Shown in pieces: positions 1-64,000 of a DNA stretch of 64,000 bases. This DNA is from a virus, in IMG/VR virus record IMGVR_UViG_3300032284_002843, positions 62,001-126,000 of that record, one strand, 5' to 3'. The notes under the pieces were generated by a model. The model saw nothing but the letters and a program-made list of their open reading frames with translations, did no database searches and was not told the DNA's origin. Every line of letters starts with the position of its first letter. Position 1 is the first letter of the stretch. The translations under genes and the position numbers were made by a program.

Positions 1-2
1 TT

Positions 3-269
3 GGTGCAAATGTATTATATCCTGCATATAGATCATTTCCTGAGACTTTTGCCAATGATGCTGATAGGCTTTATATTCCTTGGAGCTTAGATGATGCAGA
101 ATCAAAGCTAAATGAATTGTTGAATAAACCACATGCTAAACAAGGTCAAATTAGCGATTGGAATGACAAGACAATTGATAGAATTATTGACATTGTAAGC
201 GGAAATGGCCAACAATGGCTTAGAAACACCGTAGACTATAGACAACACACTAGAGTGAGCAAATATTAA
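3..269 (+). CDS. C-terminal end of an unidentified protein (5' truncated)
   Basis: An open frame enters at the window edge and stops with TAA at 267-269, leaving 88 residues. The stop overlaps the ATG of the next gene (TAATG), so the two are translationally coupled. The segment is rich in aromatic residues and Asp and has no cysteines, which argues against QueC, whose C-terminus has a Cys-rich zinc site. A C-terminus of this style, with a Phe-Pro-Glu then Pro-Trp-Ser-Leu motif, would suit a sugar transferase, but that is only an impression. Its place beside dpdA makes a role in DNA modification possible. Confidence 0.6.
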   Translation, partial: GANVLYPAYRSFPETFANDADRLYIPWSLDDAESKLNELLNKPHAKQGQISDWNDKTIDRIIDIVSGNGQQWLRNTVDYRQHTRVSKY

Positions 270-1855
270 TGAGTAAAGCAAAAAAAGAGTTTAATTTTCA
301 AGACCTTACAGAGAGCAACAAAGATTATGCAGTGTTCTTACCTAGCATAAGCAGTATCTATGTAAGATTTGTCAGCGGAAACTTTCTTGGTAAAAGAGAA
401 AAGTTTCCAACGGGCCTGTCTAGAAACTGGGACGATCTTGATTTCTTACAGCAAAAAACTGACCTATTTAACTACAAATGGGCATTGTATAGTGCTGGCC
501 ATGCAGAACATGATCTGGAAAAAACAGATGTTGTAGAATCTATGGTTCAGAAAAGAGATAGGTCTAAGACATTAATCGTAGGCGACAGCGGAGGATTCCA
601 AATTGCTACAGGTGTTTTAAAATGGCCTTGGATCGCTAAGAAAAATCAAACCAATGATGAATGGAAAGGCGACCAGGACAAAATAAGAATGAATATTCTA
701 CGCTGGCTAGAACACACAGCCGATTGGAGTATGATATTTGATTTTCCACCCGGTGGCATAGATAGATTTGGCTATGATGAAAAAACCGGAGAAGCATTAC
801 ACCCAGGATTAAAGTCCTATGAAGATTGTCTAAAAGGCAGTATTGAGAATGCAGAATTCTTTATGAAACATAGAAAGCCCGGGGCAACTAAATTCCTAAA
901 CGTGTTACAGGGTAGAAACCAGCAGGAAGGTGACGAATGGTGGGACATTTGTAAAGACTGGCCATTTGAAAGCTGGGCCTTTGCAAACATACAAGGACAC
1001 AGCTTAGCCCTAAATCTACGTCGTATTATCAAAATGCGCGACAGCAAATATCTTGAACCTGGCAGAGATTGGCTGCATTATCTTGGCAATGGCAAGATTT
1101 ATACAAGCTGTAATCTAACCAACATACAGAGATGTCTGAGAAAACATGTAAATCCAAATGTAACGCTGTCATATGATGCTGCAAGTCCATTTGTGATGAC
1201 AGCAAAAGGACAAATGTACGGCACATATGAAATCAGTCCAGAAAAGCTACGCTTCAAAGGTGGCTCTATTCCAGATGCTAAGGAATTAAAAGGCAGCACA
1301 GTATTACTCAAAGACTATGTTATTGAGCTTTTAGGTAAAAAGAATATTCAATCCAAAAATGAAAACGCCTTTAGCAGCATATTTGATTATGAAGAGTCAA
1401 AAAGACCATCTATAGTCGAATCATCGATTAGCAGGAAAATTACACTGGGAGATATCTGCGTAAAAGGCTACGAAGATGTTAATGGTAAAGAGATAGAAGC
1501 AACCATCGAAGCAATTCAGCAAGAAATGGGTATAATACAATGGGATAACTTCGAAACTAAACATAAAAAATATCCAAGCTCGCTAGATGGTCTTAGCTAT
1601 TTGCTATTGATGAACCACAACGTTGAATTGCATATTAAAGCATGTCAAGAAGCTTGCTATTGGATGGACCAACCAATTAATATATCAACGCAACACCTAC
1701 CAAGTGAGATACTTGAATTTAAAGACCTATGTTCTGATATCTTTACTAGCGAAAAACCAATGGATCTAATTGATAAAAATTGGCGTCTGTTAACAAATGC
1801 TAATGGGATGGATGCTTACAATGATTTATCTATTGATATCTTTAAAAAGGATTAA
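269..1855 (+). CDS. dpdA: DpdA-like DNA 7-deazaguanine transglycosylase
   Basis: 528 residues related to tRNA-guanine transglycosylase (TGT). In order: DSGGFQ at 106-111 (the TGT general-base Asp motif), IFDFPPGG around 156-163 (Asp158 fits the substrate-binding Asp), NVLQG at 211-215 (the TGT Val-Gln-Gly loop), and SYDAASP with Asp303, where TGT has its nucleophile. The TGT zinc motif CxCx2C after the nucleophile is not seen. DpdA enzymes swap guanine in DNA for a 7-deazaguanine. FolE, QueD and QueE genes follow within 5 kb, so phage DNA rather than tRNA is the likely substrate. Its ATG overlaps the stop of the gene before. Family call is strong; DNA specificity is inferred from context. Confidence 0.88.
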   Translation: MSKAKKEFNFQDLTESNKDYAVFLPSISSIYVRFVSGNFLGKREKFPTGLSRNWDDLDFLQQKTDLFNYKWALYSAGHAEHDLEKTDVVESMVQKRDRSKTLIVGDSGGFQIATGVLKWPWIAKKNQTNDEWKGDQDKIRMNILRWLEHTADWSMIFDFPPGGIDRFGYDEKTGEALHPGLKSYEDCLKGSIENAEFFMKHRKPGATKFLNVLQGRNQQEGDEWWDICKDWPFESWAFANIQGHSLALNLRRIIKMRDSKYLEPGRDWLHYLGNGKIYTSCNLTNIQRCLRKHVNPNVTLSYDAASPFVMTAKGQMYGTYEISPEKLRFKGGSIPDAKELKGSTVLLKDYVIELLGKKNIQSKNENAFSSIFDYEESKRPSIVESSISRKITLGDICVKGYEDVNGKEIEATIEAIQQEMGIIQWDNFETKHKKYPSSLDGLSYLLLMNHNVELHIKACQEACYWMDQPINISTQHLPSEILEFKDLCSDIFTSEKPMDLIDKNWRLLTNANGMDAYNDLSIDIFKKD

Positions 1856-1858
1856 AAG

Positions 1859-2386
1859 ATGGAAAGAGATTATAGCAGTGGAACCAAATCTGATGTCACG
1901 TTCTTTGTTGGAACTGAAATAGAGCACACCCCCGCATACGGATTAAAAACTTTGTTTGTGGTCGGTACTCCGCCTGTAGATCAAATTTTAGATCATTACT
2001 ACTCAGCTAAATGTGAACACGTTTATCTAGGAGCAAATCAAAGTTTTGAGTTTCCATTCATAGATAATAGAATAGAAACTATGGAAAAATGGAATACAGT
2101 AACTAAAGCCTTATTAGAAAAAAATATTCTAGTAACTTTAGATTTTGATCTGGATTACCTTGAGTATGTCCAATCAACTAACTTTTGTGAATATGATAAC
2201 TTTATTCCACAAATTTCTATAAAAATACCAAACATTAAAAAGCTAAATCACAATGCAACTCTTAAAATTGACGATATAGATTTCAAAGCTACGAACCCGG
2301 GTGTTTGGTGTCATAGATTAGAAAATCTGCAATCAACTGATACATTTACAACCTGGGACAAATATGGAAAGGATGAAACATTATGA
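1859..2386 (+). CDS. Unknown protein in the 7-deazaguanine island
   Basis: 175 residues starting 3 bases after dpdA and overlapping the next gene by 4 bases, so it is part of the same operon. The N-terminal third has a hydrophobic strand-like segment with the motif FFVGTEIEHTPAYG near residues 15-28 and then LFVVGTPP. It has several Cys and His residues but no recognised catalytic motif and no membrane segment. Tight coupling to dpdA suggests a part in base modification or in regulating it, but nothing in the sequence proves this. Confidence 0.7.
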   Translation: MERDYSSGTKSDVTFFVGTEIEHTPAYGLKTLFVVGTPPVDQILDHYYSAKCEHVYLGANQSFEFPFIDNRIETMEKWNTVTKALLEKNILVTLDFDLDYLEYVQSTNFCEYDNFIPQISIKIPNIKKLNHNATLKIDDIDFKATNPGVWCHRLENLQSTDTFTTWDKYGKDETL

Positions 2387-2697
2387 AAGATAGTACACTA
2401 TTAGCTCAAAGAGAAAAGATTTTTGACCAATATAGAGCAGCTAGCAAGAAATGCGAGGTTATTTCGAAAGATATACAAGATATGAGAGTGACTGTTAGCA
2501 GATTGCAGGAAGAATACAACAGGAGAAGTAAAGAAAAAGACTATTTAGATGCACTTATAAAAATTATGATCTATCATGATTGTGACCCCGTTGAAGCCAA
2601 GCTAAAATATGACGAGGAAATTGTTGCAAAAATGGAAGGCAATTCAGAGGCCGATGCTAAATCTGCATCGCCTGGCATGGCAATAAGGAGTTGGTAA
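2383..2697 (+). CDS. Small coiled-coil protein, first of a tandem pair
   Basis: 104 residues, mostly charged heptad-like helix (about 10-65), followed by the motif HDCDPVEAKLKYDEE. The next gene encodes the same arrangement with DPVETKL, so the two are diverged tandem copies. It overlaps its neighbours on both sides (ATGA at 2383, TAATG at 2695-2699). Function unknown; a structural or scaffold role is possible. Confidence 0.75.
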   Translation: MKDSTLLAQREKIFDQYRAASKKCEVISKDIQDMRVTVSRLQEEYNRRSKEKDYLDALIKIMIYHDCDPVEAKLKYDEEIVAKMEGNSEADAKSASPGMAIRSW

Positions 2698-3194
2698 TGT
2701 TTAAAAAAGAAATTACAAAATCTAAATCAAGTTCAGAACAATACTTTGAGGAATATCGTAATAATGTAAAGCGCAGAAAGGCTTTACAGAAAGAAATATC
2801 AGCATCTCGTAAAAAAACAGAATCGTTACATGAAGAAGCTAATCAACTTAGTAAAGAGATCTCTGCTATGCAACGCATTATTACACAAATGATAGATAAC
2901 GGTTGGGATCCAGTTGAAACCAAGCTACGAGTAAATAGCGAAGATTGGGTATCAAGTTTCTGGGGCGAAGACTTTGTAAGTGGCGGTGGAACCGGAACCG
3001 GTACATTAGTAACTAGCCTTCCAGGGGGAGGCACTATAACAATGGCCGGAGTCACTCCTGTTTGTACAAACACTAATTATAACGTAACAGGCGGAGGCAC
3101 AGGAGGTGCTGCAGGTGCTGCAGGTGGTACAACCGTTTTAAACAGTGGTACAACAACTGTACGTACTAGCGGCAAAATAAAAGCATGGAAATAA
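2697..3194 (+). CDS. Coiled-coil protein with Gly/Thr-rich tail, second of a tandem pair
   Basis: 165 residues from ATG 2697, which has AAGGAG at 2685-2690. An in-frame TTG at 2691 is less likely. Residues about 1-80 repeat the coiled coil and DPVETKL motif of the gene before. Residues 90-160 are a low-complexity Gly/Thr/Ala region with several GGGTG and AAG runs, ending in a basic Lys-rich tip. Such tails are common in virion surface or appendage proteins. Function unknown. Confidence 0.72.
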   Translation: MFKKEITKSKSSSEQYFEEYRNNVKRRKALQKEISASRKKTESLHEEANQLSKEISAMQRIITQMIDNGWDPVETKLRVNSEDWVSSFWGEDFVSGGGTGTGTLVTSLPGGGTITMAGVTPVCTNTNYNVTGGGTGGAAGAAGGTTVLNSGTTTVRTSGKIKAWK

Positions 3195-3195
3195 A

Positions 3196-3251
3196 TTGCC
3201 ATCTATCAATAGTATTTCTATAATATAGCAAAGGATGAAAACAAATGGCAA
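3196..3251 (+). promoter_or_regulatory. folE promoter inside a start-codon hairpin
   Basis: -35 TTGCCA (3196-3201), 17-base spacer, -10 TATAAT (3219-3224). TTGCCAT (3196-3202) is the exact complement of ATGGCAA (3245-3251), which contains the folE start codon. RNA begun near 3231 lacks the left arm, while read-through RNA from the dpdA side can pair over the start. Confidence 0.65.
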
Positions 3252-3916
3252 ACATAAGTGACAAAATACGTAGTAAACTAATAAAAACAGAAACGAAATA
3301 CTTTTGTAATGACAATATCAGTGATCATGTATCTGAAGCTGATTTAGAAAAACTGGTCAATGAAGTTTCAGATAAAATGGAAGGCGTTTTACAAAGTCTT
3401 GTTATTGATACAGAAAATGATCATAATACAAAAGATACTGCACATCGAGTAGCAAAAATGCTAGTGTTGGAAACATTTAGTGGCAGATATTTGCCAAAGC
3501 CAAAGATTACTGCTTTTCCAAATGTTACCGAATATGACCAAGTATATGTAACAGGTCCAATTACTATACGTTCAACCTGTGCACATCATTTTCAGGCAAT
3601 TAAAGGCAAGTGTTATGTTGGTGTATTCCCTGGTCGTAATGTTATTGGACTTAGCAAGTTCAATAGATTGGTAGATTGGATTGCATCTCGTCCTCAAATA
3701 CAAGAAGAAATGACTATCCAAATTGCTGACATAATAGAAGAAGAAACACAAGCAGAAGGTATTGCAGTACTTGTACAAGCAGAACATGGATGCATGACCA
3801 TGCGAGGAGTTAAAGAACACGAAAGCGATATGACAACTAGTGTCATGCGCGGAGTTTTTAGAGATTATCCACATCTTAAGGAAGAGTTTTTTAATATAGT
3901 TGCTAGGATGAAGTAA
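3245..3916 (+). CDS. folE: GTP cyclohydrolase I (type IA)
   Basis: 223 residues, normal length. FolE opens the guanine ring of GTP to give 7,8-dihydroneopterin triphosphate, the first step to 7-deazaguanines as well as folate. Zinc ligands fit Cys112 and His115 in STCAHHF and Cys183 in HGCMTMRG; the GLSKFNR segment (135-141) and the C-terminal SDMTTSVMRG are also typical. QueD and QueE genes downstream show that the purpose here is 7-deazaguanine synthesis. AAAGGA lies upstream of the ATG. It has its own promoter. Confidence 0.95.
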   Translation: MANISDKIRSKLIKTETKYFCNDNISDHVSEADLEKLVNEVSDKMEGVLQSLVIDTENDHNTKDTAHRVAKMLVLETFSGRYLPKPKITAFPNVTEYDQVYVTGPITIRSTCAHHFQAIKGKCYVGVFPGRNVIGLSKFNRLVDWIASRPQIQEEMTIQIADIIEEETQAEGIAVLVQAEHGCMTMRGVKEHESDMTTSVMRGVFRDYPHLKEEFFNIVARMK

Positions 3917-3917
3917 C

Positions 3918-4235
3918 ATGATTAAAGTCAAAAGATTTAAAGAACTTCAACTATCAAACCCATTATACGAGGATACATACTATTGCAGCTATGATGCCAG
4001 GCAACCTCGTGTACTAGGACATAGAGTGTTCATTCCTAAAGAGAACACTACTGTAAATTTAAATCACGCATTTCATTCTGCTTATAAATTTGGTACTGCC
4101 CAAGTTGAAATGAACAGATGGGCTGGATTTAAATTATTAATAGAACACGGCGAAGCAGCAGGGGCTGAATATAATTGGCCACACATACATTTGCTGCCTA
4201 TACCAAATAAAGAAAAAGAGGAAACTAATGCCTAA
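3918..4235 (+). CDS. Unknown protein between folE and queD
   Basis: 105 residues, one base after the folE stop and overlapping queD by 8 bases, so all three are one operon. It is rich in Tyr, Trp and His, with NHAFHSAYKFG near the middle and NWPHIHLLP near the C-terminus. No known domain is recognised. Being wedged between two consecutive pathway genes suggests a linked role. Confidence 0.7.
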   Translation: MIKVKRFKELQLSNPLYEDTYYCSYDARQPRVLGHRVFIPKENTTVNLNHAFHSAYKFGTAQVEMNRWAGFKLLIEHGEAAGAEYNWPHIHLLPIPNKEKEETNA

Positions 4236-4737
4236 CACACCAGTAACATACAAATATGTAAGCACGAAGGAATATCACAATGCATTTCCCTGTGCATATA
4301 GACAATGGAGAGCAGATAGTCATTGCAATACAATCCATGGCTATGCATTTTCAATGAAATTTTATTTTGGTACTGACCAATTAGACGTAAGAAATTGGGT
4401 AGCAGACTACGGCGGGCTAAAAGAACTTAAGAACTTTTTAGAAGATAAATTTGACCACACCCTGCTAGTTGCACAGGATGATCCCGAGCTAGAAACATTT
4501 AAGCTGCTAGAGCAGAAAAAGATGGCCAAGCTTACCATCCTTCCTAGACTAGGTTGCGAAAGCCTTGCTGACATCCTATACAAATATGTAAATGGTGTAT
4601 TCATTCCAGACATGTGGGGTCAGGGCGAAGCTGCAAGGCTATGGTGTTTCCGAGTAGAAGTACGCGAAACAGTTGCTAATATGGCTTTTAGAGAAGGTCA
4701 TAGAGAATGGAACGAAGATTTGTTTGAAGGATTATAA
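4228..4737 (+). CDS. queD: QueD-like 6-carboxytetrahydropterin synthase (variant active site)
   Basis: 169 residues of the 6-pyruvoyl-tetrahydropterin synthase fold. QueD turns dihydroneopterin triphosphate into 6-carboxy-tetrahydropterin. The catalytic Cys motif is HCNTIHGY (Cys33, His37), the conserved WVADYGGLK and FDHTLL (Asp76, His77) segments are present, and FRVEVRET lies near the C-terminus. Two of the three usual zinc histidines look replaced: AHR is AYR (Tyr24) and HGH is HGY (Tyr39). Phage members of this family may use a different ligand set. Placement between folE and queE supports the call. Confidence 0.85.
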   Translation: MPNTPVTYKYVSTKEYHNAFPCAYRQWRADSHCNTIHGYAFSMKFYFGTDQLDVRNWVADYGGLKELKNFLEDKFDHTLLVAQDDPELETFKLLEQKKMAKLTILPRLGCESLADILYKYVNGVFIPDMWGQGEAARLWCFRVEVRETVANMAFREGHREWNEDLFEGL

Positions 4738-4738
4738 T

Positions 4739-4900
4739 ATGGCCGAAATTAAAACATATATAGCAAAGGTTGCCGAAGAGAATGGTGAACTAATGTTGGT
4801 ATTTCCACCAGAAATGCTAGCCGAGCTTGGTTGGCAAGAAGGAGATAATATTGTTTGGGATGTGAGAGACGATGCTATCGTGGTTAAAAAGGAAGATTAA
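4739..4900 (+). CDS. Small AbrB/MazE-like DNA-binding protein
   Basis: 53 residues from ATG 4739, which directly follows the queD stop. The sequence fits one swapped-hairpin AbrB domain: a strand, then LVFPPEMLAELGWQEGD, then VWDVRDDAIVVKK. Such domains bind DNA as dimers and are found in transition-state regulators and antitoxins. No toxin gene is adjacent, so a small transcription regulator is more likely. Confidence 0.65.
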   Translation: MAEIKTYIAKVAEENGELMLVFPPEMLAELGWQEGDNIVWDVRDDAIVVKKED

Positions 4901-4901
4901 A

Positions 4902-5351
4902 ATGGCATGGCATGGTGTACCCTATCCAGGTCAAATTAATACTACTTCTCTTAATCTTAACAGCAGTGGAACTAATTTCAACTTTAATACCTTAACTACT
5001 CAAAATTTTACTATAACTAATGGACCACCTGCTGCAATTCAAATAAATGCACCAACTACAGGAGAACCTGTTTTAAAAATACATAACGATGGAAAAATTG
5101 AATATACAGGAAAGCCAAGTGTTGCTGCAGAAGCATTCTTAAAAGCATTTGGCAGCAATATTGATATCAACGCTGCCGGAAAATTAGCACTTGAAAAAAC
5201 CTATAGACGTGCTATAGAACGTTGTTTAACTCAAGCCAAATCTATGTCACATGACGATTTTATAGCAATGTTAGAAAATGAGTTGGACACCAGAAAAAGC
5301 AAAGCTGTGCTAATGAGATTGCAAGAACCAACAGAGTCAGATAATATATAG
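4902..5351 (+). CDS. Unknown protein with Asn/Thr-rich N-terminus
   Basis: 149 residues from ATG 4902, with AAGGAAG at 4889-4895; an upstream ATG at 4872 has no such site and would overlap more. The first 60 residues are rich in Asn, Thr and Ser and look like beta strands. The C-terminal half (about 95-149) is helical and charged. No known family. The two-part build resembles small phage structural proteins. Confidence 0.65.
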   Translation: MAWHGVPYPGQINTTSLNLNSSGTNFNFNTLTTQNFTITNGPPAAIQINAPTTGEPVLKIHNDGKIEYTGKPSVAAEAFLKAFGSNIDINAAGKLALEKTYRRAIERCLTQAKSMSHDDFIAMLENELDTRKSKAVLMRLQEPTESDNI

Positions 5352-5366
5352 GCACAGGAGACTTAG

Positions 5367-5843
5367 ATGATTGAAACTGTTGCATACATATTGGAATATT
5401 ATGGACGAAAACGCGAAATCTATGATAGAGAGACCAATCAACTATATCTAACTCGTTACTATCTTTTTTTAAAGGATAGAAAAAAGTTTCCATTTAACGT
5501 TTTCCTGCACAAGTTTCATCAGAGCGACGATCCTATACTACACGATCATCCATGGAACTATATTACTATAATAGTTAAAGGTGGTTATTGGGAATGGGTT
5601 CCTGAATATGATATAGATAATAACATAATAGGCGAAAGAAAAATTTGGCGCAGTCGAGGACATATACGTCGATGCAAAGCAGAGAGCTATCATAGAATAG
5701 AACTAGAACCAGATGTAGATTGTTGGACCATTTTTATACCAGGAATACAACGTAGACATTGGGGATTTTTACAGCATGATGGTAGTTGGTCTGGACAACA
5801 CTGGATTAAGAATGAAGAATATATGATTTCAAGGCAGACATAA
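5367..5843 (+). CDS. Cupin-like protein
   Basis: 158 residues. A cupin-type metal site is suggested by HDHPWNYITIIVKGGYWE (His residues about 57-59) and a later His in ESYHRIEL, followed by a strand-rich WTIFIPG segment. Proteins of this form occur in many tailed phages as predicted cupins of unknown substrate. It has its own ATG 15 bases after the previous gene, with GGAG upstream. The substrate cannot be told from sequence. Confidence 0.7.
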   Translation: MIETVAYILEYYGRKREIYDRETNQLYLTRYYLFLKDRKKFPFNVFLHKFHQSDDPILHDHPWNYITIIVKGGYWEWVPEYDIDNNIIGERKIWRSRGHIRRCKAESYHRIELEPDVDCWTIFIPGIQRRHWGFLQHDGSWSGQHWIKNEEYMISRQT

Positions 5844-5907
5844 TATTGTCAAATGCTTTAGTTAGAATTATAATTGTAATTGAAATCAAAAAGGATTAAA
5901 ATGTTTG
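5835..5907 (+). promoter_or_regulatory. queE promoter inside a start-codon hairpin
   Basis: -35 TTGTCA (5846-5851), 17-base spacer, -10 TATAAT (5869-5874). CAGACAT (5835-5841) can pair with ATGTTTG (5901-5907) through one G-U, covering the queE start. The arm lies just upstream of the -35 box, so promoter-initiated RNA lacks it. Confidence 0.55.
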
Positions 5908-6767
5908 GAAAGAATGAGATCGTTGGGAAGAAATATTTTGATAACGCTGGTGATAAGGTATTTGTCACCAGTGTGTTCATGACACTACAGGGAGAAGGAC
6001 CATATCGTGGTGAACCTGCTGTATTTGTTAGATTTGCTAAGTGCAATCTCAACTGTAGCTTCTGTGATACTTGGTTTGATAGCGGTGACTGGCTGACATT
6101 TGAAGAACTTGATGCAAAGATTTTTAACGCTATCAAATCAGCATATAATGATAAAGTTCCCACTTGGTTATTTGATCCAGGCAGAAATGAAATGCAGTAT
6201 GGTTGTGGCCTAGTTATTACCGGCGGTGAACCAATGCTCCAGAAGAACATTAATGAACTATTGTATCGTTATGAAAGCGTGTTTGCATGGACGCAGATTG
6301 AGAGCAATGGCACAAGTCATCAGCTATTGCCATACTCAACTACTTTAGTAATAAGTCCTAAGTGCAGCGAAAAGAATGGCAAGCCAGTCAAGTATCTAGA
6401 ACCAAATAAAGATGTTTTAGCTAGAGCAAACTGTCTTAAGTTCGTTATGAACGCTGATCCAGCAAGTCCATATAGCAGCATTCCTGAATGGGCACTAGCA
6501 TGGAGAAAACAAACAGGCAAACCAATATTTGTAAGCCCTATGAACATTTACAATAAAGAACCAGAACGTAATAAATCACAAAAACTTTCGGCGAATGATC
6601 GCAGCCTTGAGCAACGCAGTGTCGAAGATGAAGTCATATCGTTTTGGTCTGAGGGCTTACTAAATATGGAACAGAATAAAATCAACCACGAGTATGCAGC
6701 TCGCTATTGTTTAGAGCATGGTTGTATTTTGAATCTACAATTGCATTTGTATGCATCTCTAGCGTAA
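5901..6767 (+). CDS. queE: 7-carboxy-7-deazaguanine synthase (radical SAM)
   Basis: 288 residues from ATG 5901 with AAAAAGGA just upstream. QueE contracts the pterin ring of carboxytetrahydropterin to 7-carboxy-7-deazaguanine using a 4Fe-4S cluster and SAM. The cluster motif is CNLNCSFC (Cys48, Cys52, Cys55), preceded by the QGEG..RGEPAVFVRF substrate segment; ITGGEPMLQ is the SAM-binding GGE motif. It is somewhat longer than many bacterial QueE proteins, with a charged insertion around 215-245. No queC gene is visible in the window. Confidence 0.93.
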   Translation: MFGKNEIVGKKYFDNAGDKVFVTSVFMTLQGEGPYRGEPAVFVRFAKCNLNCSFCDTWFDSGDWLTFEELDAKIFNAIKSAYNDKVPTWLFDPGRNEMQYGCGLVITGGEPMLQKNINELLYRYESVFAWTQIESNGTSHQLLPYSTTLVISPKCSEKNGKPVKYLEPNKDVLARANCLKFVMNADPASPYSSIPEWALAWRKQTGKPIFVSPMNIYNKEPERNKSQKLSANDRSLEQRSVEDEVISFWSEGLLNMEQNKINHEYAARYCLEHGCILNLQLHLYASLA

Positions 6768-6777
6768 GGAATATAAA

Positions 6778-7017
6778 ATGCCTAAAAAGAATACCATACA
6801 TATTGTTGATTGCGATGATTGGGCTGGTTTATATATTAACAATAAGCTAGTGTTCGAAGATCATTCTATACCTACTAAAACATTATCTAAGATTCTTAAT
6901 GAGAATAAACCAACCAAAGATATTGTTCATATAGCTGCTGATCCAGACTGGATGTATGAAGTTGGCACCTTACCTGATAATTTAAAAGATGCAGTGCATG
7001 ATTCGCACAATGAATAA
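6778..7017 (+). CDS. Small acidic unknown protein
   Basis: 79 residues, 10 bases after queE with AAGGA upstream. Acidic, with motifs IVDCDDWAGLY and AADPDWMYEVG. No domain recognised. It forms a run with queE and the next gene. Confidence 0.65.
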   Translation: MPKKNTIHIVDCDDWAGLYINNKLVFEDHSIPTKTLSKILNENKPTKDIVHIAADPDWMYEVGTLPDNLKDAVHDSHNE

Positions 7018-7027
7018 AGGATAAACA

Positions 7028-7606
7028 ATGAAAATACCATTTGGACTATTACCTGGGTCATGGGGACTCACAGGCAAGACTAGAAAGATAGCAGAAGCTG
7101 AATATTATTATACAGGTTATCAGCTTGATCTAGAGTTAGCATTGATACATAATGAAACTGATCAAGCCAAAGCTAAGGCATTATTAGAAATTGATAAAAA
7201 ATATAATAAGATTTCAGAATATCAGTATGACCAACGCTTGGCTAAATTAGATAATACTGATGAAACCAAACAAAAAGTAGCATTATTAGATGTTGAACTT
7301 AAACATGGCAAAATTACACAGATAGAACACGAAAAGAAACGTGCAGATCTCTTAAAAGAGCCATGGATCAGCATGCCAAAGATAAGTTGGGATCCAATCA
7401 ACAAACAAAAAACGTTTTTTGAATTAGATTACAATGATTATTTCATTCAATATCTTAGAGACAACAACTACACAGGAACCGATGACGAAATCCTCAATCA
7501 TTGGCTAAATGACATTTGTATCAGTGTAATTGAAGAAATTAACGGCGTGGATGTTAGTATGGCTACACCAACTAGGCGCGGCGATAAAGACCAAGATCAA
7601 CAGTAA
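7028..7606 (+). CDS. Unknown helical protein with two SHOCT-like hairpins
   Basis: 192 residues, AAAGGA upstream. Two internal segments look alike: KYNKISEYQYDQRLAKL (about 58-74) and KHGKITQIEHEKKRADL (about 96-112), each matching the short helical SHOCT-type hairpin (Gly/Asn-Lys-Ile then an acidic helix). The C-terminal part has an acidic patch (ELDYNDYFIQYL). The N-terminus LLPGSWGLTG is conserved-looking. Function unknown. Confidence 0.65.
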   Translation: MKIPFGLLPGSWGLTGKTRKIAEAEYYYTGYQLDLELALIHNETDQAKAKALLEIDKKYNKISEYQYDQRLAKLDNTDETKQKVALLDVELKHGKITQIEHEKKRADLLKEPWISMPKISWDPINKQKTFFELDYNDYFIQYLRDNNYTGTDDEILNHWLNDICISVIEEINGVDVSMATPTRRGDKDQDQQ

Positions 7607-7612
7607 AAACGC

Positions 7613-7668
7613 TTGATTTGTTATGCTATATATAATACTATAGTATAGTATAATAGCTAGGAACAAAT
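7613..7668 (+). promoter_or_regulatory. Exonuclease-gene promoter region with paired arms
   Basis: -35 TTGATT (7613-7618) with -10 TACTAT at 7636-7641 (17-base spacer); TATAAT at 7649-7654 is an alternative. The perfect 12-base palindrome ATACTATAGTAT overlaps the -10. ATTTGTT (7616-7622) pairs with AACAAAT (7662-7668), between the AGGA ribosome site and the GTG start. Confidence 0.55.
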
Positions 7669-7669
7669 T

Positions 7670-8668
7670 GTGACCACATATATACTGATTGATACACAAA
7701 ACCTTTTTATGCGTGTTAGACACGGAGTTAAGGCTCCTGATTCTGACCAACAGTTTCAGTTGGCACTTCATATTGTTTTTAACAGTATTAAAAAAGTTTG
7801 GAATCAGTTTGATGCTACCCACACAGTTTTTTGTCTAGAAGGTAGAAGCTGGCGTAAGGATGTCTATGGGCCATATAAGGCTAATAGAAAAGTTGCGGCT
7901 ATGAACCGTACTCCGCGAGAAATTGAAGAAGATAAAAACTTTTTCGAAGTTATGGATCATTTTATCCAATTTATTAAAAATCAAACTAACTGCACGATGC
8001 TTCGTCATCCTAATGCAGAAGCAGATGATATGATTGCTAGATGGATAGACCTGCATCCAAATGATCAACATATTATTATCAGCAGCGATAGCGATTTCCA
8101 GCAGTTGATCGCTAGTAATGTAAAGATTTACAATGGTATTGCAGGCTTGCTGTATACCACCGAAGGCATTTATGACAAAGACGGCAACATTGCTAAAAAC
8201 AAAAAAGGCAATGATTTGCCTAAACCAGATCCAGAATGGTTTTTGTTTGAGAAATGCATGCGTGGAGACGACGGAGATAATGTAATGAGTGCATATCCAG
8301 GTGTTAGAACCAAAAAGCTTCAAGAAGCTTATGCTGACAGGCACACTAAAGGATTTGCGTGGAATAACATCATGCTTAGTAAATGGACTGATCATGAGAA
8401 TCAAGATCATAGGGTTAAGGACGATTATGAGCGTAATCGTCTGTTAATTGATCTACGTCTCCAACCTGCCGATTTAATTGAAAAGTGGGATCAAACCATT
8501 GCAGAATCTATTGTAACAGAACACAAGAAACAAGTTGGCATTGCACTTATGAAATTCTGTAACCTGCACGGCCTAGTTAGAATTGAAAAAGCAGTGCAAG
8601 AATTTAGTCCATGCCTGAGTAGTTTTTATGCTGGTCCACTATTAGAAGTCAAAAATCCCGCTGTATAG
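7670..8668 (+). CDS. 5'-3' exonuclease / flap endonuclease family (T4 RNase H type)
   Basis: 332 residues from GTG 7670. T4 RNase H (305 residues) removes RNA primers and flaps during lagging-strand synthesis. Metal-binding acids are seen as DTQNLFMR (Asp8), AEADDMIA, SSDSDFQQL and GDDGDNVMSAYPGVRTK, the last being the helix-hairpin DNA-binding and metal segment. A basic arch segment SWRKDVYGPYKANRK is present. It has its own promoter, and an upstream AGGA. Confidence 0.88.
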   Translation: MTTYILIDTQNLFMRVRHGVKAPDSDQQFQLALHIVFNSIKKVWNQFDATHTVFCLEGRSWRKDVYGPYKANRKVAAMNRTPREIEEDKNFFEVMDHFIQFIKNQTNCTMLRHPNAEADDMIARWIDLHPNDQHIIISSDSDFQQLIASNVKIYNGIAGLLYTTEGIYDKDGNIAKNKKGNDLPKPDPEWFLFEKCMRGDDGDNVMSAYPGVRTKKLQEAYADRHTKGFAWNNIMLSKWTDHENQDHRVKDDYERNRLLIDLRLQPADLIEKWDQTIAESIVTEHKKQVGIALMKFCNLHGLVRIEKAVQEFSPCLSSFYAGPLLEVKNPAV

Positions 8669-8675
8669 ATAAATA
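8668..8675 (+). promoter_or_regulatory. Late-type -10 (GATAAATA) for a leaderless gene
   Basis: GATAAATA matches the T4 late consensus TATAAATA at seven of eight bases and ends 4 bases before the GTG at 8680. No Shine-Dalgarno sequence is present. Confidence 0.4.
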
Positions 8676-8679
8676 TTTT

Positions 8680-9231
8680 GTGTTAAACGGAAACTTACAA
8701 TCCGTAATAGAGACTATACAGGAAGCAACCAATCCTGAGATTTATCATTTTAGGCGTGGTTCACATCCTGGGCAAAAGTATTACATAAAGACCATTATTC
8801 CTGGACCAAAAATTATAAATGACGACACCTATGTCTTCTGGCAATTTTGGGAAACACTGGCTAAGAAATATCCACGTATCATTAAATTGGTAGACTGTGC
8901 ATACGATTGGTCAGGTAAAACTATTGCTAATTGGTGGACTATATGGTTGGAAGAACGAATAGACATAGTATGGTCTTGGTCACGCACCGACGGAATAGAT
9001 TTCCATCTAATTGATTATGACATCGGAATCAAATACAGTGGTCTTAAAGCTATTGAAATTTTATCTGACACTGTGGATAGACAGTCGCCAGAAGATATAG
9101 TAAGCTTGAGTCAGTTACAAGAAATCGCAGACTTTTTGTATCACTATACTAGTGAGAGAATGGCTGAGATAAATCGTAAAAAAATACACATTGTTGAAAC
9201 TGATCATGTACAGCATAAAACCAATTACTGA
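8680..9231 (+). CDS. Unknown Trp-rich protein
   Basis: 183 residues read from GTG 8680, the only reasonable start. Rich in Trp and aromatic residues (TIANWWTIWLEE, DIVWSWSRTDG) with an acidic middle segment. No known domain or membrane segment. It overlaps the next gene by 26 bases. The start has no ribosome site but lies 4 bases after a late-type promoter. Confidence 0.65.
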   Translation: MLNGNLQSVIETIQEATNPEIYHFRRGSHPGQKYYIKTIIPGPKIINDDTYVFWQFWETLAKKYPRIIKLVDCAYDWSGKTIANWWTIWLEERIDIVWSWSRTDGIDFHLIDYDIGIKYSGLKAIEILSDTVDRQSPEDIVSLSQLQEIADFLYHYTSERMAEINRKKIHIVETDHVQHKTNY

Positions 9232-9676
9232 GACCAGTTGGATTCTTACCAAAGATGGTGAGAAGACTGCCGTTATTACACAAACTGAAAAAGGAATTTC
9301 AGTTTTAGGCAGTGTGCCTAAGAAAAAACACGAAACGCTAAACGATCTCATTCAATATCTTGGCAATGACGTTACCATTGAGGCTCCAACTCAACAGGAG
9401 ATTGAAAAAGAAGCTGCAGAGATTAACGGATTTCCTATCAAGCACGATGTTTGTTATGACGTGCAAAATGAACCAATAGCTAACTACACAAGAACTAAAA
9501 ATAGTTCTATCAAATATGCCGCAGGTTATTTTGCTCTAAAATTTAAACACGGCTGGACTGCTAGTTTTTGTCCTAAATTATCAACACTAGCGGAGTATGA
9601 ATATTTGGGGCCATTTAAATCCAAGCTTGAAATGCAAAATAGCATTAGTCAAAAGAATTCAAGTTCAAATGTTTAA
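9206..9676 (+). CDS. Unknown protein
   Basis: 156 residues from ATG 9206 (two TTG codons lie further upstream in frame). The first 55 residues look like a beta hairpin region (WILTKDGEKTAVITQTEKG). A Lys/Glu-rich helix follows, then GYFALKFKHGWTASFCPK. The C-terminus is Ser/Asn-rich. It overlaps both neighbours. Function not recognised. Confidence 0.65.
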   Translation: MYSIKPITETSWILTKDGEKTAVITQTEKGISVLGSVPKKKHETLNDLIQYLGNDVTIEAPTQQEIEKEAAEINGFPIKHDVCYDVQNEPIANYTRTKNSSIKYAAGYFALKFKHGWTASFCPKLSTLAEYEYLGPFKSKLEMQNSISQKNSSSNV

Positions 9677-10103
9677 AATAGACAGCTTTTCGGGCGATTA
9701 TAAATTCCTGAGCAATTTTTATCCATGCTCTGTTGAATTAGATGGCATCGTTTATCCTACCGTTGAGCATGCTTATCAAGCAGCTAAAACAATTGATCCA
9801 CATGAACGCCAAATAATCTTAGAAACACCGCAGCCAAACATAGCAAAAAAGCTTGGTAGATATTGTACCATACGCAAAGACTGGGACGATGTTAAGCTAT
9901 CTGTTATGAGCGACTTAGTTTGGCAAAAATTCAGTGGTGATGAGACCTTAAAATCCCAACTGTTAGCAACAGGTGACGCAGAATTGGTAGAAGGCAACTG
10001 GTGGAATGATACCTACTGGGGCGTTTGCCGAGGGCAAGGTCATAACAACCTTGGAAAAATCCTAATGTTGGTGCGAAATGAGCTTAAGAACATTCATATG
10101 TAA
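9669..10103 (+). CDS. NADAR-domain protein (YbiA/RibX-like)
   Basis: 144 residues from ATG 9669. The NADAR family (formerly DUF1768) signature is clear: FLSNFYPC (13-20), YPTVEHAYQAAKT, then LGR, the NWWNDTYWGVCRG segment and GHNNLGKILMLVR at the C-terminus. NADAR proteins act on ADP-ribose-type substrates, including removal of ADP-ribose from guanine in DNA, and are linked to NAD-based defence. In a phage it may undo host ADP-ribosylation or cleave NAD-derived signals. An upstream ATG at 9597 exists but starts inside the previous gene with no homology. Confidence 0.85.
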   Translation: MFKIDSFSGDYKFLSNFYPCSVELDGIVYPTVEHAYQAAKTIDPHERQIILETPQPNIAKKLGRYCTIRKDWDDVKLSVMSDLVWQKFSGDETLKSQLLATGDAELVEGNWWNDTYWGVCRGQGHNNLGKILMLVRNELKNIHM

Positions 10104-10314
10104 ACCTTTTATGGATCATTTAACTTTTTCTAAGAGCTACATAGTGCATATCTTTAGCGAAGAAAAATTAATTTATGCAGCTATCAACAACATTTACCCG
10201 GATAGAAATGAATCTGACAGAGTTAATTTCTTAAATAAAAGGCTAGACGAAATTAAACAACCTCCTCTTAGTGAATATGAAATTGTATATCATAAACTAA
10301 CCAAAGGTTACTAG
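10078..10314 (+). CDS. Small unknown protein, first of a tandem pair
   Basis: 78 residues starting MSLR inside the end of the NADAR gene. The next gene also starts MSLR and both end with a PPL..E/EIV..KLTK-Gly/Asp-Tyr motif, so they are diverged tandem copies. The shared DNA at the starts (ATGAGCTTAAGAA) supports choosing ATG 10078 over a later one at 10111. Function unknown. Confidence 0.6.
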   Translation: MSLRTFICKPFMDHLTFSKSYIVHIFSEEKLIYAAINNIYPDRNESDRVNFLNKRLDEIKQPPLSEYEIVYHKLTKGY

Positions 10315-10316
10315 CT

Positions 10317-10574
10317 ATGAGCTTAAGAAACATTCAAATCAATCCTACATTTGATCCAAACTCTTTTGAACCTATATTATGTTTTATGGTAAAGAAAGAA
10401 GATACAGTGGTTTTCTCTGAACAGCTCGTATTACAAATATCGGGAGATTATCCCATTGAAAATCCCATAGATACCACTCTAAATATTTTAAATAGCTTGC
10501 TAGTAGGACAAGGAGAGCCACCATTAACTACTGAAGAAATCGTTTTATACAAACTTACTAAGGATTATCAATGA
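10317..10574 (+). CDS. Small unknown protein, second of a tandem pair
   Basis: 85 residues, 2 bases after its paralogue and overlapping the next gene by 4 bases. Shares the MSLR start and the C-terminal PPLTTEEIVLYKLTK motif. The middle is hydrophobic and strand-like. Function unknown. Confidence 0.65.
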   Translation: MSLRNIQINPTFDPNSFEPILCFMVKKEDTVVFSEQLVLQISGDYPIENPIDTTLNILNSLLVGQGEPPLTTEEIVLYKLTKDYQ

Positions 10575-10795
10575 GCACATCACCACTTGAGGCGTTTATT
10601 AAAAAATATCAAACAGCAAAAAGCTATAATAGTAAAGAAATACGATTAACAGTTGCAGAAGCGGAAGAACTTAGCACTGCTATTGCATTAGCACTAAGTA
10701 AAATTGCTAACAACCAAGACAAAATAATAGAATTGCAGGAAAGACTTTTAGACAAATCATTAGAAGTTGATATCAGCGGTGGTGGTTTTCGTTGA
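10571..10795 (+). CDS. Small helical protein
   Basis: 74 residues, ATGA overlap with the gene before. Predicted long helix (about 25-66), rich in Ala, Leu, Glu and Lys with heptad-like spacing, ending GGGF. No recognised family. Confidence 0.65.
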   Translation: MSTSPLEAFIKKYQTAKSYNSKEIRLTVAEAEELSTAIALALSKIANNQDKIIELQERLLDKSLEVDISGGGFR

Positions 10796-10818
10796 CAGAT
10801 TCTAAGTTTTATGTAACT
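10792..10818 (+). promoter_or_regulatory. Promoter with dyad at the -10
   Basis: -35 TTGACA (10792-10797), 16-base spacer, -10 TAACTT (10814-10819 region). The inverted repeat CTAAGTT / AACTTAG surrounds a 5-6 base loop and covers the -10. The ATG at 10826 follows without a clear ribosome site. Confidence 0.45.
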
Positions 10819-10825
10819 TAGATAT

Positions 10826-11437
10826 ATGCAAGACTATACAATAAGATTTAAACCTTTAGCAGATTCTAATATGATAAATCTGCTTGATGATATAGGTATT
10901 AAAACCAATATAGAAACAGGGCCTTGGATATCAGGTGGTACGGCTAGGCGTCTCTGGTTTAATGAACCTTGGCAAAACGCTGATATAGATTTGTTTTTTC
11001 AAGATGAAGCTAGCTTTAGTCTAGTTTCAAGCAATCTATGGCTGTATGCAAATGCCCATAATCAAGAAACACCACACATAACAAAAAATGCTGTGACTTA
11101 TAAATTTGAATACAAAGGTCAGGAACTCAAGATTCAGTGTATCAATAAAAAATATCACAGAGATATAATTGATGTTTGGGAAACCTTTGACTGGACTGTT
11201 TGCTGCTTTGCCGTTGCAGATAATATCATAATGGCTAGCAATCTTGCATTAACAGATTGTAGGGACAAAATACTGAGAATGGTGCCTAACAGCACACGTA
11301 AAATAGACGGCAGGCGTGTTACCAAATATGGAATTTATGGTTTTAACCCAACTAAAAACATTCTGCAAGAACTTTGTAAGCAACGAACAGAACAAATAAT
11401 CACACAAAATTGGGCAAATGAAGATGATTATACCTAA
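10826..11437 (+). CDS. Nucleotidyltransferase-like protein
   Basis: 203 residues. ISGGTARRLW (about 36-45) followed by NADIDLFF (about 51-58) matches the Gly-Gly then DxD pattern of DNA polymerase beta-like nucleotidyltransferases. A later DWTVCCFAVADN segment could hold the third acidic residue. Homologues in phages are usually labelled putative nucleotidyltransferases with unknown target; a tRNA or protein target is possible. Confidence 0.6.
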   Translation: MQDYTIRFKPLADSNMINLLDDIGIKTNIETGPWISGGTARRLWFNEPWQNADIDLFFQDEASFSLVSSNLWLYANAHNQETPHITKNAVTYKFEYKGQELKIQCINKKYHRDIIDVWETFDWTVCCFAVADNIIMASNLALTDCRDKILRMVPNSTRKIDGRRVTKYGIYGFNPTKNILQELCKQRTEQIITQNWANEDDYT

Positions 11438-11774
11438 AGAGCTAGAAGAACTGCGTGTTTATAGTCTGTTAAGCGATCAGCTACATTACATTGATATCAA
11501 TGGTGACAAATATGCTTGCTTCGCGGGCTATAACATACCATATTGTATGGTTGGTTCATTTTTAATCTGGGCATGGACAGGCAGTAAAGTGTACACGAAG
11601 CTTTACAAAGAATCTGAGATGGTAGAAATTCTTCAAAAGCTAAATCAACACGACCAACATATAACCAATACACCAAAGGAAGCTGCATGGTATTTGACAA
11701 ATAAACTGAGAACTATCATGCAAACTTGGGAGCCGCATCATTTTGATGACGTTTTTGAGAAGGCTTTGGTGTAG
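11418..11774 (+). CDS. Unknown protein
   Basis: 118 residues, overlapping the previous gene by 20 bases. Hydrophobic middle (IPYCMVGSFLIWAWTG) could be a buried or membrane-touching segment but is short. The C-terminus is helical. Not recognised. Confidence 0.62.
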   Translation: MKMIIPKELEELRVYSLLSDQLHYIDINGDKYACFAGYNIPYCMVGSFLIWAWTGSKVYTKLYKESEMVEILQKLNQHDQHITNTPKEAAWYLTNKLRTIMQTWEPHHFDDVFEKALV

Positions 11775-11784
11775 TTTTACCGCA

Positions 11785-11812
11785 ACTCTTTAGATAAATA
11801 CATCTGGAGAGT
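11785..11812 (+). promoter_or_regulatory. Late-type promoter in the loop of a ribosome-site hairpin
   Basis: ACTCTTTAGAT (11785-11795) pairs with ATCTGGAGAGT (11802-11812): nine Watson-Crick pairs and two G-U pairs with a 6-base loop. The right arm holds the GGAGAG ribosome site of the gene at 11816. GATAAATA (11793-11800), a late-type -10, spans the loop, so late RNA starts after the left arm. Confidence 0.65.
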
Positions 11813-11815
11813 AAG

Positions 11816-12109
11816 ATGAGTCGACCAAAACCAAAAATTTTATTGGAAAATACTGATGCTGCTACCTACAAAAGCGAACAAATTTTGGATGCCGAAGGTA
11901 TCTACGCAGTTTTTTACCAAGGTAAACCAATAAATCTACGTAGTATCAACAAGTTAGTTGACTATCCAGGTCCCAAATATAGAAAAACATCATTTAGCAA
12001 TCCAGGACATGCACATAATCTTGCTGAAAAGCTGAACACTATGTTTAAAACTGATCAGTTTGCAGTATATCTATTAACAAATGGCACGATTATTAAAGAA
12101 AATGCCTAA
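11816..12109 (+). CDS. Unknown small basic protein
   Basis: 97 residues, GGAGAG at 11806-11811. Basic N-terminus (SRPKPKILLE), then AVFYQGKPINLRSINK and a YRKTSFSNPGHAHNLAEKLN segment. This reads as a short beta-alpha domain with a surface His patch. No family recognised. It appears to be a late gene from its promoter. Confidence 0.65.
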   Translation: MSRPKPKILLENTDAATYKSEQILDAEGIYAVFYQGKPINLRSINKLVDYPGPKYRKTSFSNPGHAHNLAEKLNTMFKTDQFAVYLLTNGTIIKENA

Positions 12110-12515
12110 CAATCTCAAATACTTACAAACCGCATGGACAAATAGAGACGAATTTGTAGCGTGTGTACTTGCTGATCCTGAATTTTTACCATTAGTAAAG
12201 CCGGCTCTACCAAATCGAGATGATTTTCTTGTTTCAAAAAACGACTGGGTTAGGCATATGTTTATGCCCAGTGGCTGGCAGTTAAGCACGTTTGGCTGTG
12301 CCATCCTAATGCGTGCATATCAATCGTGGCGAATTGTTGGGCCAACTAAAGATAATTTAACAGGTAAGTTGGTTGTAAACATGAATAAAATGTTTAATGG
12401 CCCGTGGTATTGTAATACCACTGCATTATATGTTTGGGATCAAAAACTACATTGCGAACTACAAATGTTCAATGGCGATTTAAATCTTTATATTAATGCT
12501 TATTTGCCCGCTTAA
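12102..12515 (+). CDS. Unknown protein
   Basis: 137 residues from ATG 12102, overlapping the previous stop by 8 bases; an in-frame ATG at 12081 would overlap more. Contains FMPSGWQLSTFGCAILMRAYQSW near the middle and Trp/Tyr-rich WYCNTTALYVWDQKLHCEL towards the end. Not recognised. Confidence 0.65.
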   Translation: MPNNLKYLQTAWTNRDEFVACVLADPEFLPLVKPALPNRDDFLVSKNDWVRHMFMPSGWQLSTFGCAILMRAYQSWRIVGPTKDNLTGKLVVNMNKMFNGPWYCNTTALYVWDQKLHCELQMFNGDLNLYINAYLPA

Positions 12516-12547
12516 AAAATCCAAAAAATTTTAAACATTTTCGCATT

Positions 12548-12610
12548 TTTCAGTTGATCTGCTATTGCACCTATGTTATTCTCCATAACACATTAACTTA
12601 ACTGAAAGGG
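12548..12610 (+). promoter_or_regulatory. moxR-type gene promoter between paired arms
   Basis: -35 TTGATC (12554-12559), 17-base spacer, -10 TATTCT (12577-12582). TTTCAGTT (12548-12555) pairs with AACTGAAA (12600-12607), which runs into the AAAGGG ribosome site (12605-12610). A second dyad, TGTTAT/ATAACA, sits on the -10. RNA from this promoter lacks the outer left arm. Confidence 0.65.
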
Positions 12611-12620
12611 TGTTTTATAT

Positions 12621-13820
12621 ATGGCTAAGTCCAGTAACAAGATTGTAGAGCTGGGTTCTGTTAATCCCAGCCGACTTAAGATTGCTATTCAGCATTGTAT
12701 CAATCGCAAGCGTCCGCTTTTTATCTGGGGTCAGCCTGGTATTGGCAAGTCGGAGCTTGTTGCAGAAGTTGCCCGGCAGCAGAATCGTCCGCTGATTGAC
12801 ATTCGTCTTCCGCTTATGGAGCCTACCGATATTCGTGGTATTCCGTATCTTGCCGATGTTAAGATTTACAACAGCAAGGGTGAGCTGGTTAAGGATGACC
12901 AAGGCGTGCCCATCACTAACAAAGAGTTCCGTTGGAGCACCCCCAGCGATCTACCCACCGACGAAGCTAGCCGAGCACTGGTATTTTTCGATGAGATGAG
13001 CGCTGCTCCTCCTAGCGTGCAGGCTGCTACTTACCAGATTATCCTTAACCGTCGAATTGGCAACTATCAGCTGCCCGACGAAGTGGTAATTGTTGCTGCA
13101 GGCAATCGTGTTAAGGACAAGGGCGTTGCTTATAACATGCCGCTGCCGCTGGCCAATCGTTTCTCCCATCTTACCCTGGAAGTTAATACAGACGATTGGA
13201 AGGAGTGGGCAACGCTGAATCGTATTCACAAGGATGTTGTTGGTTACATCAGCTTCCAGCCTGGCGACCTCAATGGCTTCAATCCTAGCTCGGAAGGCTA
13301 TGCGTTTGCTACGCCGCGCAGCTGGTACTTCGTCAGCGATCTGCTGCAGGAGAAGAACGAAGACGGCAAGTGGGTTGACACTACTCTGCCCGACGACGTT
13401 CTTGGAGATCTAGTCCGTGGTACCGTAGGCGAAGGCCCTGGTACCAAGTTTATGACCTATCGTAAACAGGCTGCAAACCTGCCGCATGCTAAGGACGTAC
13501 TGAACGGAAAGATTACCACGCTCAAGAATAGGCAGATTGACGTCTGTTACGCTCTTACCACAGCATTGTGCTATGAGCTGAAGGATACCAGTGATCGGTG
13601 TGCCAAGCTTGCACAGCAGGGAGAAAAGAAGCCTTGGCTTGAATTTAACAAGCAGACTGATGTGTTTTTGCGGTTTATCATGGATAACTTCGAAGACGAA
13701 CTGGCTGTAATGGGAACAAGGACCATTCTTGGTACCTATAAGCTACCAGTTCAGGCACCTGAACTGAAGAATTGGAAAGAATTCGTAGCTCGTTACGCTG
13801 ACATTCTTCCCAACATGTAA
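12621..13820 (+). CDS. MoxR-family AAA+ ATPase
   Basis: 399 residues. Walker A GQPGIGKS (37-44), Walker B LVFFDEMS (Asp124, Glu125), then SVQAATYQI and the sensor AAGNR segment. MoxR ATPases work as chaperone-like rings with a VWA-domain partner to assemble or activate protein complexes; a VWA gene follows. Codons are clearly GC-richer than the neighbours (many CGT, CTG, GCC), as in the RNA ligase gene, which suggests high expression or later acquisition. Some phage homologues are named CobS. Confidence 0.9.
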   Translation: MAKSSNKIVELGSVNPSRLKIAIQHCINRKRPLFIWGQPGIGKSELVAEVARQQNRPLIDIRLPLMEPTDIRGIPYLADVKIYNSKGELVKDDQGVPITNKEFRWSTPSDLPTDEASRALVFFDEMSAAPPSVQAATYQIILNRRIGNYQLPDEVVIVAAGNRVKDKGVAYNMPLPLANRFSHLTLEVNTDDWKEWATLNRIHKDVVGYISFQPGDLNGFNPSSEGYAFATPRSWYFVSDLLQEKNEDGKWVDTTLPDDVLGDLVRGTVGEGPGTKFMTYRKQAANLPHAKDVLNGKITTLKNRQIDVCYALTTALCYELKDTSDRCAKLAQQGEKKPWLEFNKQTDVFLRFIMDNFEDELAVMGTRTILGTYKLPVQAPELKNWKEFVARYADILPNM

Positions 13821-13826
13821 ATGGCC

Positions 13827-13862
13827 AGAGCAGTGAGTGTGGCAGACTCACTGCTCTTTTTT
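13827..13862 (+). terminator. Rho-independent terminator between moxR-type and VWA genes
   Basis: Perfect 11-bp stem AGAGCAGTGAG / CTCACTGCTCT (13827-13837 and 13847-13857), 9-base loop, then six T. It sits between two genes that must act together, so it probably works as an attenuator that lowers the VWA partner relative to the ATPase. Confidence 0.85.
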
Positions 13863-13875
13863 AGGAGATAGAAAA

Positions 13876-15129
13876 ATGATTCCTGCTCGTAGTCAAGTTG
13901 AAACTTTAATTAAACAGGCAAAAATTCGACTGCTGTTTAACAACCCATTCTTTGGCACGCTTATTATGCATCTTCCTCTACAGGACGTAACTGATGCTGG
14001 CTGGTGCCCTACTGCTGCAGTAGATGGACGGTATATCTACTACAACCGCAACTTTTTTGCCAAGCTAAACGTTGATGAAATTATGTTTGTGCTGTGTCAC
14101 GAGGTTCTGCACGTAGCGTTTGATCATTTTGGACGTCGTAGTCATCGTGATCCACACTGGTGGAATATGGCTAACGATTATGTTATCAATGGTCTGCTAG
14201 TTAAGGACCACATTGGTAAAATGCCAACTGTGAAAGTTCCAGTTGAGGATAACAGCGGCGGTAAAAAGACCACTAGCCAGCGTGTTGGTCTCTATGAAGA
14301 AAAGTACGTCGGTTGGACCAGTGAAGCTGTTTACGATGATCTTGAAAAGCGTAAGGTCAAGAAAGAACTGACTCTGGACGTTCATCTTGAAGCTGGTAAG
14401 GATGGTAAGAACAGCAAGAACGGTATTCCTATCGACATCAGCGATGACGAGCTTAGACAGATTCGTGAAGCGATTAAAGGCAAAGTGCTGCAGGCAGCTA
14501 ATGCGGCTGCAGGTAAACTTCCTGCTAGCCTGAAGCGTTTTATCGATGAACTAGTAGAGCCCAAAGTTAACTGGCGCGATCTACTTCGTCAGAGCATTCA
14601 AAGCTGCATCACCGACGACTTTACCTGGCAGAGGCCAAATCGTCGACACATGAATAGCGGAATTTTTCTTCCTACACTTAAGAAGGATGAAACCATTGAC
14701 ATTCAAATCGCTATTGACATGAGTGGTTCTATTAGCGACGAAATGGGCAAGGACTTTTTGAGCGAAGTTTATGGTATTATGCAACAATATCATGACTTTA
14801 AGATCGGTGTTATGACATTTGACACTGCTCCGTATGGCTACAAGGAGTTCACCAAGGATAACCAGGACGAGTTGCTGAGTTATAAGCTGGAGGGCGGCGG
14901 CGGCACTGACTTTGATGCTTTCTGGGATTACTGGAAGGACAACAAAATTGAGCCTAAGCTAGCTGTAGTGTTTACCGACGGATTTCCGTTTGGTAGCTGG
15001 GGCCCAGATAACTATGCAGATACTCTGTGGGTTATCACCGAAGGAGCTAAGACTCGCGTAACTCCGCCATTTGGCCGTTATGCTTACTACGAAAATGGTA
15101 AGGGTATTGAGGAAGTTGGCGAAGTATGA
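13876..15129 (+). CDS. VWA-domain protein with metallopeptidase-like N-terminus (DUF2201 type)
   Basis: 417 residues from ATG 13876 with TTAGGAGA upstream. The N-terminal domain has LCHEVLHVAFDH (His75, Glu76, His79), an HExxH metallopeptidase-like motif. The C-terminal half is a VWA domain with the metal-site motif DMSGSIS and the later VFTDGFPFG. This is the usual partner of a MoxR ATPase. The N-terminal fold is common in this family and may not be proteolytic. Codon use is GC-rich as in the gene before. Confidence 0.88.
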   Translation: MIPARSQVETLIKQAKIRLLFNNPFFGTLIMHLPLQDVTDAGWCPTAAVDGRYIYYNRNFFAKLNVDEIMFVLCHEVLHVAFDHFGRRSHRDPHWWNMANDYVINGLLVKDHIGKMPTVKVPVEDNSGGKKTTSQRVGLYEEKYVGWTSEAVYDDLEKRKVKKELTLDVHLEAGKDGKNSKNGIPIDISDDELRQIREAIKGKVLQAANAAAGKLPASLKRFIDELVEPKVNWRDLLRQSIQSCITDDFTWQRPNRRHMNSGIFLPTLKKDETIDIQIAIDMSGSISDEMGKDFLSEVYGIMQQYHDFKIGVMTFDTAPYGYKEFTKDNQDELLSYKLEGGGGTDFDAFWDYWKDNKIEPKLAVVFTDGFPFGSWGPDNYADTLWVITEGAKTRVTPPFGRYAYYENGKGIEEVGEV

Positions 15130-15434
15130 TCCGAGTAAATTTACATTCAAATAACAGACGGGGAAAACTCCCCGTCTGGATTGTCAAACTTATAAACGTA
15201 TTTCTCGAAAAGTTTGCTGAGGAATATGATGTCAAAACTGGCGATGCATACAGATACCATTTTGAGGATGTGAGACGATTAGAAAGATTGAAAAAACTGT
15301 TTGAAGATAACAATATAACAGTCGATACGTATAATATGGAAGAACTACCAAGTTGGGGCCTACTTATTCCGCATGATAATGAACTGGTAGTAGAATACAT
15401 CCTAAAATACGGAACTGAAAAAGAAGAAACTTGA
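15126..15434 (+). CDS. Unknown protein coupled to the VWA gene
   Basis: 102 residues, ATGA overlap with the VWA stop. Basic N-terminus, helical middle (VRRLERLKKLFEDNN), C-terminal IPHDNELVVEYILKYG. A strong GC hairpin lies inside the first codons (see 15155-15178). Not recognised. Confidence 0.65.
   Translation: MIRVNLHSNNRRGKLPVWIVKLINVFLEKFAEEYDVKTGDAYRYHFEDVRRLERLKKLFEDNNITVDTYNMEELPSWGLLIPHDNELVVEYILKYGTEKEET
15155..15178 (+). promoter_or_regulatory. GC-rich hairpin inside a coding start
   Basis: CAGACGGGG (15155-15163) pairs perfectly with CCCCGTCTG (15170-15178) around a 6-base loop, about 30 bases into the gene at 15126. In such AT-rich DNA this is far stronger than the background. 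No T-run follows, so it is not a simple terminator. It might block ribosomes, protect an RNA end or serve as a processing site. Confidence 0.6.
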
Positions 15435-15485
15435 TAAACTCACATTTATAATCTAAACTATACAAGTTTTTGGAGATTATAAATG
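15431..15485 (+). promoter_or_regulatory. Promoter inside a 10-bp start-codon hairpin
   Basis: -35 TTGATA (15431-15436), 17-base spacer, -10 TAAACT (15454-15459). ATTTATAATC (15444-15453) is the exact complement of GATTATAAAT (15475-15484), which overlaps the ATG at 15483. The loop holds the -10 and the TGGAG ribosome site. Promoter RNA begins after the left arm. Confidence 0.7.
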
Positions 15486-15758
15486 TCATCACCCAGTGAT
15501 TTTAGTACACAACTCGGAGATTTAACAGCTCAGCTAGCAGGAATGGTAGCGGAACGTTTGGCATGGGCTACACGCAGCATAGATCCAAACAAGCGTAGGC
15601 AAATACTAGAAATGATTGAAGGGCAACTTCCAGACATCATTGCTAATAGCATAGCTAAAAGTCCAAGTTTGCACAGTGCCAAAGGTGTTGAATATTTTGA
15701 AAAAAATATTGAACAAATGGCCGAATCATATGTTCAAAAGTTCGTAGGAAAAATCTAA
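15483..15758 (+). CDS. Unknown helical protein
   Basis: 91 residues, TGGAG upstream. Mostly helical with Gln/Ala-rich N-terminus (DFSTQLGDLTAQLAGM) and the segment NKRRQILEMIEGQLPDII. No known domain. Its promoter is enclosed in a start-codon hairpin. Confidence 0.68.
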   Translation: MSSPSDFSTQLGDLTAQLAGMVAERLAWATRSIDPNKRRQILEMIEGQLPDIIANSIAKSPSLHSAKGVEYFEKNIEQMAESYVQKFVGKI

Positions 15759-15762
15759 ATAA
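15755..15762 (+). promoter_or_regulatory. Possible late-type -10 (CTAAATAA) for a leaderless gene
   Basis: CTAAATAA overlaps the previous stop and ends 4 bases before the ATG at 15767, with no ribosome site between. Weak on its own; it fits a pattern shared by several genes here. Confidence 0.3.
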
Positions 15763-15766
15763 GTGT

Positions 15767-16015
15767 ATGCAAAAAGATTTGCGTGAAATTACGCTTAAAG
15801 TTCCTTTCCCGGGGAATCCAAAATCGGCAAGTGAAACTTGGATTACATTGCTAGAGCAATGGCTGAGCTGTAATTTCAAAGGTTACACCGTAACTGTTAC
15901 ACAGGATTCATATCAACGAAATACAGATATTAAAATCAATTTTGCCAATATAGAAGATGCAACCTTTTTCAAATTAAAATACTATCAAGAAAATGACTGT
16001 AAATATACCATCTAA
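15767..16015 (+). CDS. Unknown small protein
   Basis: 82 residues from ATG 15767. Strand-helix-strand pattern (EITLKVPFPG, then a helix, then YTVTVTQDSYQR) with a C-terminal NIEDATFFKLKYYQ. Not recognised. Confidence 0.65.
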   Translation: MQKDLREITLKVPFPGNPKSASETWITLLEQWLSCNFKGYTVTVTQDSYQRNTDIKINFANIEDATFFKLKYYQENDCKYTI

Positions 16016-16037
16016 TCAACGACAAGAAGATTGTAAC

Positions 16038-16376
16038 ATGGCAAATAAAGGACCATTTGATAGATCATATACATTTACAGTTGACGCTAAATGGATCAAA
16101 AAAGATTGGTCTGATGAAGAAAAAACTCTGCTGAGACCCATAGCAGAAACACTGGCTATGTTAGATGGCAATGCTTTTTTCTTACATATATTGCCCGACG
16201 GTAGAGAATGGTATGAGCAATATCTCGCAGAAGCTGCTACTGTATTCTACGAAAACGGTGGCCAGACAGGTTGTGCAGGCGCCGCTAGTTGGGTTTTAGA
16301 ACAAAAACACGAAAATGATGCAGTGAAAGAAGCATATAAAAATTGGAAAACTATTAAAATTCTTAGTAAGGAATAA
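16038..16376 (+). CDS. Unknown protein
   Basis: 112 residues from ATG 16038, with AAGA 12 bases upstream. The frame also opens at ATG 15993 inside the previous gene, and that start cannot be excluded. Contains PFDRSYTFTVDAKWIKKDW at the start, a helix LLRPIAETLAML and a Gly/Ala segment QTGCAGAASWVLE. Function unknown. Confidence 0.62.
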   Translation: MANKGPFDRSYTFTVDAKWIKKDWSDEEKTLLRPIAETLAMLDGNAFFLHILPDGREWYEQYLAEAATVFYENGGQTGCAGAASWVLEQKHENDAVKEAYKNWKTIKILSKE

Positions 16377-16392
16377 TTTCTTTATCATTCTC

Positions 16393-16449
16393 TTGCATTT
16401 TATCAAAATATCCGTATTGTGTAAATATGCTGCAGTGCACAATAAGGAG
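16393..16449 (+). promoter_or_regulatory. Promoter with hairpin abutting the ribosome site
   Basis: -35 TTGCAT (16393-16398), 16-base spacer, -10 TATTGT (16415-16420); TATGCT at 16426-16431 is an alternative -10. TATTGTG (16415-16421) pairs with CACAATA (16438-16444), which touches the AAGGAG ribosome site. Confidence 0.5.
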
Positions 16450-16455
16450 AGAAGA

Positions 16456-16617
16456 ATGAAAATAATCAAAAAACTTGTTAAAAAAATCAAAAATCGTAGA
16501 TTGGTTAGATGCCAAGATGACAGTTTGAGAACATTTTTTAGAAGTGAGTATAAGAAAAACGCCGATGCTGCATTTTGGTATTGGAAAACTATGAATGATC
16601 TAAACTACCATCGCTAA
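16456..16617 (+). CDS. Small basic protein
   Basis: 53 residues with AAGGAG 7 bases upstream. Highly basic N-terminus (KIIKKLVKKIKNRR), so nucleic-acid or membrane binding is possible. The C-terminal part is aromatic (AAFWYWKTMNDLNYH). No family recognised. Confidence 0.6.
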   Translation: MKIIKKLVKKIKNRRLVRCQDDSLRTFFRSEYKKNADAAFWYWKTMNDLNYHR

Positions 16618-16675
16618 TTGACATATCACCTGCATAACAAATATGCTTGCTAGACAAGGAGATTGTATATGCAGG
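16618..16675 (+). promoter_or_regulatory. mazG-like gene promoter inside a start-codon hairpin
   Basis: -35 TTGACA (16618-16623), 18-base spacer, -10 TATGCT (16642-16647). CCTGCATA (16629-16636) is the exact complement of TATGCAGG (16668-16675), which contains the ATG at 16669. The -10 and the AAGGAG site lie in the loop. Confidence 0.7.
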
Positions 16676-17109
16676 TTGATTTGTTAAAGTATCAAGAGTT
16701 TGTAGAAGCTGTAACCAGCAAAGAAAGTAATAATCTAACAGCATTATCTGATAGAATGTTACAACTGCATCATAACTTAGTGCAAGGTAAGGATGGAAAC
16801 CTTGAAAATGGCCCAAAAATAAATGTACCATTGCTTCTAACGGCTGGATTAGGATTAGGTAGTGAAGGCGGCGAATTCCAAGAAATCATAAAGAAAGTAT
16901 TTTTCCAAGGCAAGCCATTAAACGAAGAAAACGTTTTTCATATGAAGCGCGAGCTCGGTGATATAATTTTTTATTGGATAAATGCATGCCGTGCATTAAA
17001 TCTTGATCCAAATGATGTTATTCAGGAAAATGTTACTAAACTATCGGCTAGATATCCAAAAGGTTTCAGCGTTGACCGCTCAGAAAACAGAGAAAAGGGC
17101 GATATCTAA
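16669..17109 (+). CDS. MazG-like NTP pyrophosphohydrolase
   Basis: 146 residues from ATG 16669 with AAGGAG 7 bases upstream. The metal-binding helices of the all-alpha NTP-PPase fold are visible: GSEGGEFQEIIKK (the ExxE motif) and MKRELGDIIFYW (the ExxD motif). MazG-type enzymes cleave NTPs or dNTPs to monophosphates; phage versions are thought to adjust host nucleotide pools or alarmones. Single-domain size fits phage MazG-like proteins. Confidence 0.85.
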   Translation: MQVDLLKYQEFVEAVTSKESNNLTALSDRMLQLHHNLVQGKDGNLENGPKINVPLLLTAGLGLGSEGGEFQEIIKKVFFQGKPLNEENVFHMKRELGDIIFYWINACRALNLDPNDVIQENVTKLSARYPKGFSVDRSENREKGDI

Positions 17110-17119
17110 TCTAAAATAT

Positions 17120-17152
17120 CTCCCTGTTCAACTATAAATAATGAACAGGGAG
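17120..17152 (+). promoter_or_regulatory. T4 late promoter in the loop of an 11-bp hairpin
   Basis: CTCCCTGTTCA (17120-17130) pairs perfectly with TGAACAGGGAG (17142-17152). The 11-base loop holds TATAAATA (17133-17140), the exact T4 late -10. The right arm contains the GGGAG ribosome site for the nuclease gene at 17160. This is the arrangement known for T4 I-TevI: early RNA hides the site and late RNA starts beyond the left arm. Confidence 0.8.
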
Positions 17153-17159
17153 AATTTAT

Positions 17160-17405
17160 ATGGCTAAAAAATTAACCACCGAACAATTTTTGGAAAGAAT
17201 AAAGGTACGATTTCCAGATATGTTCAATGAAAACGATTATAACGAAACCGTCTATGTAAACATAGCAACTAAAGTTTCAGTTAGATGCAAAAAACATGGT
17301 TTATTCCAAGTATGGCCCGGCGATCATATGAGTGGGATGTTTGGATGTAAAATATGTATTCAAAATAAAAGAAAAGAAACCAATATTAAAAAAATATGGC
17401 GTTGA
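17160..17405 (+). CDS. Homing-type nuclease, N-terminal part (frameshifted)
   Basis: 81 residues before TGA at 17403-17405. The region YNETVYVNIATKVSVRCKKHG and the later GC..C motif match the N-terminal zinc-binding-like domain (DUF723 type) of phage homing-associated nucleases. The reading frame breaks at a run of seven A (17388-17394). With six A the protein would continue as IKKYGVDN into the +1 frame and run to 18078. So this is one gene split by a +1 shift in a homopolymer: a mutation, sequencing error or slippage site. Its ribosome site is inside the hairpin at 17120-17152. Confidence 0.7.
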   Translation: MAKKLTTEQFLERIKVRFPDMFNENDYNETVYVNIATKVSVRCKKHGLFQVWPGDHMSGMFGCKICIQNKRKETNIKKIWR

Positions 17406-18078
17406 TAATATCTTTAAACGAACCGATATTATTAGAAATTCTATGATAAACAAACATGGTGTACCAAATCCTGGATTATTAAACGATCATGTTGATAAAA
17501 TCAAAAAGACTAATTTAGAAAAATACGGCACTATATGGGTGGCTCAAACAGAAGAAGCAAAAGCTGCAAGACGAGAAACAAATTTGAAAAAATATGGGTA
17601 TGAAGTTCCTACTAAAAATAAATTAATCTCTGCTAAAATTATACAAACAAAAATAGCAAACGGCGGCTTTACTAAATCTAATAGTAGTATGGAAGCAACT
17701 AACTTCATTAAATCGTATATACATAACAAAAAATACGATAATGATCAATGTGCATATGCCAACGAAGAGTTGGGCTTACATGAATGGGGAATTTATAAAA
17801 ACGGACGATGGGTTCTTTTTGATCTTGTTGTTTTTCAAAAAGGATATCGAGGAGACAAAGATAAAATAATTGAAATATTAGAATATCACGGACCGTTTCA
17901 TTACACATTAGAAGAGGCTAATGAATTTGGGGATAAAAAAGCATTTCCTTGGAAAACAAATAAGACAACAATAAAAGAAAGCTACCTACGCGATTTAGAA
18001 AAAGAAAAAATTGCTCAATCTCTTACAAATAATTATACGGTAATAAGAACCCGACACGGGAATATAAAAATTTCATAG
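17332..18078 (+). CDS. Homing-type nuclease, C-terminal part (frameshifted)
   Basis: Open frame continuing the gene at 17160. Meaningful similarity begins near 17395, so the GTG at 17332 is not a real start. It has repeated DNA-binding units of the form KYG(V/x)xN...(I)R.S/K(x)NxxKHG/EKYG, seen three to four times. The C-terminal Vsr/EDxHD-like nuclease part has VLFDLVVF and IIEILEYHGPFHY. Such proteins cut at unfilled sites and spread with the phage genome. It lies as a free-standing gene between the MazG-like gene and small genes, with no intron seen. Confidence 0.7.
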   Translation: MGCLDVKYVFKIKEKKPILKKYGVDNIFKRTDIIRNSMINKHGVPNPGLLNDHVDKIKKTNLEKYGTIWVAQTEEAKAARRETNLKKYGYEVPTKNKLISAKIIQTKIANGGFTKSNSSMEATNFIKSYIHNKKYDNDQCAYANEELGLHEWGIYKNGRWVLFDLVVFQKGYRGDKDKIIEILEYHGPFHYTLEEANEFGDKKAFPWKTNKTTIKESYLRDLEKEKIAQSLTNNYTVIRTRHGNIKIS

Positions 18079-18084
18079 TGCCTC

Positions 18085-18130
18085 TTGATTTTTTGAAAAA
18101 TATTTTTATATTATTCAAAAAAAAAGGAGG
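18085..18130 (+). promoter_or_regulatory. Promoter in a hairpin loop beside a ribosome site
   Basis: -35 TTGATT (18085-18090), 18-base spacer, -10 TATTAT (18109-18114). TTTTTTGAA (18089-18097) pairs with TTCAAAAAA (18114-18122), just before AGGAGG (18125-18130). The A/T-only arms make this weaker evidence than the other cases. Confidence 0.45.
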
Positions 18131-18134
18131 TACT

Positions 18135-18299
18135 ATGAATATTATTATAGATAAAACTCCTGAACAGTTACAGGAGACTTATCGTCGTATGTTAACAACA
18201 CTTGAATATGGTGGATCAGTCAATCCTAAAATTTTACATGAGATTGAGCTGCGCTTAAAAGAAACCGAACCGTTAAAACAACCTACGTTAAATAGTTGA
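18135..18299 (+). CDS. Small unknown protein
   Basis: 54 residues, strong AGGAGG 4 bases upstream of ATG 18135. A short helical protein (TPEQLQETYRRMLTTLEYGG, then a second helix). The stop overlaps the next ATG (TGATG). Not recognised. Confidence 0.65.
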   Translation: MNIIIDKTPEQLQETYRRMLTTLEYGGSVNPKILHEIELRLKETEPLKQPTLNS

Positions 18300-19021
18300 T
18301 GGTAGCAAATAATTTTATTACTTTTTATAAAAACGGTGAAGAGACTATTAAACCAAAGATCCAACATTTGTTAGATATATTTGATAGGGTCAAAGAAAGT
18401 CCTATGACAAAAACATGCGAAGCGATGGATAGACACGGGTCTAATAAAAACCATCGCCAGCATGTAATATACACACCATTTTATGATGCATTATTTGCAA
18501 ACTTAAACCCATCTGGGGTTTTAGAGTTTGGTATAGGAAGTCAAGATCCAACTATCGCATTTAGTATGAACGGACAAGCGTGTATTCCTGGTGGTAGTTT
18601 ACGAGCATGGAAAGAATTATTCCCCAATGCAGAAATATTTGGTGCAGATATTGATAAAAATTGTTTGTTTAAAGAAGACAGAATATCAACATATTACGTT
18701 AATGCATTGGAATCAATTTCTACAGACCAGTTATGGGAATACATTACAACAGATCATCCAAATATTAATATACAACTAATCATAGACGATGCATATCATA
18801 GCTTAGATGCTAATTTAACATTACTCAATCATAGTATAGATCATTTGGCCAACAACGGATGGTATGTAATTGAAGATATTAACAGAGATAAACCTGCACA
18901 TATCAATGGAATTAAAGAATGGTTGCAAAATCATAATTATGATGCCGTAGTTTTAGATATTCCAAACAACACCAATACTAGCTGTTGCTGCATGGCTGTT
19001 ATACACAAAACAAACTGTTGA
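18299..19021 (+). CDS. Class I SAM-dependent methyltransferase-like protein
   Basis: 240 residues from ATG 18299, coupled by TGATG. The SAM-binding motif I is VLEFGIGSQDP (about 66-76), followed by an acidic second motif AEIFGADIDKN and LIIDDAYHS, then NNGWYVIEDI. The layout, with a Gly-Gly-Ser-Leu-Arg-Ala-Trp insertion after motif I, resembles sugar or antibiotic O-methyltransferases of the CmcI/rhamnosyl type. Target unknown; a glycan or modified base is possible. The C-terminus has three adjacent cysteines. Confidence 0.7.
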   Translation: MVANNFITFYKNGEETIKPKIQHLLDIFDRVKESPMTKTCEAMDRHGSNKNHRQHVIYTPFYDALFANLNPSGVLEFGIGSQDPTIAFSMNGQACIPGGSLRAWKELFPNAEIFGADIDKNCLFKEDRISTYYVNALESISTDQLWEYITTDHPNINIQLIIDDAYHSLDANLTLLNHSIDHLANNGWYVIEDINRDKPAHINGIKEWLQNHNYDAVVLDIPNNTNTSCCCMAVIHKTNC

Positions 19022-19060
19022 CGCATGTTGTATTGCATGCTATAGTACAGCATGAATACA
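19018..19060 (+). promoter_or_regulatory. Promoter inside a start-codon hairpin (phosphatase gene)
   Basis: -35 TTGACG (19018-19023), exactly 17 bases, -10 TATAGT (19041-19046). TGTATT-G-CATGC (19029-19040) pairs with GCATGAATACA (19050-19060): 11 pairs with one bulged G. The loop is the -10 box and the right arm contains ATG 19052. The -10 ends 5 bases before the ATG, so the mRNA is probably leaderless. Confidence 0.7.
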
Positions 19061-19510
19061 TTTCCAGATACAATCATCTTCGACATAGACGGTACCCTGG
19101 CCAACTGTGAGCACAGAATCCATTGGGTTCGCAGCAAGCCAAAAAACTGGCCTGCCTTTAATAGAGCCATGAAAAACGATACTCCAAATTGGGATATTGT
19201 GTGGCTTTTAAGAGGCTTTTTTGCACAAGGTGTAAAAATCCTTATTGCTAGCGGTCGCAGCGAAGATGATCGTGCGGTCACTGAAACCTGGCTGAACGAA
19301 GTAGCTAAGGTTCAAGGCATGTATGAGAAGCTATACATGCGAGCTAGCAAGGATTACAGAAGTGACGACATTGTTAAGAGTGAAATTCTTGACCAAATGC
19401 GTGCCGATGGTTTTAACCCTACTATGGCTATAGACGACAGATCAACTGTTGTAAACATGTGGCGCAGTCGTGGACTACGCTGCCTGCAGGTTGCACCGGG
19501 CGACTTCTAA
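19052..19510 (+). CDS. HAD phosphatase like the 3'-phosphatase domain of T4 polynucleotide kinase
   Basis: 152 residues. HAD motif I is FDIDGTLA (about 7-14), motif II LIASGRS, then KSEILDQM and the acidic MAIDDRSTVVNMWR, ending CLQVAPGDF as in T4 PseT. In T4 this domain removes 2',3'-cyclic and 3' phosphates from cleaved tRNA and is fused to the kinase. Here the kinase-like gene is separate at 28109 and the ligase at 25804. No ribosome site precedes the ATG. Confidence 0.85.
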   Translation: MNTFPDTIIFDIDGTLANCEHRIHWVRSKPKNWPAFNRAMKNDTPNWDIVWLLRGFFAQGVKILIASGRSEDDRAVTETWLNEVAKVQGMYEKLYMRASKDYRSDDIVKSEILDQMRADGFNPTMAIDDRSTVVNMWRSRGLRCLQVAPGDF

Positions 19511-20529
19511 TGGATCAGCTTATTCCTCAGCTTGATTATACTCAAACCGAGTATGAGTCTAAGCTGGCCAGTTTATTGAACTGGTTAGGGAATAAGCTTG
19601 ATTCGGCACAGCTTAAAGATGAGTTTTTGAAATACTGTAAAACTATTGACCGCCAAGAAGATGCCATTCTTGTTCCTGCAACCAAACTAGTATCAGTTGG
19701 AAAAATTGCATACTTGCTTAATCGAGGAGCAAAGTTAGAAGATAGAACTGTTAATAAGATTTTTGATTTATTAGAATCCATTACGATTACTAACAAAGGT
19801 GCAACCTCGTTTGATGACGTAGAAGAAACTGCACGTTCTAAATTTCTTTTTTCATATGTCACCTGTTACAGTCTTATTGATAATACCTGGTGGCAACTGC
19901 TGAAAAACAAAAGTGATTACAAAAGTCTGGCAGATGACACTAGAGCGGTAATAAGAAAGTATAGCAACGGAAAAACTGCTATTCTTTCACAACTCAAAAA
20001 TCATTATCTTAGTATCTTAGAAGATGCTAAAGAAGATAAAGCATTAAAATCTTGGATTAAACCTTTAAGTATTATCTGCGATACCATTGAGCTGATGGCT
20101 GTAACATCTCGCGGGAGAAGTAAAGGTAAAAAGAAAACATCCGGCATGGTAGATAAGAAAGCAGAAAAAGCAGCAACAAATCTCACATACAAAGCAGAAG
20201 ACCGCGAGCTTGGTGTCAGAAGCCTACAGCCAAATGCTGTGATTGGTGCCAAAGCTGTGGTTTTATACAATACTAAGAACAAGCATTGTGAACTATATCT
20301 CGCCGAAACTGATAAGACTATTAGCCTGAAAGGCAGCTATTTGCTTAACTGGGATACAGCTATCAGTTCTAGAAAAACTCTGCGTAAACCTCAAAGCGAG
20401 TTGATTAACTGGAGTCAGGCTGGTAATCTACGTAGATTACAAGTTCTATTAGACAATACCTCTGGACAGTCAAAACCTGTCAAAGGAAAGTTTAATCAAA
20501 ATATTGTAATTATAAAGGCTATACACTGA
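19510..20529 (+). CDS. Unknown conserved-looking phage protein
   Basis: 339 residues from ATG 19510, overlapping the previous stop (TAATG). Residues 1-190 are mostly helical. A basic linker (SRGRSKGKKKTSG) is near 200-212. The C-terminal part looks like a beta-rich domain (VVLYNTKNKHCELYLAETDKT). No motif of known function. The basic linker suggests nucleic-acid contact. Confidence 0.65.
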   Translation: MDQLIPQLDYTQTEYESKLASLLNWLGNKLDSAQLKDEFLKYCKTIDRQEDAILVPATKLVSVGKIAYLLNRGAKLEDRTVNKIFDLLESITITNKGATSFDDVEETARSKFLFSYVTCYSLIDNTWWQLLKNKSDYKSLADDTRAVIRKYSNGKTAILSQLKNHYLSILEDAKEDKALKSWIKPLSIICDTIELMAVTSRGRSKGKKKTSGMVDKKAEKAATNLTYKAEDRELGVRSLQPNAVIGAKAVVLYNTKNKHCELYLAETDKTISLKGSYLLNWDTAISSRKTLRKPQSELINWSQAGNLRRLQVLLDNTSGQSKPVKGKFNQNIVIIKAIH

Positions 20530-20864
20530 TGAAAAAACCAAAATATCAAAAATATGATTATAAACAACGTCAGCAAATTCAAAAGAAAGTCTGCATAACG
20601 CATGAAGATCGGTTTCTAGCTGATTTATTAAAAATGTGCAATAACAACCTGAATGCTTTTATTGAAACTGATACTTGGTATGATAACACCGACGTAAATC
20701 TGGTATGGTCTGAACCAGAGACAGATGAGCAAATGACAAAACGTATTACTGAATATGAAGCCATGTTAAAGCATAAAAAAAATAAGAAGGCTGAACAAAA
20801 GAAAGCCCAGTTAGAGTTTGAACATAAAGAATATATACGACTTAAAAAGAAGTTTGAAAAATGA
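20529..20864 (+). CDS. Unknown small basic protein
   Basis: 111 residues, coupled at TGATG to the gene before and overlapping the next by 4 bases. Basic N-terminus (KKPKYQKYDYKQRQQ) and a long Lys/Glu-rich coiled-coil C-terminus (about 80-111). Function unknown. Confidence 0.65.
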   Translation: MKKPKYQKYDYKQRQQIQKKVCITHEDRFLADLLKMCNNNLNAFIETDTWYDNTDVNLVWSEPETDEQMTKRITEYEAMLKHKKNKKAEQKKAQLEFEHKEYIRLKKKFEK

Positions 20865-21307
20865 GAGAACAGCAAGTTAAGGTAGGAGTTGGAGTTATTT
20901 GTCTAACACCAGATGGCGTTGTTTTATTACAACGACAGGGAAGCCATGGTGCAGGAGAATGGAGTTTTCCTGGCGGACATCTAGAATTTGGAGAAAGTGT
21001 ACTTGATTGCGCTGCACGAGAATGCGAAGAAGAAATTGGTGTAAAGCTATCGTCTTGTTACCATTTGTATTTTTTTACTGAAGATAGCTTTCCAGGCAAG
21101 CAATATATCACTATCTATGTAGTTGGCACTACTGAAGACAAAGCTAAAATTTGCGAACCACATAAAGCGTCTGCTATTATCTTTATTAACAACACTGATG
21201 CAGTTCCTGAACCTGCATTCAGTGGCGTTAAGAAAGCATGGGAGGTTTATAACCGCCTTCCAAACACAATAACAGATGACGAATGCAATAGACAAAATAA
21301 GACTTAA
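20861..21307 (+). CDS. Nudix hydrolase
   Basis: 148 residues. A complete Nudix box is present at 39-61 (Gly39, Glu45, Arg53-Glu54, Glu57-Glu58, Gly60) within WSFPGGHLEFGES. Nudix enzymes cleave nucleoside diphosphates linked to other groups. The strand before it (VGVICLTPDGVVLLQRQG) is typical of MutT-like or GDP-mannose/ADP-ribose types. The exact substrate is not clear. It overlaps neighbours on both sides. Confidence 0.9.
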   Translation: MREQQVKVGVGVICLTPDGVVLLQRQGSHGAGEWSFPGGHLEFGESVLDCAARECEEEIGVKLSSCYHLYFFTEDSFPGKQYITIYVVGTTEDKAKICEPHKASAIIFINNTDAVPEPAFSGVKKAWEVYNRLPNTITDDECNRQNKT

Positions 21308-21533
21308 TGTATCAGAACTAAAAGGTAACGAAGCTAAGGCGATAAATGAAAATCCCAGCCTAGCTGATCTATTCAAAAAAAGACAAGAACTTTTATATGA
21401 CATGAATCAAGCATGTCTTAAAGCCATGTCTAAGGCTAAAAAACCATTTCTAACTAAACTTGAAGAAATAGAAAAAGAATACGCTTTTTTACTTCAGTTT
21501 ACTGCTGACAACAAGGAAAATAATGTCACCTAA
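21276..21533 (+). CDS. Small coiled-coil protein
   Basis: 85 residues starting inside the end of the Nudix gene (32-base overlap). Charged helices with a KKRQELLYDMNQACLKAM segment and a Glu/Lys-rich C-terminus. No known family. Confidence 0.6.
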   Translation: MTNAIDKIRLNVSELKGNEAKAINENPSLADLFKKRQELLYDMNQACLKAMSKAKKPFLTKLEEIEKEYAFLLQFTADNKENNVT

Positions 21534-22656
21534 AATAACAATACCATCTGAGCATTATGTTGGAATGAGATCTCAGTATCAAGAAAGTCTTCCTCTAGCT
21601 TTCATAACACCAAACGGCAATGACAAAGCTGCATTAAAAAGAATACAGACCGTAGACAGTTGGTCTGGACGCAGCAAAGATGGATATGCGTCTGCTGTTA
21701 TAACTAATGAACCAATGCAGGGATTTAAACTTACCTGTAATATTCGCCGAGGTGGACGATATGGATCTGGAGATAAATGGCATATTGAAGACCCTAGAGG
21801 GTTCGTATTAGAAATTAACAGTACCAATCTAGCTTACCTATTAGAAAGCTGTGTAATTGAAAATGGTACAATATTGAATTCATGCGTATGGGCAAGACAG
21901 AGAGGTAATAATGTTCTGCTAGCTACTGATACAGATTTATATCAAAATGCTGTAACATTAACAAGCCTAGATGGTATATCTGTTAGCATGAAAGATGTAG
22001 AAAAAGGGTATGATGTAATTTTAAAGTCAGGAGTATCAGCAAAATATCTTGGAAAATATCATTTGCTAAAAAAGTCTTGGGGCGATAATGACTGGTTTGA
22101 TTTGCATTCACCTCAACATCTATTGCTAACAAATGATAATAAGCCAAAGTTATTATCTTATAGCAATCCAAAAATTAGCAAAATAGAAACAAAAAATGCA
22201 TTATCAGATAAAGACTCAGAGCAAATGGTTAATGATCATTTAGCAGCCGGTGGTCAAACTGACGGGTGGTATCCACTGTATGGTGTATTTTCTAAAAAAC
22301 CTATAAATTGGTCAATAAAATTAAAACCAGTTGATGACATTGATTATGCATTAGAATCATCTACACAACGAAGTCTTACATTAATAATTGAACTTAAAAA
22401 CCATGTATATGGTATTTTTAATCCTTATTACAGTAATCCAGACTATGTAATGGACACTGTAAACATAGATCTTATTGACCAAGGACAAATGTCATACAAA
22501 CTGATAAAAAAGAAAAGTATAAAAGGTTGGGACACTTCACAGATGTATATAGACAAAGATCAAAGACATTTTGATAGAAACGATATAATTAACGTGTATG
22601 AATGTTTTATTGAAGCAACGACCAGTTTAGATAATCAGGTATTAATAAAATTTTAA
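21523..22656 (+). CDS. Unknown protein, beta-rich
   Basis: 377 residues, overlapping the previous gene by 11 bases. Alternating hydrophobic strands with many Trp/Gly turns (DSWSGRSKDGYASAVI, RRGGRYGSGDKWHIEDPRG). No catalytic motif or signal peptide is seen. It runs tail to tail with the next gene, sharing 4 bases. No clear terminator lies at this junction. Confidence 0.65.
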   Translation: MSPKITIPSEHYVGMRSQYQESLPLAFITPNGNDKAALKRIQTVDSWSGRSKDGYASAVITNEPMQGFKLTCNIRRGGRYGSGDKWHIEDPRGFVLEINSTNLAYLLESCVIENGTILNSCVWARQRGNNVLLATDTDLYQNAVTLTSLDGISVSMKDVEKGYDVILKSGVSAKYLGKYHLLKKSWGDNDWFDLHSPQHLLLTNDNKPKLLSYSNPKISKIETKNALSDKDSEQMVNDHLAAGGQTDGWYPLYGVFSKKPINWSIKLKPVDDIDYALESSTQRSLTLIIELKNHVYGIFNPYYSNPDYVMDTVNIDLIDQGQMSYKLIKKKSIKGWDTSQMYIDKDQRHFDRNDIINVYECFIEATTSLDNQVLIKF

Positions 22657-23438
22657 TCAACTCTACCAACTAAAATTTTGCTGCCCGGTGGATTGGCAGA
22701 TTGCTGATCAAAATCTAATATACCGTCAGTATTTCTAACCAACATAAACTTCTTACTGGGTTCCAAAATAAGTTGTTCTGTAGTTCTTACTTCGATATCA
22801 TCGGTGGCATGCCTTAAAGTATTAATCTGTGGATTATCAGTGTACTGTTTGGCCATCAGGACCATCATTTCCTCTGGTGATTTAGCAACATCTGCAACAT
22901 AGGTACCTATTAGCAACCTTGCATCGCTGCTTACTCGTTTCATTCTATTCTCAATACTTTTACTATTTTTTTGATATCCAGCATGAGGTAATAAAATACC
23001 ATGATTAGTTCTTACAACTGTATCATTTTTTATTTCTTGTATTTTTTGTTGCTGTGTTCCAAATTCACCTTCTATAAGGTAACATACGTCTTTATCAAAA
23101 ACAAAAATACAACCGGTGGCATGAGCTTCTCTTAAAAAATGCACAGCATCTTCTACAGTAGGCATTGATAGAGCATCTCTTATCTTTCCACCGTTTCTGC
23201 TATCATGCATTTTTGCACGTTTTTCACCATAATCAGGTGTTAAACTACTGCTAATGATACTAACTCCGTTGGAATTCATCCCTTCACTCCAGTGAGTTCG
23301 TTCATCTAGCAATGCTACTCGCTGAATGCTATTTTTTTCAGTTCTTAATAATTCTGTTCTCGTGGCAAAAGGTCGGTCTCTATTTTTGATTCCAACCCAA
23401 CCTAAATTTGGAAATTTCTTAGCTATTATGGTACACAT
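22653..23438 (-). CDS. N-terminal nucleophile hydrolase, TANGO2/C45 acyltransferase-like
   Basis: 261 residues. The sequence starts Met-Cys-Thr, so Cys2 becomes the N-terminal nucleophile. Further family features are KNRDRPF (about 18-24), GMNSNGVSIISSSL (53-66), the RTNHGILLPHAG region and a C-terminal Gly/Arg-rich end. Relatives include TANGO2/NRDE proteins and choloylglycine or isopenicillin-N acyltransferases. The phage role is unknown; cleaving or moving an acyl group is likely. It is divergent from two radical SAM genes. Confidence 0.75.
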   Translation of the reverse strand: MCTIIAKKFPNLGWVGIKNRDRPFATRTELLRTEKNSIQRVALLDERTHWSEGMNSNGVSIISSSLTPDYGEKRAKMHDSRNGGKIRDALSMPTVEDAVHFLREAHATGCIFVFDKDVCYLIEGEFGTQQQKIQEIKNDTVVRTNHGILLPHAGYQKNSKSIENRMKRVSSDARLLIGTYVADVAKSPEEMMVLMAKQYTDNPQINTLRHATDDIEVRTTEQLILEPSKKFMLVRNTDGILDFDQQSANPPGSKILVGRVD

Positions 23439-23445
23439 TTAAAAA

Positions 23446-23453
23446 TATTTATC
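23446..23453 (-). promoter_or_regulatory. Late-type -10 (GATAAATA) for the Ntn-hydrolase gene
   Basis: On the minus strand GATAAATA ends 7 bases before ATG 23438. There is no ribosome site, so the mRNA may be leaderless. Confidence 0.4.
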
Positions 23454-23456
23454 TTT

Positions 23457-23485
23457 TTGGCTAAATGTTGTAAATTTATTAAATA
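23457..23485 (+). promoter_or_regulatory. Promoter for the radical SAM pair
   Basis: -35 TTGGCT (23457-23462), 17-base spacer, -10 TAAATA (23480-23485). A short dyad TTTAT/ATAAA overlaps the -10. AAAGGCG precedes the ATG at 23497. Confidence 0.4.
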
Positions 23486-23496
23486 AAGGCGAATAC

Positions 23497-24444
23497 ATGC
23501 TAGAAAATTATAAAAAATTAGATCATTTAAACGAAACCAATAAAGAATGGTTTGTAGTAAACTGGTGTTTAGGTAATACTTGCAATTTTTCCTGCAGTTA
23601 TTGTCCAGAAAATTTACATAATGCATCAATTAAGTGGCCATCACTAGATACAATAAAAACATTTGTACATAATGTTGTAACCCAAACTAGCCCTCGTAAA
23701 GTATACTTTGAATTTACAGGAGGCGAAGTTACACTGTGTCCATACTTTCCAGAAATTGCGAAATATGTAACATCATTAGGTGCAAGAGTAGGTTTAATCA
23801 GCAACAGCAGTCGTACAGTTAGATGGTGGACTGAAAATAAACAATTTTTTGATCATGTTTGCTTGAGCTTTCATCCAGAACATGCTGATAAAGACCATTT
23901 TATTGAAATTGTTAAGTTATTGCATAATGATGTAAGAACACACGTTAACATTATGATGTTACCTGCAAAATTTGATTATTGTTTTGAAATAGCAAATATA
24001 ATAAAAGACTTTGGAAATCTCAGCATGGCCTTACAACCTCTAATCCATGATTTTGGCGACAAACTTTATGATTACACAGATGAGCAGAAAAAGATATTTG
24101 ATAACCAACATATGTTAATTACTAAAGACATAAAGTTTACCAAACAATTTGATTATTATCGCGGCGCAATGAAAATGGTATTTGATAATGGATTATCAAT
24201 ACCCAGCAGTGCTCATAGATTTATAAGCAACAAAACAAACAACTGGGCAGGATGGAAATGTTATGCAGGAGTCGAACAAATAATCGTTGATATGGACGGA
24301 TCCTGTTGGCGAGGCTGGTGCAAAGTTGGCGAATCATTTGGTCACATAAGTCATGCTAACATTACCATTCCAAAAGATCCTATTATATGCAACAAGACCA
24401 TGTGCCATTGCAATTTTGACATAATGTGCAGCAAAGAAAAATGA
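23497..24444 (+). CDS. Radical SAM protein
   Basis: 315 residues. The cluster motif CNFSCSYC gives Cys29, Cys33 and Cys36; FEFTGGEVTL is the SAM-binding GGE motif. The C-terminal part has several Cys residues (CHCNFDIMCSKEK), suggesting an auxiliary Fe-S cluster of the SPASM type. SPASM radical SAM enzymes usually modify peptides or proteins. The stop overlaps the next start, so both are made together. Confidence 0.85.
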   Translation: MLENYKKLDHLNETNKEWFVVNWCLGNTCNFSCSYCPENLHNASIKWPSLDTIKTFVHNVVTQTSPRKVYFEFTGGEVTLCPYFPEIAKYVTSLGARVGLISNSSRTVRWWTENKQFFDHVCLSFHPEHADKDHFIEIVKLLHNDVRTHVNIMMLPAKFDYCFEIANIIKDFGNLSMALQPLIHDFGDKLYDYTDEQKKIFDNQHMLITKDIKFTKQFDYYRGAMKMVFDNGLSIPSSAHRFISNKTNNWAGWKCYAGVEQIIVDMDGSCWRGWCKVGESFGHISHANITIPKDPIICNKTMCHCNFDIMCSKEK

Positions 24445-25772
24445 CTGATAAAAAAAACAAAAGCACAATTTGTCCACTGATGTGGAATCATATAATGATA
24501 CAACAGAATGGCGACCTAAGACAATGTTGTCAAATGATATATGCACCATATGGCAGATTTTTTGAAAATGAAAAACCATTAAAATGGTCATCAGAAAACG
24601 TAGACAAAGCTAGAAACTCTGAATGGGCCAAAACCACACGGCTACAAATGCTAAACGGAGAAAAACCATCTGCATGTCAGCTCTGTTGGTCTGAAGAAGA
24701 ATTAGGATTGAATAGTAAACGACAACATATGCTCCAAATATATGATGTCGATGAAATGATTGAAAATACCAAAAGCGACGGATCAATTGATTTAGATAAA
24801 ATCAAACTCACATATCTTGATTTAAGACTTGGTAATTTATGTAATCTCGCCTGTAGAAGCTGTAGTCCTACTGATAGTAGCTTGTGGTTAAATGATTTTG
24901 CAACACTTACTCAAGTGGATGATAAGACAAAGTTTAGTTACCTCGGCGGCAGCGAATATGATGTGATAAAAAAGAATGGTATTTGGAAAATTGATAGCAA
25001 TGACTTTGAATGGTTTTCAGAGCCTGAATTTGATATATGGATAGAAAATCAAATAAAAACCAATGTAGATAAAATCTATTTTACAGGTGGCGAACCAACC
25101 ATAAACAAGAAGCATATGCAAATTTTAGATAAAATAATAGAATCTGGGCGAGCACCAGAAATGTCCCTAGAATATAATAGTAATTTTGTTGCTATACCTA
25201 ACAGATTATTAGAACAATGGACGCATTTTAAGACAGTTTTTGTAGGAATAAGTGTAGATGCTATAGGACCACTAGCGACATATATACGATATCCCAGTGA
25301 TTGGAATGATATCGAACAGAATGTAAGCAAGGTAGCTTATAACCAAATTCCACAGCTACATGCCACTTTTGTTACAACTATTAGTATACTTAATATTAGG
25401 CATTTTTTATACCTTACAGAATGGTTGTTAGATACACAGTATCAAAACATAAACAAAATTCCATCATATCATATATTACACAATCCTATTAGTTATTGTT
25501 TACAGGTCCTACCTTTAGACATTAAAAATCAAATCAAAAAAGAATATGAAGATTTTTTCCAAAGAGCTAGGTGGAAATATGGTCCAGATGTAGGAGACCG
25601 TTTAACTGAATATTATGCGGCCATTATAAGCTACATGTTTGCGGAAGATAAATCCAAATTGCTAACCGCAACAAAAAAACAAACCCTAAAGCTAGATCTA
25701 ATACGCGGCCAATCATTAGCCAAATATTTGCCATGGTTGGATGACTGTCTAAACAATTTGCAAAACAGTTGA
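24441..25772 (+). CDS. Twitch-type radical SAM protein
   Basis: 443 residues from ATG 24441 (ATGA overlap). The N-terminal segment has Cys11, Cys29-Cys30 and ACQLCW (Cys79, Cys82), typical of an auxiliary-cluster domain placed first. The radical SAM core follows with CNLACRSC (Cys134, Cys138, Cys141) and IYFTGGEPTINK. Proteins of this layout are known from tailed phages and uncultured viruses, with no proven substrate. Pairing with the SPASM-like gene upstream suggests action on one substrate. Confidence 0.85.
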   Translation: MTDKKNKSTICPLMWNHIMIQQNGDLRQCCQMIYAPYGRFFENEKPLKWSSENVDKARNSEWAKTTRLQMLNGEKPSACQLCWSEEELGLNSKRQHMLQIYDVDEMIENTKSDGSIDLDKIKLTYLDLRLGNLCNLACRSCSPTDSSLWLNDFATLTQVDDKTKFSYLGGSEYDVIKKNGIWKIDSNDFEWFSEPEFDIWIENQIKTNVDKIYFTGGEPTINKKHMQILDKIIESGRAPEMSLEYNSNFVAIPNRLLEQWTHFKTVFVGISVDAIGPLATYIRYPSDWNDIEQNVSKVAYNQIPQLHATFVTTISILNIRHFLYLTEWLLDTQYQNINKIPSYHILHNPISYCLQVLPLDIKNQIKKEYEDFFQRARWKYGPDVGDRLTEYYAAIISYMFAEDKSKLLTATKKQTLKLDLIRGQSLAKYLPWLDDCLNNLQNS

Positions 25773-25803
25773 CAACAGATTAGTTTGGTTATATTATACC
25801 AAA
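25769..25803 (+). promoter_or_regulatory. RNA ligase promoter with hairpin at the start
   Basis: -35 TTGACA (25769-25774), exactly 17 bases, -10 TATTAT (25792-25797). TTTGGT (25784-25789) pairs with ACCAAA (25798-25803), directly before ATG 25804. The -10 ends 6 bases before the ATG, so a leaderless mRNA is likely. Confidence 0.65.
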
Positions 25804-26982
25804 ATGAAATACAAATTTCCACATATTGATCATTTGGATCAAGTTCGCCCTGTTATCCAAGATGTTGAGGGTTTTATCTTGGCTGAAAAAGATTGGGGTT
25901 GGGTAGCCAACTATGTCCAAATGGGTCCTCACGTTTTTCCAGAGGTGCAAACCGAAGCTGACGCTATTCGGCGGGAATGCAGAGGCTTGATCTTTTCTAA
26001 GAACGGGCAACTAATCAGTCGTCCGCTACATAAGTTTTTCAACATAGGCGAGCGCGAAGAGACTCTGCCTGAAAAGATCGATTTGTCTCAGCCTCATGTT
26101 ATCCTAGAAAAGCTTGACGGTAGCATGGTTCGTCCTATTCCGTTCGAAAGTGCATTTCGCCTTGGAACCAAAATGGGTATCACCGATGTCAGCATGCAAG
26201 CCGAGGTATGGCTGGTTGATCATCCTAACTACAAGGAATACATCCAGTGGTGTCTTAGCCATAATGCCACGCCTATTTTTGAATGGTGTAGCCGTAAACA
26301 GCGTATTGTAATTGACTATCCTGAGGATAGATTAGTTCTAATCGCTGTGCGATACAACAAGACCGGTGAATACGAACCGTACCACCTGTTGCAGGCAGAT
26401 GCAGCGCAGTATGAACTTGACCTAGTTAAGACCTATCCTGGAACTGTAAGCAGCATGGAACATCTCATTGCAGAAACACATGACATGCAGGGCCAAGAGG
26501 GTTGGGTTATCCGGTTTGATGATGGCCATATGCTCAAGCTTAAGGCTAGTGAGTATGTGACTATCCATAAGGCCAAGGAGAACATCCTTCGTGAGAAGGG
26601 CGTAATTGAAATGTTGCTTGACGAAAAGAGCGACGATGTTAAGCCTTTCCTTATCGAGGAAGATCGCCGGCGTCTTGAAGAATACGAAGATAAGTTTTGG
26701 CATGGAGTTAGTCAAACTATCGAGGACTGGAAGAGAGTCGACGCAGACATGCGTGTTAAGTACGCACGCGATCAGCGTAAGGAGTTTGCATTGAACGATG
26801 CAAATACATTGGATTCTTTTTTAAAAAGCGCAATCTTCAAAGCTTGGGATAATCCCAACTATAACTGGCGTGAAGCAGTGTTAGGCCGTATACGTTTGAA
26901 CTTGAGTAGTCAAGCTAAGATTGACGAGATCAGACATCTGTGGTCCAACGTTAAATGGACGATGACTGACGAACTTCCGTAG
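25804..26982 (+). CDS. rnlA: RNA ligase 1 (T4 RnlA type)
   Basis: 392 residues, close to T4 RnlA (374). The adenylation motif EKLDGSM places Lys103 as the AMP-accepting residue. Downstream are FEWCSRKQRIV (motif III region), GWVIRF (motif IV) and MLKLKASEY (motif V). T4 RnlA reseals tRNA anticodon loops cut by the host PrrC nuclease, after the ends are healed by kinase and phosphatase. Both healing activities are encoded here as separate genes. Codons are GC-rich compared with neighbours. Confidence 0.93.
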   Translation: MKYKFPHIDHLDQVRPVIQDVEGFILAEKDWGWVANYVQMGPHVFPEVQTEADAIRRECRGLIFSKNGQLISRPLHKFFNIGEREETLPEKIDLSQPHVILEKLDGSMVRPIPFESAFRLGTKMGITDVSMQAEVWLVDHPNYKEYIQWCLSHNATPIFEWCSRKQRIVIDYPEDRLVLIAVRYNKTGEYEPYHLLQADAAQYELDLVKTYPGTVSSMEHLIAETHDMQGQEGWVIRFDDGHMLKLKASEYVTIHKAKENILREKGVIEMLLDEKSDDVKPFLIEEDRRRLEEYEDKFWHGVSQTIEDWKRVDADMRVKYARDQRKEFALNDANTLDSFLKSAIFKAWDNPNYNWREAVLGRIRLNLSSQAKIDEIRHLWSNVKWTMTDELP

Positions 26983-27046
26983 TTGGCATTGACTTTTATA
27001 TCTACTATAATAAAATATACGATATAGAGGGACTCATGCCAACTAC
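26979..27046 (+). promoter_or_regulatory. Promoter inside an 11-bp start-codon hairpin
   Basis: -35 TTGGCA (26983-26988), exactly 17 bases, -10 TATAAT (27006-27011). GTAGTTGGCAT (26979-26989) is the exact complement of ATGCCAACTAC (27036-27046), whose first three bases are the start codon. The left arm also overlaps the RNA ligase stop codon. This is the clearest example of the pattern in the window. Confidence 0.8.
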
Positions 27047-27281
27047 AACTTTTCCAGTTTTAATAATAACCATCTTAATTTTTACTGTGGCATTTAGTAT
27101 TAGCATTTGGTTCGGTATATTTCTTGCATTTTGGTTAATTGCAAGCATCACCTGGGGTTGGTATCAACAAAATAATAATACAGAGGGCAAATGGTATGAT
27201 TGGATAATAGGTTTGCCTGTTTTGGCGTTTGCGTTCCTCTATACAATCTTTTATTATTTAGGAAAATCTAATGACAAATAA
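27036..27281 (+). CDS. Small membrane protein
   Basis: 81 residues with two hydrophobic segments (about 6-42, probably one or two spans, and 60-76) and a polar loop with NNNTEGKWYDW. AGAGG lies upstream of the ATG. It could be a lysis, exclusion or envelope protein; there is no family match. It overlaps the next gene by 11 bases. Confidence 0.68.
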   Translation: MPTTTFPVLIITILIFTVAFSISIWFGIFLAFWLIASITWGWYQQNNNTEGKWYDWIIGLPVLAFAFLYTIFYYLGKSNDK

Positions 27282-27555
27282 GTCAAAAGAAAAAGTCAAT
27301 GGATTAACCAGTGTTAGGCTAAAATGGTATCGTACGGATAAAACCATACAAAAAAAGTACAGAAAGACTATTATTGAAAATCTACGAAATATGAAAGGTC
27401 TTAATGAACCAAGTCAACTTGTAAGCCATACAATATTTGTAGGCAAGGACTATTTTGGACCCAGCATATTTGTATACGGAAAAAAGGGCAGCAACTATTT
27501 TCATTGCGAATATTTCTCCGAAACCGAATGGAGCCCCTTATGCGAAATATCCTAG
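27271..27555 (+). CDS. Unknown basic protein
   Basis: 94 residues. Basic N-terminal half (VRLKWYRTDKTIQKKYRK), then a strand-rich part (HTIFVGKDYFGPSIFVYG). Overlaps both neighbours. Not recognised. Confidence 0.62.
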   Translation: MTNKSKEKVNGLTSVRLKWYRTDKTIQKKYRKTIIENLRNMKGLNEPSQLVSHTIFVGKDYFGPSIFVYGKKGSNYFHCEYFSETEWSPLCEIS

Positions 27556-28097
27556 AGCATCCTATAACCGACAAAGAAAGAATTGATACATTAGAAGACA
27601 TTAAGAATGAAATTTTAGCACAAGACACCGTTGGCGATTTGCGAGCAGCAATCGTTCAAGAATGCATTGACATGATAAAAAGTCACGGTGTTACTATACA
27701 ACTTGCTGCCGACGATTTAGCTAAGAATAAGATCGAAGCATTACAAACATGGTACAAAGAGCAACAGCACCGTGCTAGAGAAAATGTTCTCAGCACTTTA
27801 GCTTCGGCTGAGTTGAAACCCGGAATGTGGGCAGAATGGCGTAACGATCCCCCACCTATTAAATGCTCTAAAAATGGGTACGACTTAATACTATTAGCTA
27901 TTCTTGATGCATTAACGCAAGAAGGCAACGCAGCATGGGCCGGTGATGCTACTAGTTGTGTAGCTCAAATTGTAAGAGCACAACTTAACAGTAGAAAAAG
28001 ATTAATTTTAGCACTTGAACAAATTGCTCATACATCTTCGTCTGACTGTGATGACTTGCGCGACATTGCAATTGATGCTATAAACAACGAGAAATAA
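27540..28097 (+). CDS. Unknown helical protein
   Basis: 185 residues from ATG 27540, overlapping the previous gene by 16 bases; ATG 27528 is also possible. Mostly alpha-helical, acidic, rich in Ala and Ile. It includes HRARENVLSTLASAELKPGMWAEW near the middle. No motif of known function. Confidence 0.62.
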   Translation: MRNILEHPITDKERIDTLEDIKNEILAQDTVGDLRAAIVQECIDMIKSHGVTIQLAADDLAKNKIEALQTWYKEQQHRARENVLSTLASAELKPGMWAEWRNDPPPIKCSKNGYDLILLAILDALTQEGNAAWAGDATSCVAQIVRAQLNSRKRLILALEQIAHTSSSDCDDLRDIAIDAINNEK

Positions 28098-28108
28098 CAG
28101 GATGAGCA

Positions 28109-28573
28109 ATGCCAAATTTATACATGTTGGTTGGAGTTCCAGGTAGCGGCAAAAGCACCTGGATCAAAAATCAAAATTTTGATAGTAATACTGTAGTCAT
28201 CAGCACGGATGACATTATTGAGCAGCGTGCTCGTGCACAAGGACTGACATATTCTGATGTTTTTCAGACTGAAATCAAATCTGCTACTGCAGAAATGAAC
28301 CGTATTCTTATGGATGCCGTTGCAAATAACAAGGATATTGTGTGGGATCAAACTAACTTAACAGTTAAATCTCGCCGTCCTAAGCTTGCACAAATTCCTA
28401 AAGAATACTTGAAAATTGCAGTATATTTTGCAACGCCTGCTGATGTTGAATTACAAAGACGATTGAATAATCGTCCCGGTAAAGTAATTCCTGCTAACAT
28501 TGTACTTGGCATGAAAAGCCAACTACAAATGCCTGCGCTAGATGAAGGGTTTGACAGAGTTCAATACGTTTAA
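28109..28573 (+). CDS. P-loop kinase like the 5'-kinase domain of T4 polynucleotide kinase
   Basis: 154 residues. Walker A GVPGSGKST (9-17), ISTDDIIEQRA with the acidic pair, IVWDQTNLTVKSRR, and an Arg-rich lid LQRRLNNRPGKVIP. These match AAA_33-type kinases including T4 PseT's N-terminal domain. With the phosphatase at 19052 and ligase at 25804 it would complete tRNA end healing. Without data the substrate could also be another polynucleotide or small molecule. Confidence 0.8.
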   Translation: MPNLYMLVGVPGSGKSTWIKNQNFDSNTVVISTDDIIEQRARAQGLTYSDVFQTEIKSATAEMNRILMDAVANNKDIVWDQTNLTVKSRRPKLAQIPKEYLKIAVYFATPADVELQRRLNNRPGKVIPANIVLGMKSQLQMPALDEGFDRVQYV

Positions 28574-28589
28574 TTAACCATCCAAAAAT

Positions 28590-28626
28590 TTGACATTGCA
28601 GCTAAATAAAATATGTGCAAAATGTC
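28590..28626 (+). promoter_or_regulatory. Promoter inside a start-codon hairpin (small membrane protein)
   Basis: -35 TTGACA (28590-28595), 16-base spacer, -10 TATGTG (28612-28617). GACATTGCA (28592-28600) pairs with TGCAAAATGTC (28616-28626) with a 2-base bulge, covering ATG 28622. This supports 28622 as the real start rather than ATG 28613. Confidence 0.5.
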
Positions 28627-28801
28627 GAAACGATTTTGGCTGGGCATTATAATCATAGTAGCTTTTTTTGCTGCTGGACATATTGGATTATTCATCGAAT
28701 CGTTTGGCGAAACACCCGTTGCCGGTGGAGCCGCATTTGGCGTAAGCTTTGTTGGTATTATAGGCGGCGTTTTGCGACTTTGGTCAGACCTGCTAGCATA
28801 A
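28622..28801 (+). CDS. Small membrane protein
   Basis: 59 residues from ATG 28622. One basic cluster (SKR) then a strong hydrophobic segment (about 5-22) and a second Gly-rich one (about 35-52), so one or two membrane spans. No ribosome site. The overlapping open frame starting at 28615 reads as unlikely basic/aromatic sequence and is ignored. Function unknown. Confidence 0.6.
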   Translation: MSKRFWLGIIIIVAFFAAGHIGLFIESFGETPVAGGAAFGVSFVGIIGGVLRLWSDLLA

Positions 28802-28863
28802 TGTCATTGACAAAAGACTATAACCTGTTATAGTTAATAAGATTATAGAGTAAATAAATTATG
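28797..28863 (+). promoter_or_regulatory. HNH gene promoter with palindromic operator and start-codon arm
   Basis: -35 TTGACA (28807-28812), 16-base spacer, -10 TATAGT (28829-28834). ACTATAAC-CT-GTTATAGT (28817-28834) is a perfect palindrome over the -10, likely a repressor site or small hairpin. CATAAT (28797-28802) also pairs with ATTATG (28858-28863), which holds the ATG at 28861. Confidence 0.6.
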
Positions 28864-29424
28864 GGGCACACACTTATTTTAAATGCGGACTTTCTGCCGC
28901 TTAGTATTATTCCAATAAGCTCAATTTCTTGGAAAGATGCTATTAAAGTTTCATTCACAGGTCATGCTAGGACTGTAGAGTACTATGACAATTGGGAAGT
29001 TCATAGTCCTAGCATCTCTATGAAGGTCCCTGCTGTAATGGTCAGCGAAACTTACATCAAGAAGAAACACAGCGTTCGTTTCTCTCGTCAAAATCTTTTG
29101 ATTAGAGACAACTTCACTTGCCAATATTGTGAACAAAAGCTAAGTTCTATGGACTTAACTGTTGATCACGTTATTCCTAGGGTGAAGGGTGGTAAAACAC
29201 GCTGGGAAAACATTGTGTGTGCTTGCTACGTTTGTAACAGTATCAAAGGACATAAAAGTCATATGGTACCAAAACGTAAGCCATTTAAGCCAGATTATCA
29301 TCAGTTACTTGAGAATGCTAAGAAAATGCCTCTTAAGATTCCAAGTGAGAAATGGATTGATTATCTTGGATGGGATCCGTCTCTGCTTAAAGTGGTTAAA
29401 CCAGACCATTTTAATTTGACATAA
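28861..29424 (+). CDS. HNH endonuclease
   Basis: 187 residues. The HNH core is CQYC (Cys87, Cys90), VDHVIPR (Asp102, His103), WENIV (Asn117) and CYVCN (Cys122, Cys125), a zinc-stabilised HNH site. The N-terminal LNADFLPLS segment is typical of stand-alone HNH proteins of this type in phages and bacteria. It may be a homing endonuclease or act on host DNA. No ribosome site is present; its promoter carries a palindrome. Confidence 0.88.
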   Translation: MGHTLILNADFLPLSIIPISSISWKDAIKVSFTGHARTVEYYDNWEVHSPSISMKVPAVMVSETYIKKKHSVRFSRQNLLIRDNFTCQYCEQKLSSMDLTVDHVIPRVKGGKTRWENIVCACYVCNSIKGHKSHMVPKRKPFKPDYHQLLENAKKMPLKIPSEKWIDYLGWDPSLLKVVKPDHFNLT

Positions 29425-29466
29425 GTTGATAAAACATGGTATGCTTGTAAAAAGGAGTATACCATG
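29416..29466 (+). promoter_or_regulatory. Promoter inside an 8-bp start-codon hairpin
   Basis: -35 TTGACA (29416-29421), 18-base spacer, -10 TATGCT (29440-29445). CATGGTAT (29435-29442) is the exact complement of ATACCATG (29459-29466), which ends with the start codon. The AAGGAG site (29452-29457) is in the loop. Confidence 0.7.
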
Positions 29467-29760
29467 TCAACTTCTGGACAAGAACAAAATACTGAAAGTC
29501 TTCAGTTAGCAGATTTACAAAATTTACTTGTAATAATTGATATTGCATGCCAGCGCGGTGCATTCAAAGGTCCTGAACTAAGTCAAGTTGGATCCGTGTT
29601 TGATAGAGTTTCAAAATTCTTAAAAAGTGTTGAGCCAAAAAATGAGCAACCGGTTCAACAACCAGAGCAGCCACAGCAAGCCCCTCTTGTAACACCTGTT
29701 CCGTCGCCTATGACAACAGCTTCAACACCGCCCTTTTCATTATTAGGAGGAAATTATTAA
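29464..29760 (+). CDS. Unknown protein with Pro/Gln-rich tail
   Basis: 98 residues, AAGGAG 6 bases upstream. Helical N-terminal 60 residues (LQLADLQNLLVIIDIACQRG), then a low-complexity tail of Pro, Gln and Thr. The stop abuts the next gene. Similar two-part proteins precede the following gene in other T4-like phages from memory, but this was not checked. Confidence 0.65.
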   Translation: MSTSGQEQNTESLQLADLQNLLVIIDIACQRGAFKGPELSQVGSVFDRVSKFLKSVEPKNEQPVQQPEQPQQAPLVTPVPSPMTTASTPPFSLLGGNY

Positions 29761-30401
29761 TGAACGATTTCACAGGAATGACTAAACACGTTGGTGTTGT
29801 AACCAACACAGGTAAGAATGTCGTTGTAGTTTTTATGAGCCTTCCGGGTGATGAAAACAATGCACTAGTAGTAGATGTAGATGCTTTACCAGATACGTTT
29901 AATGAAAGTTTGCGTAGAATTGTAGAAAGCGAAGAAGGACAAAATGCAAAAAATCTTGCAGATGTACTTGGAAGAAGAATGAGTCCAGATGGCAGTAATC
30001 TTACACTTCTAAATAAATTCCACAACGCCGGCCGCTTGCAAAAGGTTCCAGTAGATTTGATTGCTATGACACCAAGAAAAGGTGTACGTTGGCCTCTGCG
30101 CGAAATTCTTAATGCCATGAAGCAACAAAAAGAATCATCTCCAGACGGATTTGATGATCTTGATCCAGAGACAAAAGCTGCTGTAGCTGCAGATTTGAAA
30201 AAGTTCAACGTTCATGCTAATAACATTCAAGGCGAAACGTCAGCAAATGCCAAGGATCAAGCAGTTGGTCTAATCAAGCAAGCAGAGCTTATGGAAGCAG
30301 ATGCACAGTCATTAAGAATGCGTGCATACAAGATGGATCCATCATTGAAGCCTGTTAAGAAGGCACCTAAGGCCAAAGCTAAAGAAGAAGCGTCTGAATA
30401 A
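29760..30401 (+). CDS. Conserved T4-like phage protein of unknown function
   Basis: 213 residues. The N-terminal domain GVVTNTGKNVVVVFMSLPGD with LVVDVDALPD and RRIVESEEGQ recalls a protein family conserved in marine T4-like phages, where it is often unassigned. The C-terminus is Lys/Ala-rich and basic (KKAPKAKAKEE). It starts at the previous stop (TAATG) and ends at the bidirectional terminator. A virion or nucleoprotein role is possible. Confidence 0.68.
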   Translation: MNDFTGMTKHVGVVTNTGKNVVVVFMSLPGDENNALVVDVDALPDTFNESLRRIVESEEGQNAKNLADVLGRRMSPDGSNLTLLNKFHNAGRLQKVPVDLIAMTPRKGVRWPLREILNAMKQQKESSPDGFDDLDPETKAAVAADLKKFNVHANNIQGETSANAKDQAVGLIKQAELMEADAQSLRMRAYKMDPSLKPVKKAPKAKAKEEASE

Positions 30402-30409
30402 ACAAATAT

Positions 30410-30439
30410 AAAAAAGGCTACATTAAGTAGCCTTTTTTT
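30410..30439. terminator. Bidirectional terminator
   Basis: AAAAAAGGCTAC (30410-30421), 5-base loop, GTAGCCTTTTTTT (30427-30439). The A-run and T-run make it work both ways between the convergent genes ending at 30401 (+) and 30438 (-). Confidence 0.85.
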
Positions 30440-30788
30440 AATAACCCATCTGTTTTCTAACAGCAGTAGCAGATATTGATTCTATAGCCTCTCCGAGCTC
30501 AATTTTCTCAATTTTGTAACCAACATCTCTACCATAGAGAATATTAGTAATGTTTGGAACAAGAATTATTTGATATTTGCCAACATAATCTACTAGTTTC
30601 TCTTCGATCTTGTTCTTTACAAATTCAAAATCAAATGGATTCTTATCATCTGTACCGCCTGTGTCACGTACTGCGATTAGAACTTGTTCAGCTCTATTTA
30701 ATGCTTCTTTAAACAAAGCAAAATGCCCATCGTGGAATGGTTGATAACGGCCCAACATAAAGGCCGTTTGTTTTTTATTATCCCACAT
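30438..30788 (-). CDS. NMN adenylyltransferase-like nucleotidyltransferase
   Basis: 116 residues from ATG 30788, whose first base is shared with the previous stop. GRYQPFHDGH is the HxGH nucleotide-binding motif and ISATAVR the matching ISSTxxR motif near the C-terminus. It is shorter than most NMN or pantetheine-phosphate adenylyltransferases (about 160 residues) but keeps both ends of the active site. NAD repair, or transfer of a nucleotide to a sugar phosphate, are the main options. Coupled to a P-loop kinase. Confidence 0.75.
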   Translation of the reverse strand: MWDNKKQTAFMLGRYQPFHDGHFALFKEALNRAEQVLIAVRDTGGTDDKNPFDFEFVKNKIEEKLVDYVGKYQIILVPNITNILYGRDVGYKIEKIELGEAIESISATAVRKQMGY

Positions 30789-31213
30789 TAAAAAGTACCC
30801 CAATGATCTTTAAACATTCTTGCATAAGTTGTTGCATTGAGATCTAAAATCTTTGAATTATAGTATGTTGGAGGCTGAAATAACTTGTTTGTATCTTCAA
30901 ATCTACCTTCTTTAATAGTATCCATCCATATTAAAAAGCAAGGACCAAATGCTGCTCTAGTTTCTTCTGTTGGACAAACAAAATCTGCAATGGCTATATG
31001 TCCTGCTGCGTTTACTGTATCACACAACCATCCCATACGTCTTGCCTGTTCAATTCTATCGTCAGTTGAAAAGCTAAGATCCTTATTAATATTTGATCTT
31101 ACAGCGTCAGCATTCCAATGAACTGCTCCTGTAAGTTTAGCTAATTCAGTCGCTAATGTAGTTTTACCACTACCTGGCAAACCCATTATTAATATCTTTA
31201 ATGGCTTATTCAT
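30788..31213 (-). CDS. P-loop kinase, adenylylsulfate-kinase-like
   Basis: 141 residues. Walker A GLPGSGKTT (11-19). WNADAVRSN, FSTDDRIEQARRMG and the GHIAIADFVCPTEETR segment match the APS kinase layout (Asp-x-Val-Arg then Phe-Ser-x-x-Asp-Arg). APS itself may not be the substrate. It is translated together with the nucleotidyltransferase downstream, so the pair probably act in one small pathway such as cofactor or sugar-nucleotide synthesis. Preceded by a GIY-YIG gene overlapping by 4 bases. Confidence 0.78.
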   Translation of the reverse strand: MNKPLKILIMGLPGSGKTTLATELAKLTGAVHWNADAVRSNINKDLSFSTDDRIEQARRMGWLCDTVNAAGHIAIADFVCPTEETRAAFGPCFLIWMDTIKEGRFEDTNKLFQPPTYYNSKILDLNATTYARMFKDHWGTF

Positions 31214-31992
31214 TTAATAGATTCCAATCGTTTCCAGTTATTCACAGTTTTTCCTTTACAAAACCAAACTAATACAGATTTTGGATTTAATCCTTGGTCT
31301 TTTGCCCATTTTGTAATATTCTTAACTTTAATTATTTCTTTAGTGATTACATTTTCTAAAATATGAACACGACTATTTTTATCTGCTATTATCATTCTAG
31401 ATTCTGGTTTTGTGTTCATACCATTTTTATCACCTATGTTATTACCCTTAGATTTAAAAGTTTTAACACGTTTTTTTATTGTTGCATTTGACACCTGTTT
31501 ACCAGGATTTGAATGTATCATTCTTTCTGATCTTCTTTTACGCTCATTATCAGATAAATTTAGTTTTTTACCTTTACCTGATTCACTTATCATAGATTTT
31601 ATTTTATCAGCTTTGTCATATCCATATATTTCTTCATATGTTTTACCTTTTTGAAATGAAGTCCATTTTTGTCTAGATTTTTTATTTTTCTTTCTATACT
31701 TGGCTGTCCAATGTTTGCTATTGTTTCCACCTGATTCTTCTTCCATAGATAAATTTGCCCATTCATTGCTATCAACGACATTCCATAATTTACTAAAATA
31801 TACTCCCCATTTTTTTATTTCCTCATTTGAAGAACATTCTTTTAATATAAAAGTATCAACATTATTTCCATGCTTCCTAATATGTTTTAACCAATATTTT
31901 CCAGAACCTTTATATTTAAATGGATCTTTACTTGTCTTTCCTAAATATTTGAGATTTGTTAGCTTATGAATTTTTACATATAGATAAATCAT
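31210..31992 (-). CDS. GIY-YIG homing endonuclease
   Basis: 260 residues from ATG 31992, with AAGG 6 bases upstream. The GIY-YIG motif appears as IYLYVKI then KYLGKTSKDPFKYKGSG (within the first 40 residues). The middle is Lys-rich (KYRKKNKKSRQKW) with DNA-binding NUMOD-like helices, and the C-terminal KNITKWAKDQGLNPKSV is a NUMOD1-type helix-turn-helix. Similar to the T4 Seg family. A free-standing gene inserted between thyX and the kinase. Codons are very AT-rich, as expected for a mobile gene. Confidence 0.88.
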   Translation of the reverse strand: MIYLYVKIHKLTNLKYLGKTSKDPFKYKGSGKYWLKHIRKHGNNVDTFILKECSSNEEIKKWGVYFSKLWNVVDSNEWANLSMEEESGGNNSKHWTAKYRKKNKKSRQKWTSFQKGKTYEEIYGYDKADKIKSMISESGKGKKLNLSDNERKRRSERMIHSNPGKQVSNATIKKRVKTFKSKGNNIGDKNGMNTKPESRMIIADKNSRVHILENVITKEIIKVKNITKWAKDQGLNPKSVLVWFCKGKTVNNWKRLESIK

Positions 31993-31997
31993 TTTCA

Positions 31998-32030
31998 ACC
32001 TTGCATTGTACTAAAACTATTTAGTAAGGT
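31998..32030 (-). promoter_or_regulatory. Nested hairpin around a late-type box for the GIY-YIG gene
   Basis: On the minus strand ACCTT pairs with AAGGT, the latter being the ribosome site. Between them ACTAAA/TTTAGT forms an inner 6-bp stem holding CTAAATAG, a late-like -10. Short arms, so the call is moderate. Confidence 0.45.
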
Positions 32031-32040
32031 ATCCACTATC

Positions 32041-32730
32041 TTACAAATTATTTCCTTCTATATATTCATTTATTAATGATGCTAATGAAGGAAAATGTAT
32101 CATAAATTCTTTGGCCGCTGATATTGCAACTTCTCTATGTTCTTTTTGAGTGCTCTTATCACAACGTACTTGAAAATATGTAATCCAACTCCTGGCCGTT
32201 CCGTTCATGTAAATTCTAGACTTAGTCAGGCCTTCTGGCAAAATCGCTCTGGCTTGTTCTTTAGCTATTCCGTGATCAATAGCCCATTGATAATCAATCT
32301 TAGCTTGCTTAATATATTGTTCTTGAATCACCTTCCATGTTCCGTGCAAGGTTTTGTCGTCTGTTTCTATGCTATTTTGACGATTCTTAGTATCCTGCAA
32401 TCTTGCTTCTCTGGTAACAAATCCTAAGTCGTCAGTTGGGTCTGCATAGCGTTGGCTAAATTCTTGGAAGCTAAACGATCTATGACGCAATATTTGCCTA
32501 GCAATATCACGTGTTGTATCGATTTGCATTACAACGGTAACCATTTCAAATATACTGAAATGTTTATTTTTGATGCAATACTTTAAAAGCTTTTCTGAAG
32601 TTTCAGTGTTCATCTGATTGCTAGGATTTGATACCCTAGCACAATATGCTATGAACTCTTCAGCTGTGTTTATGTTTTCAATAAAAGGTTTGGTTATAGC
32701 AACTATCTTTGCTGTGTTATCATTTGACAT
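32041..32730 (-). CDS. thyX: Flavin-dependent thymidylate synthase
   Basis: 229 residues from ATG 32730. The signature RHRX7S is at 82-92 (RHRSFSFQEFSQRY), with YCARVSNP near the start and ARAILPEGLTKSRIYMNGTARSWITYFQVR later. ThyX makes dTMP from dUMP using FAD, NADPH and methylene-tetrahydrofolate. It supplies thymidine for phage DNA synthesis. The ATG lies within a hairpin arm of its promoter region. Confidence 0.95.
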   Translation of the reverse strand: MSNDNTAKIVAITKPFIENINTAEEFIAYCARVSNPSNQMNTETSEKLLKYCIKNKHFSIFEMVTVVMQIDTTRDIARQILRHRSFSFQEFSQRYADPTDDLGFVTREARLQDTKNRQNSIETDDKTLHGTWKVIQEQYIKQAKIDYQWAIDHGIAKEQARAILPEGLTKSRIYMNGTARSWITYFQVRCDKSTQKEHREVAISAAKEFMIHFPSLASLINEYIEGNNL

Positions 32731-32765
32731 ACATACAATATGTCCAAGCACAGAGATTTAGTCAA
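32726..32765 (-). promoter_or_regulatory. thyX promoter with start-codon hairpin
   Basis: Minus strand: -35 TTGACT, 19-base spacer (long), -10 TATTGT (complement of 32735-32740). GACATA (32739-32744) pairs with TATGTC (32726-32731), which contains the ATG. The loop is 7 bases and overlaps the -10. Confidence 0.45.
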
Positions 32766-32766
32766 C

Positions 32767-33180
32767 TTACCCTTTTTTAACTTTTGATGATTTCTTAGTT
32801 ACTGGTGCTTTTTTTGTTCTTGTTTTTTTAGGTGTAAGATTAATTGCTGGAAAATTTTCTTCGATTGATGCAATCAATAAAGTTGACCACTTGTTTACAT
32901 CTCGTTTGATTCTAGTAAAATCAATACTTACTGAACAATGCTGAATTTCGCTTTGTTCGGGCGGTATCGTCTTTTCTCTAGCACATAAATCTGCAAAATC
33001 ACTAGCCGATAGTTTATAACTAACTCCGGTTTTTGTTACAACAATTGCATCTTTAATATACCTAGTTGGTGGTTCTGTCTCAAGGACAAGGCTGTCTATG
33101 ATCTCGTCCCAAATGTCTGTAGAGGATTTTGCCTTTGGCATATTATTGATCTCTCTAAATATTTCACTATTATTTATCAT
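32767..33180 (-). CDS. Unknown protein with basic C-terminus
   Basis: 137 residues from ATG 33180; ATG 33138 (MPKAKSS) is an alternative. SIDFTRIKRDVNKW (about 96-109) is a strong amphipathic helix, and the last 30 residues are Lys/Thr-rich. Short relatives occur beside thyX in other T4-like phages by my recollection, not verified. May bind nucleic acid. Confidence 0.62.
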   Translation of the reverse strand: MINNSEIFREINNMPKAKSSTDIWDEIIDSLVLETEPPTRYIKDAIVVTKTGVSYKLSASDFADLCAREKTIPPEQSEIQHCSVSIDFTRIKRDVNKWSTLLIASIEENFPAINLTPKKTRTKKAPVTKKSSKVKKG

Positions 33181-33194
33181 TAAAGTGTGCTCCT

Positions 33195-33878
33195 CTATAC
33201 TTTTACATCAGGGTATTGTTGCATGAAAAATGTTTTTAACCATGCAAAATCATTTATACTTGATATGTGATCTACAGACGAAAAACAAAACTTTTCAGCA
33301 TCTTGATATCCCTTGTATCCCCAATGGGAAAAATCAGCATATTTGCTTGGATTTTTCCATCCTTCTAATCTGTTTAATGAATCAGTATCATTGGCGTTTT
33401 TACTCAAGTTAAAAAATAACTTAATTACTTCTCTAAATGTGCTTTTCCATGTTTCATACGGGGAAGAATTAAAAATAGTTGTAGCAATTACATTATCTAC
33501 TATTTTTATTTTGTCAAAACTTGTGGTAAAATCTAACCAGTTTTCCTTACGTGATGACAATAAATCTCGTGGCCAGAGCTTTACCGACCCATACCCATAA
33601 ATTAGAGAATTTAACTGATTTCTACTTAACCATAAATGAATATATTGTTGATCCCACTCAGCAGGGATAAAAGAAAAGTCCCAGGTGTCGTCTACAATCG
33701 TGTCGCCATCTACAGTATAAAACATTTTGGTAAATGATTGTTGGGCACACTTATAATGTGCATTGGCAATGCCTGATATTTTATGTATACGTCTTGCCTG
33801 TGGTATTTTTGATTTTAAATTTTTCCAGTTATCTTCAGCATTCGGCTCTTCATAACTGATAAAGAATACATCATACAT
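33195..33878 (-). CDS. Glycosyltransferase-like protein (GT-A), paralogue 1
   Basis: 227 residues. N-terminal VFFISYEEPNAEDNW, then FYTVDGDTIV with the DxD metal motif (VDGD). The next gene upstream carries the same SYDEPNAE and VDGDN motifs, so the two are tandem copies. They belong to a glycosyltransferase-like family seen in tailed phages. It is likely to transfer sugar onto DNA, virion or cell surface. Overlaps its paralogue by 8 bases. Confidence 0.7.
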   Translation of the reverse strand: MYDVFFISYEEPNAEDNWKNLKSKIPQARRIHKISGIANAHYKCAQQSFTKMFYTVDGDTIVDDTWDFSFIPAEWDQQYIHLWLSRNQLNSLIYGYGSVKLWPRDLLSSRKENWLDFTTSFDKIKIVDNVIATTIFNSSPYETWKSTFREVIKLFFNLSKNANDTDSLNRLEGWKNPSKYADFSHWGYKGYQDAEKFCFSSVDHISSINDFAWLKTFFMQQYPDVKV

Positions 33879-34785
33879 TTCTTAAGGCCGTAAAATGACT
33901 TATTAATTGCGGACTCATACACTGCCTAGGAGTATTGATAAAAATTCTTTTAACAAACTTACTGGTGTCGGCGTCGATATCAGCTATATCTAATCCGAGA
34001 GACTGCTTAAGACTTTTTCCTAGATCAATTGATTCTTTATAGGGATCTTTTGATTGAACATCGTTCCACATCAAATTCATTGCTTCATAGTCTGATATGC
34101 GAGAATGGTCCCAATCGGTAAACATAGTCATATAACATCCTAATCGTGCTCCATATATTGACCAAATGCCATTATCAACATCTTGACCAAGGCTTGCCCA
34201 CACACATAACCTCTCTATATTACCAGGCCATAAATCTTTTGTGAAATTTTTTGGCTCAACACGTTTACCCCTATTTAAACACATTTTGACGCCTTCTCGA
34301 AAGCCACTTCTCCAGGCTTGCATAGGAGAACCATTAACCATAGTGCTGCTATAACATCCTAAAACTTCATGATATTTGTTACTCCAGCAAAATTCTACAG
34401 ATTTGGTCGGATCGTCACTATTTTCGTGACTATTCATGTTCATAACGTATTCTTTACTCCATAGCTTCAATCCGCCATTACCATAAATTAATCCGTTTAC
34501 ATAATTCCTGCCTGCCCAAGTCCATGCATGATCATGTTGATCATCTGCTATATCAATTTCCTGATCTAAAAATTCAGGATATACACTGTTGTCGCCGTCA
34601 ACTGTGATGAAAAAGTCAGTGTCACTAATTTCTGCACAGCGTCTATGTGCTGTATCAAATCCTTTTACACCGTGAACTCGTTTGGCCCAGGGTACTAAAT
34701 TAACTAATTCAGAATATAATAATTCTGCATTTGGTTCATCATAACTAAGAAAGATAAAATCAAAATTGATAGTTTTATAAATCAT
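33871..34785 (-). CDS. Glycosyltransferase-like protein (GT-A), paralogue 2
   Basis: 304 residues, the longer copy. FIFLSYDEPNAELLY (about 10-24), FFITVDGDNSVYPE (DxD motif near 58-60), and a conserved HAWTWAGRNYVNGLIYGNGGLKLW segment also present in the shorter copy. The C-terminal part carries a different acidic tail. The family has no proven substrate. It sits in a run of four glycosyltransferase-like genes. Confidence 0.72.
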   Translation of the reverse strand: MIYKTINFDFIFLSYDEPNAELLYSELVNLVPWAKRVHGVKGFDTAHRRCAEISDTDFFITVDGDNSVYPEFLDQEIDIADDQHDHAWTWAGRNYVNGLIYGNGGLKLWSKEYVMNMNSHENSDDPTKSVEFCWSNKYHEVLGCYSSTMVNGSPMQAWRSGFREGVKMCLNRGKRVEPKNFTKDLWPGNIERLCVWASLGQDVDNGIWSIYGARLGCYMTMFTDWDHSRISDYEAMNLMWNDVQSKDPYKESIDLGKSLKQSLGLDIADIDADTSKFVKRIFINTPRQCMSPQLISHFTALRNV

Positions 34786-34791
34786 TGGTAA

Positions 34792-35226
34792 TTACCACCG
34801 TATGTAATAGCTATACTTGTCGCTATTAATAAAATTTATTGTAATAGCATTATCCTGTATTTCATAATTTCCTAAATCCCAAGTGTTAATCAGCCATGTT
34901 GGATTATTCTTTATACTTGCATACAACATAACATATTCTAATGGAGTTTTGGTATATATCTTGATGGTTTCGCCATCTGTTAATATCTGTAAGTGCCAAC
35001 CGTCTCTAGATATTAAATTCCAAAAAATAGGTACTTGATCAGATTCAGTTTTTTTGAAACATAATTTTTTATCAATTACTTCATAATCAGATAAACGTTT
35101 AGTTCCGCTTAAAAATTCCACTGCGTCCTTACCTGGTATTTCAATAGAATTCTCACTGCCAGCTGATCTTTTTATGGAAATCAGCTGACCATCCTCTGGA
35201 TTATAAATTATCCAAGCTTTATCCAT
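34792..35226 (-). CDS. Unknown beta-rich protein in the glycosyltransferase cluster
   Basis: 144 residues from ATG 35226, overlapping the previous gene by 8 bases. Mostly short strands (AWIIYNPEDGQLISI, WHLQILTDGETIKIYT). No catalytic motif. It may be a carbohydrate-binding or fibre-associated protein from its setting, but this is inference. Confidence 0.6.
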   Translation of the reverse strand: MDKAWIIYNPEDGQLISIKRSAGSENSIEIPGKDAVEFLSGTKRLSDYEVIDKKLCFKKTESDQVPIFWNLISRDGWHLQILTDGETIKIYTKTPLEYVMLYASIKNNPTWLINTWDLGNYEIQDNAITINFINSDKYSYYIRW

Positions 35227-36112
35227 ATTTGACGGCCTTTTCGTATATGGAAATAATGTCATCTGTAAGAAAGTCTTTTATATGATAATGAAAAGGATAT
35301 ACCTGTCTATGATTACCTATAATACATTCACAATTATCGGTAAAAAAAGGCTTTACATGTTCTCGCCAGTCTTCTGATAAATTTTCATAATTCCAACCTT
35401 GTATCATTGTCTTCATATGTGTAAACGTTGGATACATCGTTGGTTGATATGATGTTTTTTCAAAATCTAAAATTTTCATTGCAAGAGCAAATATAACATC
35501 AGTTGATAAAAATGTAGGTCTTGAATTAGCCTGTAAAAATTCTTCAAAGAATCTTTCCCAATTCCAAAAAATCATTTTAGCCAAATCAAAAGTTTGATAT
35601 GCTTGTTCTTTTTTCCTAAAGTAAAAAAACCCAGTATAAATGTTGGGTAAGTTATTATCTGTAAAAACTTTGCGATAATAATCAGATGTAACTGGGCAAC
35701 CAATCCAGTTACGCACAGTGTTGGTAAAAAGTAAATCTAACGGCTGCGCTTCAAAATATTGCCACCACGATGTGATGTCGGATAAAAAAAGCATGTCGCA
35801 ATCTAATTTAATTGTCTCATCGTAGGGACTCATATAGATAGCTTTCCACTCGTTGCTTAGTTTCCAGCTTTCATTTTCTGCATCATCCTGCCACGGAATT
35901 TCAATGATTTTATCAAATGCCCATGCATATTTTTCAGGTACTTGATATCCCTGTGACACACCAATTGATAAATTTGAAATAACTGATTGGCTTTTTTTAA
36001 GACTAAGTGCAAGCCCGTAGGCTAGCCTTACGTAATCAGTTGACGTATTATTTTGAGCAAAAGTGAAAAACCCTTTATTACTTTGTTGCATAGGTGATAA
36101 TTTTTTCAGCAT
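35219..36112 (-). CDS. Glycosyltransferase-like protein (GT8-like), paralogue 1
   Basis: 297 residues. The DxD motif LDCDMLFL (about 106-113) follows MSPYDETIK. GFFTFAQNN at the start and TGFFYFRK in the middle match the next gene's product. This layout resembles GT8/glycogenin-type transferases that use a nucleotide sugar. AGGA lies before the ATG. Role likely in surface or fibre glycosylation. Confidence 0.7.
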   Translation of the reverse strand: MLKKLSPMQQSNKGFFTFAQNNTSTDYVRLAYGLALSLKKSQSVISNLSIGVSQGYQVPEKYAWAFDKIIEIPWQDDAENESWKLSNEWKAIYMSPYDETIKLDCDMLFLSDITSWWQYFEAQPLDLLFTNTVRNWIGCPVTSDYYRKVFTDNNLPNIYTGFFYFRKKEQAYQTFDLAKMIFWNWERFFEEFLQANSRPTFLSTDVIFALAMKILDFEKTSYQPTMYPTFTHMKTMIQGWNYENLSEDWREHVKPFFTDNCECIIGNHRQVYPFHYHIKDFLTDDIISIYEKAVKYG

Positions 36113-36956
36113 TTCGTCCTATACTCCATTTATTCATAACATGTACGTTTGTTCGAATCTGATGTAATGAAAAATTTCCTTGATCCTTTTCTCCTACAAA
36201 AAATGCAGTGTTATTTTTAAAATCTAACAACTCATCATATTCCGTGCTAACCAAAATATACGGAACAGGGAAAGGTTTAATTGAATCCTGCTCAAACTGT
36301 CCTGATATCATATGTATAGCAATACTTAATGCATAATCATTGCGATAATACTTATTAGGAAAGAATTGATACAAATTTTCATAATAGCGGTAATTGTCTT
36401 TTACAAATTTAACTAAATTAAACAAACTTTGAGCTCTTGAATTTTTCTTAAAATAAATTGCAGTAGCCCAATATAATGGAATACTCATTTCGTTGAATCT
36501 AGTATCAAAACCATTTTGATCGTGCTTATGGTGTAAATCTTTAACTGCTTTATTAATTAAAATATCTTCAGTTCCATTCCATACAGAATCAAAAGAATTA
36601 TCTAACATTAAATAATCTGCATCTAATAATATAGTTTCATCAAATGGAGTTAAGTCAAAACTGTCCGGTCTATTTGAATTAAAATATGGCTGCGTTTTAA
36701 AAGCATATCTGGTATCAAAATATTTTCTATCTTTTACATCTCGGTCAATCTTAACAACTTGTATATTATCAAATGCTTTTTGTAATAGAGGAGCAGAATG
36801 TGTTTGCTTTAAGTAAGTTAATGTATCTTTGGTTGTTACTAGACAAACATTATTAATTGCACAGTTCTTCTTAATTAACAACGCAGCACATAAAGCCATT
36901 GTCCCATAATCAATTTCTTGATTATTATATGCATGTATTAGATAACCTTGTGACAT
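36078..36956 (-). CDS. Glycosyltransferase-like protein (GT8-like), paralogue 2
   Basis: 292 residues from ATG 36956; ATG 36971 is possible. The same design as the neighbour: LIHAYNNQEIDYGTMAL at the N-terminus, LTPFDETILLDADYLML with the DxD motif, and IPLYWATAIYFKK. Overlaps its paralogue by 35 bases. The two pairs of paralogous transferases suggest a multi-step sugar chain. Confidence 0.7.
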   Translation of the reverse strand: MSQGYLIHAYNNQEIDYGTMALCAALLIKKNCAINNVCLVTTKDTLTYLKQTHSAPLLQKAFDNIQVVKIDRDVKDRKYFDTRYAFKTQPYFNSNRPDSFDLTPFDETILLDADYLMLDNSFDSVWNGTEDILINKAVKDLHHKHDQNGFDTRFNEMSIPLYWATAIYFKKNSRAQSLFNLVKFVKDNYRYYENLYQFFPNKYYRNDYALSIAIHMISGQFEQDSIKPFPVPYILVSTEYDELLDFKNNTAFFVGEKDQGNFSLHQIRTNVHVMNKWSIGRNAEKIITYATK

Positions 36957-36957
36957 A

Positions 36958-37320
36958 TTATTTTGTTTCAAAAATATCTGAAAATTGATCTTTAACTGAC
37001 CTAGCCTTTTTTAATTTAGAATATTCTGCATGATAAAAATTTGTAGCTTCAAAATACTTGCTTGTAATGTCTTTTAAAAAAGTCGGTAAATCCGTAATTT
37101 CAATTGGATTACCATTTGAATCTATTAATACAACAGTTTCGTATCCTAAATCTATAATACTCTTTACAAATGTAATTAAATCCGAGGATACCTTAAAAAT
37201 TCCACCATTGATAGCAAATACCAACATAGTTTCCATTTTGAGTTTAATGTTTTCTTTTTGATTAAAAAGACTTACCCTGTAATATGAAAAAACAAGAGCT
37301 TTTTGCAATTTATCGTCCAT
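36958..37320 (-). CDS. Conserved small protein of T4-like phages
   Basis: 120 residues. The start MDDKLQKALVFSYYRVSLFNQKENIKLK and the later NGGIFKVSSDLITFVKSII with LIDSNGNPIEI recall a small protein conserved in marine T4-like phages near tail genes. This is by memory, not checked. Helix-strand-helix, no enzyme motif. It has its own promoter region with a dyad over the start. Confidence 0.65.
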   Translation of the reverse strand: MDDKLQKALVFSYYRVSLFNQKENIKLKMETMLVFAINGGIFKVSSDLITFVKSIIDLGYETVVLIDSNGNPIEITDLPTFLKDITSKYFEATNFYHAEYSKLKKARSVKDQFSDIFETK

Positions 37321-37366
37321 GTTATAACCTCTATAACATTATTACGAAAATGAATTGATAGATCAA
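37319..37366 (-). promoter_or_regulatory. Promoter with hairpin enclosing the ribosome site
   Basis: Minus strand: -35 TTGATC, 17-base spacer, -10 AATAAT (complement of 37338-37343). ATGTTATA (37332-37339) pairs with TATAACAT (37319-37326), overlapping the ATG at 37320, with GAGG in the 5-base loop. Confidence 0.5.
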
Positions 37367-38296
37367 TTATAGGTTAGATATAGTAGTAAACGTAGGACTT
37401 GCGATGGTCAATCCACCATCTTCTTTAAGCTCGTTTACAAAGCTGCTGATGGTTCCATCTAATGTTGCAGCCGCATCAAAAATAGCCTGCATTCTTATTA
37501 AACTACCATTGGCACCATTTGCTCCAACGTAATTTTCACGTCTGGCCTGTAGTGTATAAGACACAGCAGCATAATACATACCAGACCCTGCATGATGAAA
37601 TAATGTTTGATAATTACCTGTAAGACCATAGTAACCAATAGCGTATACTGTTCCACCCGATCCTGTATAAGTTGTATTCTGCGCTGCAAATTTGATTGTT
37701 CCCATTGCATTCAACAAGTTTGACATAGACGTATTTGGACCAGTTACAGAACCACCGGTTCTACTACCTGTCAAAAATATAGTGCCACCGCTGTTGAAAA
37801 AATATCTAGCTAGATTTTCAGTTGAACAATCTATTGTAAACTCATGCACAATTTGAGTGTTCCAACTGGTATTTCTTGTGCTGGTTAATTTTGATGTGTT
37901 TTGCATCTGACCTATGTCATAAGTCAATTTGGCTGCATCTAGGCTAGATATCAATGATGATAGATTTGGCCTACCTGCACTACCATCGTTGGCTCTAATA
38001 GAATTACCAGCTGATACTGTAGGCTGCAGCGTAAGGCCGGCACCTGTGTGAACATTTATAAGATTCATTACACTTCTAAGAGTATTCCATTGCGCTGCTG
38101 TTACTGTTTGTCCGGTACTTACTGCAGGAAAAGATATGTTTTGGCCATAACCTCTTATACCATATCCTACACCTATCAAAGCACTTAGCTTGTTAGTAGC
38201 TTCACCGTCGTTGGCATAGGGAGTCAAGGCATCATGTGGACCCCTAAATGAAAGGTAATCATTAGCTAGAATTTTTGAGCCAGCGACATAAGTCAT
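37367..38296 (-). CDS. Tail-fibre-like structural protein
   Basis: 309 residues. Rich in Gly, Thr, Ser and Asn with few charges, typical of fibre or adhesin modules. Contains repeated strand patterns and a Gly-rich core (FFNSGGTIFLTGSRTGGSV, TYTGSGGTVYAIGYYG). N-terminal AGSKILANDYLSFRG looks like an attachment segment. Starts 2 bases before the end of the next fibre gene. Probably distal receptor-binding part. Confidence 0.72.
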   Translation of the reverse strand: MTYVAGSKILANDYLSFRGPHDALTPYANDGEATNKLSALIGVGYGIRGYGQNISFPAVSTGQTVTAAQWNTLRSVMNLINVHTGAGLTLQPTVSAGNSIRANDGSAGRPNLSSLISSLDAAKLTYDIGQMQNTSKLTSTRNTSWNTQIVHEFTIDCSTENLARYFFNSGGTIFLTGSRTGGSVTGPNTSMSNLLNAMGTIKFAAQNTTYTGSGGTVYAIGYYGLTGNYQTLFHHAGSGMYYAAVSYTLQARRENYVGANGANGSLIRMQAIFDAAATLDGTISSFVNELKEDGGLTIASPTFTTISNL

Positions 38297-38297
38297 T

Positions 38298-39449
38298 TTA
38301 GTTCTTGCCTAACACTATTTCAATAGATTCAATTCCAGTACTGGTTTTTTCAACAAGGCTTCTACCAAGTATTGCTAGATATCCATAGCTTTCTTCCCAT
38401 GCACAAGCGGATCCTTCTAAATCACTAAGCATTAATCTTTGACCCTTTTTCACCGGACCAACTACCTTGCATGGTACACGCCCAGTTAATGCCACAGCGA
38501 CATTCATTTCCGTGTCTGTGGGTTTACTGTTCATTAAATATGCTGGATTAGTAGATACTACGCCGAATACATCGCTATCGCCTTTGGTATTTGATACTGT
38601 TATTTCAGCTCTGCCGCCTAACTTAACAACTGTACCAGCTGCATACGGACGATCAGCCAAATACTTTTCAGCTAAGTCGGCGTACAACGCTTGTGTAGCA
38701 GTTCCTACAAAGTTAGTTGCATAGATACTTGAGAATTTATAGCTGCTGCTGCCTAAATCGTAAGTATTATCGACACTTGGTAAATTAGTCTGTGTTGTAT
38801 GGAACAGTGTAGCATCACCTGACACGCCAATGCCGGTAATTGTATTATTTAAATTTAAACCTGGTTGTATTGATGTGAAACCTGTAATAGCAGGAACCGG
38901 AACAAATGTAGCATCTTTACTGAAAATTCCAAGTAATACTCCACCTATAATTACATACCAAACTTGATGATTGGTGCTACCATCTGAAATTTTTGCTGCC
39001 TGTAGCTTACTGTAAGTTGAGATTGCAGGATTAACTGGATCAGCATTAGCACTGCTACCTAGAGGACCTACTAGCAACCATTGAGATGTACTGCTCCAAA
39101 CGTACAATTGGTTGTTTGTAGTATCGTACCAAAAAGCACCAACGTTGTTTCCTGGTCCAGGATTGGTCGGGGAAAGAACAGCTCCGCCGGCCCCTAACCA
39201 GCTTGATCCATTATAGAACTTTAACAACTGTACGCTTGTATCATACCATAATTGGCCAGTTACTGGATGGGCAGGCGCACTGGCATTTGCAAAGTTCTGC
39301 AACATCCAAAGCATATTTTCGTTAACTGGCTCACCATAATTTAAATAGCCTCTACCCGGAAACTTAATACTGGCATGTGTGCTATCTAACGTACCGTCCT
39401 GTACTGTTGTAAGTAGCGTGCCATCATAATTGAAAATATTTGTTGCCAT
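38298..39449 (-). CDS. Tail fibre / baseplate-attached protein
   Basis: 383 residues. The sequence has repeated GQLWYDT / GAFWYDT and NNQLYVWSS segments (about 65-115). It then has the fibre-end pattern YDLGSSSYKFSSIYATNF and an ADLAEKYLADRPYAAGTVV C-terminal domain, as in many phage fibres that end in a self-assembling domain. An exact T4 late promoter lies 24 bases before its ATG. Confidence 0.8.
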   Translation of the reverse strand: MATNIFNYDGTLLTTVQDGTLDSTHASIKFPGRGYLNYGEPVNENMLWMLQNFANASAPAHPVTGQLWYDTSVQLLKFYNGSSWLGAGGAVLSPTNPGPGNNVGAFWYDTTNNQLYVWSSTSQWLLVGPLGSSANADPVNPAISTYSKLQAAKISDGSTNHQVWYVIIGGVLLGIFSKDATFVPVPAITGFTSIQPGLNLNNTITGIGVSGDATLFHTTQTNLPSVDNTYDLGSSSYKFSSIYATNFVGTATQALYADLAEKYLADRPYAAGTVVKLGGRAEITVSNTKGDSDVFGVVSTNPAYLMNSKPTDTEMNVAVALTGRVPCKVVGPVKKGQRLMLSDLEGSACAWEESYGYLAILGRSLVEKTSTGIESIEIVLGKN

Positions 39450-39472
39450 TTGCGTCCTCTAAATTCTATGTA

Positions 39473-39480
39473 TATTTATA
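39473..39480 (-). promoter_or_regulatory. T4 late promoter TATAAATA
   Basis: Exact late consensus on the minus strand, 23 bases before ATG 39449, with AGAGGA ribosome site in between. It drives the fibre genes late in infection. Confidence 0.75.
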
Positions 39481-39486
39481 TCATCT

Positions 39487-40077
39487 TTATACCGTTTGAA
39501 TTCTGATGGTATAAACAATTTCTAACTGCCTATTAAGGCTCTTTTGCACAGGGCTGAACACCACGTGTGTAAGTAGTCTACCCAGGCCTTGTCCGTTTGG
39601 ATCATATGCTTTTAACCCTAATTCATTAAAAACATAAGGTCCTAAAATATTTGTAGCTGTATCAAATGCTTCTTGTCCTGCCGGCTCGTTTACACCCAAA
39701 TTACATGTAACAATAATATCACTGTATGTTAAGCCATTAGTATGTGCTGTTGTTATGTAATTGTTAGATGGATCAGAATTATATGGACTAAGATCATCAA
39801 CAACTTTGATATAGGTTTGATTATAAAGTTGTGCACCAACTCCAATTACATTAGGTGGCAAATAGGTTATTGTACCGGTACCGCTTACGGTTGCAGCACC
39901 GTTGCCAAATACCATTTCTTGTATCCAACTATCTGTGCGATTTGCTAGTGTTCTAGCTAAAGATATGGAAAAATTTTCATAGTTTATTGCATTAAACTTA
40001 TCCACCAATATTTCGTTGGTTACTTTATCTTTAATTAGTACATGTCCACTTATTCTTTTTTCACTAGTATCTATCAT
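39487..40077 (-). CDS. Tail-associated protein
   Basis: 196 residues. The N-terminus ISGHVLIKDKVTNEILVDKFNAINYEN is typical of a small phage tail family and repeats in shorter form in the next gene. The rest is beta-rich (TYLPPNVIGVG, LTYSDIIVTCNLG, LEIVYTIRIQ). AAGG precedes its ATG. Probably part of fibre attachment or baseplate periphery. Confidence 0.7.
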   Translation of the reverse strand: MIDTSEKRISGHVLIKDKVTNEILVDKFNAINYENFSISLARTLANRTDSWIQEMVFGNGAATVSGTGTITYLPPNVIGVGAQLYNQTYIKVVDDLSPYNSDPSNNYITTAHTNGLTYSDIIVTCNLGVNEPAGQEAFDTATNILGPYVFNELGLKAYDPNGQGLGRLLTHVVFSPVQKSLNRQLEIVYTIRIQTV

Positions 40078-40086
40078 TTTTTTACC

Positions 40087-40230
40087 TTAGCAGGGCTTAT
40101 TCACCAGTACTTCACCGGTATCTTTATCTATAATTTTTAAGTTAGCAAACAAAAACAAGTTTCCATTCTCATCTGGTATCTCATTTTTTAGCTTTTCTGT
40201 ATTATCCATAGTGTTATCTTGATCGACCAT
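40087..40230 (-). CDS. Small protein sharing the N-terminal motif of the next tail protein
   Basis: 47 residues from ATG 40230, stop at 40087-40089. The motif LKIIDKDTGEVLVNK resembles VLIKDKVTNEILVDK of the 39487-40077 product. It fills the gap between that gene and the giant tail gene. No ribosome site; CTAAATAT lies just upstream on the minus strand. Small size lowers certainty. Confidence 0.5.
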   Translation of the reverse strand: MVDQDNTMDNTEKLKNEIPDENGNLFLFANLKIIDKDTGEVLVNKPC

Positions 40231-40237
40231 GGTATAT

Positions 40238-43200
40238 TTAGCTCCTTGTGCCTGTATGTTTCAACAAAAATTCAGCCATTGCTGTATGGCTATATTGAAT
40301 TCCATATTGGTCTGGTTCCCAAGAATATCCGTTAGGTAGCTTCATTTCTCTGCCAGCATCTATGACCGTGCTTAGCGCAACATGGCTTACATTACTATCA
40401 TAGCTGTTACTGTTCAAGCTAACAATTTTGACGTTTTTATATCCGCCAGGCGGTGCATCAAAAATATTAGCATATCTACCAGGAGGTAGGCTTGGTGGGT
40501 TTATTTCTATACTATAATCAATATCGGTTCTTTGTAGTTTACCATCTACCCACACTGTTTCGGCGATGGCTTCGCCAACTGGTTCAGTTGCAAAATAATG
40601 TGTTGAACTGTCGCCGTTATAGAAAATAGCAGAATATTGATCTTCTGGAGAACCCGATGTATTGTTTACATTTCTAACTATTTGAGTTAAAAATGCTCTA
40701 TTAGGATGTTGAACCGTAGGAGCCTGTTGAATTTCATAGTAGCCAATCAATTCATCGTTTATGTAAACATATTGAATGTTTGCTCCGTATGGTACAGAAA
40801 CACGAGTGAAGTCACTGATCTCAATTTTATCACTGTTTGATAACACATCAGACAGAATTACACATTTCCTGTTATCATCAATCACAGTGCTTAATGTTTC
40901 ATTTTCAGAAATTAATGTACGCCATGCAACGGATGGTCTTTCTGGTAATCCAACCATGTATGTTACAGTTACCGGACTATCATGATTTGGTGCAATATGA
41001 TCTCCTAGTCTGACAACCGTTCTATTATCGGCTATAGAATCCCAAGCGGTGATATCCCATTGATCAACTCCCCATCCTGTTTCAACATCGACATTTTCTA
41101 CAACATAGTCATATGTTGGTGTTAATAATTGTTCATTCACCCAAACTGATATTGTTACAAAATCATACGGTGTAGTTGCCAATGCATACTCATGCTTCAT
41201 GAATGTTTCAAAGCCTAATATGTCCCAAGGAGCACCATCCCACCCATTTTCATATTCAATAAATTCTTCAGTTACAAAATTGTAATCTGCATCTTCTGCA
41301 TAGGTTGTAACAAGAATATTATCACCATTCTGAACAGAGCCAGAGTAAAAATTAATATAAGTTGTAGGACCAACTGTGGTTAAGAAATAATTTGTAGTAG
41401 TACGCTTACATACTAACACTATTTCGCTGAGCATACTTGGGCTGTATGTAAACACAAGAATACTATCAGAAATATTGTAATCTATGCCTAGAGTCTGTAA
41501 AACACTGTCTACATAAATTTCAACATATTCTACTGTTGGACTTACTATATCAACAGTGATTGGAAACTGTCTCGATGATCCATCACCAAACCAAGTTTGA
41601 ATTACAGGCGGTTCTAGTAAGTTGCCATTTTTTCTTACCAATGTTGTAACAAAATATGGCATACTATGTTGAGGATAAGTGTTTGTTAGTGGATACTGAA
41701 GAGGATTAGGTAGAGGATTAGTAACATCGATTGATGTTTCTTCAATTACACTAAATTGATTGTTATCAAATGTATTGATTATTATAACAGCACCAACTGC
41801 TGGCGCTACTGGTAATCTGATAGCATTGCTCAATCTACTGTAAGCTGATGGTATACCATCTACAGTTACATAAATGCCACCTGGATAACTTACTGTAGTT
41901 CCGGGTACTGTATAGTCGGTGGTTACACCATTTCCTGTATATACATATTCATTAAGTCTCTTTGTGTAGGCAACGTTCCAAGTTGAAGACGATCCGCCGA
42001 TTGGATTAACAGATGCTTGTCCCAATGGCTGAAATGGAAGTTTTGTATACAGGCCACCATTTATTACATCAGCTTGTCCTGCTGCCCACGATACATAAAT
42101 TGTAGCTCCTGTGCCTATTCCGGAAACAGATACAGGATTAGTAGGAATTACATTGTATTCTGTTTGTGTAGCACTGGATAGAGTTTTGATACCCCATTCT
42201 ACATTAAGCAGCACACCATACCCGTTATGATTAGTGCTGGAACTTGCTAGATTTAATGTAGGAGCATTTGGTAAATTAAATTCTCCGCTGTTAATAATTT
42301 GTAGACTTGTTACTGCACCATCAACTGTAACGTGTGTTACCTTTAGAATTGCAGCAGTAAGACATCCTGATCCGGCTAGGGTAATTACGTCGTTGACAGC
42401 ATAGTCGGCACCGCCAAATGCAGGACTTACGCTGACTAATTGTATAGTGTTAACTGTAAATGCTCCATATAGATTATTTGGAGTGTATAAGCTGCCTCCT
42501 ATTAGTGTAACTTGATCACCAACATTATATCCTGTACCCGGATCCACTACAATAGCTGATGTATTTGTAACGCTGGTTAGCTGTAATTGAGCAGGTGTAC
42601 CAACCCCGCCACTTAACGTAATAACATCATTAGGAGAATAATTATTTCCACCGTTCACTACATACGCTTTTTCAACACTGCGAGATCCGCCACCTGTGCT
42701 AATAGCAGTGATTCTCAATACTCCGCTTGGAGGAGGCGATAAGAATACAACTTTGTTTGTAGCAAAATTAATAACAAAGTCATTAGCTAATCCTTCTTTC
42801 TGAAGAACACTATTCAAGTAAACAAATACCGATACGGTGTTTTCAGGGGTTATACCAATATCAAATTGATCAATTACACCATCAGTTTGATATACTCTAG
42901 TATTAACTAAAGGACGACCGCCTACCGATTGAACATAAGTATCAATTCTGATAGAATCTTTAGCTCGTAGACCGTAATATTCCTCAGGATGATCACTGTC
43001 AACGTGAGGTATAACAAAATCACTACCGGAATAAATCGTATCTGTTTCATCTGTTGGCGCTTGTTCAAAGGTTGTTCCTGCATAAAGAATATAAATGTTT
43101 GGTTCAGGACTTGGTGCTGGTGCCGTATTGAAAACAATATTCTGGCAAGACCAGTCAACTTCGACTAAAGCATCTGTGCCAATACCAGGATGATTAAATG

Positions 43201-46200
43201 GATATTGCAGAGTATATGGTCCGCGTGTAACTGTTTGGTATGATCCTTTTCCTAATATCACACATTCAGTTATACTTCCATGATTAACTGCTGTAACTTG
43301 TATTCTAACTGCTGCAATGCCATTGCCTGCAACTAGATCTAATTGATCACCAACGCTGTAATGTATACCTCCCTGAACAATATAAACCTTTTCAGCATAT
43401 GTTGGAACATACCATTCGGTTCCGTAATTTTTGATACTACCGTCGCTCCACACAACCATATCTAATGGGTTTTGTGGATGATGCAATAGCTGGAATTCAG
43501 TAGTAATACCGTTACCTATTGCTGTGTCATATTGCGGTATTTGACCACCTTGAACTATTAAATCAAGATAATTGATAATGGTTTGACTAGTTGGTTCCCA
43601 TCCTATTTGGCTATCCCACGGACTTACTGACCATCCAATATCTATATTGAGATTCAAACTATTAAGAACTGTACTTCTAAAATCAACACCGATCATCAAC
43701 TCTGATATAATTTTTGGTATCATACCCAACGTTGGAGAATAAAATTGATCAATACGATCAATTGCTCCATAAGAAGCAAGAGTTTGTTCTGCACTCCATG
43801 CAAATGTTGACCAAGTAGATCCCCATCCGATTCTCTGGCTAGGTGTAGCTATTCTATCAAATATTAATTTAGTTTTAAGCTGTCTGATTAAGTTACCATT
43901 TGTTTTGTAATTAGCCAAATAACTTTGATAGGTGTCATTATATATCTTCCATGCCAAACTGCCATCATCAGCCGGTACCGGTGCTTTGAAGTTTGGTGGA
44001 AAATCAAAATCTACCGCTGCAACATTACTAAGATCCGTGTATGTTTTACCTGTAACAAGTTCGCTTATTTTAACATGGTAAGGCTTTGCTTCGTTCAAAA
44101 ATCCAATTATGCTGTCGGTTAAATCAACCGGTAACAATTGATATGTTGACAGTGGTTGATTAAACCCATTTAGACTTATGTTACTTGTTTTGATTATCCA
44201 ATCTACCTGACGTTGTTCGGATAACACATATTTTATCATAGTAAAGAATAGTTTATTAATTTCAATGCTATTTGGATTTCCAAATATAGCTTGTTTCAAT
44301 CCATCTATAACATATGAAAACTCTACTCCACTTTGTGAATCAAATGCAGTCTGATCGAACGGATTACCATCGAACCCACCAAAATTTTCAGCCCATTGAT
44401 ATATTGTGTCAGATATAGCTATTGATCCATCTTGCTGACCAACAAGTTGCCATACAGATCCATCATAGGAATACAATTGCCATTTATTTGATCCATCATT
44501 TAAAACTTTAACAACTGTGCCTGCTGCTTTCCCAGTTAATGATTCAAAATCATATATTGTAGCAACAATTAAATCAATTGTTGTTGACGAGCTGTATCCA
44601 GAAGCATACCAATCAACATAGTTCCAATAATTTGAAACCTTATAGTATTGAATTCTTTCCAACAACCAAGGACTTGATGTTCCTGTGTACTGCCAAACTG
44701 TCCAGAGATTATTCGTTTCAGTTACAGCATCTACCAACACAGTTTGACCAGGAGTAATTAAGCCTATCAATGCGTCTCTCTGTCCAAGATCAGTTACATG
44801 ATAATCAACAGATGTTGTAGGTGCTGGTTCTTCAGCATTGAAATAACTTACCCAAGATACCTTACTGCTATCATTTACCAAAGGCGATGAGCTGCCGGCA
44901 ATTAGATTATTGGCAGTGGTAACAAATAGACTACTTGCATTAATTCTATCAACAAACCATGTTTGTCTAGGTCTAATAAAATTGCCGTATCTCTGTAAAT
45001 CAGTTAATTTATAGTATGGAACATCGTTGTCTGCTCCATCTATTGTTGTCAGACTAGATTTAAGTTTTTCCCATAGAGTATCTTGCGGCTGGCTGTACTC
45101 GTCATTTTCTTTTAACAACTGCCATTCGTTAAAATTATTTGCATCATTTGGTGTTTTGGTGTAATTAATACGTTGAATAATTTGATCAGCATTTAAAAAT
45201 CTTGATACATTACCAACTAAAATATTTTGCTGACTAATTACGGCATACCATGGATTGCCGCCTATGCTTGGACTTTGTATAAGCTGTGCTATTCCACTTG
45301 TAGTTAATTGCCTATTTGGACCAAACGGAGGAATACTACTATTCTTTACCCAAAAATAGTAATATGTTGTGCTGGTACCATCTGGATTTTCTTCTATATA
45401 TTCTGACCAGTTTGGAGCATCTGGGTTTCTGACACTGCCCGTAGGTGTAATATTTTGTCCATTGACTCCAACTCCAGAGCCTTGTGAGCCCGTCGCAACA
45501 GCACTTGCCCAATCTGAAGGCGGTATAGTGCTTCGTACCCATTCATATACATCAATACTAGTTCCAGGGGCCAGTTTTCCCCAATTGTCTCGTTTGTATG
45601 AGTCGTCTCCTTGATCATAATCAATATACCTCACTGCTGTTAAGTCCCACCAAACCGTTCCAATTTGTGCTTCGCCCCATGCTTCATTGGCGTCTATAGC
45701 ATAACCTGTTGAATTTCCACTGGTGTATTTGGCTGGATCATAATCAGTTTTGTAACTAATTTCCGCATCTGCCAACCCAACTATACGACCTTTAGCCGGA
45801 TCAAAATAATCAACATCTGCAATCTTTGCTTTACTAGCACCATTGTACAGCTCGCTTGATAAAATTAAAGCTGCATTAATCTTATACTGTTGTTGCCTGT
45901 ATGGTACCCAGTTGTTTTGCAAGAATTTATAAACTGTCCATGCACCTTGTACTATTCCTCCGTCGTCTACATAACACAAGTCGCCGGTGTTCCATCCTGC
46001 CGGTGGTGTATTGCTGTCCCTGTCAAATACATTTTTAAATCTAGTAGGTCTATAAACAAGTAACGTTCCGCCCGCACCTGCTTGGAAAGTGCTAATATCA
46101 ATGCTAAAGGTATTTGATGTAACATTGAAAATAGTATAGGTACCATTAATATCTGCGACACCTGTGATTCCATAGATAATGCAAATATCACCTTCTATCA

Positions 46201-49200
46201 ATCCGTGTGAACCATTAGTAACTAAGACTGTAGGTTCTCCGCTAACTGAACTTGGTACAGTGTATGAGATAGTTGCATTTGGTTTATCAAGTCGTAGAAC
46301 GGTCCAATCTCCTGCAGATGTAATAAATTGCCATACCGTATTACCTGCTACCAATGGATTAGCTGTTGTCTTCTGCGTATCATATAATGACAACAGGTCA
46401 GATTGATTTAACACATAATAAGTTGTTTCGCCAAGTTGCACATAACCAGCACTTGGCATATCAGTTAAGATATCAACGCCATATGTAGGTTTTACAGCAA
46501 ATAGCGGATCAATATAATTTTCTGGCGGAGTTACCAACATTGGATCGGCTGGAACAATGTCATAAACATAATCATTTGGATTATCAGAATCTTGCTGTCC
46601 AAAAAATCTAATTTGCTGAGGATTATTGTTAATTTTACTCTGAGGAAGAATAAACTCAATAACTCTGTTTAGGTCATAACCGCCATACCATGCTGTTCTA
46701 AAAAGCCATTCTTCAAAATATTGAAATGTAGAACCGGTTGGAATAATACTGTTATTTCTTAAAAGATTATTAAGAGTTGTTGCTGTACCCTTTTGACGAA
46801 TGAATCCTTGATAAAATTCAAATTCCGTTGCATCATCTAATAAGAGATTTTGTAAATAATTTCTATTTTGATAACCAATCAAGTGCTTACTTAAATTACT
46901 GAGATTAGAAGTATCAACGCCTCCTAATTCAGTTGTTAGGATTTCATTTGAACCTAATGGCTGATAAGTTGTTGGTTGCTCAATATTGAAAAACTTTGTG
47001 ATGTCATCGGCGCTCTTATCAAAGTTACTGGTTAAGTTCCAAGTATTAGATGTTGTATTTTGCACAAGGAAATATCCAGGTATGTCAAGACGTCCTGTCC
47101 AATTTTTTGCCCTATAAGCATATATCAGCATACGTTGCTGACTTAGGTTAAACAATGGCTGATATATAATGTCATTAAATGCTGTTGTATTATCAAAATA
47201 CACTGCATGTTCTAAAGTTGTAGTATACAAACGCACCAGGAATAGGCCTTGATCATTTGTAGCCGATATAGTTATTTTATCTTGCTCACGATTTACATTT
47301 AGATTATTTTGTTGGATAGGTTGCCCACCTCTATCCAATACTGGATATGTTCCTGATACAACGCCATTAACAAATTGAATATTACCATATGGCTGAGAAA
47401 ACTGTACTGTGTCAGCGCTAGGACTTACAGTGATAAAGGTACCGTTATCCCATACGCCTTGACTCCAGAACAGAAATTCTTTAGCGCTTTTTGACCAATT
47501 ATTAATACTGTTAGAAGCATCATCATATGTTGTAAACAGCCATCCTTGGTTGGTTAGCCATCTACCGTAGCTAATAAGAAAATCGTATACTTGTTGTCTA
47601 GTTGAAAATATCGTGTCATAAGGTACTGTGGATGTTGTTTTTAATCCAACAAAATACTCAGTAACACGTTGAGATCCTATAACTATAGAAGTTCTATCAC
47701 CATGAACATCACTAGGTATAATTGTAAAAACTGGATTAATAGCATCATACCCTTTAACTCGCCATCCCTCGGCAATTTTTTCTATAATTACACCGCTATA
47801 TACTGTTTCTTCAATACTATTGCTCTTGTATAGATACAAATTAATATTTTCAGACGGTACTAATCTTGAATTGTATCCAAGTTGTCCAAAACTATCAACC
47901 AAAGCTCTGAAACTGTCAGTTGGAGTAAAACCAGCCATTCTATGTGCAAGCTTTACGTCGCTACCTCTAATAATATTGCCAAAATAATTGGTAACATTAT
48001 AACCTTTACTGATTACATGTTCACTTATCCAGTGTTGAAAACCGCAGCTACCAAAATAGGATAAATTAGATTCATTTGGTATATTCAGACCAATATTCAA
48101 TGTTGTTGGATTTTCTCTGTGAACATAAAATTGTTGACTGCTTCTGCGACTGTTGGTATCCACATATATCCATTGATCATACGTCTCATCTGCATACACA
48201 TGTTCAGTTCTTAAAATGTCCCAGTTATATTCAACAAACTGAGCAGGTTTCATAAGGTAACCAGCTTTTGCTAAACTAAATTTAAAATCACTGCTGTTTA
48301 TCCAAACGCTTTCAACTGGGCCACCATCACCGAACACCCATGCACTTCTAGCGTCTAATACACTTGGAATATTAGCAGTACATCCTGCTAAGAAAGGCGG
48401 TAATAAATTACCTTGTGGATCAACAGGGATGCATGATAATAATCCAGGTCGAGCCCAGGTAGCATCAATACCAGACCTTGCGCCTTGTCGAATTCTACCG
48501 TCTCGTAGATCTTCCCACATTGCAGTATTTCCGTTTGTGTAAGGTGCAGGCCCATATTCGCTAATCCACCACTCGGGCATTATACTGAATCCTAACATTT
48601 CCCAAGGATGTGTATTTGGGCGGTCAGTATCATAATAATAACGATAAATGCCTTGCCAGTGTCCAGGTACAGGCTGACCTAAGGAGTCAGTCACACTGCG
48701 ATAATTATAGCTAAATTGATTATTTGTATCATAACCGGTATTAGCAGTGTAATCAACTTGATTGTTAATTACCCATTTATCAAAAGAGCTGCGTAAAATG
48801 CTGAGATATTCGTTGCTACTATAGTCAGTGCTTCTCCATCTACCGGGAATTTGTGCTCTTACATCAAACGCAGGAACATAATCAACATTTGTATATGAAG
48901 GTGGCAGACTATTAAACAAGTTAAGTTCAAATTGTAGCCAGGCTGCTGCAACTGGATGACTCAATTGGCTGGGATTAGTTGTACTGGTCTGATCATGTAA
49001 GATTGTTCCAAGCTGGAAACCATCGGCATCGATTAAAACGATACGAGAGCCATCATGTGTTTGTAAAACCAATTGAGGTGTTGTATATGTGTTGTCTATA
49101 TATACAACTGGTTGATAAGCAGGTGTAATACCTAACCGTGCCGGTGTTGCAGGAACATATGTTGGGTTAGTCTGTTCTATGCTGCAATATTGTCCAGGAA

Positions 49201-51517
49201 TATTTGTTGGACCGCTGTTTGCCCATGGACTAGAACTGGTTTTTCCAACATTTATAGTGGACAATGCACGATTGATCCATTCAGCTGGTAAATTATTTCC
49301 GGTTAAGGTTACATTTTTGTACAGATTAAAAAGAGTTTGAACAAAACGATTGTAAAAAGAGACATAGCTTAATTGAGCATAATCTATAGAATATGCAGGG
49401 TCTATGAGATTGCTGTTATTAAGGACATCTGTAAACGATGTACTGTTTAACATGGCCAATTTTAACATAGGTGCTCTATGTTGTAAAATGTTTAAACCAA
49501 AGCTACGATTTTGTGCGCTATCTTTAAAGTTATTTGATCCTAACCCTGTGCCAGCAAACCCGTATTGATTTTGAATAATGTTTAGAAATTGTGGTAATAT
49601 CTGACTTCTACTAACATTGGTAATTGGTAAATTGTTAGGGTTTGCCGTTAAATTTAACGGCAATTCATAATAACCGGTAATTGTTTCCGGTGCCGTTGTA
49701 TTCCATGTTTTGATAGATACACGCTCTCCAGCAAATACAGATGATGCTAAGGTAACAATGTTTCCATTTACTGTGTAGTCAGTGTTTTCAAACAATGTTG
49801 TTTCATTTCCATTAGCATCAGTTTTGACTATAAAAATACTTGGTAAATCATTTGAATTACGAGTAGCAGGTGGTTGATCTATAAAGAACGATGTTGCAGT
49901 AGTCGGTACTTGATAGTTGTTGACAATATATTGTCTACTTGGATTGTGTGATTTCCACCAACCGTTGGTATGTATGCTGCCATCAAAACCATTTATGTAT
50001 GCAAATTTTTCTCCAACATAATTGATTACTTGTCCATTCAATATGTAGGAGAAGTTATCAATTGTAAGATTATTGCTAAAAATAAAATCTCCAAACTGAT
50101 CAATATTAACTGGAATGCCTAATTCTTGATCAATTGGTGCCGTGTCAGATAATTGATAGCTGAAAATCTTAGAACCTTTAAAGGAGCTAGATGTATAAAC
50201 GCTGGGGTCTTGAAGTTGGTTTCCTCTGGTATCATAGAGTTGAAATAATGGTGGTACTCCAAGACTTTTTTGTTGCCCGGAAACTATCCATGCGCTACCA
50301 TTGTAATAAACATTTTTACCCTCTAGGTCGCTTGAACCAAAGCGAACAGACACTCTATCTCCGACAATTGGCGCACCAGAAGGATCTTGCCCGTTTGTAT
50401 CTAATGTTAGTTGTATAGAACCAAGGTTAACTCCACTAACTGTGTAAATTCTGTTATTGATTGTAGGATGAGTATCTGCTGTAACTAAAATACGCATACC
50501 ATCAAATAGAGATATATTTTGTATTGAATAACTAGGTTGGCCTACAATGCTACCAAACACATCACCGTTACCATTGTCGCATATGTCTACATATCCTCTA
50601 TTATATGATCCGTAATCATACAATTCAATTCCAGCATCAAATTCAATAATAGGGCGCAATGCTTGAGTTGAATACTGATCGCTTAAAAGTGTTTGACTTA
50701 AACTAATAACACTGGTATGGAACCATCTATTTTGTTGGCTCCATATGTTACCATCTTTTGAACCACGGCCAATGGTTACATATTGTTTATCAATTAAGCT
50801 ATTGTCGCCGTCCCAGGATTCTTTATCCCATGCAAGAACATCCCATGCAGGGTTAAAAGTTTCAGCATTTGGTACAAGAATTAAAGAACGTCCAATGCCC
50901 TCAACATAAAATTCCTTATTATTATAAGATAAAGTTAAGTCGCTGGTTGGTTTAATTTTAAGCCCATTAGCAAAAACAATAGATCCAGAAAATACCTGTC
51001 CTGTGCTGCTGAGCTGATATGCTCCTGTATAGGTATATGATGTCTGTCCTTGCTGGTTGTACAAATCAGTTGTATCCAGCAATATAATTGCATTTGGGCC
51101 AGCTGGTAACCAAAAATAGCTGCTGAAGTTTACAAATTTATCTATGTCAATAGGCGGTGCCCAACTGTAGTACTCTTGTGAAAACAATCTATCATTGTTA
51201 TCAACAATTCCACCTTGGAATCTCAATGCTCCTAAAAGGTCTTCGTAAAACAAACTGTTTTTAACCTGACCGGACAAATAATCGATACTTACCGGAGTAG
51301 GAGATAATTGATAATCTACACGAGCTTTGGTAGGTTCAGCAATGTACACATCTTTTAAGCGATTAAACCAAGCTGGTCTAGATCCTATGTATCCATTTAA
51401 AAATTCAATGTCTGAAGCTTGAAAAAGATGATCAACTGTTGCGCTGAAAATTTTAGTCAGTGCATCGGTTTGCAAATAACCCGGTAATAAAGATATTGAT
51501 TTTTTCTGCTCAGCCAT
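40238..51517 (-). CDS. Giant tail/baseplate structural protein (gp7-position)
   Basis: 3759 residues, directly after gp6 (8-base overlap), where T4 has gp7. The N-terminus (ISLLPGYLQTDALTKIFSATVDHL, then GYIGSRPAWF and DIDKFVNFSSYFWLP) resembles a very large virion protein of marine T4-like phages. The middle is long and beta-rich. The last 1100 residues hold several copies of a short module (YSVGDQLDL / YSPNDVITL / YAVNDVITL) plus copies of a fibre-type domain (NGVTTDYTV, DGSSRQFPI, GDSSTHYFA each followed by a VDG/VDS turn). WD/WG motifs such as GWDGAPWDI recur. Likely a baseplate or peripheral fibre scaffold. Confidence 0.82.
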   Translation of the reverse strand: MAEQKKSISLLPGYLQTDALTKIFSATVDHLFQASDIEFLNGYIGSRPAWFNRLKDVYIAEPTKARVDYQLSPTPVSIDYLSGQVKNSLFYEDLLGALRFQGGIVDNNDRLFSQEYYSWAPPIDIDKFVNFSSYFWLPAGPNAIILLDTTDLYNQQGQTSYTYTGAYQLSSTGQVFSGSIVFANGLKIKPTSDLTLSYNNKEFYVEGIGRSLILVPNAETFNPAWDVLAWDKESWDGDNSLIDKQYVTIGRGSKDGNIWSQQNRWFHTSVISLSQTLLSDQYSTQALRPIIEFDAGIELYDYGSYNRGYVDICDNGNGDVFGSIVGQPSYSIQNISLFDGMRILVTADTHPTINNRIYTVSGVNLGSIQLTLDTNGQDPSGAPIVGDRVSVRFGSSDLEGKNVYYNGSAWIVSGQQKSLGVPPLFQLYDTRGNQLQDPSVYTSSSFKGSKIFSYQLSDTAPIDQELGIPVNIDQFGDFIFSNNLTIDNFSYILNGQVINYVGEKFAYINGFDGSIHTNGWWKSHNPSRQYIVNNYQVPTTATSFFIDQPPATRNSNDLPSIFIVKTDANGNETTLFENTDYTVNGNIVTLASSVFAGERVSIKTWNTTAPETITGYYELPLNLTANPNNLPITNVSRSQILPQFLNIIQNQYGFAGTGLGSNNFKDSAQNRSFGLNILQHRAPMLKLAMLNSTSFTDVLNNSNLIDPAYSIDYAQLSYVSFYNRFVQTLFNLYKNVTLTGNNLPAEWINRALSTINVGKTSSSPWANSGPTNIPGQYCSIEQTNPTYVPATPARLGITPAYQPVVYIDNTYTTPQLVLQTHDGSRIVLIDADGFQLGTILHDQTSTTNPSQLSHPVAAAWLQFELNLFNSLPPSYTNVDYVPAFDVRAQIPGRWRSTDYSSNEYLSILRSSFDKWVINNQVDYTANTGYDTNNQFSYNYRSVTDSLGQPVPGHWQGIYRYYYDTDRPNTHPWEMLGFSIMPEWWISEYGPAPYTNGNTAMWEDLRDGRIRQGARSGIDATWARPGLLSCIPVDPQGNLLPPFLAGCTANIPSVLDARSAWVFGDGGPVESVWINSSDFKFSLAKAGYLMKPAQFVEYNWDILRTEHVYADETYDQWIYVDTNSRRSSQQFYVHRENPTTLNIGLNIPNESNLSYFGSCGFQHWISEHVISKGYNVTNYFGNIIRGSDVKLAHRMAGFTPTDSFRALVDSFGQLGYNSRLVPSENINLYLYKSNSIEETVYSGVIIEKIAEGWRVKGYDAINPVFTIIPSDVHGDRTSIVIGSQRVTEYFVGLKTTSTVPYDTIFSTRQQVYDFLISYGRWLTNQGWLFTTYDDASNSINNWSKSAKEFLFWSQGVWDNGTFITVSPSADTVQFSQPYGNIQFVNGVVSGTYPVLDRGGQPIQQNNLNVNREQDKITISATNDQGLFLVRLYTTTLEHAVYFDNTTAFNDIIYQPLFNLSQQRMLIYAYRAKNWTGRLDIPGYFLVQNTTSNTWNLTSNFDKSADDITKFFNIEQPTTYQPLGSNEILTTELGGVDTSNLSNLSKHLIGYQNRNYLQNLLLDDATEFEFYQGFIRQKGTATTLNNLLRNNSIIPTGSTFQYFEEWLFRTAWYGGYDLNRVIEFILPQSKINNNPQQIRFFGQQDSDNPNDYVYDIVPADPMLVTPPENYIDPLFAVKPTYGVDILTDMPSAGYVQLGETTYYVLNQSDLLSLYDTQKTTANPLVAGNTVWQFITSAGDWTVLRLDKPNATISYTVPSSVSGEPTVLVTNGSHGLIEGDICIIYGITGVADINGTYTIFNVTSNTFSIDISTFQAGAGGTLLVYRPTRFKNVFDRDSNTPPAGWNTGDLCYVDDGGIVQGAWTVYKFLQNNWVPYRQQQYKINAALILSSELYNGASKAKIADVDYFDPAKGRIVGLADAEISYKTDYDPAKYTSGNSTGYAIDANEAWGEAQIGTVWWDLTAVRYIDYDQGDDSYKRDNWGKLAPGTSIDVYEWVRSTIPPSDWASAVATGSQGSGVGVNGQNITPTGSVRNPDAPNWSEYIEENPDGTSTTYYYFWVKNSSIPPFGPNRQLTTSGIAQLIQSPSIGGNPWYAVISQQNILVGNVSRFLNADQIIQRINYTKTPNDANNFNEWQLLKENDEYSQPQDTLWEKLKSSLTTIDGADNDVPYYKLTDLQRYGNFIRPRQTWFVDRINASSLFVTTANNLIAGSSSPLVNDSSKVSWVSYFNAEEPAPTTSVDYHVTDLGQRDALIGLITPGQTVLVDAVTETNNLWTVWQYTGTSSPWLLERIQYYKVSNYWNYVDWYASGYSSSTTIDLIVATIYDFESLTGKAAGTVVKVLNDGSNKWQLYSYDGSVWQLVGQQDGSIAISDTIYQWAENFGGFDGNPFDQTAFDSQSGVEFSYVIDGLKQAIFGNPNSIEINKLFFTMIKYVLSEQRQVDWIIKTSNISLNGFNQPLSTYQLLPVDLTDSIIGFLNEAKPYHVKISELVTGKTYTDLSNVAAVDFDFPPNFKAPVPADDGSLAWKIYNDTYQSYLANYKTNGNLIRQLKTKLIFDRIATPSQRIGWGSTWSTFAWSAEQTLASYGAIDRIDQFYSPTLGMIPKIISELMIGVDFRSTVLNSLNLNIDIGWSVSPWDSQIGWEPTSQTIINYLDLIVQGGQIPQYDTAIGNGITTEFQLLHHPQNPLDMVVWSDGSIKNYGTEWYVPTYAEKVYIVQGGIHYSVGDQLDLVAGNGIAAVRIQVTAVNHGSITECVILGKGSYQTVTRGPYTLQYPFNHPGIGTDALVEVDWSCQNIVFNTAPAPSPEPNIYILYAGTTFEQAPTDETDTIYSGSDFVIPHVDSDHPEEYYGLRAKDSIRIDTYVQSVGGRPLVNTRVYQTDGVIDQFDIGITPENTVSVFVYLNSVLQKEGLANDFVINFATNKVVFLSPPPSGVLRITAISTGGGSRSVEKAYVVNGGNNYSPNDVITLSGGVGTPAQLQLTSVTNTSAIVVDPGTGYNVGDQVTLIGGSLYTPNNLYGAFTVNTIQLVSVSPAFGGADYAVNDVITLAGSGCLTAAILKVTHVTVDGAVTSLQIINSGEFNLPNAPTLNLASSSTNHNGYGVLLNVEWGIKTLSSATQTEYNVIPTNPVSVSGIGTGATIYVSWAAGQADVINGGLYTKLPFQPLGQASVNPIGGSSSTWNVAYTKRLNEYVYTGNGVTTDYTVPGTTVSYPGGIYVTVDGIPSAYSRLSNAIRLPVAPAVGAVIIINTFDNNQFSVIEETSIDVTNPLPNPLQYPLTNTYPQHSMPYFVTTLVRKNGNLLEPPVIQTWFGDGSSRQFPITVDIVSPTVEYVEIYVDSVLQTLGIDYNISDSILVFTYSPSMLSEIVLVCKRTTTNYFLTTVGPTTYINFYSGSVQNGDNILVTTYAEDADYNFVTEEFIEYENGWDGAPWDILGFETFMKHEYALATTPYDFVTISVWVNEQLLTPTYDYVVENVDVETGWGVDQWDITAWDSIADNRTVVRLGDHIAPNHDSPVTVTYMVGLPERPSVAWRTLISENETLSTVIDDNRKCVILSDVLSNSDKIEISDFTRVSVPYGANIQYVYINDELIGYYEIQQAPTVQHPNRAFLTQIVRNVNNTSGSPEDQYSAIFYNGDSSTHYFATEPVGEAIAETVWVDGKLQRTDIDYSIEINPPSLPPGRYANIFDAPPGGYKNVKIVSLNSNSYDSNVSHVALSTVIDAGREMKLPNGYSWEPDQYGIQYSHTAMAEFLLKHTGTRS

Positions 51518-54500
51518 TTGAAATTCCTAAGACTGTCTCAGTAAGGCTTTGTACTATTTGAACATCTGTAACTCTAGCACCGCTTATGAAAATTTCATCT
51601 GCTGTGCATTGAATTTCAAATAAATCACCAAACTTAGCTTGTGCATTAAGAGGAGTAATTACAACAGATGCCACTATAGTTGCCAATTGCTGATGTATAT
51701 ACGCTGCTAATTCTGTAAAATAAAAACTTTGTCCAAAGTCCCAATTGCTTAATGCAAAGTAGTTATTAATGGTCGCAATTACCAAACTTTTTACTTCGTT
51801 ATCTGTAACCGTTGTACCAGCTGTCTTCACCACTTTGAAAATTACTTGATATTCTGGTGCTGCTTGATTTCCGAAAATTACCTTATAGCTAACCGGATGC
51901 CATATCATCTGATCTGTCATCATTTTGTATTGTTCAAGAGATCCAAACGTTGAATTTAGGTCGGCGCTGCTAGGAGGTTGTGGTTGATTTTCTGGTAACC
52001 CATTAGTTGCAATCCAATTACGAAGATCAGTGTCATAACCTGTTGTCAACACATACATGTCAATTACATTGGTAATTGCTGGATTAATTCTTTGTGTCGA
52101 GCTGGCAAAATGTTTCCATAAGAAGTTAAGATTATTACGACCAATTCGCATTTTGAAAGTAGATGACACATCTATCAGAGACCCGTTTGTCCATTGATAA
52201 AATATGCTTTGATTTATAACATACGCAACTTCTCCTTCGTGCCAGTTTGGATCGCTAGCCGGTGGTACCATGTTGCTGTTTGTGTAAATACGGTCTAATG
52301 GTATAATATAAGGATTCCAGTATTGGTAACCATCGGAACCGGTTACCAATTGCCAGAATAATAATTTGTCTGCTGTTAGAGACGGATTAACAATTTGATT
52401 ATATTCATTTGGGTTGTCAGGTATACCAAAATTCTGTCCTTCCCACATTGTCAATCTAACTGTACGAGGATCGCTATATCCATCTGGATATATTTGTTGT
52501 CCTGTAATCTCCCATAGATAATCTTTACCCAATGGAAAACCCGTTATAGGATCAGCATTGACTCCTAATATATTGATATAATCCAATTGGGCTGTATTAG
52601 TGGTCGGATCAAATATTTTTTGTGTATTATTGAAATAAAATCTATTTTGGCTAACGCTTTCAAATATGTAACGTAAAGCTCTACTATAAACTCTCCAGCC
52701 AGTTCCAACCCACACTACCTTAAGTAACCAGCTAGCATCTTTATTTGTACTAGTTGTATTACCTGCAAATTGTAAACTAAATGTCGAGCTTGTGCTCAAA
52801 TTGTCAGGTGTTATAATTTTCCACATACCATCATTTTGATCATAACGTATTCCAAATGTCTGATGTGCTGCCATAGCAGCAGCAATCATGCTGATTTCAT
52901 CCTGCGTTAATGTAGTTCTAAAAGACGGAATTACACTTACAGGAACATCGTTGGTATCTATTAAATTACTAAGAGTTACAGCACCGGCACCAGATGAAAT
53001 TTGACCAGTTTGATTAACACCAGTACCATTGCCTACAATTCCAACGATACTAGCAGTTTTACCTGATTGGAATGTGATCAACGAATCCTGTGTGAAATAA
53101 ACTAATGACGTATTTGGCGATGCTGATGATCCCACTGCTACTGCTACGCCACCAGAAAAGAAAGCTCCGCTAGTTGACTTGGTATAGCTTACTATATTTT
53201 TCCAAGTATAACCCGGTGTTACATTAACCGATGGATAATTATAATAAAAGAAATTCTTAAGTTCTAATGCTTGAGTTTCACTATTTAAATTACCATTAAT
53301 CAATGGTTGTATTTGTGTGTTTACCGTTACAACTAGATTTATACCAGGACTGTTTTGAATATCTCTCATATTCAAGTCATTTTCACTGTAAAGTATACCA
53401 TCAGTACCAAATACATTTAAATCGCTGTAATTACCAGTTGGATCAAGAGAATCTAAATATCGACTTTGACCGCTGTAAAATCTATTAACAGCCTTTACCT
53501 TAAGCGCTTGACCGTTCTGCAATGGAAAGAGGTTATAGTCTTCACCATTTACCATTCTATCTTGTGTATAATATACCTGTGGAGCATTTTGAGCGATTTG
53601 TGTGTTGTCTTCGCTGCTTTGAGCATTGGTAATTGTGTATTGCAAATCAGTTGTAAATGCTATAGACCAAGTATTATTCAAATTATCAAGATAATTGAAG
53701 GCAAAAACTTGGCTTTGTATATCATTTGGCCTAATCTGATATGTTAGATTATTACCTGTTCTATACCATACTCTTATAATGCCAGTTGGTATGTTGCCAA
53801 AATTTCCATCACTGAAACGTATACTAATTTGATCAGAGCCGGCACTGTCTCTGGTAATTACAGAAAAAATGTTTCTAACATTGTTTTCTAAGCTGTTGTA
53901 GACAACATTGAAACCATTTACGCTTGGTACCTTGGTCCATTTGACTGCTGGTATACCATTGGTGTCGACTGTTTGTACCCATACATCAGTTTCGTTTACG
54001 TTGTTTGCATTAACATCTATAACTCTGTTTGCTAGAGGAACAGAGCATTGGTAATCACTGAAACCAATACTGCCCTGTTTGAAATAAAAGAAGAAACCAG
54101 TATTTGCACTGGCATATCCATTGCCATCATTTTGATAGATGATACTCCATGCATTTAATGGATCTGGATCTATTTCATAAAAACTACCACTGTTCAAAAC
54201 ATTGTTAACTGTCCCTGGATTAAAATCAACATTAACTAACTCAAAGTTTACGCTGTTTCCTGCAACAGATGCTGTAAAAGGAACAGTGCTCGTTGGAATA
54301 GCAGTGTTATTCATTGAATATAATTCGGTAGTATATCCTTGAACTGTTCCACTTTTAACTGGTGTGCCAAATGTGTTTGTAGATGACAAACTGGCATTCA
54401 GAACTATAATAAATTGTTCAAACCAATCAGCATTGTTTTGATCATTCCACAAAATTTTAACATTTTGTAAATTTCTTCCCATGCTATCAACTACTGGTTG

Positions 54501-54884
54501 ATTGGTCACAACACTGGTAATTTTTATTTTACCATTTGCCGGATAACTACGACGCGGTTGATAACTAAGCATTCTTGCTAATCTGAAAACACTCTCACGT
54601 CTAGTAGCTGTATCGAGGAAATTTTCTCGTGTGTTTAAATCAATTCTGAAAGCTAGACTTTGTCCAAGGTATGCTAGCAAATCAATAAGTGCAACAAACT
54701 CACTGCTTTCAATCCAATCATTATAATTTTCTGGATAGTTGATACGAATATAGTCTACCATTGCGCTGCGAATGGTATTAAAATCATAGGCAGCAAAATT
54801 AACCTGTGTGAATGCAGTATATATTACTCTCCAATCTTCCGCTGCGAATAATTGACTTTGTCTAGTTTGTTGGGTAACCGTCAT
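51510..54884 (-). CDS. gp6: Baseplate wedge protein, T4 gp6 type (baseplate J)
   Basis: 1124 residues, longer than T4 gp6 (660). The N-terminus (DFNTIRSAMVDYIRINYPENYNDWIES, then LLAYLGQSLAFRIDLNTRENFLDTATRRESVFRLARMLSY) is the conserved gp6 region. The baseplate J-like core follows (FGNIPTGIIRVWYR, PENQPQPPSSAD near the end). TAAGGA lies before the ATG. gp6 forms the ring joining the baseplate wedges. It sits between gp25 and the giant protein as in T4 order 25-6-7. Confidence 0.9.
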   Translation of the reverse strand: MTVTQQTRQSQLFAAEDWRVIYTAFTQVNFAAYDFNTIRSAMVDYIRINYPENYNDWIESSEFVALIDLLAYLGQSLAFRIDLNTRENFLDTATRRESVFRLARMLSYQPRRSYPANGKIKITSVVTNQPVVDSMGRNLQNVKILWNDQNNADWFEQFIIVLNASLSSTNTFGTPVKSGTVQGYTTELYSMNNTAIPTSTVPFTASVAGNSVNFELVNVDFNPGTVNNVLNSGSFYEIDPDPLNAWSIIYQNDGNGYASANTGFFFYFKQGSIGFSDYQCSVPLANRVIDVNANNVNETDVWVQTVDTNGIPAVKWTKVPSVNGFNVVYNSLENNVRNIFSVITRDSAGSDQISIRFSDGNFGNIPTGIIRVWYRTGNNLTYQIRPNDIQSQVFAFNYLDNLNNTWSIAFTTDLQYTITNAQSSEDNTQIAQNAPQVYYTQDRMVNGEDYNLFPLQNGQALKVKAVNRFYSGQSRYLDSLDPTGNYSDLNVFGTDGILYSENDLNMRDIQNSPGINLVVTVNTQIQPLINGNLNSETQALELKNFFYYNYPSVNVTPGYTWKNIVSYTKSTSGAFFSGGVAVAVGSSASPNTSLVYFTQDSLITFQSGKTASIVGIVGNGTGVNQTGQISSGAGAVTLSNLIDTNDVPVSVIPSFRTTLTQDEISMIAAAMAAHQTFGIRYDQNDGMWKIITPDNLSTSSTFSLQFAGNTTSTNKDASWLLKVVWVGTGWRVYSRALRYIFESVSQNRFYFNNTQKIFDPTTNTAQLDYINILGVNADPITGFPLGKDYLWEITGQQIYPDGYSDPRTVRLTMWEGQNFGIPDNPNEYNQIVNPSLTADKLLFWQLVTGSDGYQYWNPYIIPLDRIYTNSNMVPPASDPNWHEGEVAYVINQSIFYQWTNGSLIDVSSTFKMRIGRNNLNFLWKHFASSTQRINPAITNVIDMYVLTTGYDTDLRNWIATNGLPENQPQPPSSADLNSTFGSLEQYKMMTDQMIWHPVSYKVIFGNQAAPEYQVIFKVVKTAGTTVTDNEVKSLVIATINNYFALSNWDFGQSFYFTELAAYIHQQLATIVASVVITPLNAQAKFGDLFEIQCTADEIFISGARVTDVQIVQSLTETVLGISNG

Positions 54885-54893
54885 TATAAATCC

Positions 54894-55280
54894 TTAAACC
54901 ATTGAATCTGCACGTTTGTCAAAATTTATGATAAAATTACTGTAAGCTTTAAGTGGTGTATAAAATACATTCATCTCAAGTCTTAGTCCATACTCAAATT
55001 GTATCACATTTATAGTTTGTAATTGTACCCTGGGATCGCTGTTAATCACCTGTTGAGCTTCATATTTGACACCGTCAATGGTATTTTGATCAAACGGTTC
55101 ATATAGGTAATTCCATATCGCACAACCATATGTTGGCATCATAACACGTTCGCCCGGTCTTGTATTAAAATGATTTAGCAAATCTTGCTCAACTAACTTC
55201 AAATCAGCAAGATTTTGCGGATTATTTTGTCCTACTGTGCTAAATCCAACAAAAAGGTTTTTACTAGTTAACGTTGCCAT
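54894..55280 (-). CDS. gp25: Baseplate wedge protein, T4 gp25 type
   Basis: 128 residues, T4 gp25 is 132. TRPGERVMMPTYGCAIWNYLYEP is the conserved gp25-like motif (Arg-Pro-Gly-Glu-Arg). gp25 starts sheath assembly from the baseplate. The start has no ribosome site; GATAAATA lies 8 bases upstream, so this looks leaderless and late. Confidence 0.92.
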   Translation of the reverse strand: MATLTSKNLFVGFSTVGQNNPQNLADLKLVEQDLLNHFNTRPGERVMMPTYGCAIWNYLYEPFDQNTIDGVKYEAQQVINSDPRVQLQTINVIQFEYGLRLEMNVFYTPLKAYSNFIINFDKRADSMV

Positions 55281-55288
55281 ATTTTAGA

Positions 55289-55296
55289 TATTTATC
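55289..55296 (-). promoter_or_regulatory. Late-type promoter GATAAATA before gp25
   Basis: Minus strand GATAAATA, seven of eight bases of the T4 late consensus, ending 8 bases before the gp25 ATG. Likely drives gp25, gp6 and the giant tail gene. Confidence 0.55.
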
Positions 55297-55465
55297 ATTC
55301 ATTTTATACACAGTTTTTTTCACAATTTCTTTTATAACTTCTTTATCTGTGTATTTAACAACAAAAATTGTCTGTGTTATCAAACACTTATTGCATGCCC
55401 GTAATATAAGCCGCAAATCTTACTACTAGTATGGTTAAATATTGTGTAACTGGAGGTTATGTATT

Positions 55466-55960
55466 GTGAATATTGAAATAAAAGGTCGATATTTTTCAAA
55501 AACAGATCGAAGTTTGCTGAGCGATTTTGCAGAATGGTCCGGGCAAAAATTAATTGGTAAACGTATTACTCGTTATATCTCCTTAACTATTCAACTTAAT
55601 CATCCAAACCATTACAAAAAACATTATTTGTATGCTGACACTGATTACAATGATGAAGATTGCCGTAAACTTCCAAGAAATTTTATTGTAACCATGACAT
55701 CAAGATTTGGAATGTTACGTAGCCTTGTTATTCTAGCACACGAAATGGTTCATGTTAAACAATTTGCTTTAGGAGAATTGGTGTGGCACGAACATAACAA
55801 ATACCCTAAATGGCTCGGACGTCACATAAATTATGAACATATGTCATATTGGGACCTGCCATACGAAGTTGAAGCACACGGCCGAGAAAAAGGTTTGGTG
55901 TATCAATGGTGCGACGAGCGCAAGCTTTGGAAAGAATATTGGTACCGAGAACTTTTTTAA
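55466..55960 (+). CDS. HExxH metallopeptidase-like protein (SprT-like)
   Basis: 164 residues from GTG 55466 with TGGAGG 9 bases upstream. LVILAHEMVHVKQFALGE has the HExxH zinc motif, followed by HNKYPKWLGRH, with a third ligand possibly in DLPYEVEAHGREKG (Glu). This fits SprT/WSS1-type small metallopeptidases. A role in protein turnover or virion maturation is possible. It lies on the plus strand within an otherwise minus-strand structural block. Confidence 0.8.
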   Translation: MNIEIKGRYFSKTDRSLLSDFAEWSGQKLIGKRITRYISLTIQLNHPNHYKKHYLYADTDYNDEDCRKLPRNFIVTMTSRFGMLRSLVILAHEMVHVKQFALGELVWHEHNKYPKWLGRHINYEHMSYWDLPYEVEAHGREKGLVYQWCDERKLWKEYWYRELF

Positions 55961-55967
55961 AAAACCA

Positions 55968-56010
55968 TTGACATATAATGTATATGTGTTATAAACATAC
56001 CATGTTTATA
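55968..56010 (+). promoter_or_regulatory. Promoter whose -10 is one arm of a start-codon hairpin
   Basis: -35 TTGACA (55968-55973), 16-base spacer, -10 TATAAA (55990-55995). TATAAACAT (55990-55998) is the exact complement of ATGTTTATA (56002-56010), with a 3-base loop. The ATG 56002 is the first codon of the arm and 6 bases after the -10, so a leaderless start is likely. Confidence 0.65.
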
Positions 56011-56127
56011 TTTTTCCTATTTTTCATTCCTATGATGTTGGCCGTATACATCGGTGTTGAAGGTATGGTCGGCCTATGGATTCTGCTATTTTTAGGGACC
56101 TTGCTACTTAAACCATTTATGAGTTAA
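56002..56127 (+). CDS. Small single-span membrane protein
   Basis: 41 residues, almost wholly hydrophobic (FIFFLFFIPMMLAVYIG, then GLWILLFLGTLLL), ending KPFMS. Followed 2 bases later by the next gene, also a membrane protein, so they form a pair. Such pairs can be lysis or superinfection-exclusion proteins; no evidence decides this. Confidence 0.6.
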   Translation: MFIFFLFFIPMMLAVYIGVEGMVGLWILLFLGTLLLKPFMS

Positions 56128-56129
56128 AC

Positions 56130-56474
56130 ATGCCAAGCCCAAGTGAACTGGTTTTTTCTGTTATCTGTCTTACCATACTTTGTACTGCATTTTCTCGTAT
56201 TGCAGGACTATACTTTTTTATTAGTATTGGCATGCTTATGCTTTTCTTAGCATGGTTGCAGTTTATTAATTTTGATGGCAGCTGGCCTGGCAATCAGCCA
56301 AGAATAGAAAACTATCACATGTCCAAGGAGCGCCAAGCTCGCCTCGATCATTTGATATATGATGCATTTGGATCCAGTGCAACTATGACAGACCAAGATT
56401 GGGCAGATTATAAGCGGTGCAAATTCAATAATGTCTGCGTAAGACGTTTTCAATCAATCGCAGAACCTAGATAA
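56130..56474 (+). CDS. Membrane protein
   Basis: 114 residues. Two hydrophobic spans (about 6-24 and 28-47), then a soluble tail with SKERQARLDHLIYDAFG and many charged residues. Start ATG 2 bases after the small membrane gene. Its end faces the gp5 end, 2 bases away. Function unknown. Confidence 0.68.
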   Translation: MPSPSELVFSVICLTILCTAFSRIAGLYFFISIGMLMLFLAWLQFINFDGSWPGNQPRIENYHMSKERQARLDHLIYDAFGSSATMTDQDWADYKRCKFNNVCVRRFQSIAEPR

Positions 56475-56476
56475 TC

Positions 56477-59400
56477 TTATTGCGGTATTAGTACTGATTG
56501 ATTTTGCGGCATATCATTTTCTGGGCCCAACATAAAGTTAGTTGCTTCTGCGACACGTCTGGTGACCAGCCCTGGAACTGTATTATTATTGCCGTCAACA
56601 GTCCATACCATCCAACTGTTAGGTACTTTCTGCAAATAGCCTTCGTTCAAATATTTGACAACATCGCTGCCTGCAAAATTTGTTTGTCCAATATTAAATG
56701 CCAGGCTGGCCAACATATCAAATTGAGTTTGAGATATTCCAACTTTTATCAACGGTCTCATCCAATCAAGAACCTGTGTCATATCCTGATCAAATAGATC
56801 ATTGATATTTTGCTGTGTAAATGGTTCATTTAAGGGGACTTTATTTCCATTTATAACAACATAGCCAGATGAGATTTCTTCTGGCGTTAGAGTGTGACCG
56901 TAACCAATTTCCGTATATTGAGGATTTCCAAGTGTTATGGGCCTATAACTACCATTTTCTCTAGATATGATAAAAGATTTACCGTTATCACTTAATTGTA
57001 AAGCACTGGCTTTCAAAAATTGATTTGTCGTGATATAACCTTGGAAATTGAAAATTGGCGAATTTTGAGCATTGTATTGTGCACCTGTATAGATACCACT
57101 AGGCATACTAGGTTTAGGTGTTCCCCAAACATCTAAAGGTTTAGTACTGTTGGCCACAACTTCACAATCTCGTAGTTTTGTATTTTTATCTATATTGGTA
57201 CTATTTCTAATATTTTGAAAATTTCTACCACCGTGATTAATATAAGGCTCGTGATATGGTAAATGTGGTAAAATTGTGTCAGTTAGAATTGGCGTAGCAT
57301 TACCAATAGTATTCAATATGCTATCGGTTTGCTTTGCACTAATAGGGCCAACAGCAGTTGATCCGGGTGTTGCAGCAGGCGGTGCCGCACCATTCAAGTC
57401 AACTCTAGCTCCATCTATATTAATTTGTCCTTGTACTCCGATACCAAGACCGCCACCTATGGATTCAAGAACGCTACCAACTGTTACACGACTTGTGCCT
57501 CCGAGTACCGTATCAAATAAATTAGAACCAACAAGTCTGTGTTGATCTTGTTTACTGGTCATGAACATGTTATTGTTTGAAAGGAAATGCATGTCATTAG
57601 AACTTTGTATTCTTACATATCCTCCTTGTGTGCTGCTGACAGGGCTCAACGGTGCAGTACCTGCATAATTGCTTTGTGGATAGCCGTCTGGTGTAGTTGA
57701 GCTAACGTTTGCTGCTAACTCTGGATGACCTTCGAAGTACGCAGCTTCTGCAGCGCGGCGGGCGGGCAAAGGAGTTGTTGTTTTAAAATTTCTTATCATA
57801 TCAGCTGCCGCTTTGATATCATTCTGATAAATGTAATCAGTGAATTTATTACCAGCATTTAATGTAAATGGAGCTGAAATGCCAACATTAAATGTTAAAT
57901 CAGCTAAAGCTGTTTGCTGATAAACATTTAATTTGTCCCAAGCACCGCCTAATGCCTTTTGGCAATAACTAACGGCTGTTCTTAAATCAAGTTGATATAA
58001 ACCTTCAGCTTGAGGTTGGGTAATTACTGTATCTTGGCCAACATCTCCAACCAACGGAACATTTCCAGCAGGGCCACAATTTAAATATCTCTGGCCTTTT
58101 GCAAGCTCATTTGCCCCTATGCTATGTCCGTAGCCTATCGAGTACCAACGCGGACCTGGATCCTTATAGGCTTTTGCTCGGAAGCCACCTTCATTCTTTT
58201 GTATGAACGGGTCTGCAACAGTATTAAAATCAGGATTTTCGCCTGTTGTACTAGATGCTGTTGAACCGGATACGGTAGTACTGCTTGTATTTGTCGTTGC
58301 TGCTGTGCCAGGTGTAGTTGTTGCAGGAGTTGATTGTGCAGGAGGAGAGGCCGCAGTTGGCGGAGTCTGTCCACTTAACCTTCTTACTTCCGCATCTGAC
58401 GCAGCTTCAAGTTTCATTACAGCATCATATCCGCCTGGTGGATCTGTATACAGTTCTGGATGCAATCTAGCCCAGTCTGCAGCGCTTCTGTAACGTTTCT
58501 GTGCAGCCAGTGCATCATCTAAATTAGTATATGTACCTGGTTTATACCACGATGAGCCTTCGGCAATTAAATTGCTAGCAGTGAAATTGGTAGGAGCAGA
58601 TGTAGCAGGAGCATTTACACATAATTCTCTAGCATCATTTGCCACCACAGCGTAATCTCGTGGATGAATATTATCACTTGATGGATAATTTTTCAAATCT
58701 AAATATTTGTCGCCTTTGCTTGTAGCAAAGGTTTTTACTGTGGTATTAGTTGCATCTGCATATGGCAATAACCATATAAAGTTACTAGTGCCTAATGCAG
58801 TTCTAATATCTGCTAAATTGCTTGCTAACAATGCTTGGTCTGAATCATTACTTCCAACACTTAGAATTGAATTTACGCCATTTGCTAAATTACCATTTTG
58901 TTTAACCTTATCTAAAATTGTGCTGCTATTATCGCCTACATTTGCAAACACTAGTGCACCGTCAATTTTAGATCCTACGCCTACAGCTATGCTGTCTCCG
59001 ATAACGTTAATTGGACCGTTTGGCGGAGGTGGCGGAGTTGGTGGTGTTGATGTATTAACTGTTGGTTCGATTGGAGGTTTGCCTCTGGCTCTCATATTGA
59101 TGTCGCGACCTGCTTCAATATTCACATCTAAATCACCGCGAAGATTTACACTACCTTGGCTACGAATTGTAATATCATCTGATGCGTATAGATCAATTTT
59201 TCCAGTAGCGTCTAAACTTATCCAGTTCTTTCCATCAACACTGTTCAAATATATGCAACCTGTGCTGTCATTAATTAAAACCTGTGCTCCACTTTGTGTA
59301 CGCAGTCTGATGTATTTGTTTTGAGGATTATCATCAAATACAAACTGATTTCCGCCCGGTGTTAAAATACCGTATACTTCGTTAGATGGATCATCGCGAC

Positions 59401-59980
59401 GTGCGCCGCTGGTGGTTACTCCTCTTACAGGATCCTTGTTTAGCCCTTGTTTATCAAGCTGATCAGCTAAAGGTGAATAAATTGGTCTATTTGGAGATTC
59501 ATAGCTGCTTTGGTTAATTTTTTTATTATATTCAACTACAGGGGCCGACGCGGTCGAATCATTACCAGGAATACCCGGTACCATATGATTCATGTATTGC
59601 TGAAATAGACAACCAAGCCAGATACCTTTTGCAGGATCACCATTGATAAATGCAACAATAACTTCATTATCTACATCTGGCGGAACAAACCACATACCAT
59701 AGCTTTGTTGACTATCAAGATAACTTGGTCCGTTTTTATTAGAATAGAAACTGGTAGCTCCGGCAAATGGACTACAGTACATAACTGTAACCCAAGTCTC
59801 TTTATCATTTTGATCTCCGCCTAATTCTGGTATCCATACCTGCATACGACCCATTCTTTGCAAGTCGTTTGTATTTTTTACAAAGCCGTGATATATTTTA
59901 TCATACAGAACGTTGCGGCCGCCTGCTTCTAAAGTATAGCTATCTGGTGTGTTGACTGTTCTTTTTAATACGTTTACCAT
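56477..59980 (-). CDS. gp5: Baseplate hub, T4 gp5 type, with SGNH esterase-like and two lysozyme-like domains
   Basis: 1167 residues, twice T4 gp5 (575). 1-140: OB-fold (VKNTNDLQRMGRMQVWIP, MWFVPPDVDNEV). 200-300: beta-helix repeats of the spike (LRTQSGAQVLINDS, SQGSVNLRGDLDVNIEAG). 322-455: SGNH hydrolase-like, with GDS at 328-330, GSND at 376-379 and Asp436/His439 as in a catalytic triad. 590-745: GH24 lysozyme-like, with Glu597, Asp607 and Ser614 where T4 lysozyme has Glu11, Asp20 and Thr26, then YSIGYGHS. 985-1150: second GH24-like copy with Glu1008 but no matching Asp. A Pro/Thr-rich linker joins domains. Confidence 0.9.
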   Translation of the reverse strand: MVNVLKRTVNTPDSYTLEAGGRNVLYDKIYHGFVKNTNDLQRMGRMQVWIPELGGDQNDKETWVTVMYCSPFAGATSFYSNKNGPSYLDSQQSYGMWFVPPDVDNEVIVAFINGDPAKGIWLGCLFQQYMNHMVPGIPGNDSTASAPVVEYNKKINQSSYESPNRPIYSPLADQLDKQGLNKDPVRGVTTSGARRDDPSNEVYGILTPGGNQFVFDDNPQNKYIRLRTQSGAQVLINDSTGCIYLNSVDGKNWISLDATGKIDLYASDDITIRSQGSVNLRGDLDVNIEAGRDINMRARGKPPIEPTVNTSTPPTPPPPPNGPINVIGDSIAVGVGSKIDGALVFANVGDNSSTILDKVKQNGNLANGVNSILSVGSNDSDQALLASNLADIRTALGTSNFIWLLPYADATNTTVKTFATSKGDKYLDLKNYPSSDNIHPRDYAVVANDARELCVNAPATSAPTNFTASNLIAEGSSWYKPGTYTNLDDALAAQKRYRSAADWARLHPELYTDPPGGYDAVMKLEAASDAEVRRLSGQTPPTAASPPAQSTPATTTPGTAATTNTSSTTVSGSTASSTTGENPDFNTVADPFIQKNEGGFRAKAYKDPGPRWYSIGYGHSIGANELAKGQRYLNCGPAGNVPLVGDVGQDTVITQPQAEGLYQLDLRTAVSYCQKALGGAWDKLNVYQQTALADLTFNVGISAPFTLNAGNKFTDYIYQNDIKAAADMIRNFKTTTPLPARRAAEAAYFEGHPELAANVSSTTPDGYPQSNYAGTAPLSPVSSTQGGYVRIQSSNDMHFLSNNNMFMTSKQDQHRLVGSNLFDTVLGGTSRVTVGSVLESIGGGLGIGVQGQINIDGARVDLNGAAPPAATPGSTAVGPISAKQTDSILNTIGNATPILTDTILPHLPYHEPYINHGGRNFQNIRNSTNIDKNTKLRDCEVVANSTKPLDVWGTPKPSMPSGIYTGAQYNAQNSPIFNFQGYITTNQFLKASALQLSDNGKSFIISRENGSYRPITLGNPQYTEIGYGHTLTPEEISSGYVVINGNKVPLNEPFTQQNINDLFDQDMTQVLDWMRPLIKVGISQTQFDMLASLAFNIGQTNFAGSDVVKYLNEGYLQKVPNSWMVWTVDGNNNTVPGLVTRRVAEATNFMLGPENDMPQNQSVLIPQ

Positions 59981-59985
59981 GGCAA

Positions 59986-59993
59986 TTATTTAG
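59986..59993 (-). promoter_or_regulatory. Possible late-type -10 (CTAAATAA) before gp5
   Basis: Minus strand CTAAATAA overlaps the preceding stop and ends 5 bases before ATG 59980; no ribosome site is seen. Confidence 0.3.
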
Positions 59994-62404
59994 ACAGGGA
60001 TTTGACCCGCGGCTAATAAATCCGCTGGTGTTTGATTGAATATAGAATACATTGCAACATCTTTTACAGCATGCAGTGTTTGTGTAAATTTTCCATCGTT
60101 GAAATGATTATCAACTTCTAACACAACATACATGCCATTAAATGCCCAGCTTGCAGTATTGAATTGAACTAATCCGGTAGCTTCATTTGGTTCTTCACCG
60201 GTTCTGAAATACAATAGAAACGCACATTCTCCTGTACCAAATAACGCACTTGCTTTTCCCGTTTGTGGCGAAGGTGGTGTATCTGGCGACAAATACTGTA
60301 AATTTTCAATGTTATCAAAGCCCATCCAATAGGGATCGCCTCTGATTTCTAGCTCAATATTCACAAACTGTGGACCGGTTACATTATTTAAAATTGTTGC
60401 CAACAATCCACGACTCTTTGGAGCACCAGAAGAATTTACATTGATAGATTCAGCCGTTCCTAATCCACCAGTATTGTTATCTTGAATACTAGGGGCTTTA
60501 GATATTGTGCTGGAAATTAATAGAGGATTGGTGTCTGCTACTTGCGGAGAAATTTGTTCAAGATAACGATCTTTTGCAGCTGATCTAGTAAGTGTATATA
60601 CTAATCTGTTGACAATATCTTGTTGAACAATTTTATCTTTTAATAATGTTGGATTACTAATAGTAATACCTGCAATAGCCTGTTCACCGGCACTCCCTGT
60701 TGCAAATTTAATTTCAAAATCACTTATATTAATTTTAGACGCAAAAGTTTGAAATTTTTCTTGTGCTGTAGACAACGCTGTTTGAGCTTCTGTTAGTGCT
60801 TTTTGATAATTTCCAAGTTTTTTGAATGTGTCAGAATTTGTAAGAGTTTCAAGATTGACTTTTGCTTCGTCTACAGCCTGTTTATTTTTTAAGTACTCAT
60901 TTCTAAGAGTTTGTGTTAAACTTTCGCCTGGTACACTTTGAGGAAGTTGAAACAATGTGCTGCTGTTAACACCGTCAAACATTGGCTGCAATGCTGCCCA
61001 ATATGCATCAAGCTTAATATCAAATTTTAAAACATCTGTGTTTAATCCAGTAAACTGGAAATAATATATCTTTTTTAATCTAGCAGAATTTACAAATTCT
61101 GTTATCCTTTGTTTTTGTACATCTTTCTTTTGACTGTTATCAATAAATGTACGATCTCTAAAACTTCTTACAGTGGGATATGGTTTGAAATAATAGGTGA
61201 TTTTTTTAACATAGTCTTGATATAGATAATTATAGCTAATAAATTCAACTTTTGATTCTATAAACGGAATTAACGAGATCCCTTCGCTTTCGGCTCTTGA
61301 CGAAGTTTTGCCGGCATCTTTACCGGCTGCTAATGGTCCTGCTATAAATTTTTTACCATCTTCACAGATACTCATCACTGTTTGTAAAACTTGTTCTATA
61401 GATTTACCTCTTGGTATTTGAATAGTAGGGGCATCGGTTCCTGTAACACTAAAGCCCGATTGGCTTGGGTTATCTGTGGGATTTCTTTTTAAGGCCCAGG
61501 CCCTCCACTCTTTTGGAAAAATAAAATCATATTCTACTCTTTTAGTTTCAAAATCATAATCAAGCTTTTTCATTTGCTCGTTCATTGTAGTTTTAAATCT
61601 ATCCCAAAACTCGCCAAAAGTCTTAACATCTTGAATCTTTAAATGTTGCCCAGAAAAAGTAAACTCATTGCTGGTAGCAAGACTACCGTCCATTACGCCT
61701 GTAATATTATAAATTGATCCGCTTGTTGTGCTGTCTACTGTGATATCAGTTATCAAAACTCTATACAATTTTTTAATGTCAATGGGAGTTTGAATTCCGC
61801 TTTCATCATATCCTTGAAACCATACTTCTATAAAGTAGCAACATTTTAAATGATTTTGAATTCCAAACTTATCTTTAGCTAATGAGTATAATCGATCTAC
61901 TAAACTGAGCCCATATGGTTCAACTAATGTCATGGTCCATGTTGTTTCAACGGCTATACCTATTCTTGATTGAGGGCTGCAAAGATTCTTTATTTCCATA
62001 TTACGAATATTAAATCCTACAGTTGTGCCACTTTCAGCTATTACTTCTTTAGGTACTTTGTCCCAATCGGCATGTGTATTAATTTGTTTAGAAATAGAAT
62101 CGCTAGTTACACAAAACTTAATATGATATGTATAGCTAGAATAACCATCTAGTATATTCGTTTCTGGTTTAAAACCTATTCCGGTCGCAGACAACGCAGA
62201 TAATATATTATTAAAATCTCCGTTTACAGTTGAGGGTATATCTGGAAGTGTTGTGTTAATTTTGCTACTAACTTCTCCAAGAATATTATCAGCTATGCCT
62301 TGGTCAACTCCTAAATTTGTTAGCTGTTGTCTAATTGAACCAAGCTTATCCTTAAATTTTTCCGCTGGATCAGCCAACGGATTAGGCGGTATAGGTCCCG
62401 TCAT
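59990..62404 (-). CDS. Large baseplate-associated protein
   Basis: 804 residues. Helical N-terminus (GSIRQQLTNLGVDQGIADNI), then a beta-rich part with TYHIKFCVTS, TTWTMTLVEPYG and VWFQGYDESG. A coiled coil lies near residues 485-550 (LKNKQAVDEAKVNLETL, ALTEAQTALSTAQEKF). YWAALQPMFDG and GDPYWMGFDN come later. Position next to gp5 and gp53 suggests a hub protein such as a gp27 equivalent, but the similarity is not certain. Confidence 0.72.
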   Translation of the reverse strand: MTGPIPPNPLADPAEKFKDKLGSIRQQLTNLGVDQGIADNILGEVSSKINTTLPDIPSTVNGDFNNILSALSATGIGFKPETNILDGYSSYTYHIKFCVTSDSISKQINTHADWDKVPKEVIAESGTTVGFNIRNMEIKNLCSPQSRIGIAVETTWTMTLVEPYGLSLVDRLYSLAKDKFGIQNHLKCCYFIEVWFQGYDESGIQTPIDIKKLYRVLITDITVDSTTSGSIYNITGVMDGSLATSNEFTFSGQHLKIQDVKTFGEFWDRFKTTMNEQMKKLDYDFETKRVEYDFIFPKEWRAWALKRNPTDNPSQSGFSVTGTDAPTIQIPRGKSIEQVLQTVMSICEDGKKFIAGPLAAGKDAGKTSSRAESEGISLIPFIESKVEFISYNYLYQDYVKKITYYFKPYPTVRSFRDRTFIDNSQKKDVQKQRITEFVNSARLKKIYYFQFTGLNTDVLKFDIKLDAYWAALQPMFDGVNSSTLFQLPQSVPGESLTQTLRNEYLKNKQAVDEAKVNLETLTNSDTFKKLGNYQKALTEAQTALSTAQEKFQTFASKINISDFEIKFATGSAGEQAIAGITISNPTLLKDKIVQQDIVNRLVYTLTRSAAKDRYLEQISPQVADTNPLLISSTISKAPSIQDNNTGGLGTAESINVNSSGAPKSRGLLATILNNVTGPQFVNIELEIRGDPYWMGFDNIENLQYLSPDTPPSPQTGKASALFGTGECAFLLYFRTGEEPNEATGLVQFNTASWAFNGMYVVLEVDNHFNDGKFTQTLHAVKDVAMYSIFNQTPADLLAAGQIPV

Positions 62405-62718
62405 TAAAGGTAACTCCTCGGAAGGCTATCTACACTAGGAACAAAGATTTGAATTCCAGTCTTAAAATCCCAAATTGGATCTGAAATTACATCAGGATTA
62501 CGCATCATAAACACCCACCAATAATCTGCTTTTTTATAGTAATCATAACTGAGAAGATCTGGTCTGTGATTGTATCTTGAGGCAAGTGTAATAAGTGTGT
62601 CATTTGGACCAGCCGTTAAATTTGGCGGTGTCCAAAAATCTAAATAATTTATTCCAGTATTCACTACCTGTTGAGTGGCAGCGTATAAACTAAAATTGTT
62701 GTAGGCAATAGTGGTCAT
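62404..62718 (-). CDS. gp53: Baseplate wedge protein, gp53-like with LysM-type fold
   Basis: 104 residues from ATG 62718, which has GGAGG 6 bases upstream; ATG 62724 is too close to that site. NDTLITLASRYNHRPDLLSYDYYKKADYWWVFMMRNPDV and the C-terminal GIQIFVPSVDSLP match gp53-type wedge proteins (Tyr-Tyr-x-x-Ala-Asp-Tyr-Trp-Trp). It ends in the ATG of the next protein (TAATG). Confidence 0.82.
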   Translation of the reverse strand: MTTIAYNNFSLYAATQQVVNTGINYLDFWTPPNLTAGPNDTLITLASRYNHRPDLLSYDYYKKADYWWVFMMRNPDVISDPIWDFKTGIQIFVPSVDSLPRSYL

Positions 62719-63836
62719 ACCCATCCTCCTGATTTGACTAAGTTGCCAGAACGAAAGTTTTCAAGATTGAAACTTCGTAGCTTGGTAGGACTATTTTGAA
62801 CCGTGATTCCTACAGATATGCTGAAAACAGCCGGTAGCCATAGGGTTTGATCTTGTGTGCGACCGTTTAAGTAAGACGTTGTCAAATCACTCCAAGACCC
62901 TGTTGTTTGATCAGTCTGAACAGATCTGGACAAATCAATTGGTACATAATCAACGTCTTTTGGCAAACTTATTGTAAATGAAGTAACAATAACTGGTAAT
63001 TGATTAAACATATAACTTCCATAAGCATCGAATAGAAGAACAGGAGGCGGTGTTCCTTTATATGGATCACTTGCACCAAAATTCATTTTGCTCACAGTAC
63101 GTAAGAAATGAATGCAAGCCATGGCATAGATTCCTTCTTCTTGATTTTGAACAGACCATTCACCTTCAACTGTCAGCGCTAAACTTGGAGTACGATGATA
63201 TGCATAAATGTCCTGATTAGCATGTGTTAATTCCATAGATTTATAATCAACTTGTTGTTGATAAGTAATTGTTGGCTGGTAAGGCCAAATCATTCCGTTT
63301 GTTGCCCTTAACGGCGACAATATAGGACTTTGTCCATAAACTATGTCTATAGCCGCAGGTTTTGGACGAAGTCTAACACGTCGGCCACTGCTATCTCCTA
63401 CGTTAGGCGAAGGGCCTTGAGTGTCTGTGGTTGCAGCACCAGTATCAGAATTGTCAGAAGATGATGTTAGGGCATTTAAATCTATACCTAAAGTATTGGC
63501 ACTAATTCCAAATGGATTTTGACCATTAGCAAAATTATTAAGAATATTAGCTGGGTTTTGAATATAACTGGCAGCCGTTGCACCATAACTTATTATACCA
63601 GATCCCGGTAATCCTCCAGCTTTGTTGTTTGAGCTTTGAGCACCACCTATTACACCGCCGGGTCCAACATTGCTATCACCATTTAAACTTGAATTGTAGG
63701 TAGGCGATGGCGATAATGCATTATTTGTGCCTTTAGCAACGCCAGAATTTGGAAAAAATGTAACAGATCCACCTGTAGTAGCGGGTATTTGATCATTTGG
63801 TCCAATTATTGTGCCATTTGGAGTTTTAGTTGCCAT
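62715..63836 (-). CDS. Virion structural protein, possible tail-tube/baseplate junction
   Basis: 373 residues. The first 130 are Gly/Ser/Asn-rich and disordered-looking. The folded part begins near 150 (RRVRLRPKPAA) with PYQPTITYQQQVDYKSME, LTVEGEWSVQNQEEG and YMFNQLPVIVTSFTISLPKDVDYV. It heads a four-gene run ending at gp5. A tail-tube terminator or tube-baseplate joint (gp48/gp54 role) is plausible from context. Confidence 0.72.
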   Translation of the reverse strand: MATKTPNGTIIGPNDQIPATTGGSVTFFPNSGVAKGTNNALSPSPTYNSSLNGDSNVGPGGVIGGAQSSNNKAGGLPGSGIISYGATAASYIQNPANILNNFANGQNPFGISANTLGIDLNALTSSSDNSDTGAATTDTQGPSPNVGDSSGRRVRLRPKPAAIDIVYGQSPILSPLRATNGMIWPYQPTITYQQQVDYKSMELTHANQDIYAYHRTPSLALTVEGEWSVQNQEEGIYAMACIHFLRTVSKMNFGASDPYKGTPPPVLLFDAYGSYMFNQLPVIVTSFTISLPKDVDYVPIDLSRSVQTDQTTGSWSDLTTSYLNGRTQDQTLWLPAVFSISVGITVQNSPTKLRSFNLENFRSGNLVKSGGWV

Positions 63837-63857
63837 TATATCCTCAATATTATTGAA

Positions 63858-63865
63858 TATTTATT
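63858..63865 (-). promoter_or_regulatory. Late-type promoter AATAAATA
   Basis: Minus strand AATAAATA, 21 bases before ATG 63836, with GAGGA before the ATG. Likely late promoter for the baseplate run. A short CATATT-type dyad (CAATA/TATTG) overlaps it. Confidence 0.55.
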
Positions 63866-63898
63866 GCAAATTTTGTAGGGTTCATTTTTCGCCGTGTT

Positions 63899-63962
63899 TT
63901 GACCATTTTATCAAAAAAGCTTACAATTCAAATACTTGTCTAGACAAAGGAACTTTAATGGT
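63899..63962 (+). promoter_or_regulatory. Promoter with start-codon arm for the last gene
   Basis: -35 TTGACC (63899-63904), exactly 17 bases, -10 TACAAT (63922-63927). ACCATT (63902-63907) pairs with AATGGT (63957-63962), which holds ATG 63958. AAAGGA precedes the start. Confidence 0.55.
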
Positions 63963-64000
63963 AACAACAGGAACAACTAAAATTAAATATCTAACCAATA
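63958..64000 (+). CDS. Start of an unidentified gene (3' truncated)
   Basis: Fourteen codons from ATG 63958 to the window end, reading MVTTGTTKIKYLTN. AAAGGA lies 5 bases upstream and a good promoter further up. Too short to identify; it runs out of the window. Confidence 0.5.
   Translation, partial: MVTTGTTKIKYLTN

What the first reader, a model, noticed from the sequence alone, without database searches (positions are those of the whole stretch)
17120..17152. I-TevI-like late control of a homing-type nuclease
An exact TATAAATA sits in the loop of a perfect 11-bp hairpin that hides the GGGAG site of the nuclease gene. T4 I-TevI is controlled in the same way. The two nucleases look unrelated, so the arrangement may have arisen twice or travelled with the gene.
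Basis: partly seen in the sequence, partly recalled or inferred. Interest (0 to 1): 0.75.

Follow-up and report, generated by a model that had tools for sequence, protein, structure and literature searches.

The report
Late-only switch on phage homing nuclease
A mobile nuclease gene inserted in a T4-type phage carries a late promoter inside an RNA hairpin that hides its ribosome site on long transcripts, so it is probably translated only late in infection; this is the control known from T4 I-TevI, and other genes of this phage show it too.

Summary
A perfect 12-bp hairpin (17119-17153, one pair longer than stated) has TATAAATA in its 11-nt loop and GGGAG in its 3' arm, 7 nt before ATG 17160. 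The phage encodes a T4-type late sigma factor (gp55), and [ACG]TAAATA is its late-promoter motif: ATAAATA lies just upstream of a gene start in 20 of 29 occurrences, against at most 5% for most one-base variants. Opening the start region costs 15.5 kcal/mol on a long transcript and 2.4 on a late one; T4 I-TevI, I-TevII, e, 49 and segB give similar numbers. A syntenic relative has the empty site: hairpin and gene lie together in a 971-bp insert. The nuclease is unrelated in sequence to I-TevI, and its frame is broken at a run of seven A. The arrangement is not special to this nuclease: at least four other genes of the phage have a promoter inside a start-site hairpin, and one 97-aa family keeps it across dozens of phages. 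Function is inferred; no RNA data exist. Known mechanism, new member, with an unexpectedly wide distribution.

The parts
17119..17130 (+). 5' arm of the hairpin, TCTCCCTGTTCA
   Evidence: absent from a transcript starting at the predicted late start site
17133..17140 (+). TATAAATA, T4-type late promoter, in the hairpin loop (17131-17141); predicted start of transcription about 17146
   Evidence: gp55 homologue in the same record. The start site is inferred from T4 late-promoter geometry (own knowledge)
17142..17153 (+). 3' arm of the hairpin, TGAACAGGGAGA, holding the ribosome site GGGAG (17148-17152)
17160..17405 (+). N-terminal frame of the homing-type nuclease (81 aa)
   Evidence: read-through protein matches DUF7487 and homing endonuclease PHROGs
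17332..18078 (+). rest of the nuclease in the +1 frame (248-aa ORF; homologous part starts about 17389); frame break at the A7 run about 17388-17394
17110..18080 (+). inserted block (hairpin plus nuclease); a syntenic relative has 11 nt here
16669..17109 (+). MazG-like pyrophosphohydrolase upstream, with a sigma70-like promoter; source of the presumed read-through transcript
18080..18137 (+). start-site hairpin with a sigma70-like promoter before the 54-aa gene just downstream of the insert; pairing kept in the relative, with compensatory changes read by eye
11785..11812 (+). second late-promoter hairpin (ACTCTTTAGAT-AAATAC-ATCTGGAGAGT) before the 97-aa gene at 11816

Best explanation
This is a late-only expression switch on a free-standing homing-type nuclease gene inserted between a mazG gene and a small gene of a T4-type phage. 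Transcripts that read through from upstream carry both hairpin arms, so the ribosome site is paired and the gene is not translated. When the phage late sigma factor directs transcription from TATAAATA in the loop, the mRNA starts inside the 3' arm, lacks the 5' arm, and is translated. Shown from sequence: promoter motif, hairpin, gp55 homologue, insertion with the hairpin inside it. Inferred: the exact start site, that read-through transcripts exist, and the timing. The gene's frame is broken, so the protein may be non-functional here unless slippage restores it.
For: Hairpin and motif. Late promoter motif: ATAAATA ends 3-35 nt before a gene start in 20 of 29 cases; GTAAATA 6/11 and CTAAATA 11/27 are also used, while other one-base variants are mostly at 5% or below (TTAAATA 16%). 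gp55: phrog_12791 E 3e-86, phrog_234 E 2e-22. Opening energy of the start region: long 15.5, late 2.4 kcal/mol; of 19 late promoters only three stand out. T4 controls on the same measure, long/late: I-TevI 13.9/1.4, I-TevII 13.2/0.4, e 15.2/3.8, 49 15.8/2.9, segB 17.1/5.7. Empty site in a relative at 71-80% DNA identity, also absent in L096. The same design recurs in the genome (Fisher p 2e-4 to 1e-3) and is kept in a gene family. Literature: PMC2988022, PMC3014915.
Against: No RNA or protein data. The nuclease frame is broken at A7, so the switch may control a decaying gene. The T4 soc leader, a published case, was not detected by the energy measure, so it is imperfect. The distant nuclease homologues lack the hairpin. 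No close homologue exists to show conservation of this particular hairpin.
Confidence: 0.82

Rival explanations
1. The hairpin is an intrinsic transcription terminator of the mazG operon and TATAAATA is incidental.
For: It follows the mazG stop codon directly and is stable.
Against: No U tract follows (GGGAGAATTTATATG), the loop is 11 nt, and the terminator scan does not list it. It is absent from the relative that has the same mazG gene.
Confidence: 0.05
2. The palindrome is mainly a DNA operator over the late promoter, bound by the nuclease or another regulator, as I-TevI binds its own late promoter region.
For: I-TevI represses itself at an operator overlapping its late promoter (PMC2988022); a 12-bp palindrome flanking a promoter would suit a dimer.
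Against: Hairpins of other genes in this phage have unrelated sequences but the same relation to ribosome site and start codon, which fits RNA pairing rather than a shared operator. It could act in addition.
Confidence: 0.08
3. The control is a relic: the nuclease is a pseudogene and the hairpin no longer has a useful effect.
For: Frame broken at A7.
Against: The hairpin is still perfect over 12 bp, and the second frame is open for 248 aa. An assembly error or slippage at A7 is possible. This rival concerns the protein more than the switch and is compatible with the switch working as described.
Confidence: 0.3

Closest known systems
T4 I-TevI (also I-TevII, I-TevIII, segB; Aeh1 mobE): late promoter within a hairpin that hides the ribosome site
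   Same: Late promoter in or next to the 5' arm, ribosome site in the 3' arm, gene on the same strand as surrounding non-late genes, opening energies nearly identical (PMC2988022).
   Different: Nuclease of another family (DUF7487/KYG-repeat type), free-standing between mazG and a small gene, in a distant T4-type phage; the frame is broken.
T4 lysozyme gene e, soc and gene 49
   Same: Late genes on long early transcripts, silenced by a start-site hairpin and freed by late promoters (PMC3014915; e and 49 reproduced).
   Different: Not mobile elements. Shows that the mechanism is not nuclease-specific.
KYG-repeat homing endonucleases (phrog_3339, phrog_12131; Pfam DUF7487)
   Same: Repeats of the KYG(V/Y)E type, zinc-binding-like N-terminus.
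   Different: The C-terminal catalytic part could not be matched to their Vsr-like domain by profile comparison, and the homologues found lack the hairpin.

Membership tests
I-TevI-type control (late promoter inside a ribosome-site hairpin) | T4-type late promoter immediately upstream | tested here: met
I-TevI-type control (late promoter inside a ribosome-site hairpin) | phage encodes the late sigma factor gp55 | tested here: met
   gp33 and gp45 were not searched
I-TevI-type control (late promoter inside a ribosome-site hairpin) | hairpin sequesters the ribosome site on long transcripts but not on late ones (in silico) | tested here: met
   calibrated on T4 genes
I-TevI-type control (late promoter inside a ribosome-site hairpin) | gene lies on a longer early or middle transcript | tested here: inconclusive
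   same-strand block of metabolic genes, sigma70-like promoter before mazG, no terminator found between; no RNA data
I-TevI-type control (late promoter inside a ribosome-site hairpin) | translated only late in infection | not testable with these tools
   needs infection experiments; host unknown
GIY-YIG homing endonucleases (I-TevI itself) | GIY-YIG domain or sequence similarity to I-TevI | tested here: not met
   I-TevI matches phrog_314, this protein does not
KYG-repeat (DUF7487) homing endonucleases | Pfam/PHROG match above cut-off | tested here: met
   DUF7487 50.3 bits, cut-off 27; phrog_3339 E 4e-12
KYG-repeat (DUF7487) homing endonucleases | recognisable nuclease fold | tested here: inconclusive
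   models of low confidence; no profile match of the C-terminus
KYG-repeat (DUF7487) homing endonucleases | intact reading frame | tested here: not met
   frame break at A7
Intrinsic terminator | G+C-rich stem followed by a U tract | tested here: not met

The most novel reading that the evidence does not exclude
In this phage lineage, placing a gene's own promoter inside the hairpin that hides its start site is a general insulation device, used with both late and host-type (sigma70-like) promoters, so that many genes are translated only from their own promoter and not from read-through RNA. Homing elements bring or evolve such a device when they insert.
Probability: 0.4. Interest if true: 0.7.

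Novelty: new member of a known kind. Interest (0 to 1): 0.5.

Why it matters
It extends the I-TevI/e type of control from T4 and its near relatives to an uncultured T4-type phage and to a different nuclease family, with a matched empty site showing that switch and gene lie in one inserted block. It also suggests that promoter-inside-hairpin control is much commoner than the handful of T4 examples: in one 97-aa gene family, 51 of 55 non-redundant leaders have the late promoter and 29 of those 51 show significant occlusion although their sequences differ widely. A cultured phage with that gene, Agrobacterium phage Atu_ph07, shows the pattern and would allow a test; Pseudomonas phage PA5oct shows it more weakly.

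Tried and rejected
Close homologues of the nuclease: only distant relatives (27-46% identity over parts) in viral contigs, partial matches in named phages, none in bacterial genomes; the family alignment was too divergent to scan with. Structure predictions were of low confidence, so no fold search was run. A profile comparison of the C-terminus with Vsr-like domains gave no match. Rfam: nothing in the window. Relatives of the other gene with a TATAAATA hairpin (L010:1-351) were partial only. A first search for syntenic relatives with mazG failed because that gene is mobile. A match in L211 to the nuclease was spurious: the open frame there is another protein. Terminator reading rejected.

Full report
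Setting. The window is positions 62001-126000 of a 136,279-base virus record. The phage is T4-type: it encodes a gp43-like DNA polymerase, gp46/47-like nuclease subunits, a baseplate wedge protein and a gp55-like late sigma factor (T4 gp55 itself matches with 28% identity). It also has an RpoD-like sigma factor of 484 aa. The region with the finding is a same-strand block of replication and metabolic genes; a large block on the other strand holds tail and other structural genes.

The observation. The hairpin is real and slightly better than reported: 12 perfect pairs, 17119-17130 with 17142-17153, loop of 11 nt containing TATAAATA. The fold is far more stable than shuffles (z -6.1). GGGAG is inside the 3' arm, 7 nt before the ATG.

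Is TATAAATA a late promoter? In the whole record ATAAATA occurs 29 times and 20 of these end 3-35 nt before a predicted gene start. Other 7-mers of the same composition reach 2-18%, apart from TAAATAA at 45%, which is the overlapping shift. GTAAATA (6/11) and CTAAATA (11/27) behave likewise; other single-base variants reach at most 5%, except TTAAATA at 16%. With gp55 present this identifies the T4-type late promoter of this phage. That gp55 reads this motif here is inference from T4.

Does the hairpin matter for translation? I computed the free energy needed to open the ribosome site and start codon in a transcript that includes the upstream region and in one that starts six bases after the promoter motif. 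For the nuclease the values are 15.5 and 2.4 kcal/mol. Among 19 distinct late promoters of the record only three give large values: the nuclease, the 97-aa gene at 11816, and a gene at the record's end, L010:351. The same measure on T4 genes with published control gives I-TevI 13.9/1.4, I-TevII 13.2/0.4, e 15.2/3.8, 49 15.8/2.9 and segB 17.1/5.7; soc is not detected. The published mechanism is that late transcripts start inside the structure and lack its 5' part (PMC2988022; PMC3014915).

The nuclease and its insertion. Read through its frame break, the protein matches Pfam DUF7487 and homing endonuclease PHROGs, with KYG-type repeats. It has no similarity to I-TevI. Its catalytic domain could not be confirmed. 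The gene is split: the first 81 codons are in one frame and the rest in the +1 frame, meeting at seven A. This may be a decayed gene, an assembly error or slippage; the data do not decide. A syntenic relative (38-kb contig, loci L226/L227, 71-80% DNA identity in aligned pieces) has the mazG gene followed by 11 nt and then the next small gene. In the window 971 bp stand there instead, and the hairpin is at the left end of that block. A second relative, L096, also lacks hairpin and nuclease between mazG and the next shared gene. So hairpin and gene are one insertion unit here. Whether they came together or the hairpin evolved after insertion cannot be told.

Not nuclease-specific. A HNH/zinc-like protein of uncertain function at L011:12934-13782 has CCTCCTAG-GTAAATAT-CTAGGAGG before its ATG. 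The 97-aa gene at 11816 belongs to a large family: 51 of 55 non-redundant leaders contain [ACG]TAAATA, the start region is more occluded in long transcripts than in shuffles (mean z 1.9, 29 of 51 above 2), and 37 of 51 lose at least 6 kcal/mol in the late transcript, while the sequences differ widely. In the whole record, starts that are strongly occluded on long transcripts have a promoter of their own that cuts off the 5' arm far more often than other starts: 10 of 17 against 24 of 155, p = 2e-4. Several of these are sigma70-like promoters (MazG at 16669, 18135, 29464, 27036); that part rests on loose consensus matches, and one search shows that sigma70-like matches are no more frequent here than in shuffles. 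For the genes at 18135 and 15483 the relative keeps the hairpin with a changed sequence, which argues for selection on pairing; the compensatory changes were read by eye on two sequences.

Verdict. What is new is the phage lineage, the nuclease family, the matched empty site, and the evidence that the design is widespread in these phages.

Noticed in passing
window and related loci, e.g. G000:C1:30376, 40553, 50873; window 23452 and 55295: The late motif often ends only 4-8 nt before the ATG (own record 8 of 20; relatives 17 of 93, with a sharp peak at 4-5 nt), which would place the transcript start at the start codon: predicted leaderless late mRNAs.
   Followed up: partly
window 11816-12109: 97-aa protein (MSRPKPK...) with no family match except a sub-threshold Pfam hit; hundreds of homologues in viral contigs and 15 named phage records including PA5oct and Atu_ph07; late promoter kept upstream.
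   Followed up: partly
L011:10925-12379 (minus): RpoD-like sigma factor of 484 aa with regions 1.2, 2, 3 and 4 in a phage that also has gp55.
   Followed up: no
window 17388-17394: Run of seven A where the nuclease frame shifts by +1; pseudogene, assembly error or slippage undecided.
   Followed up: no
window 18296-19021: Methyltransferase-like gene absent from the syntenic relative: a second difference close to the nuclease insertion.
   Followed up: no
window 16669, 18135, 27036, 29464: Start-site hairpins with sigma70-like promoters placed so that their transcripts lack the 5' arm.
   Followed up: partly
window 31210-31998 (minus): phrog_314 (I-TevI family) homing endonuclease-like gene, about 92% identical in the syntenic relative at the same place.
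   Followed up: no
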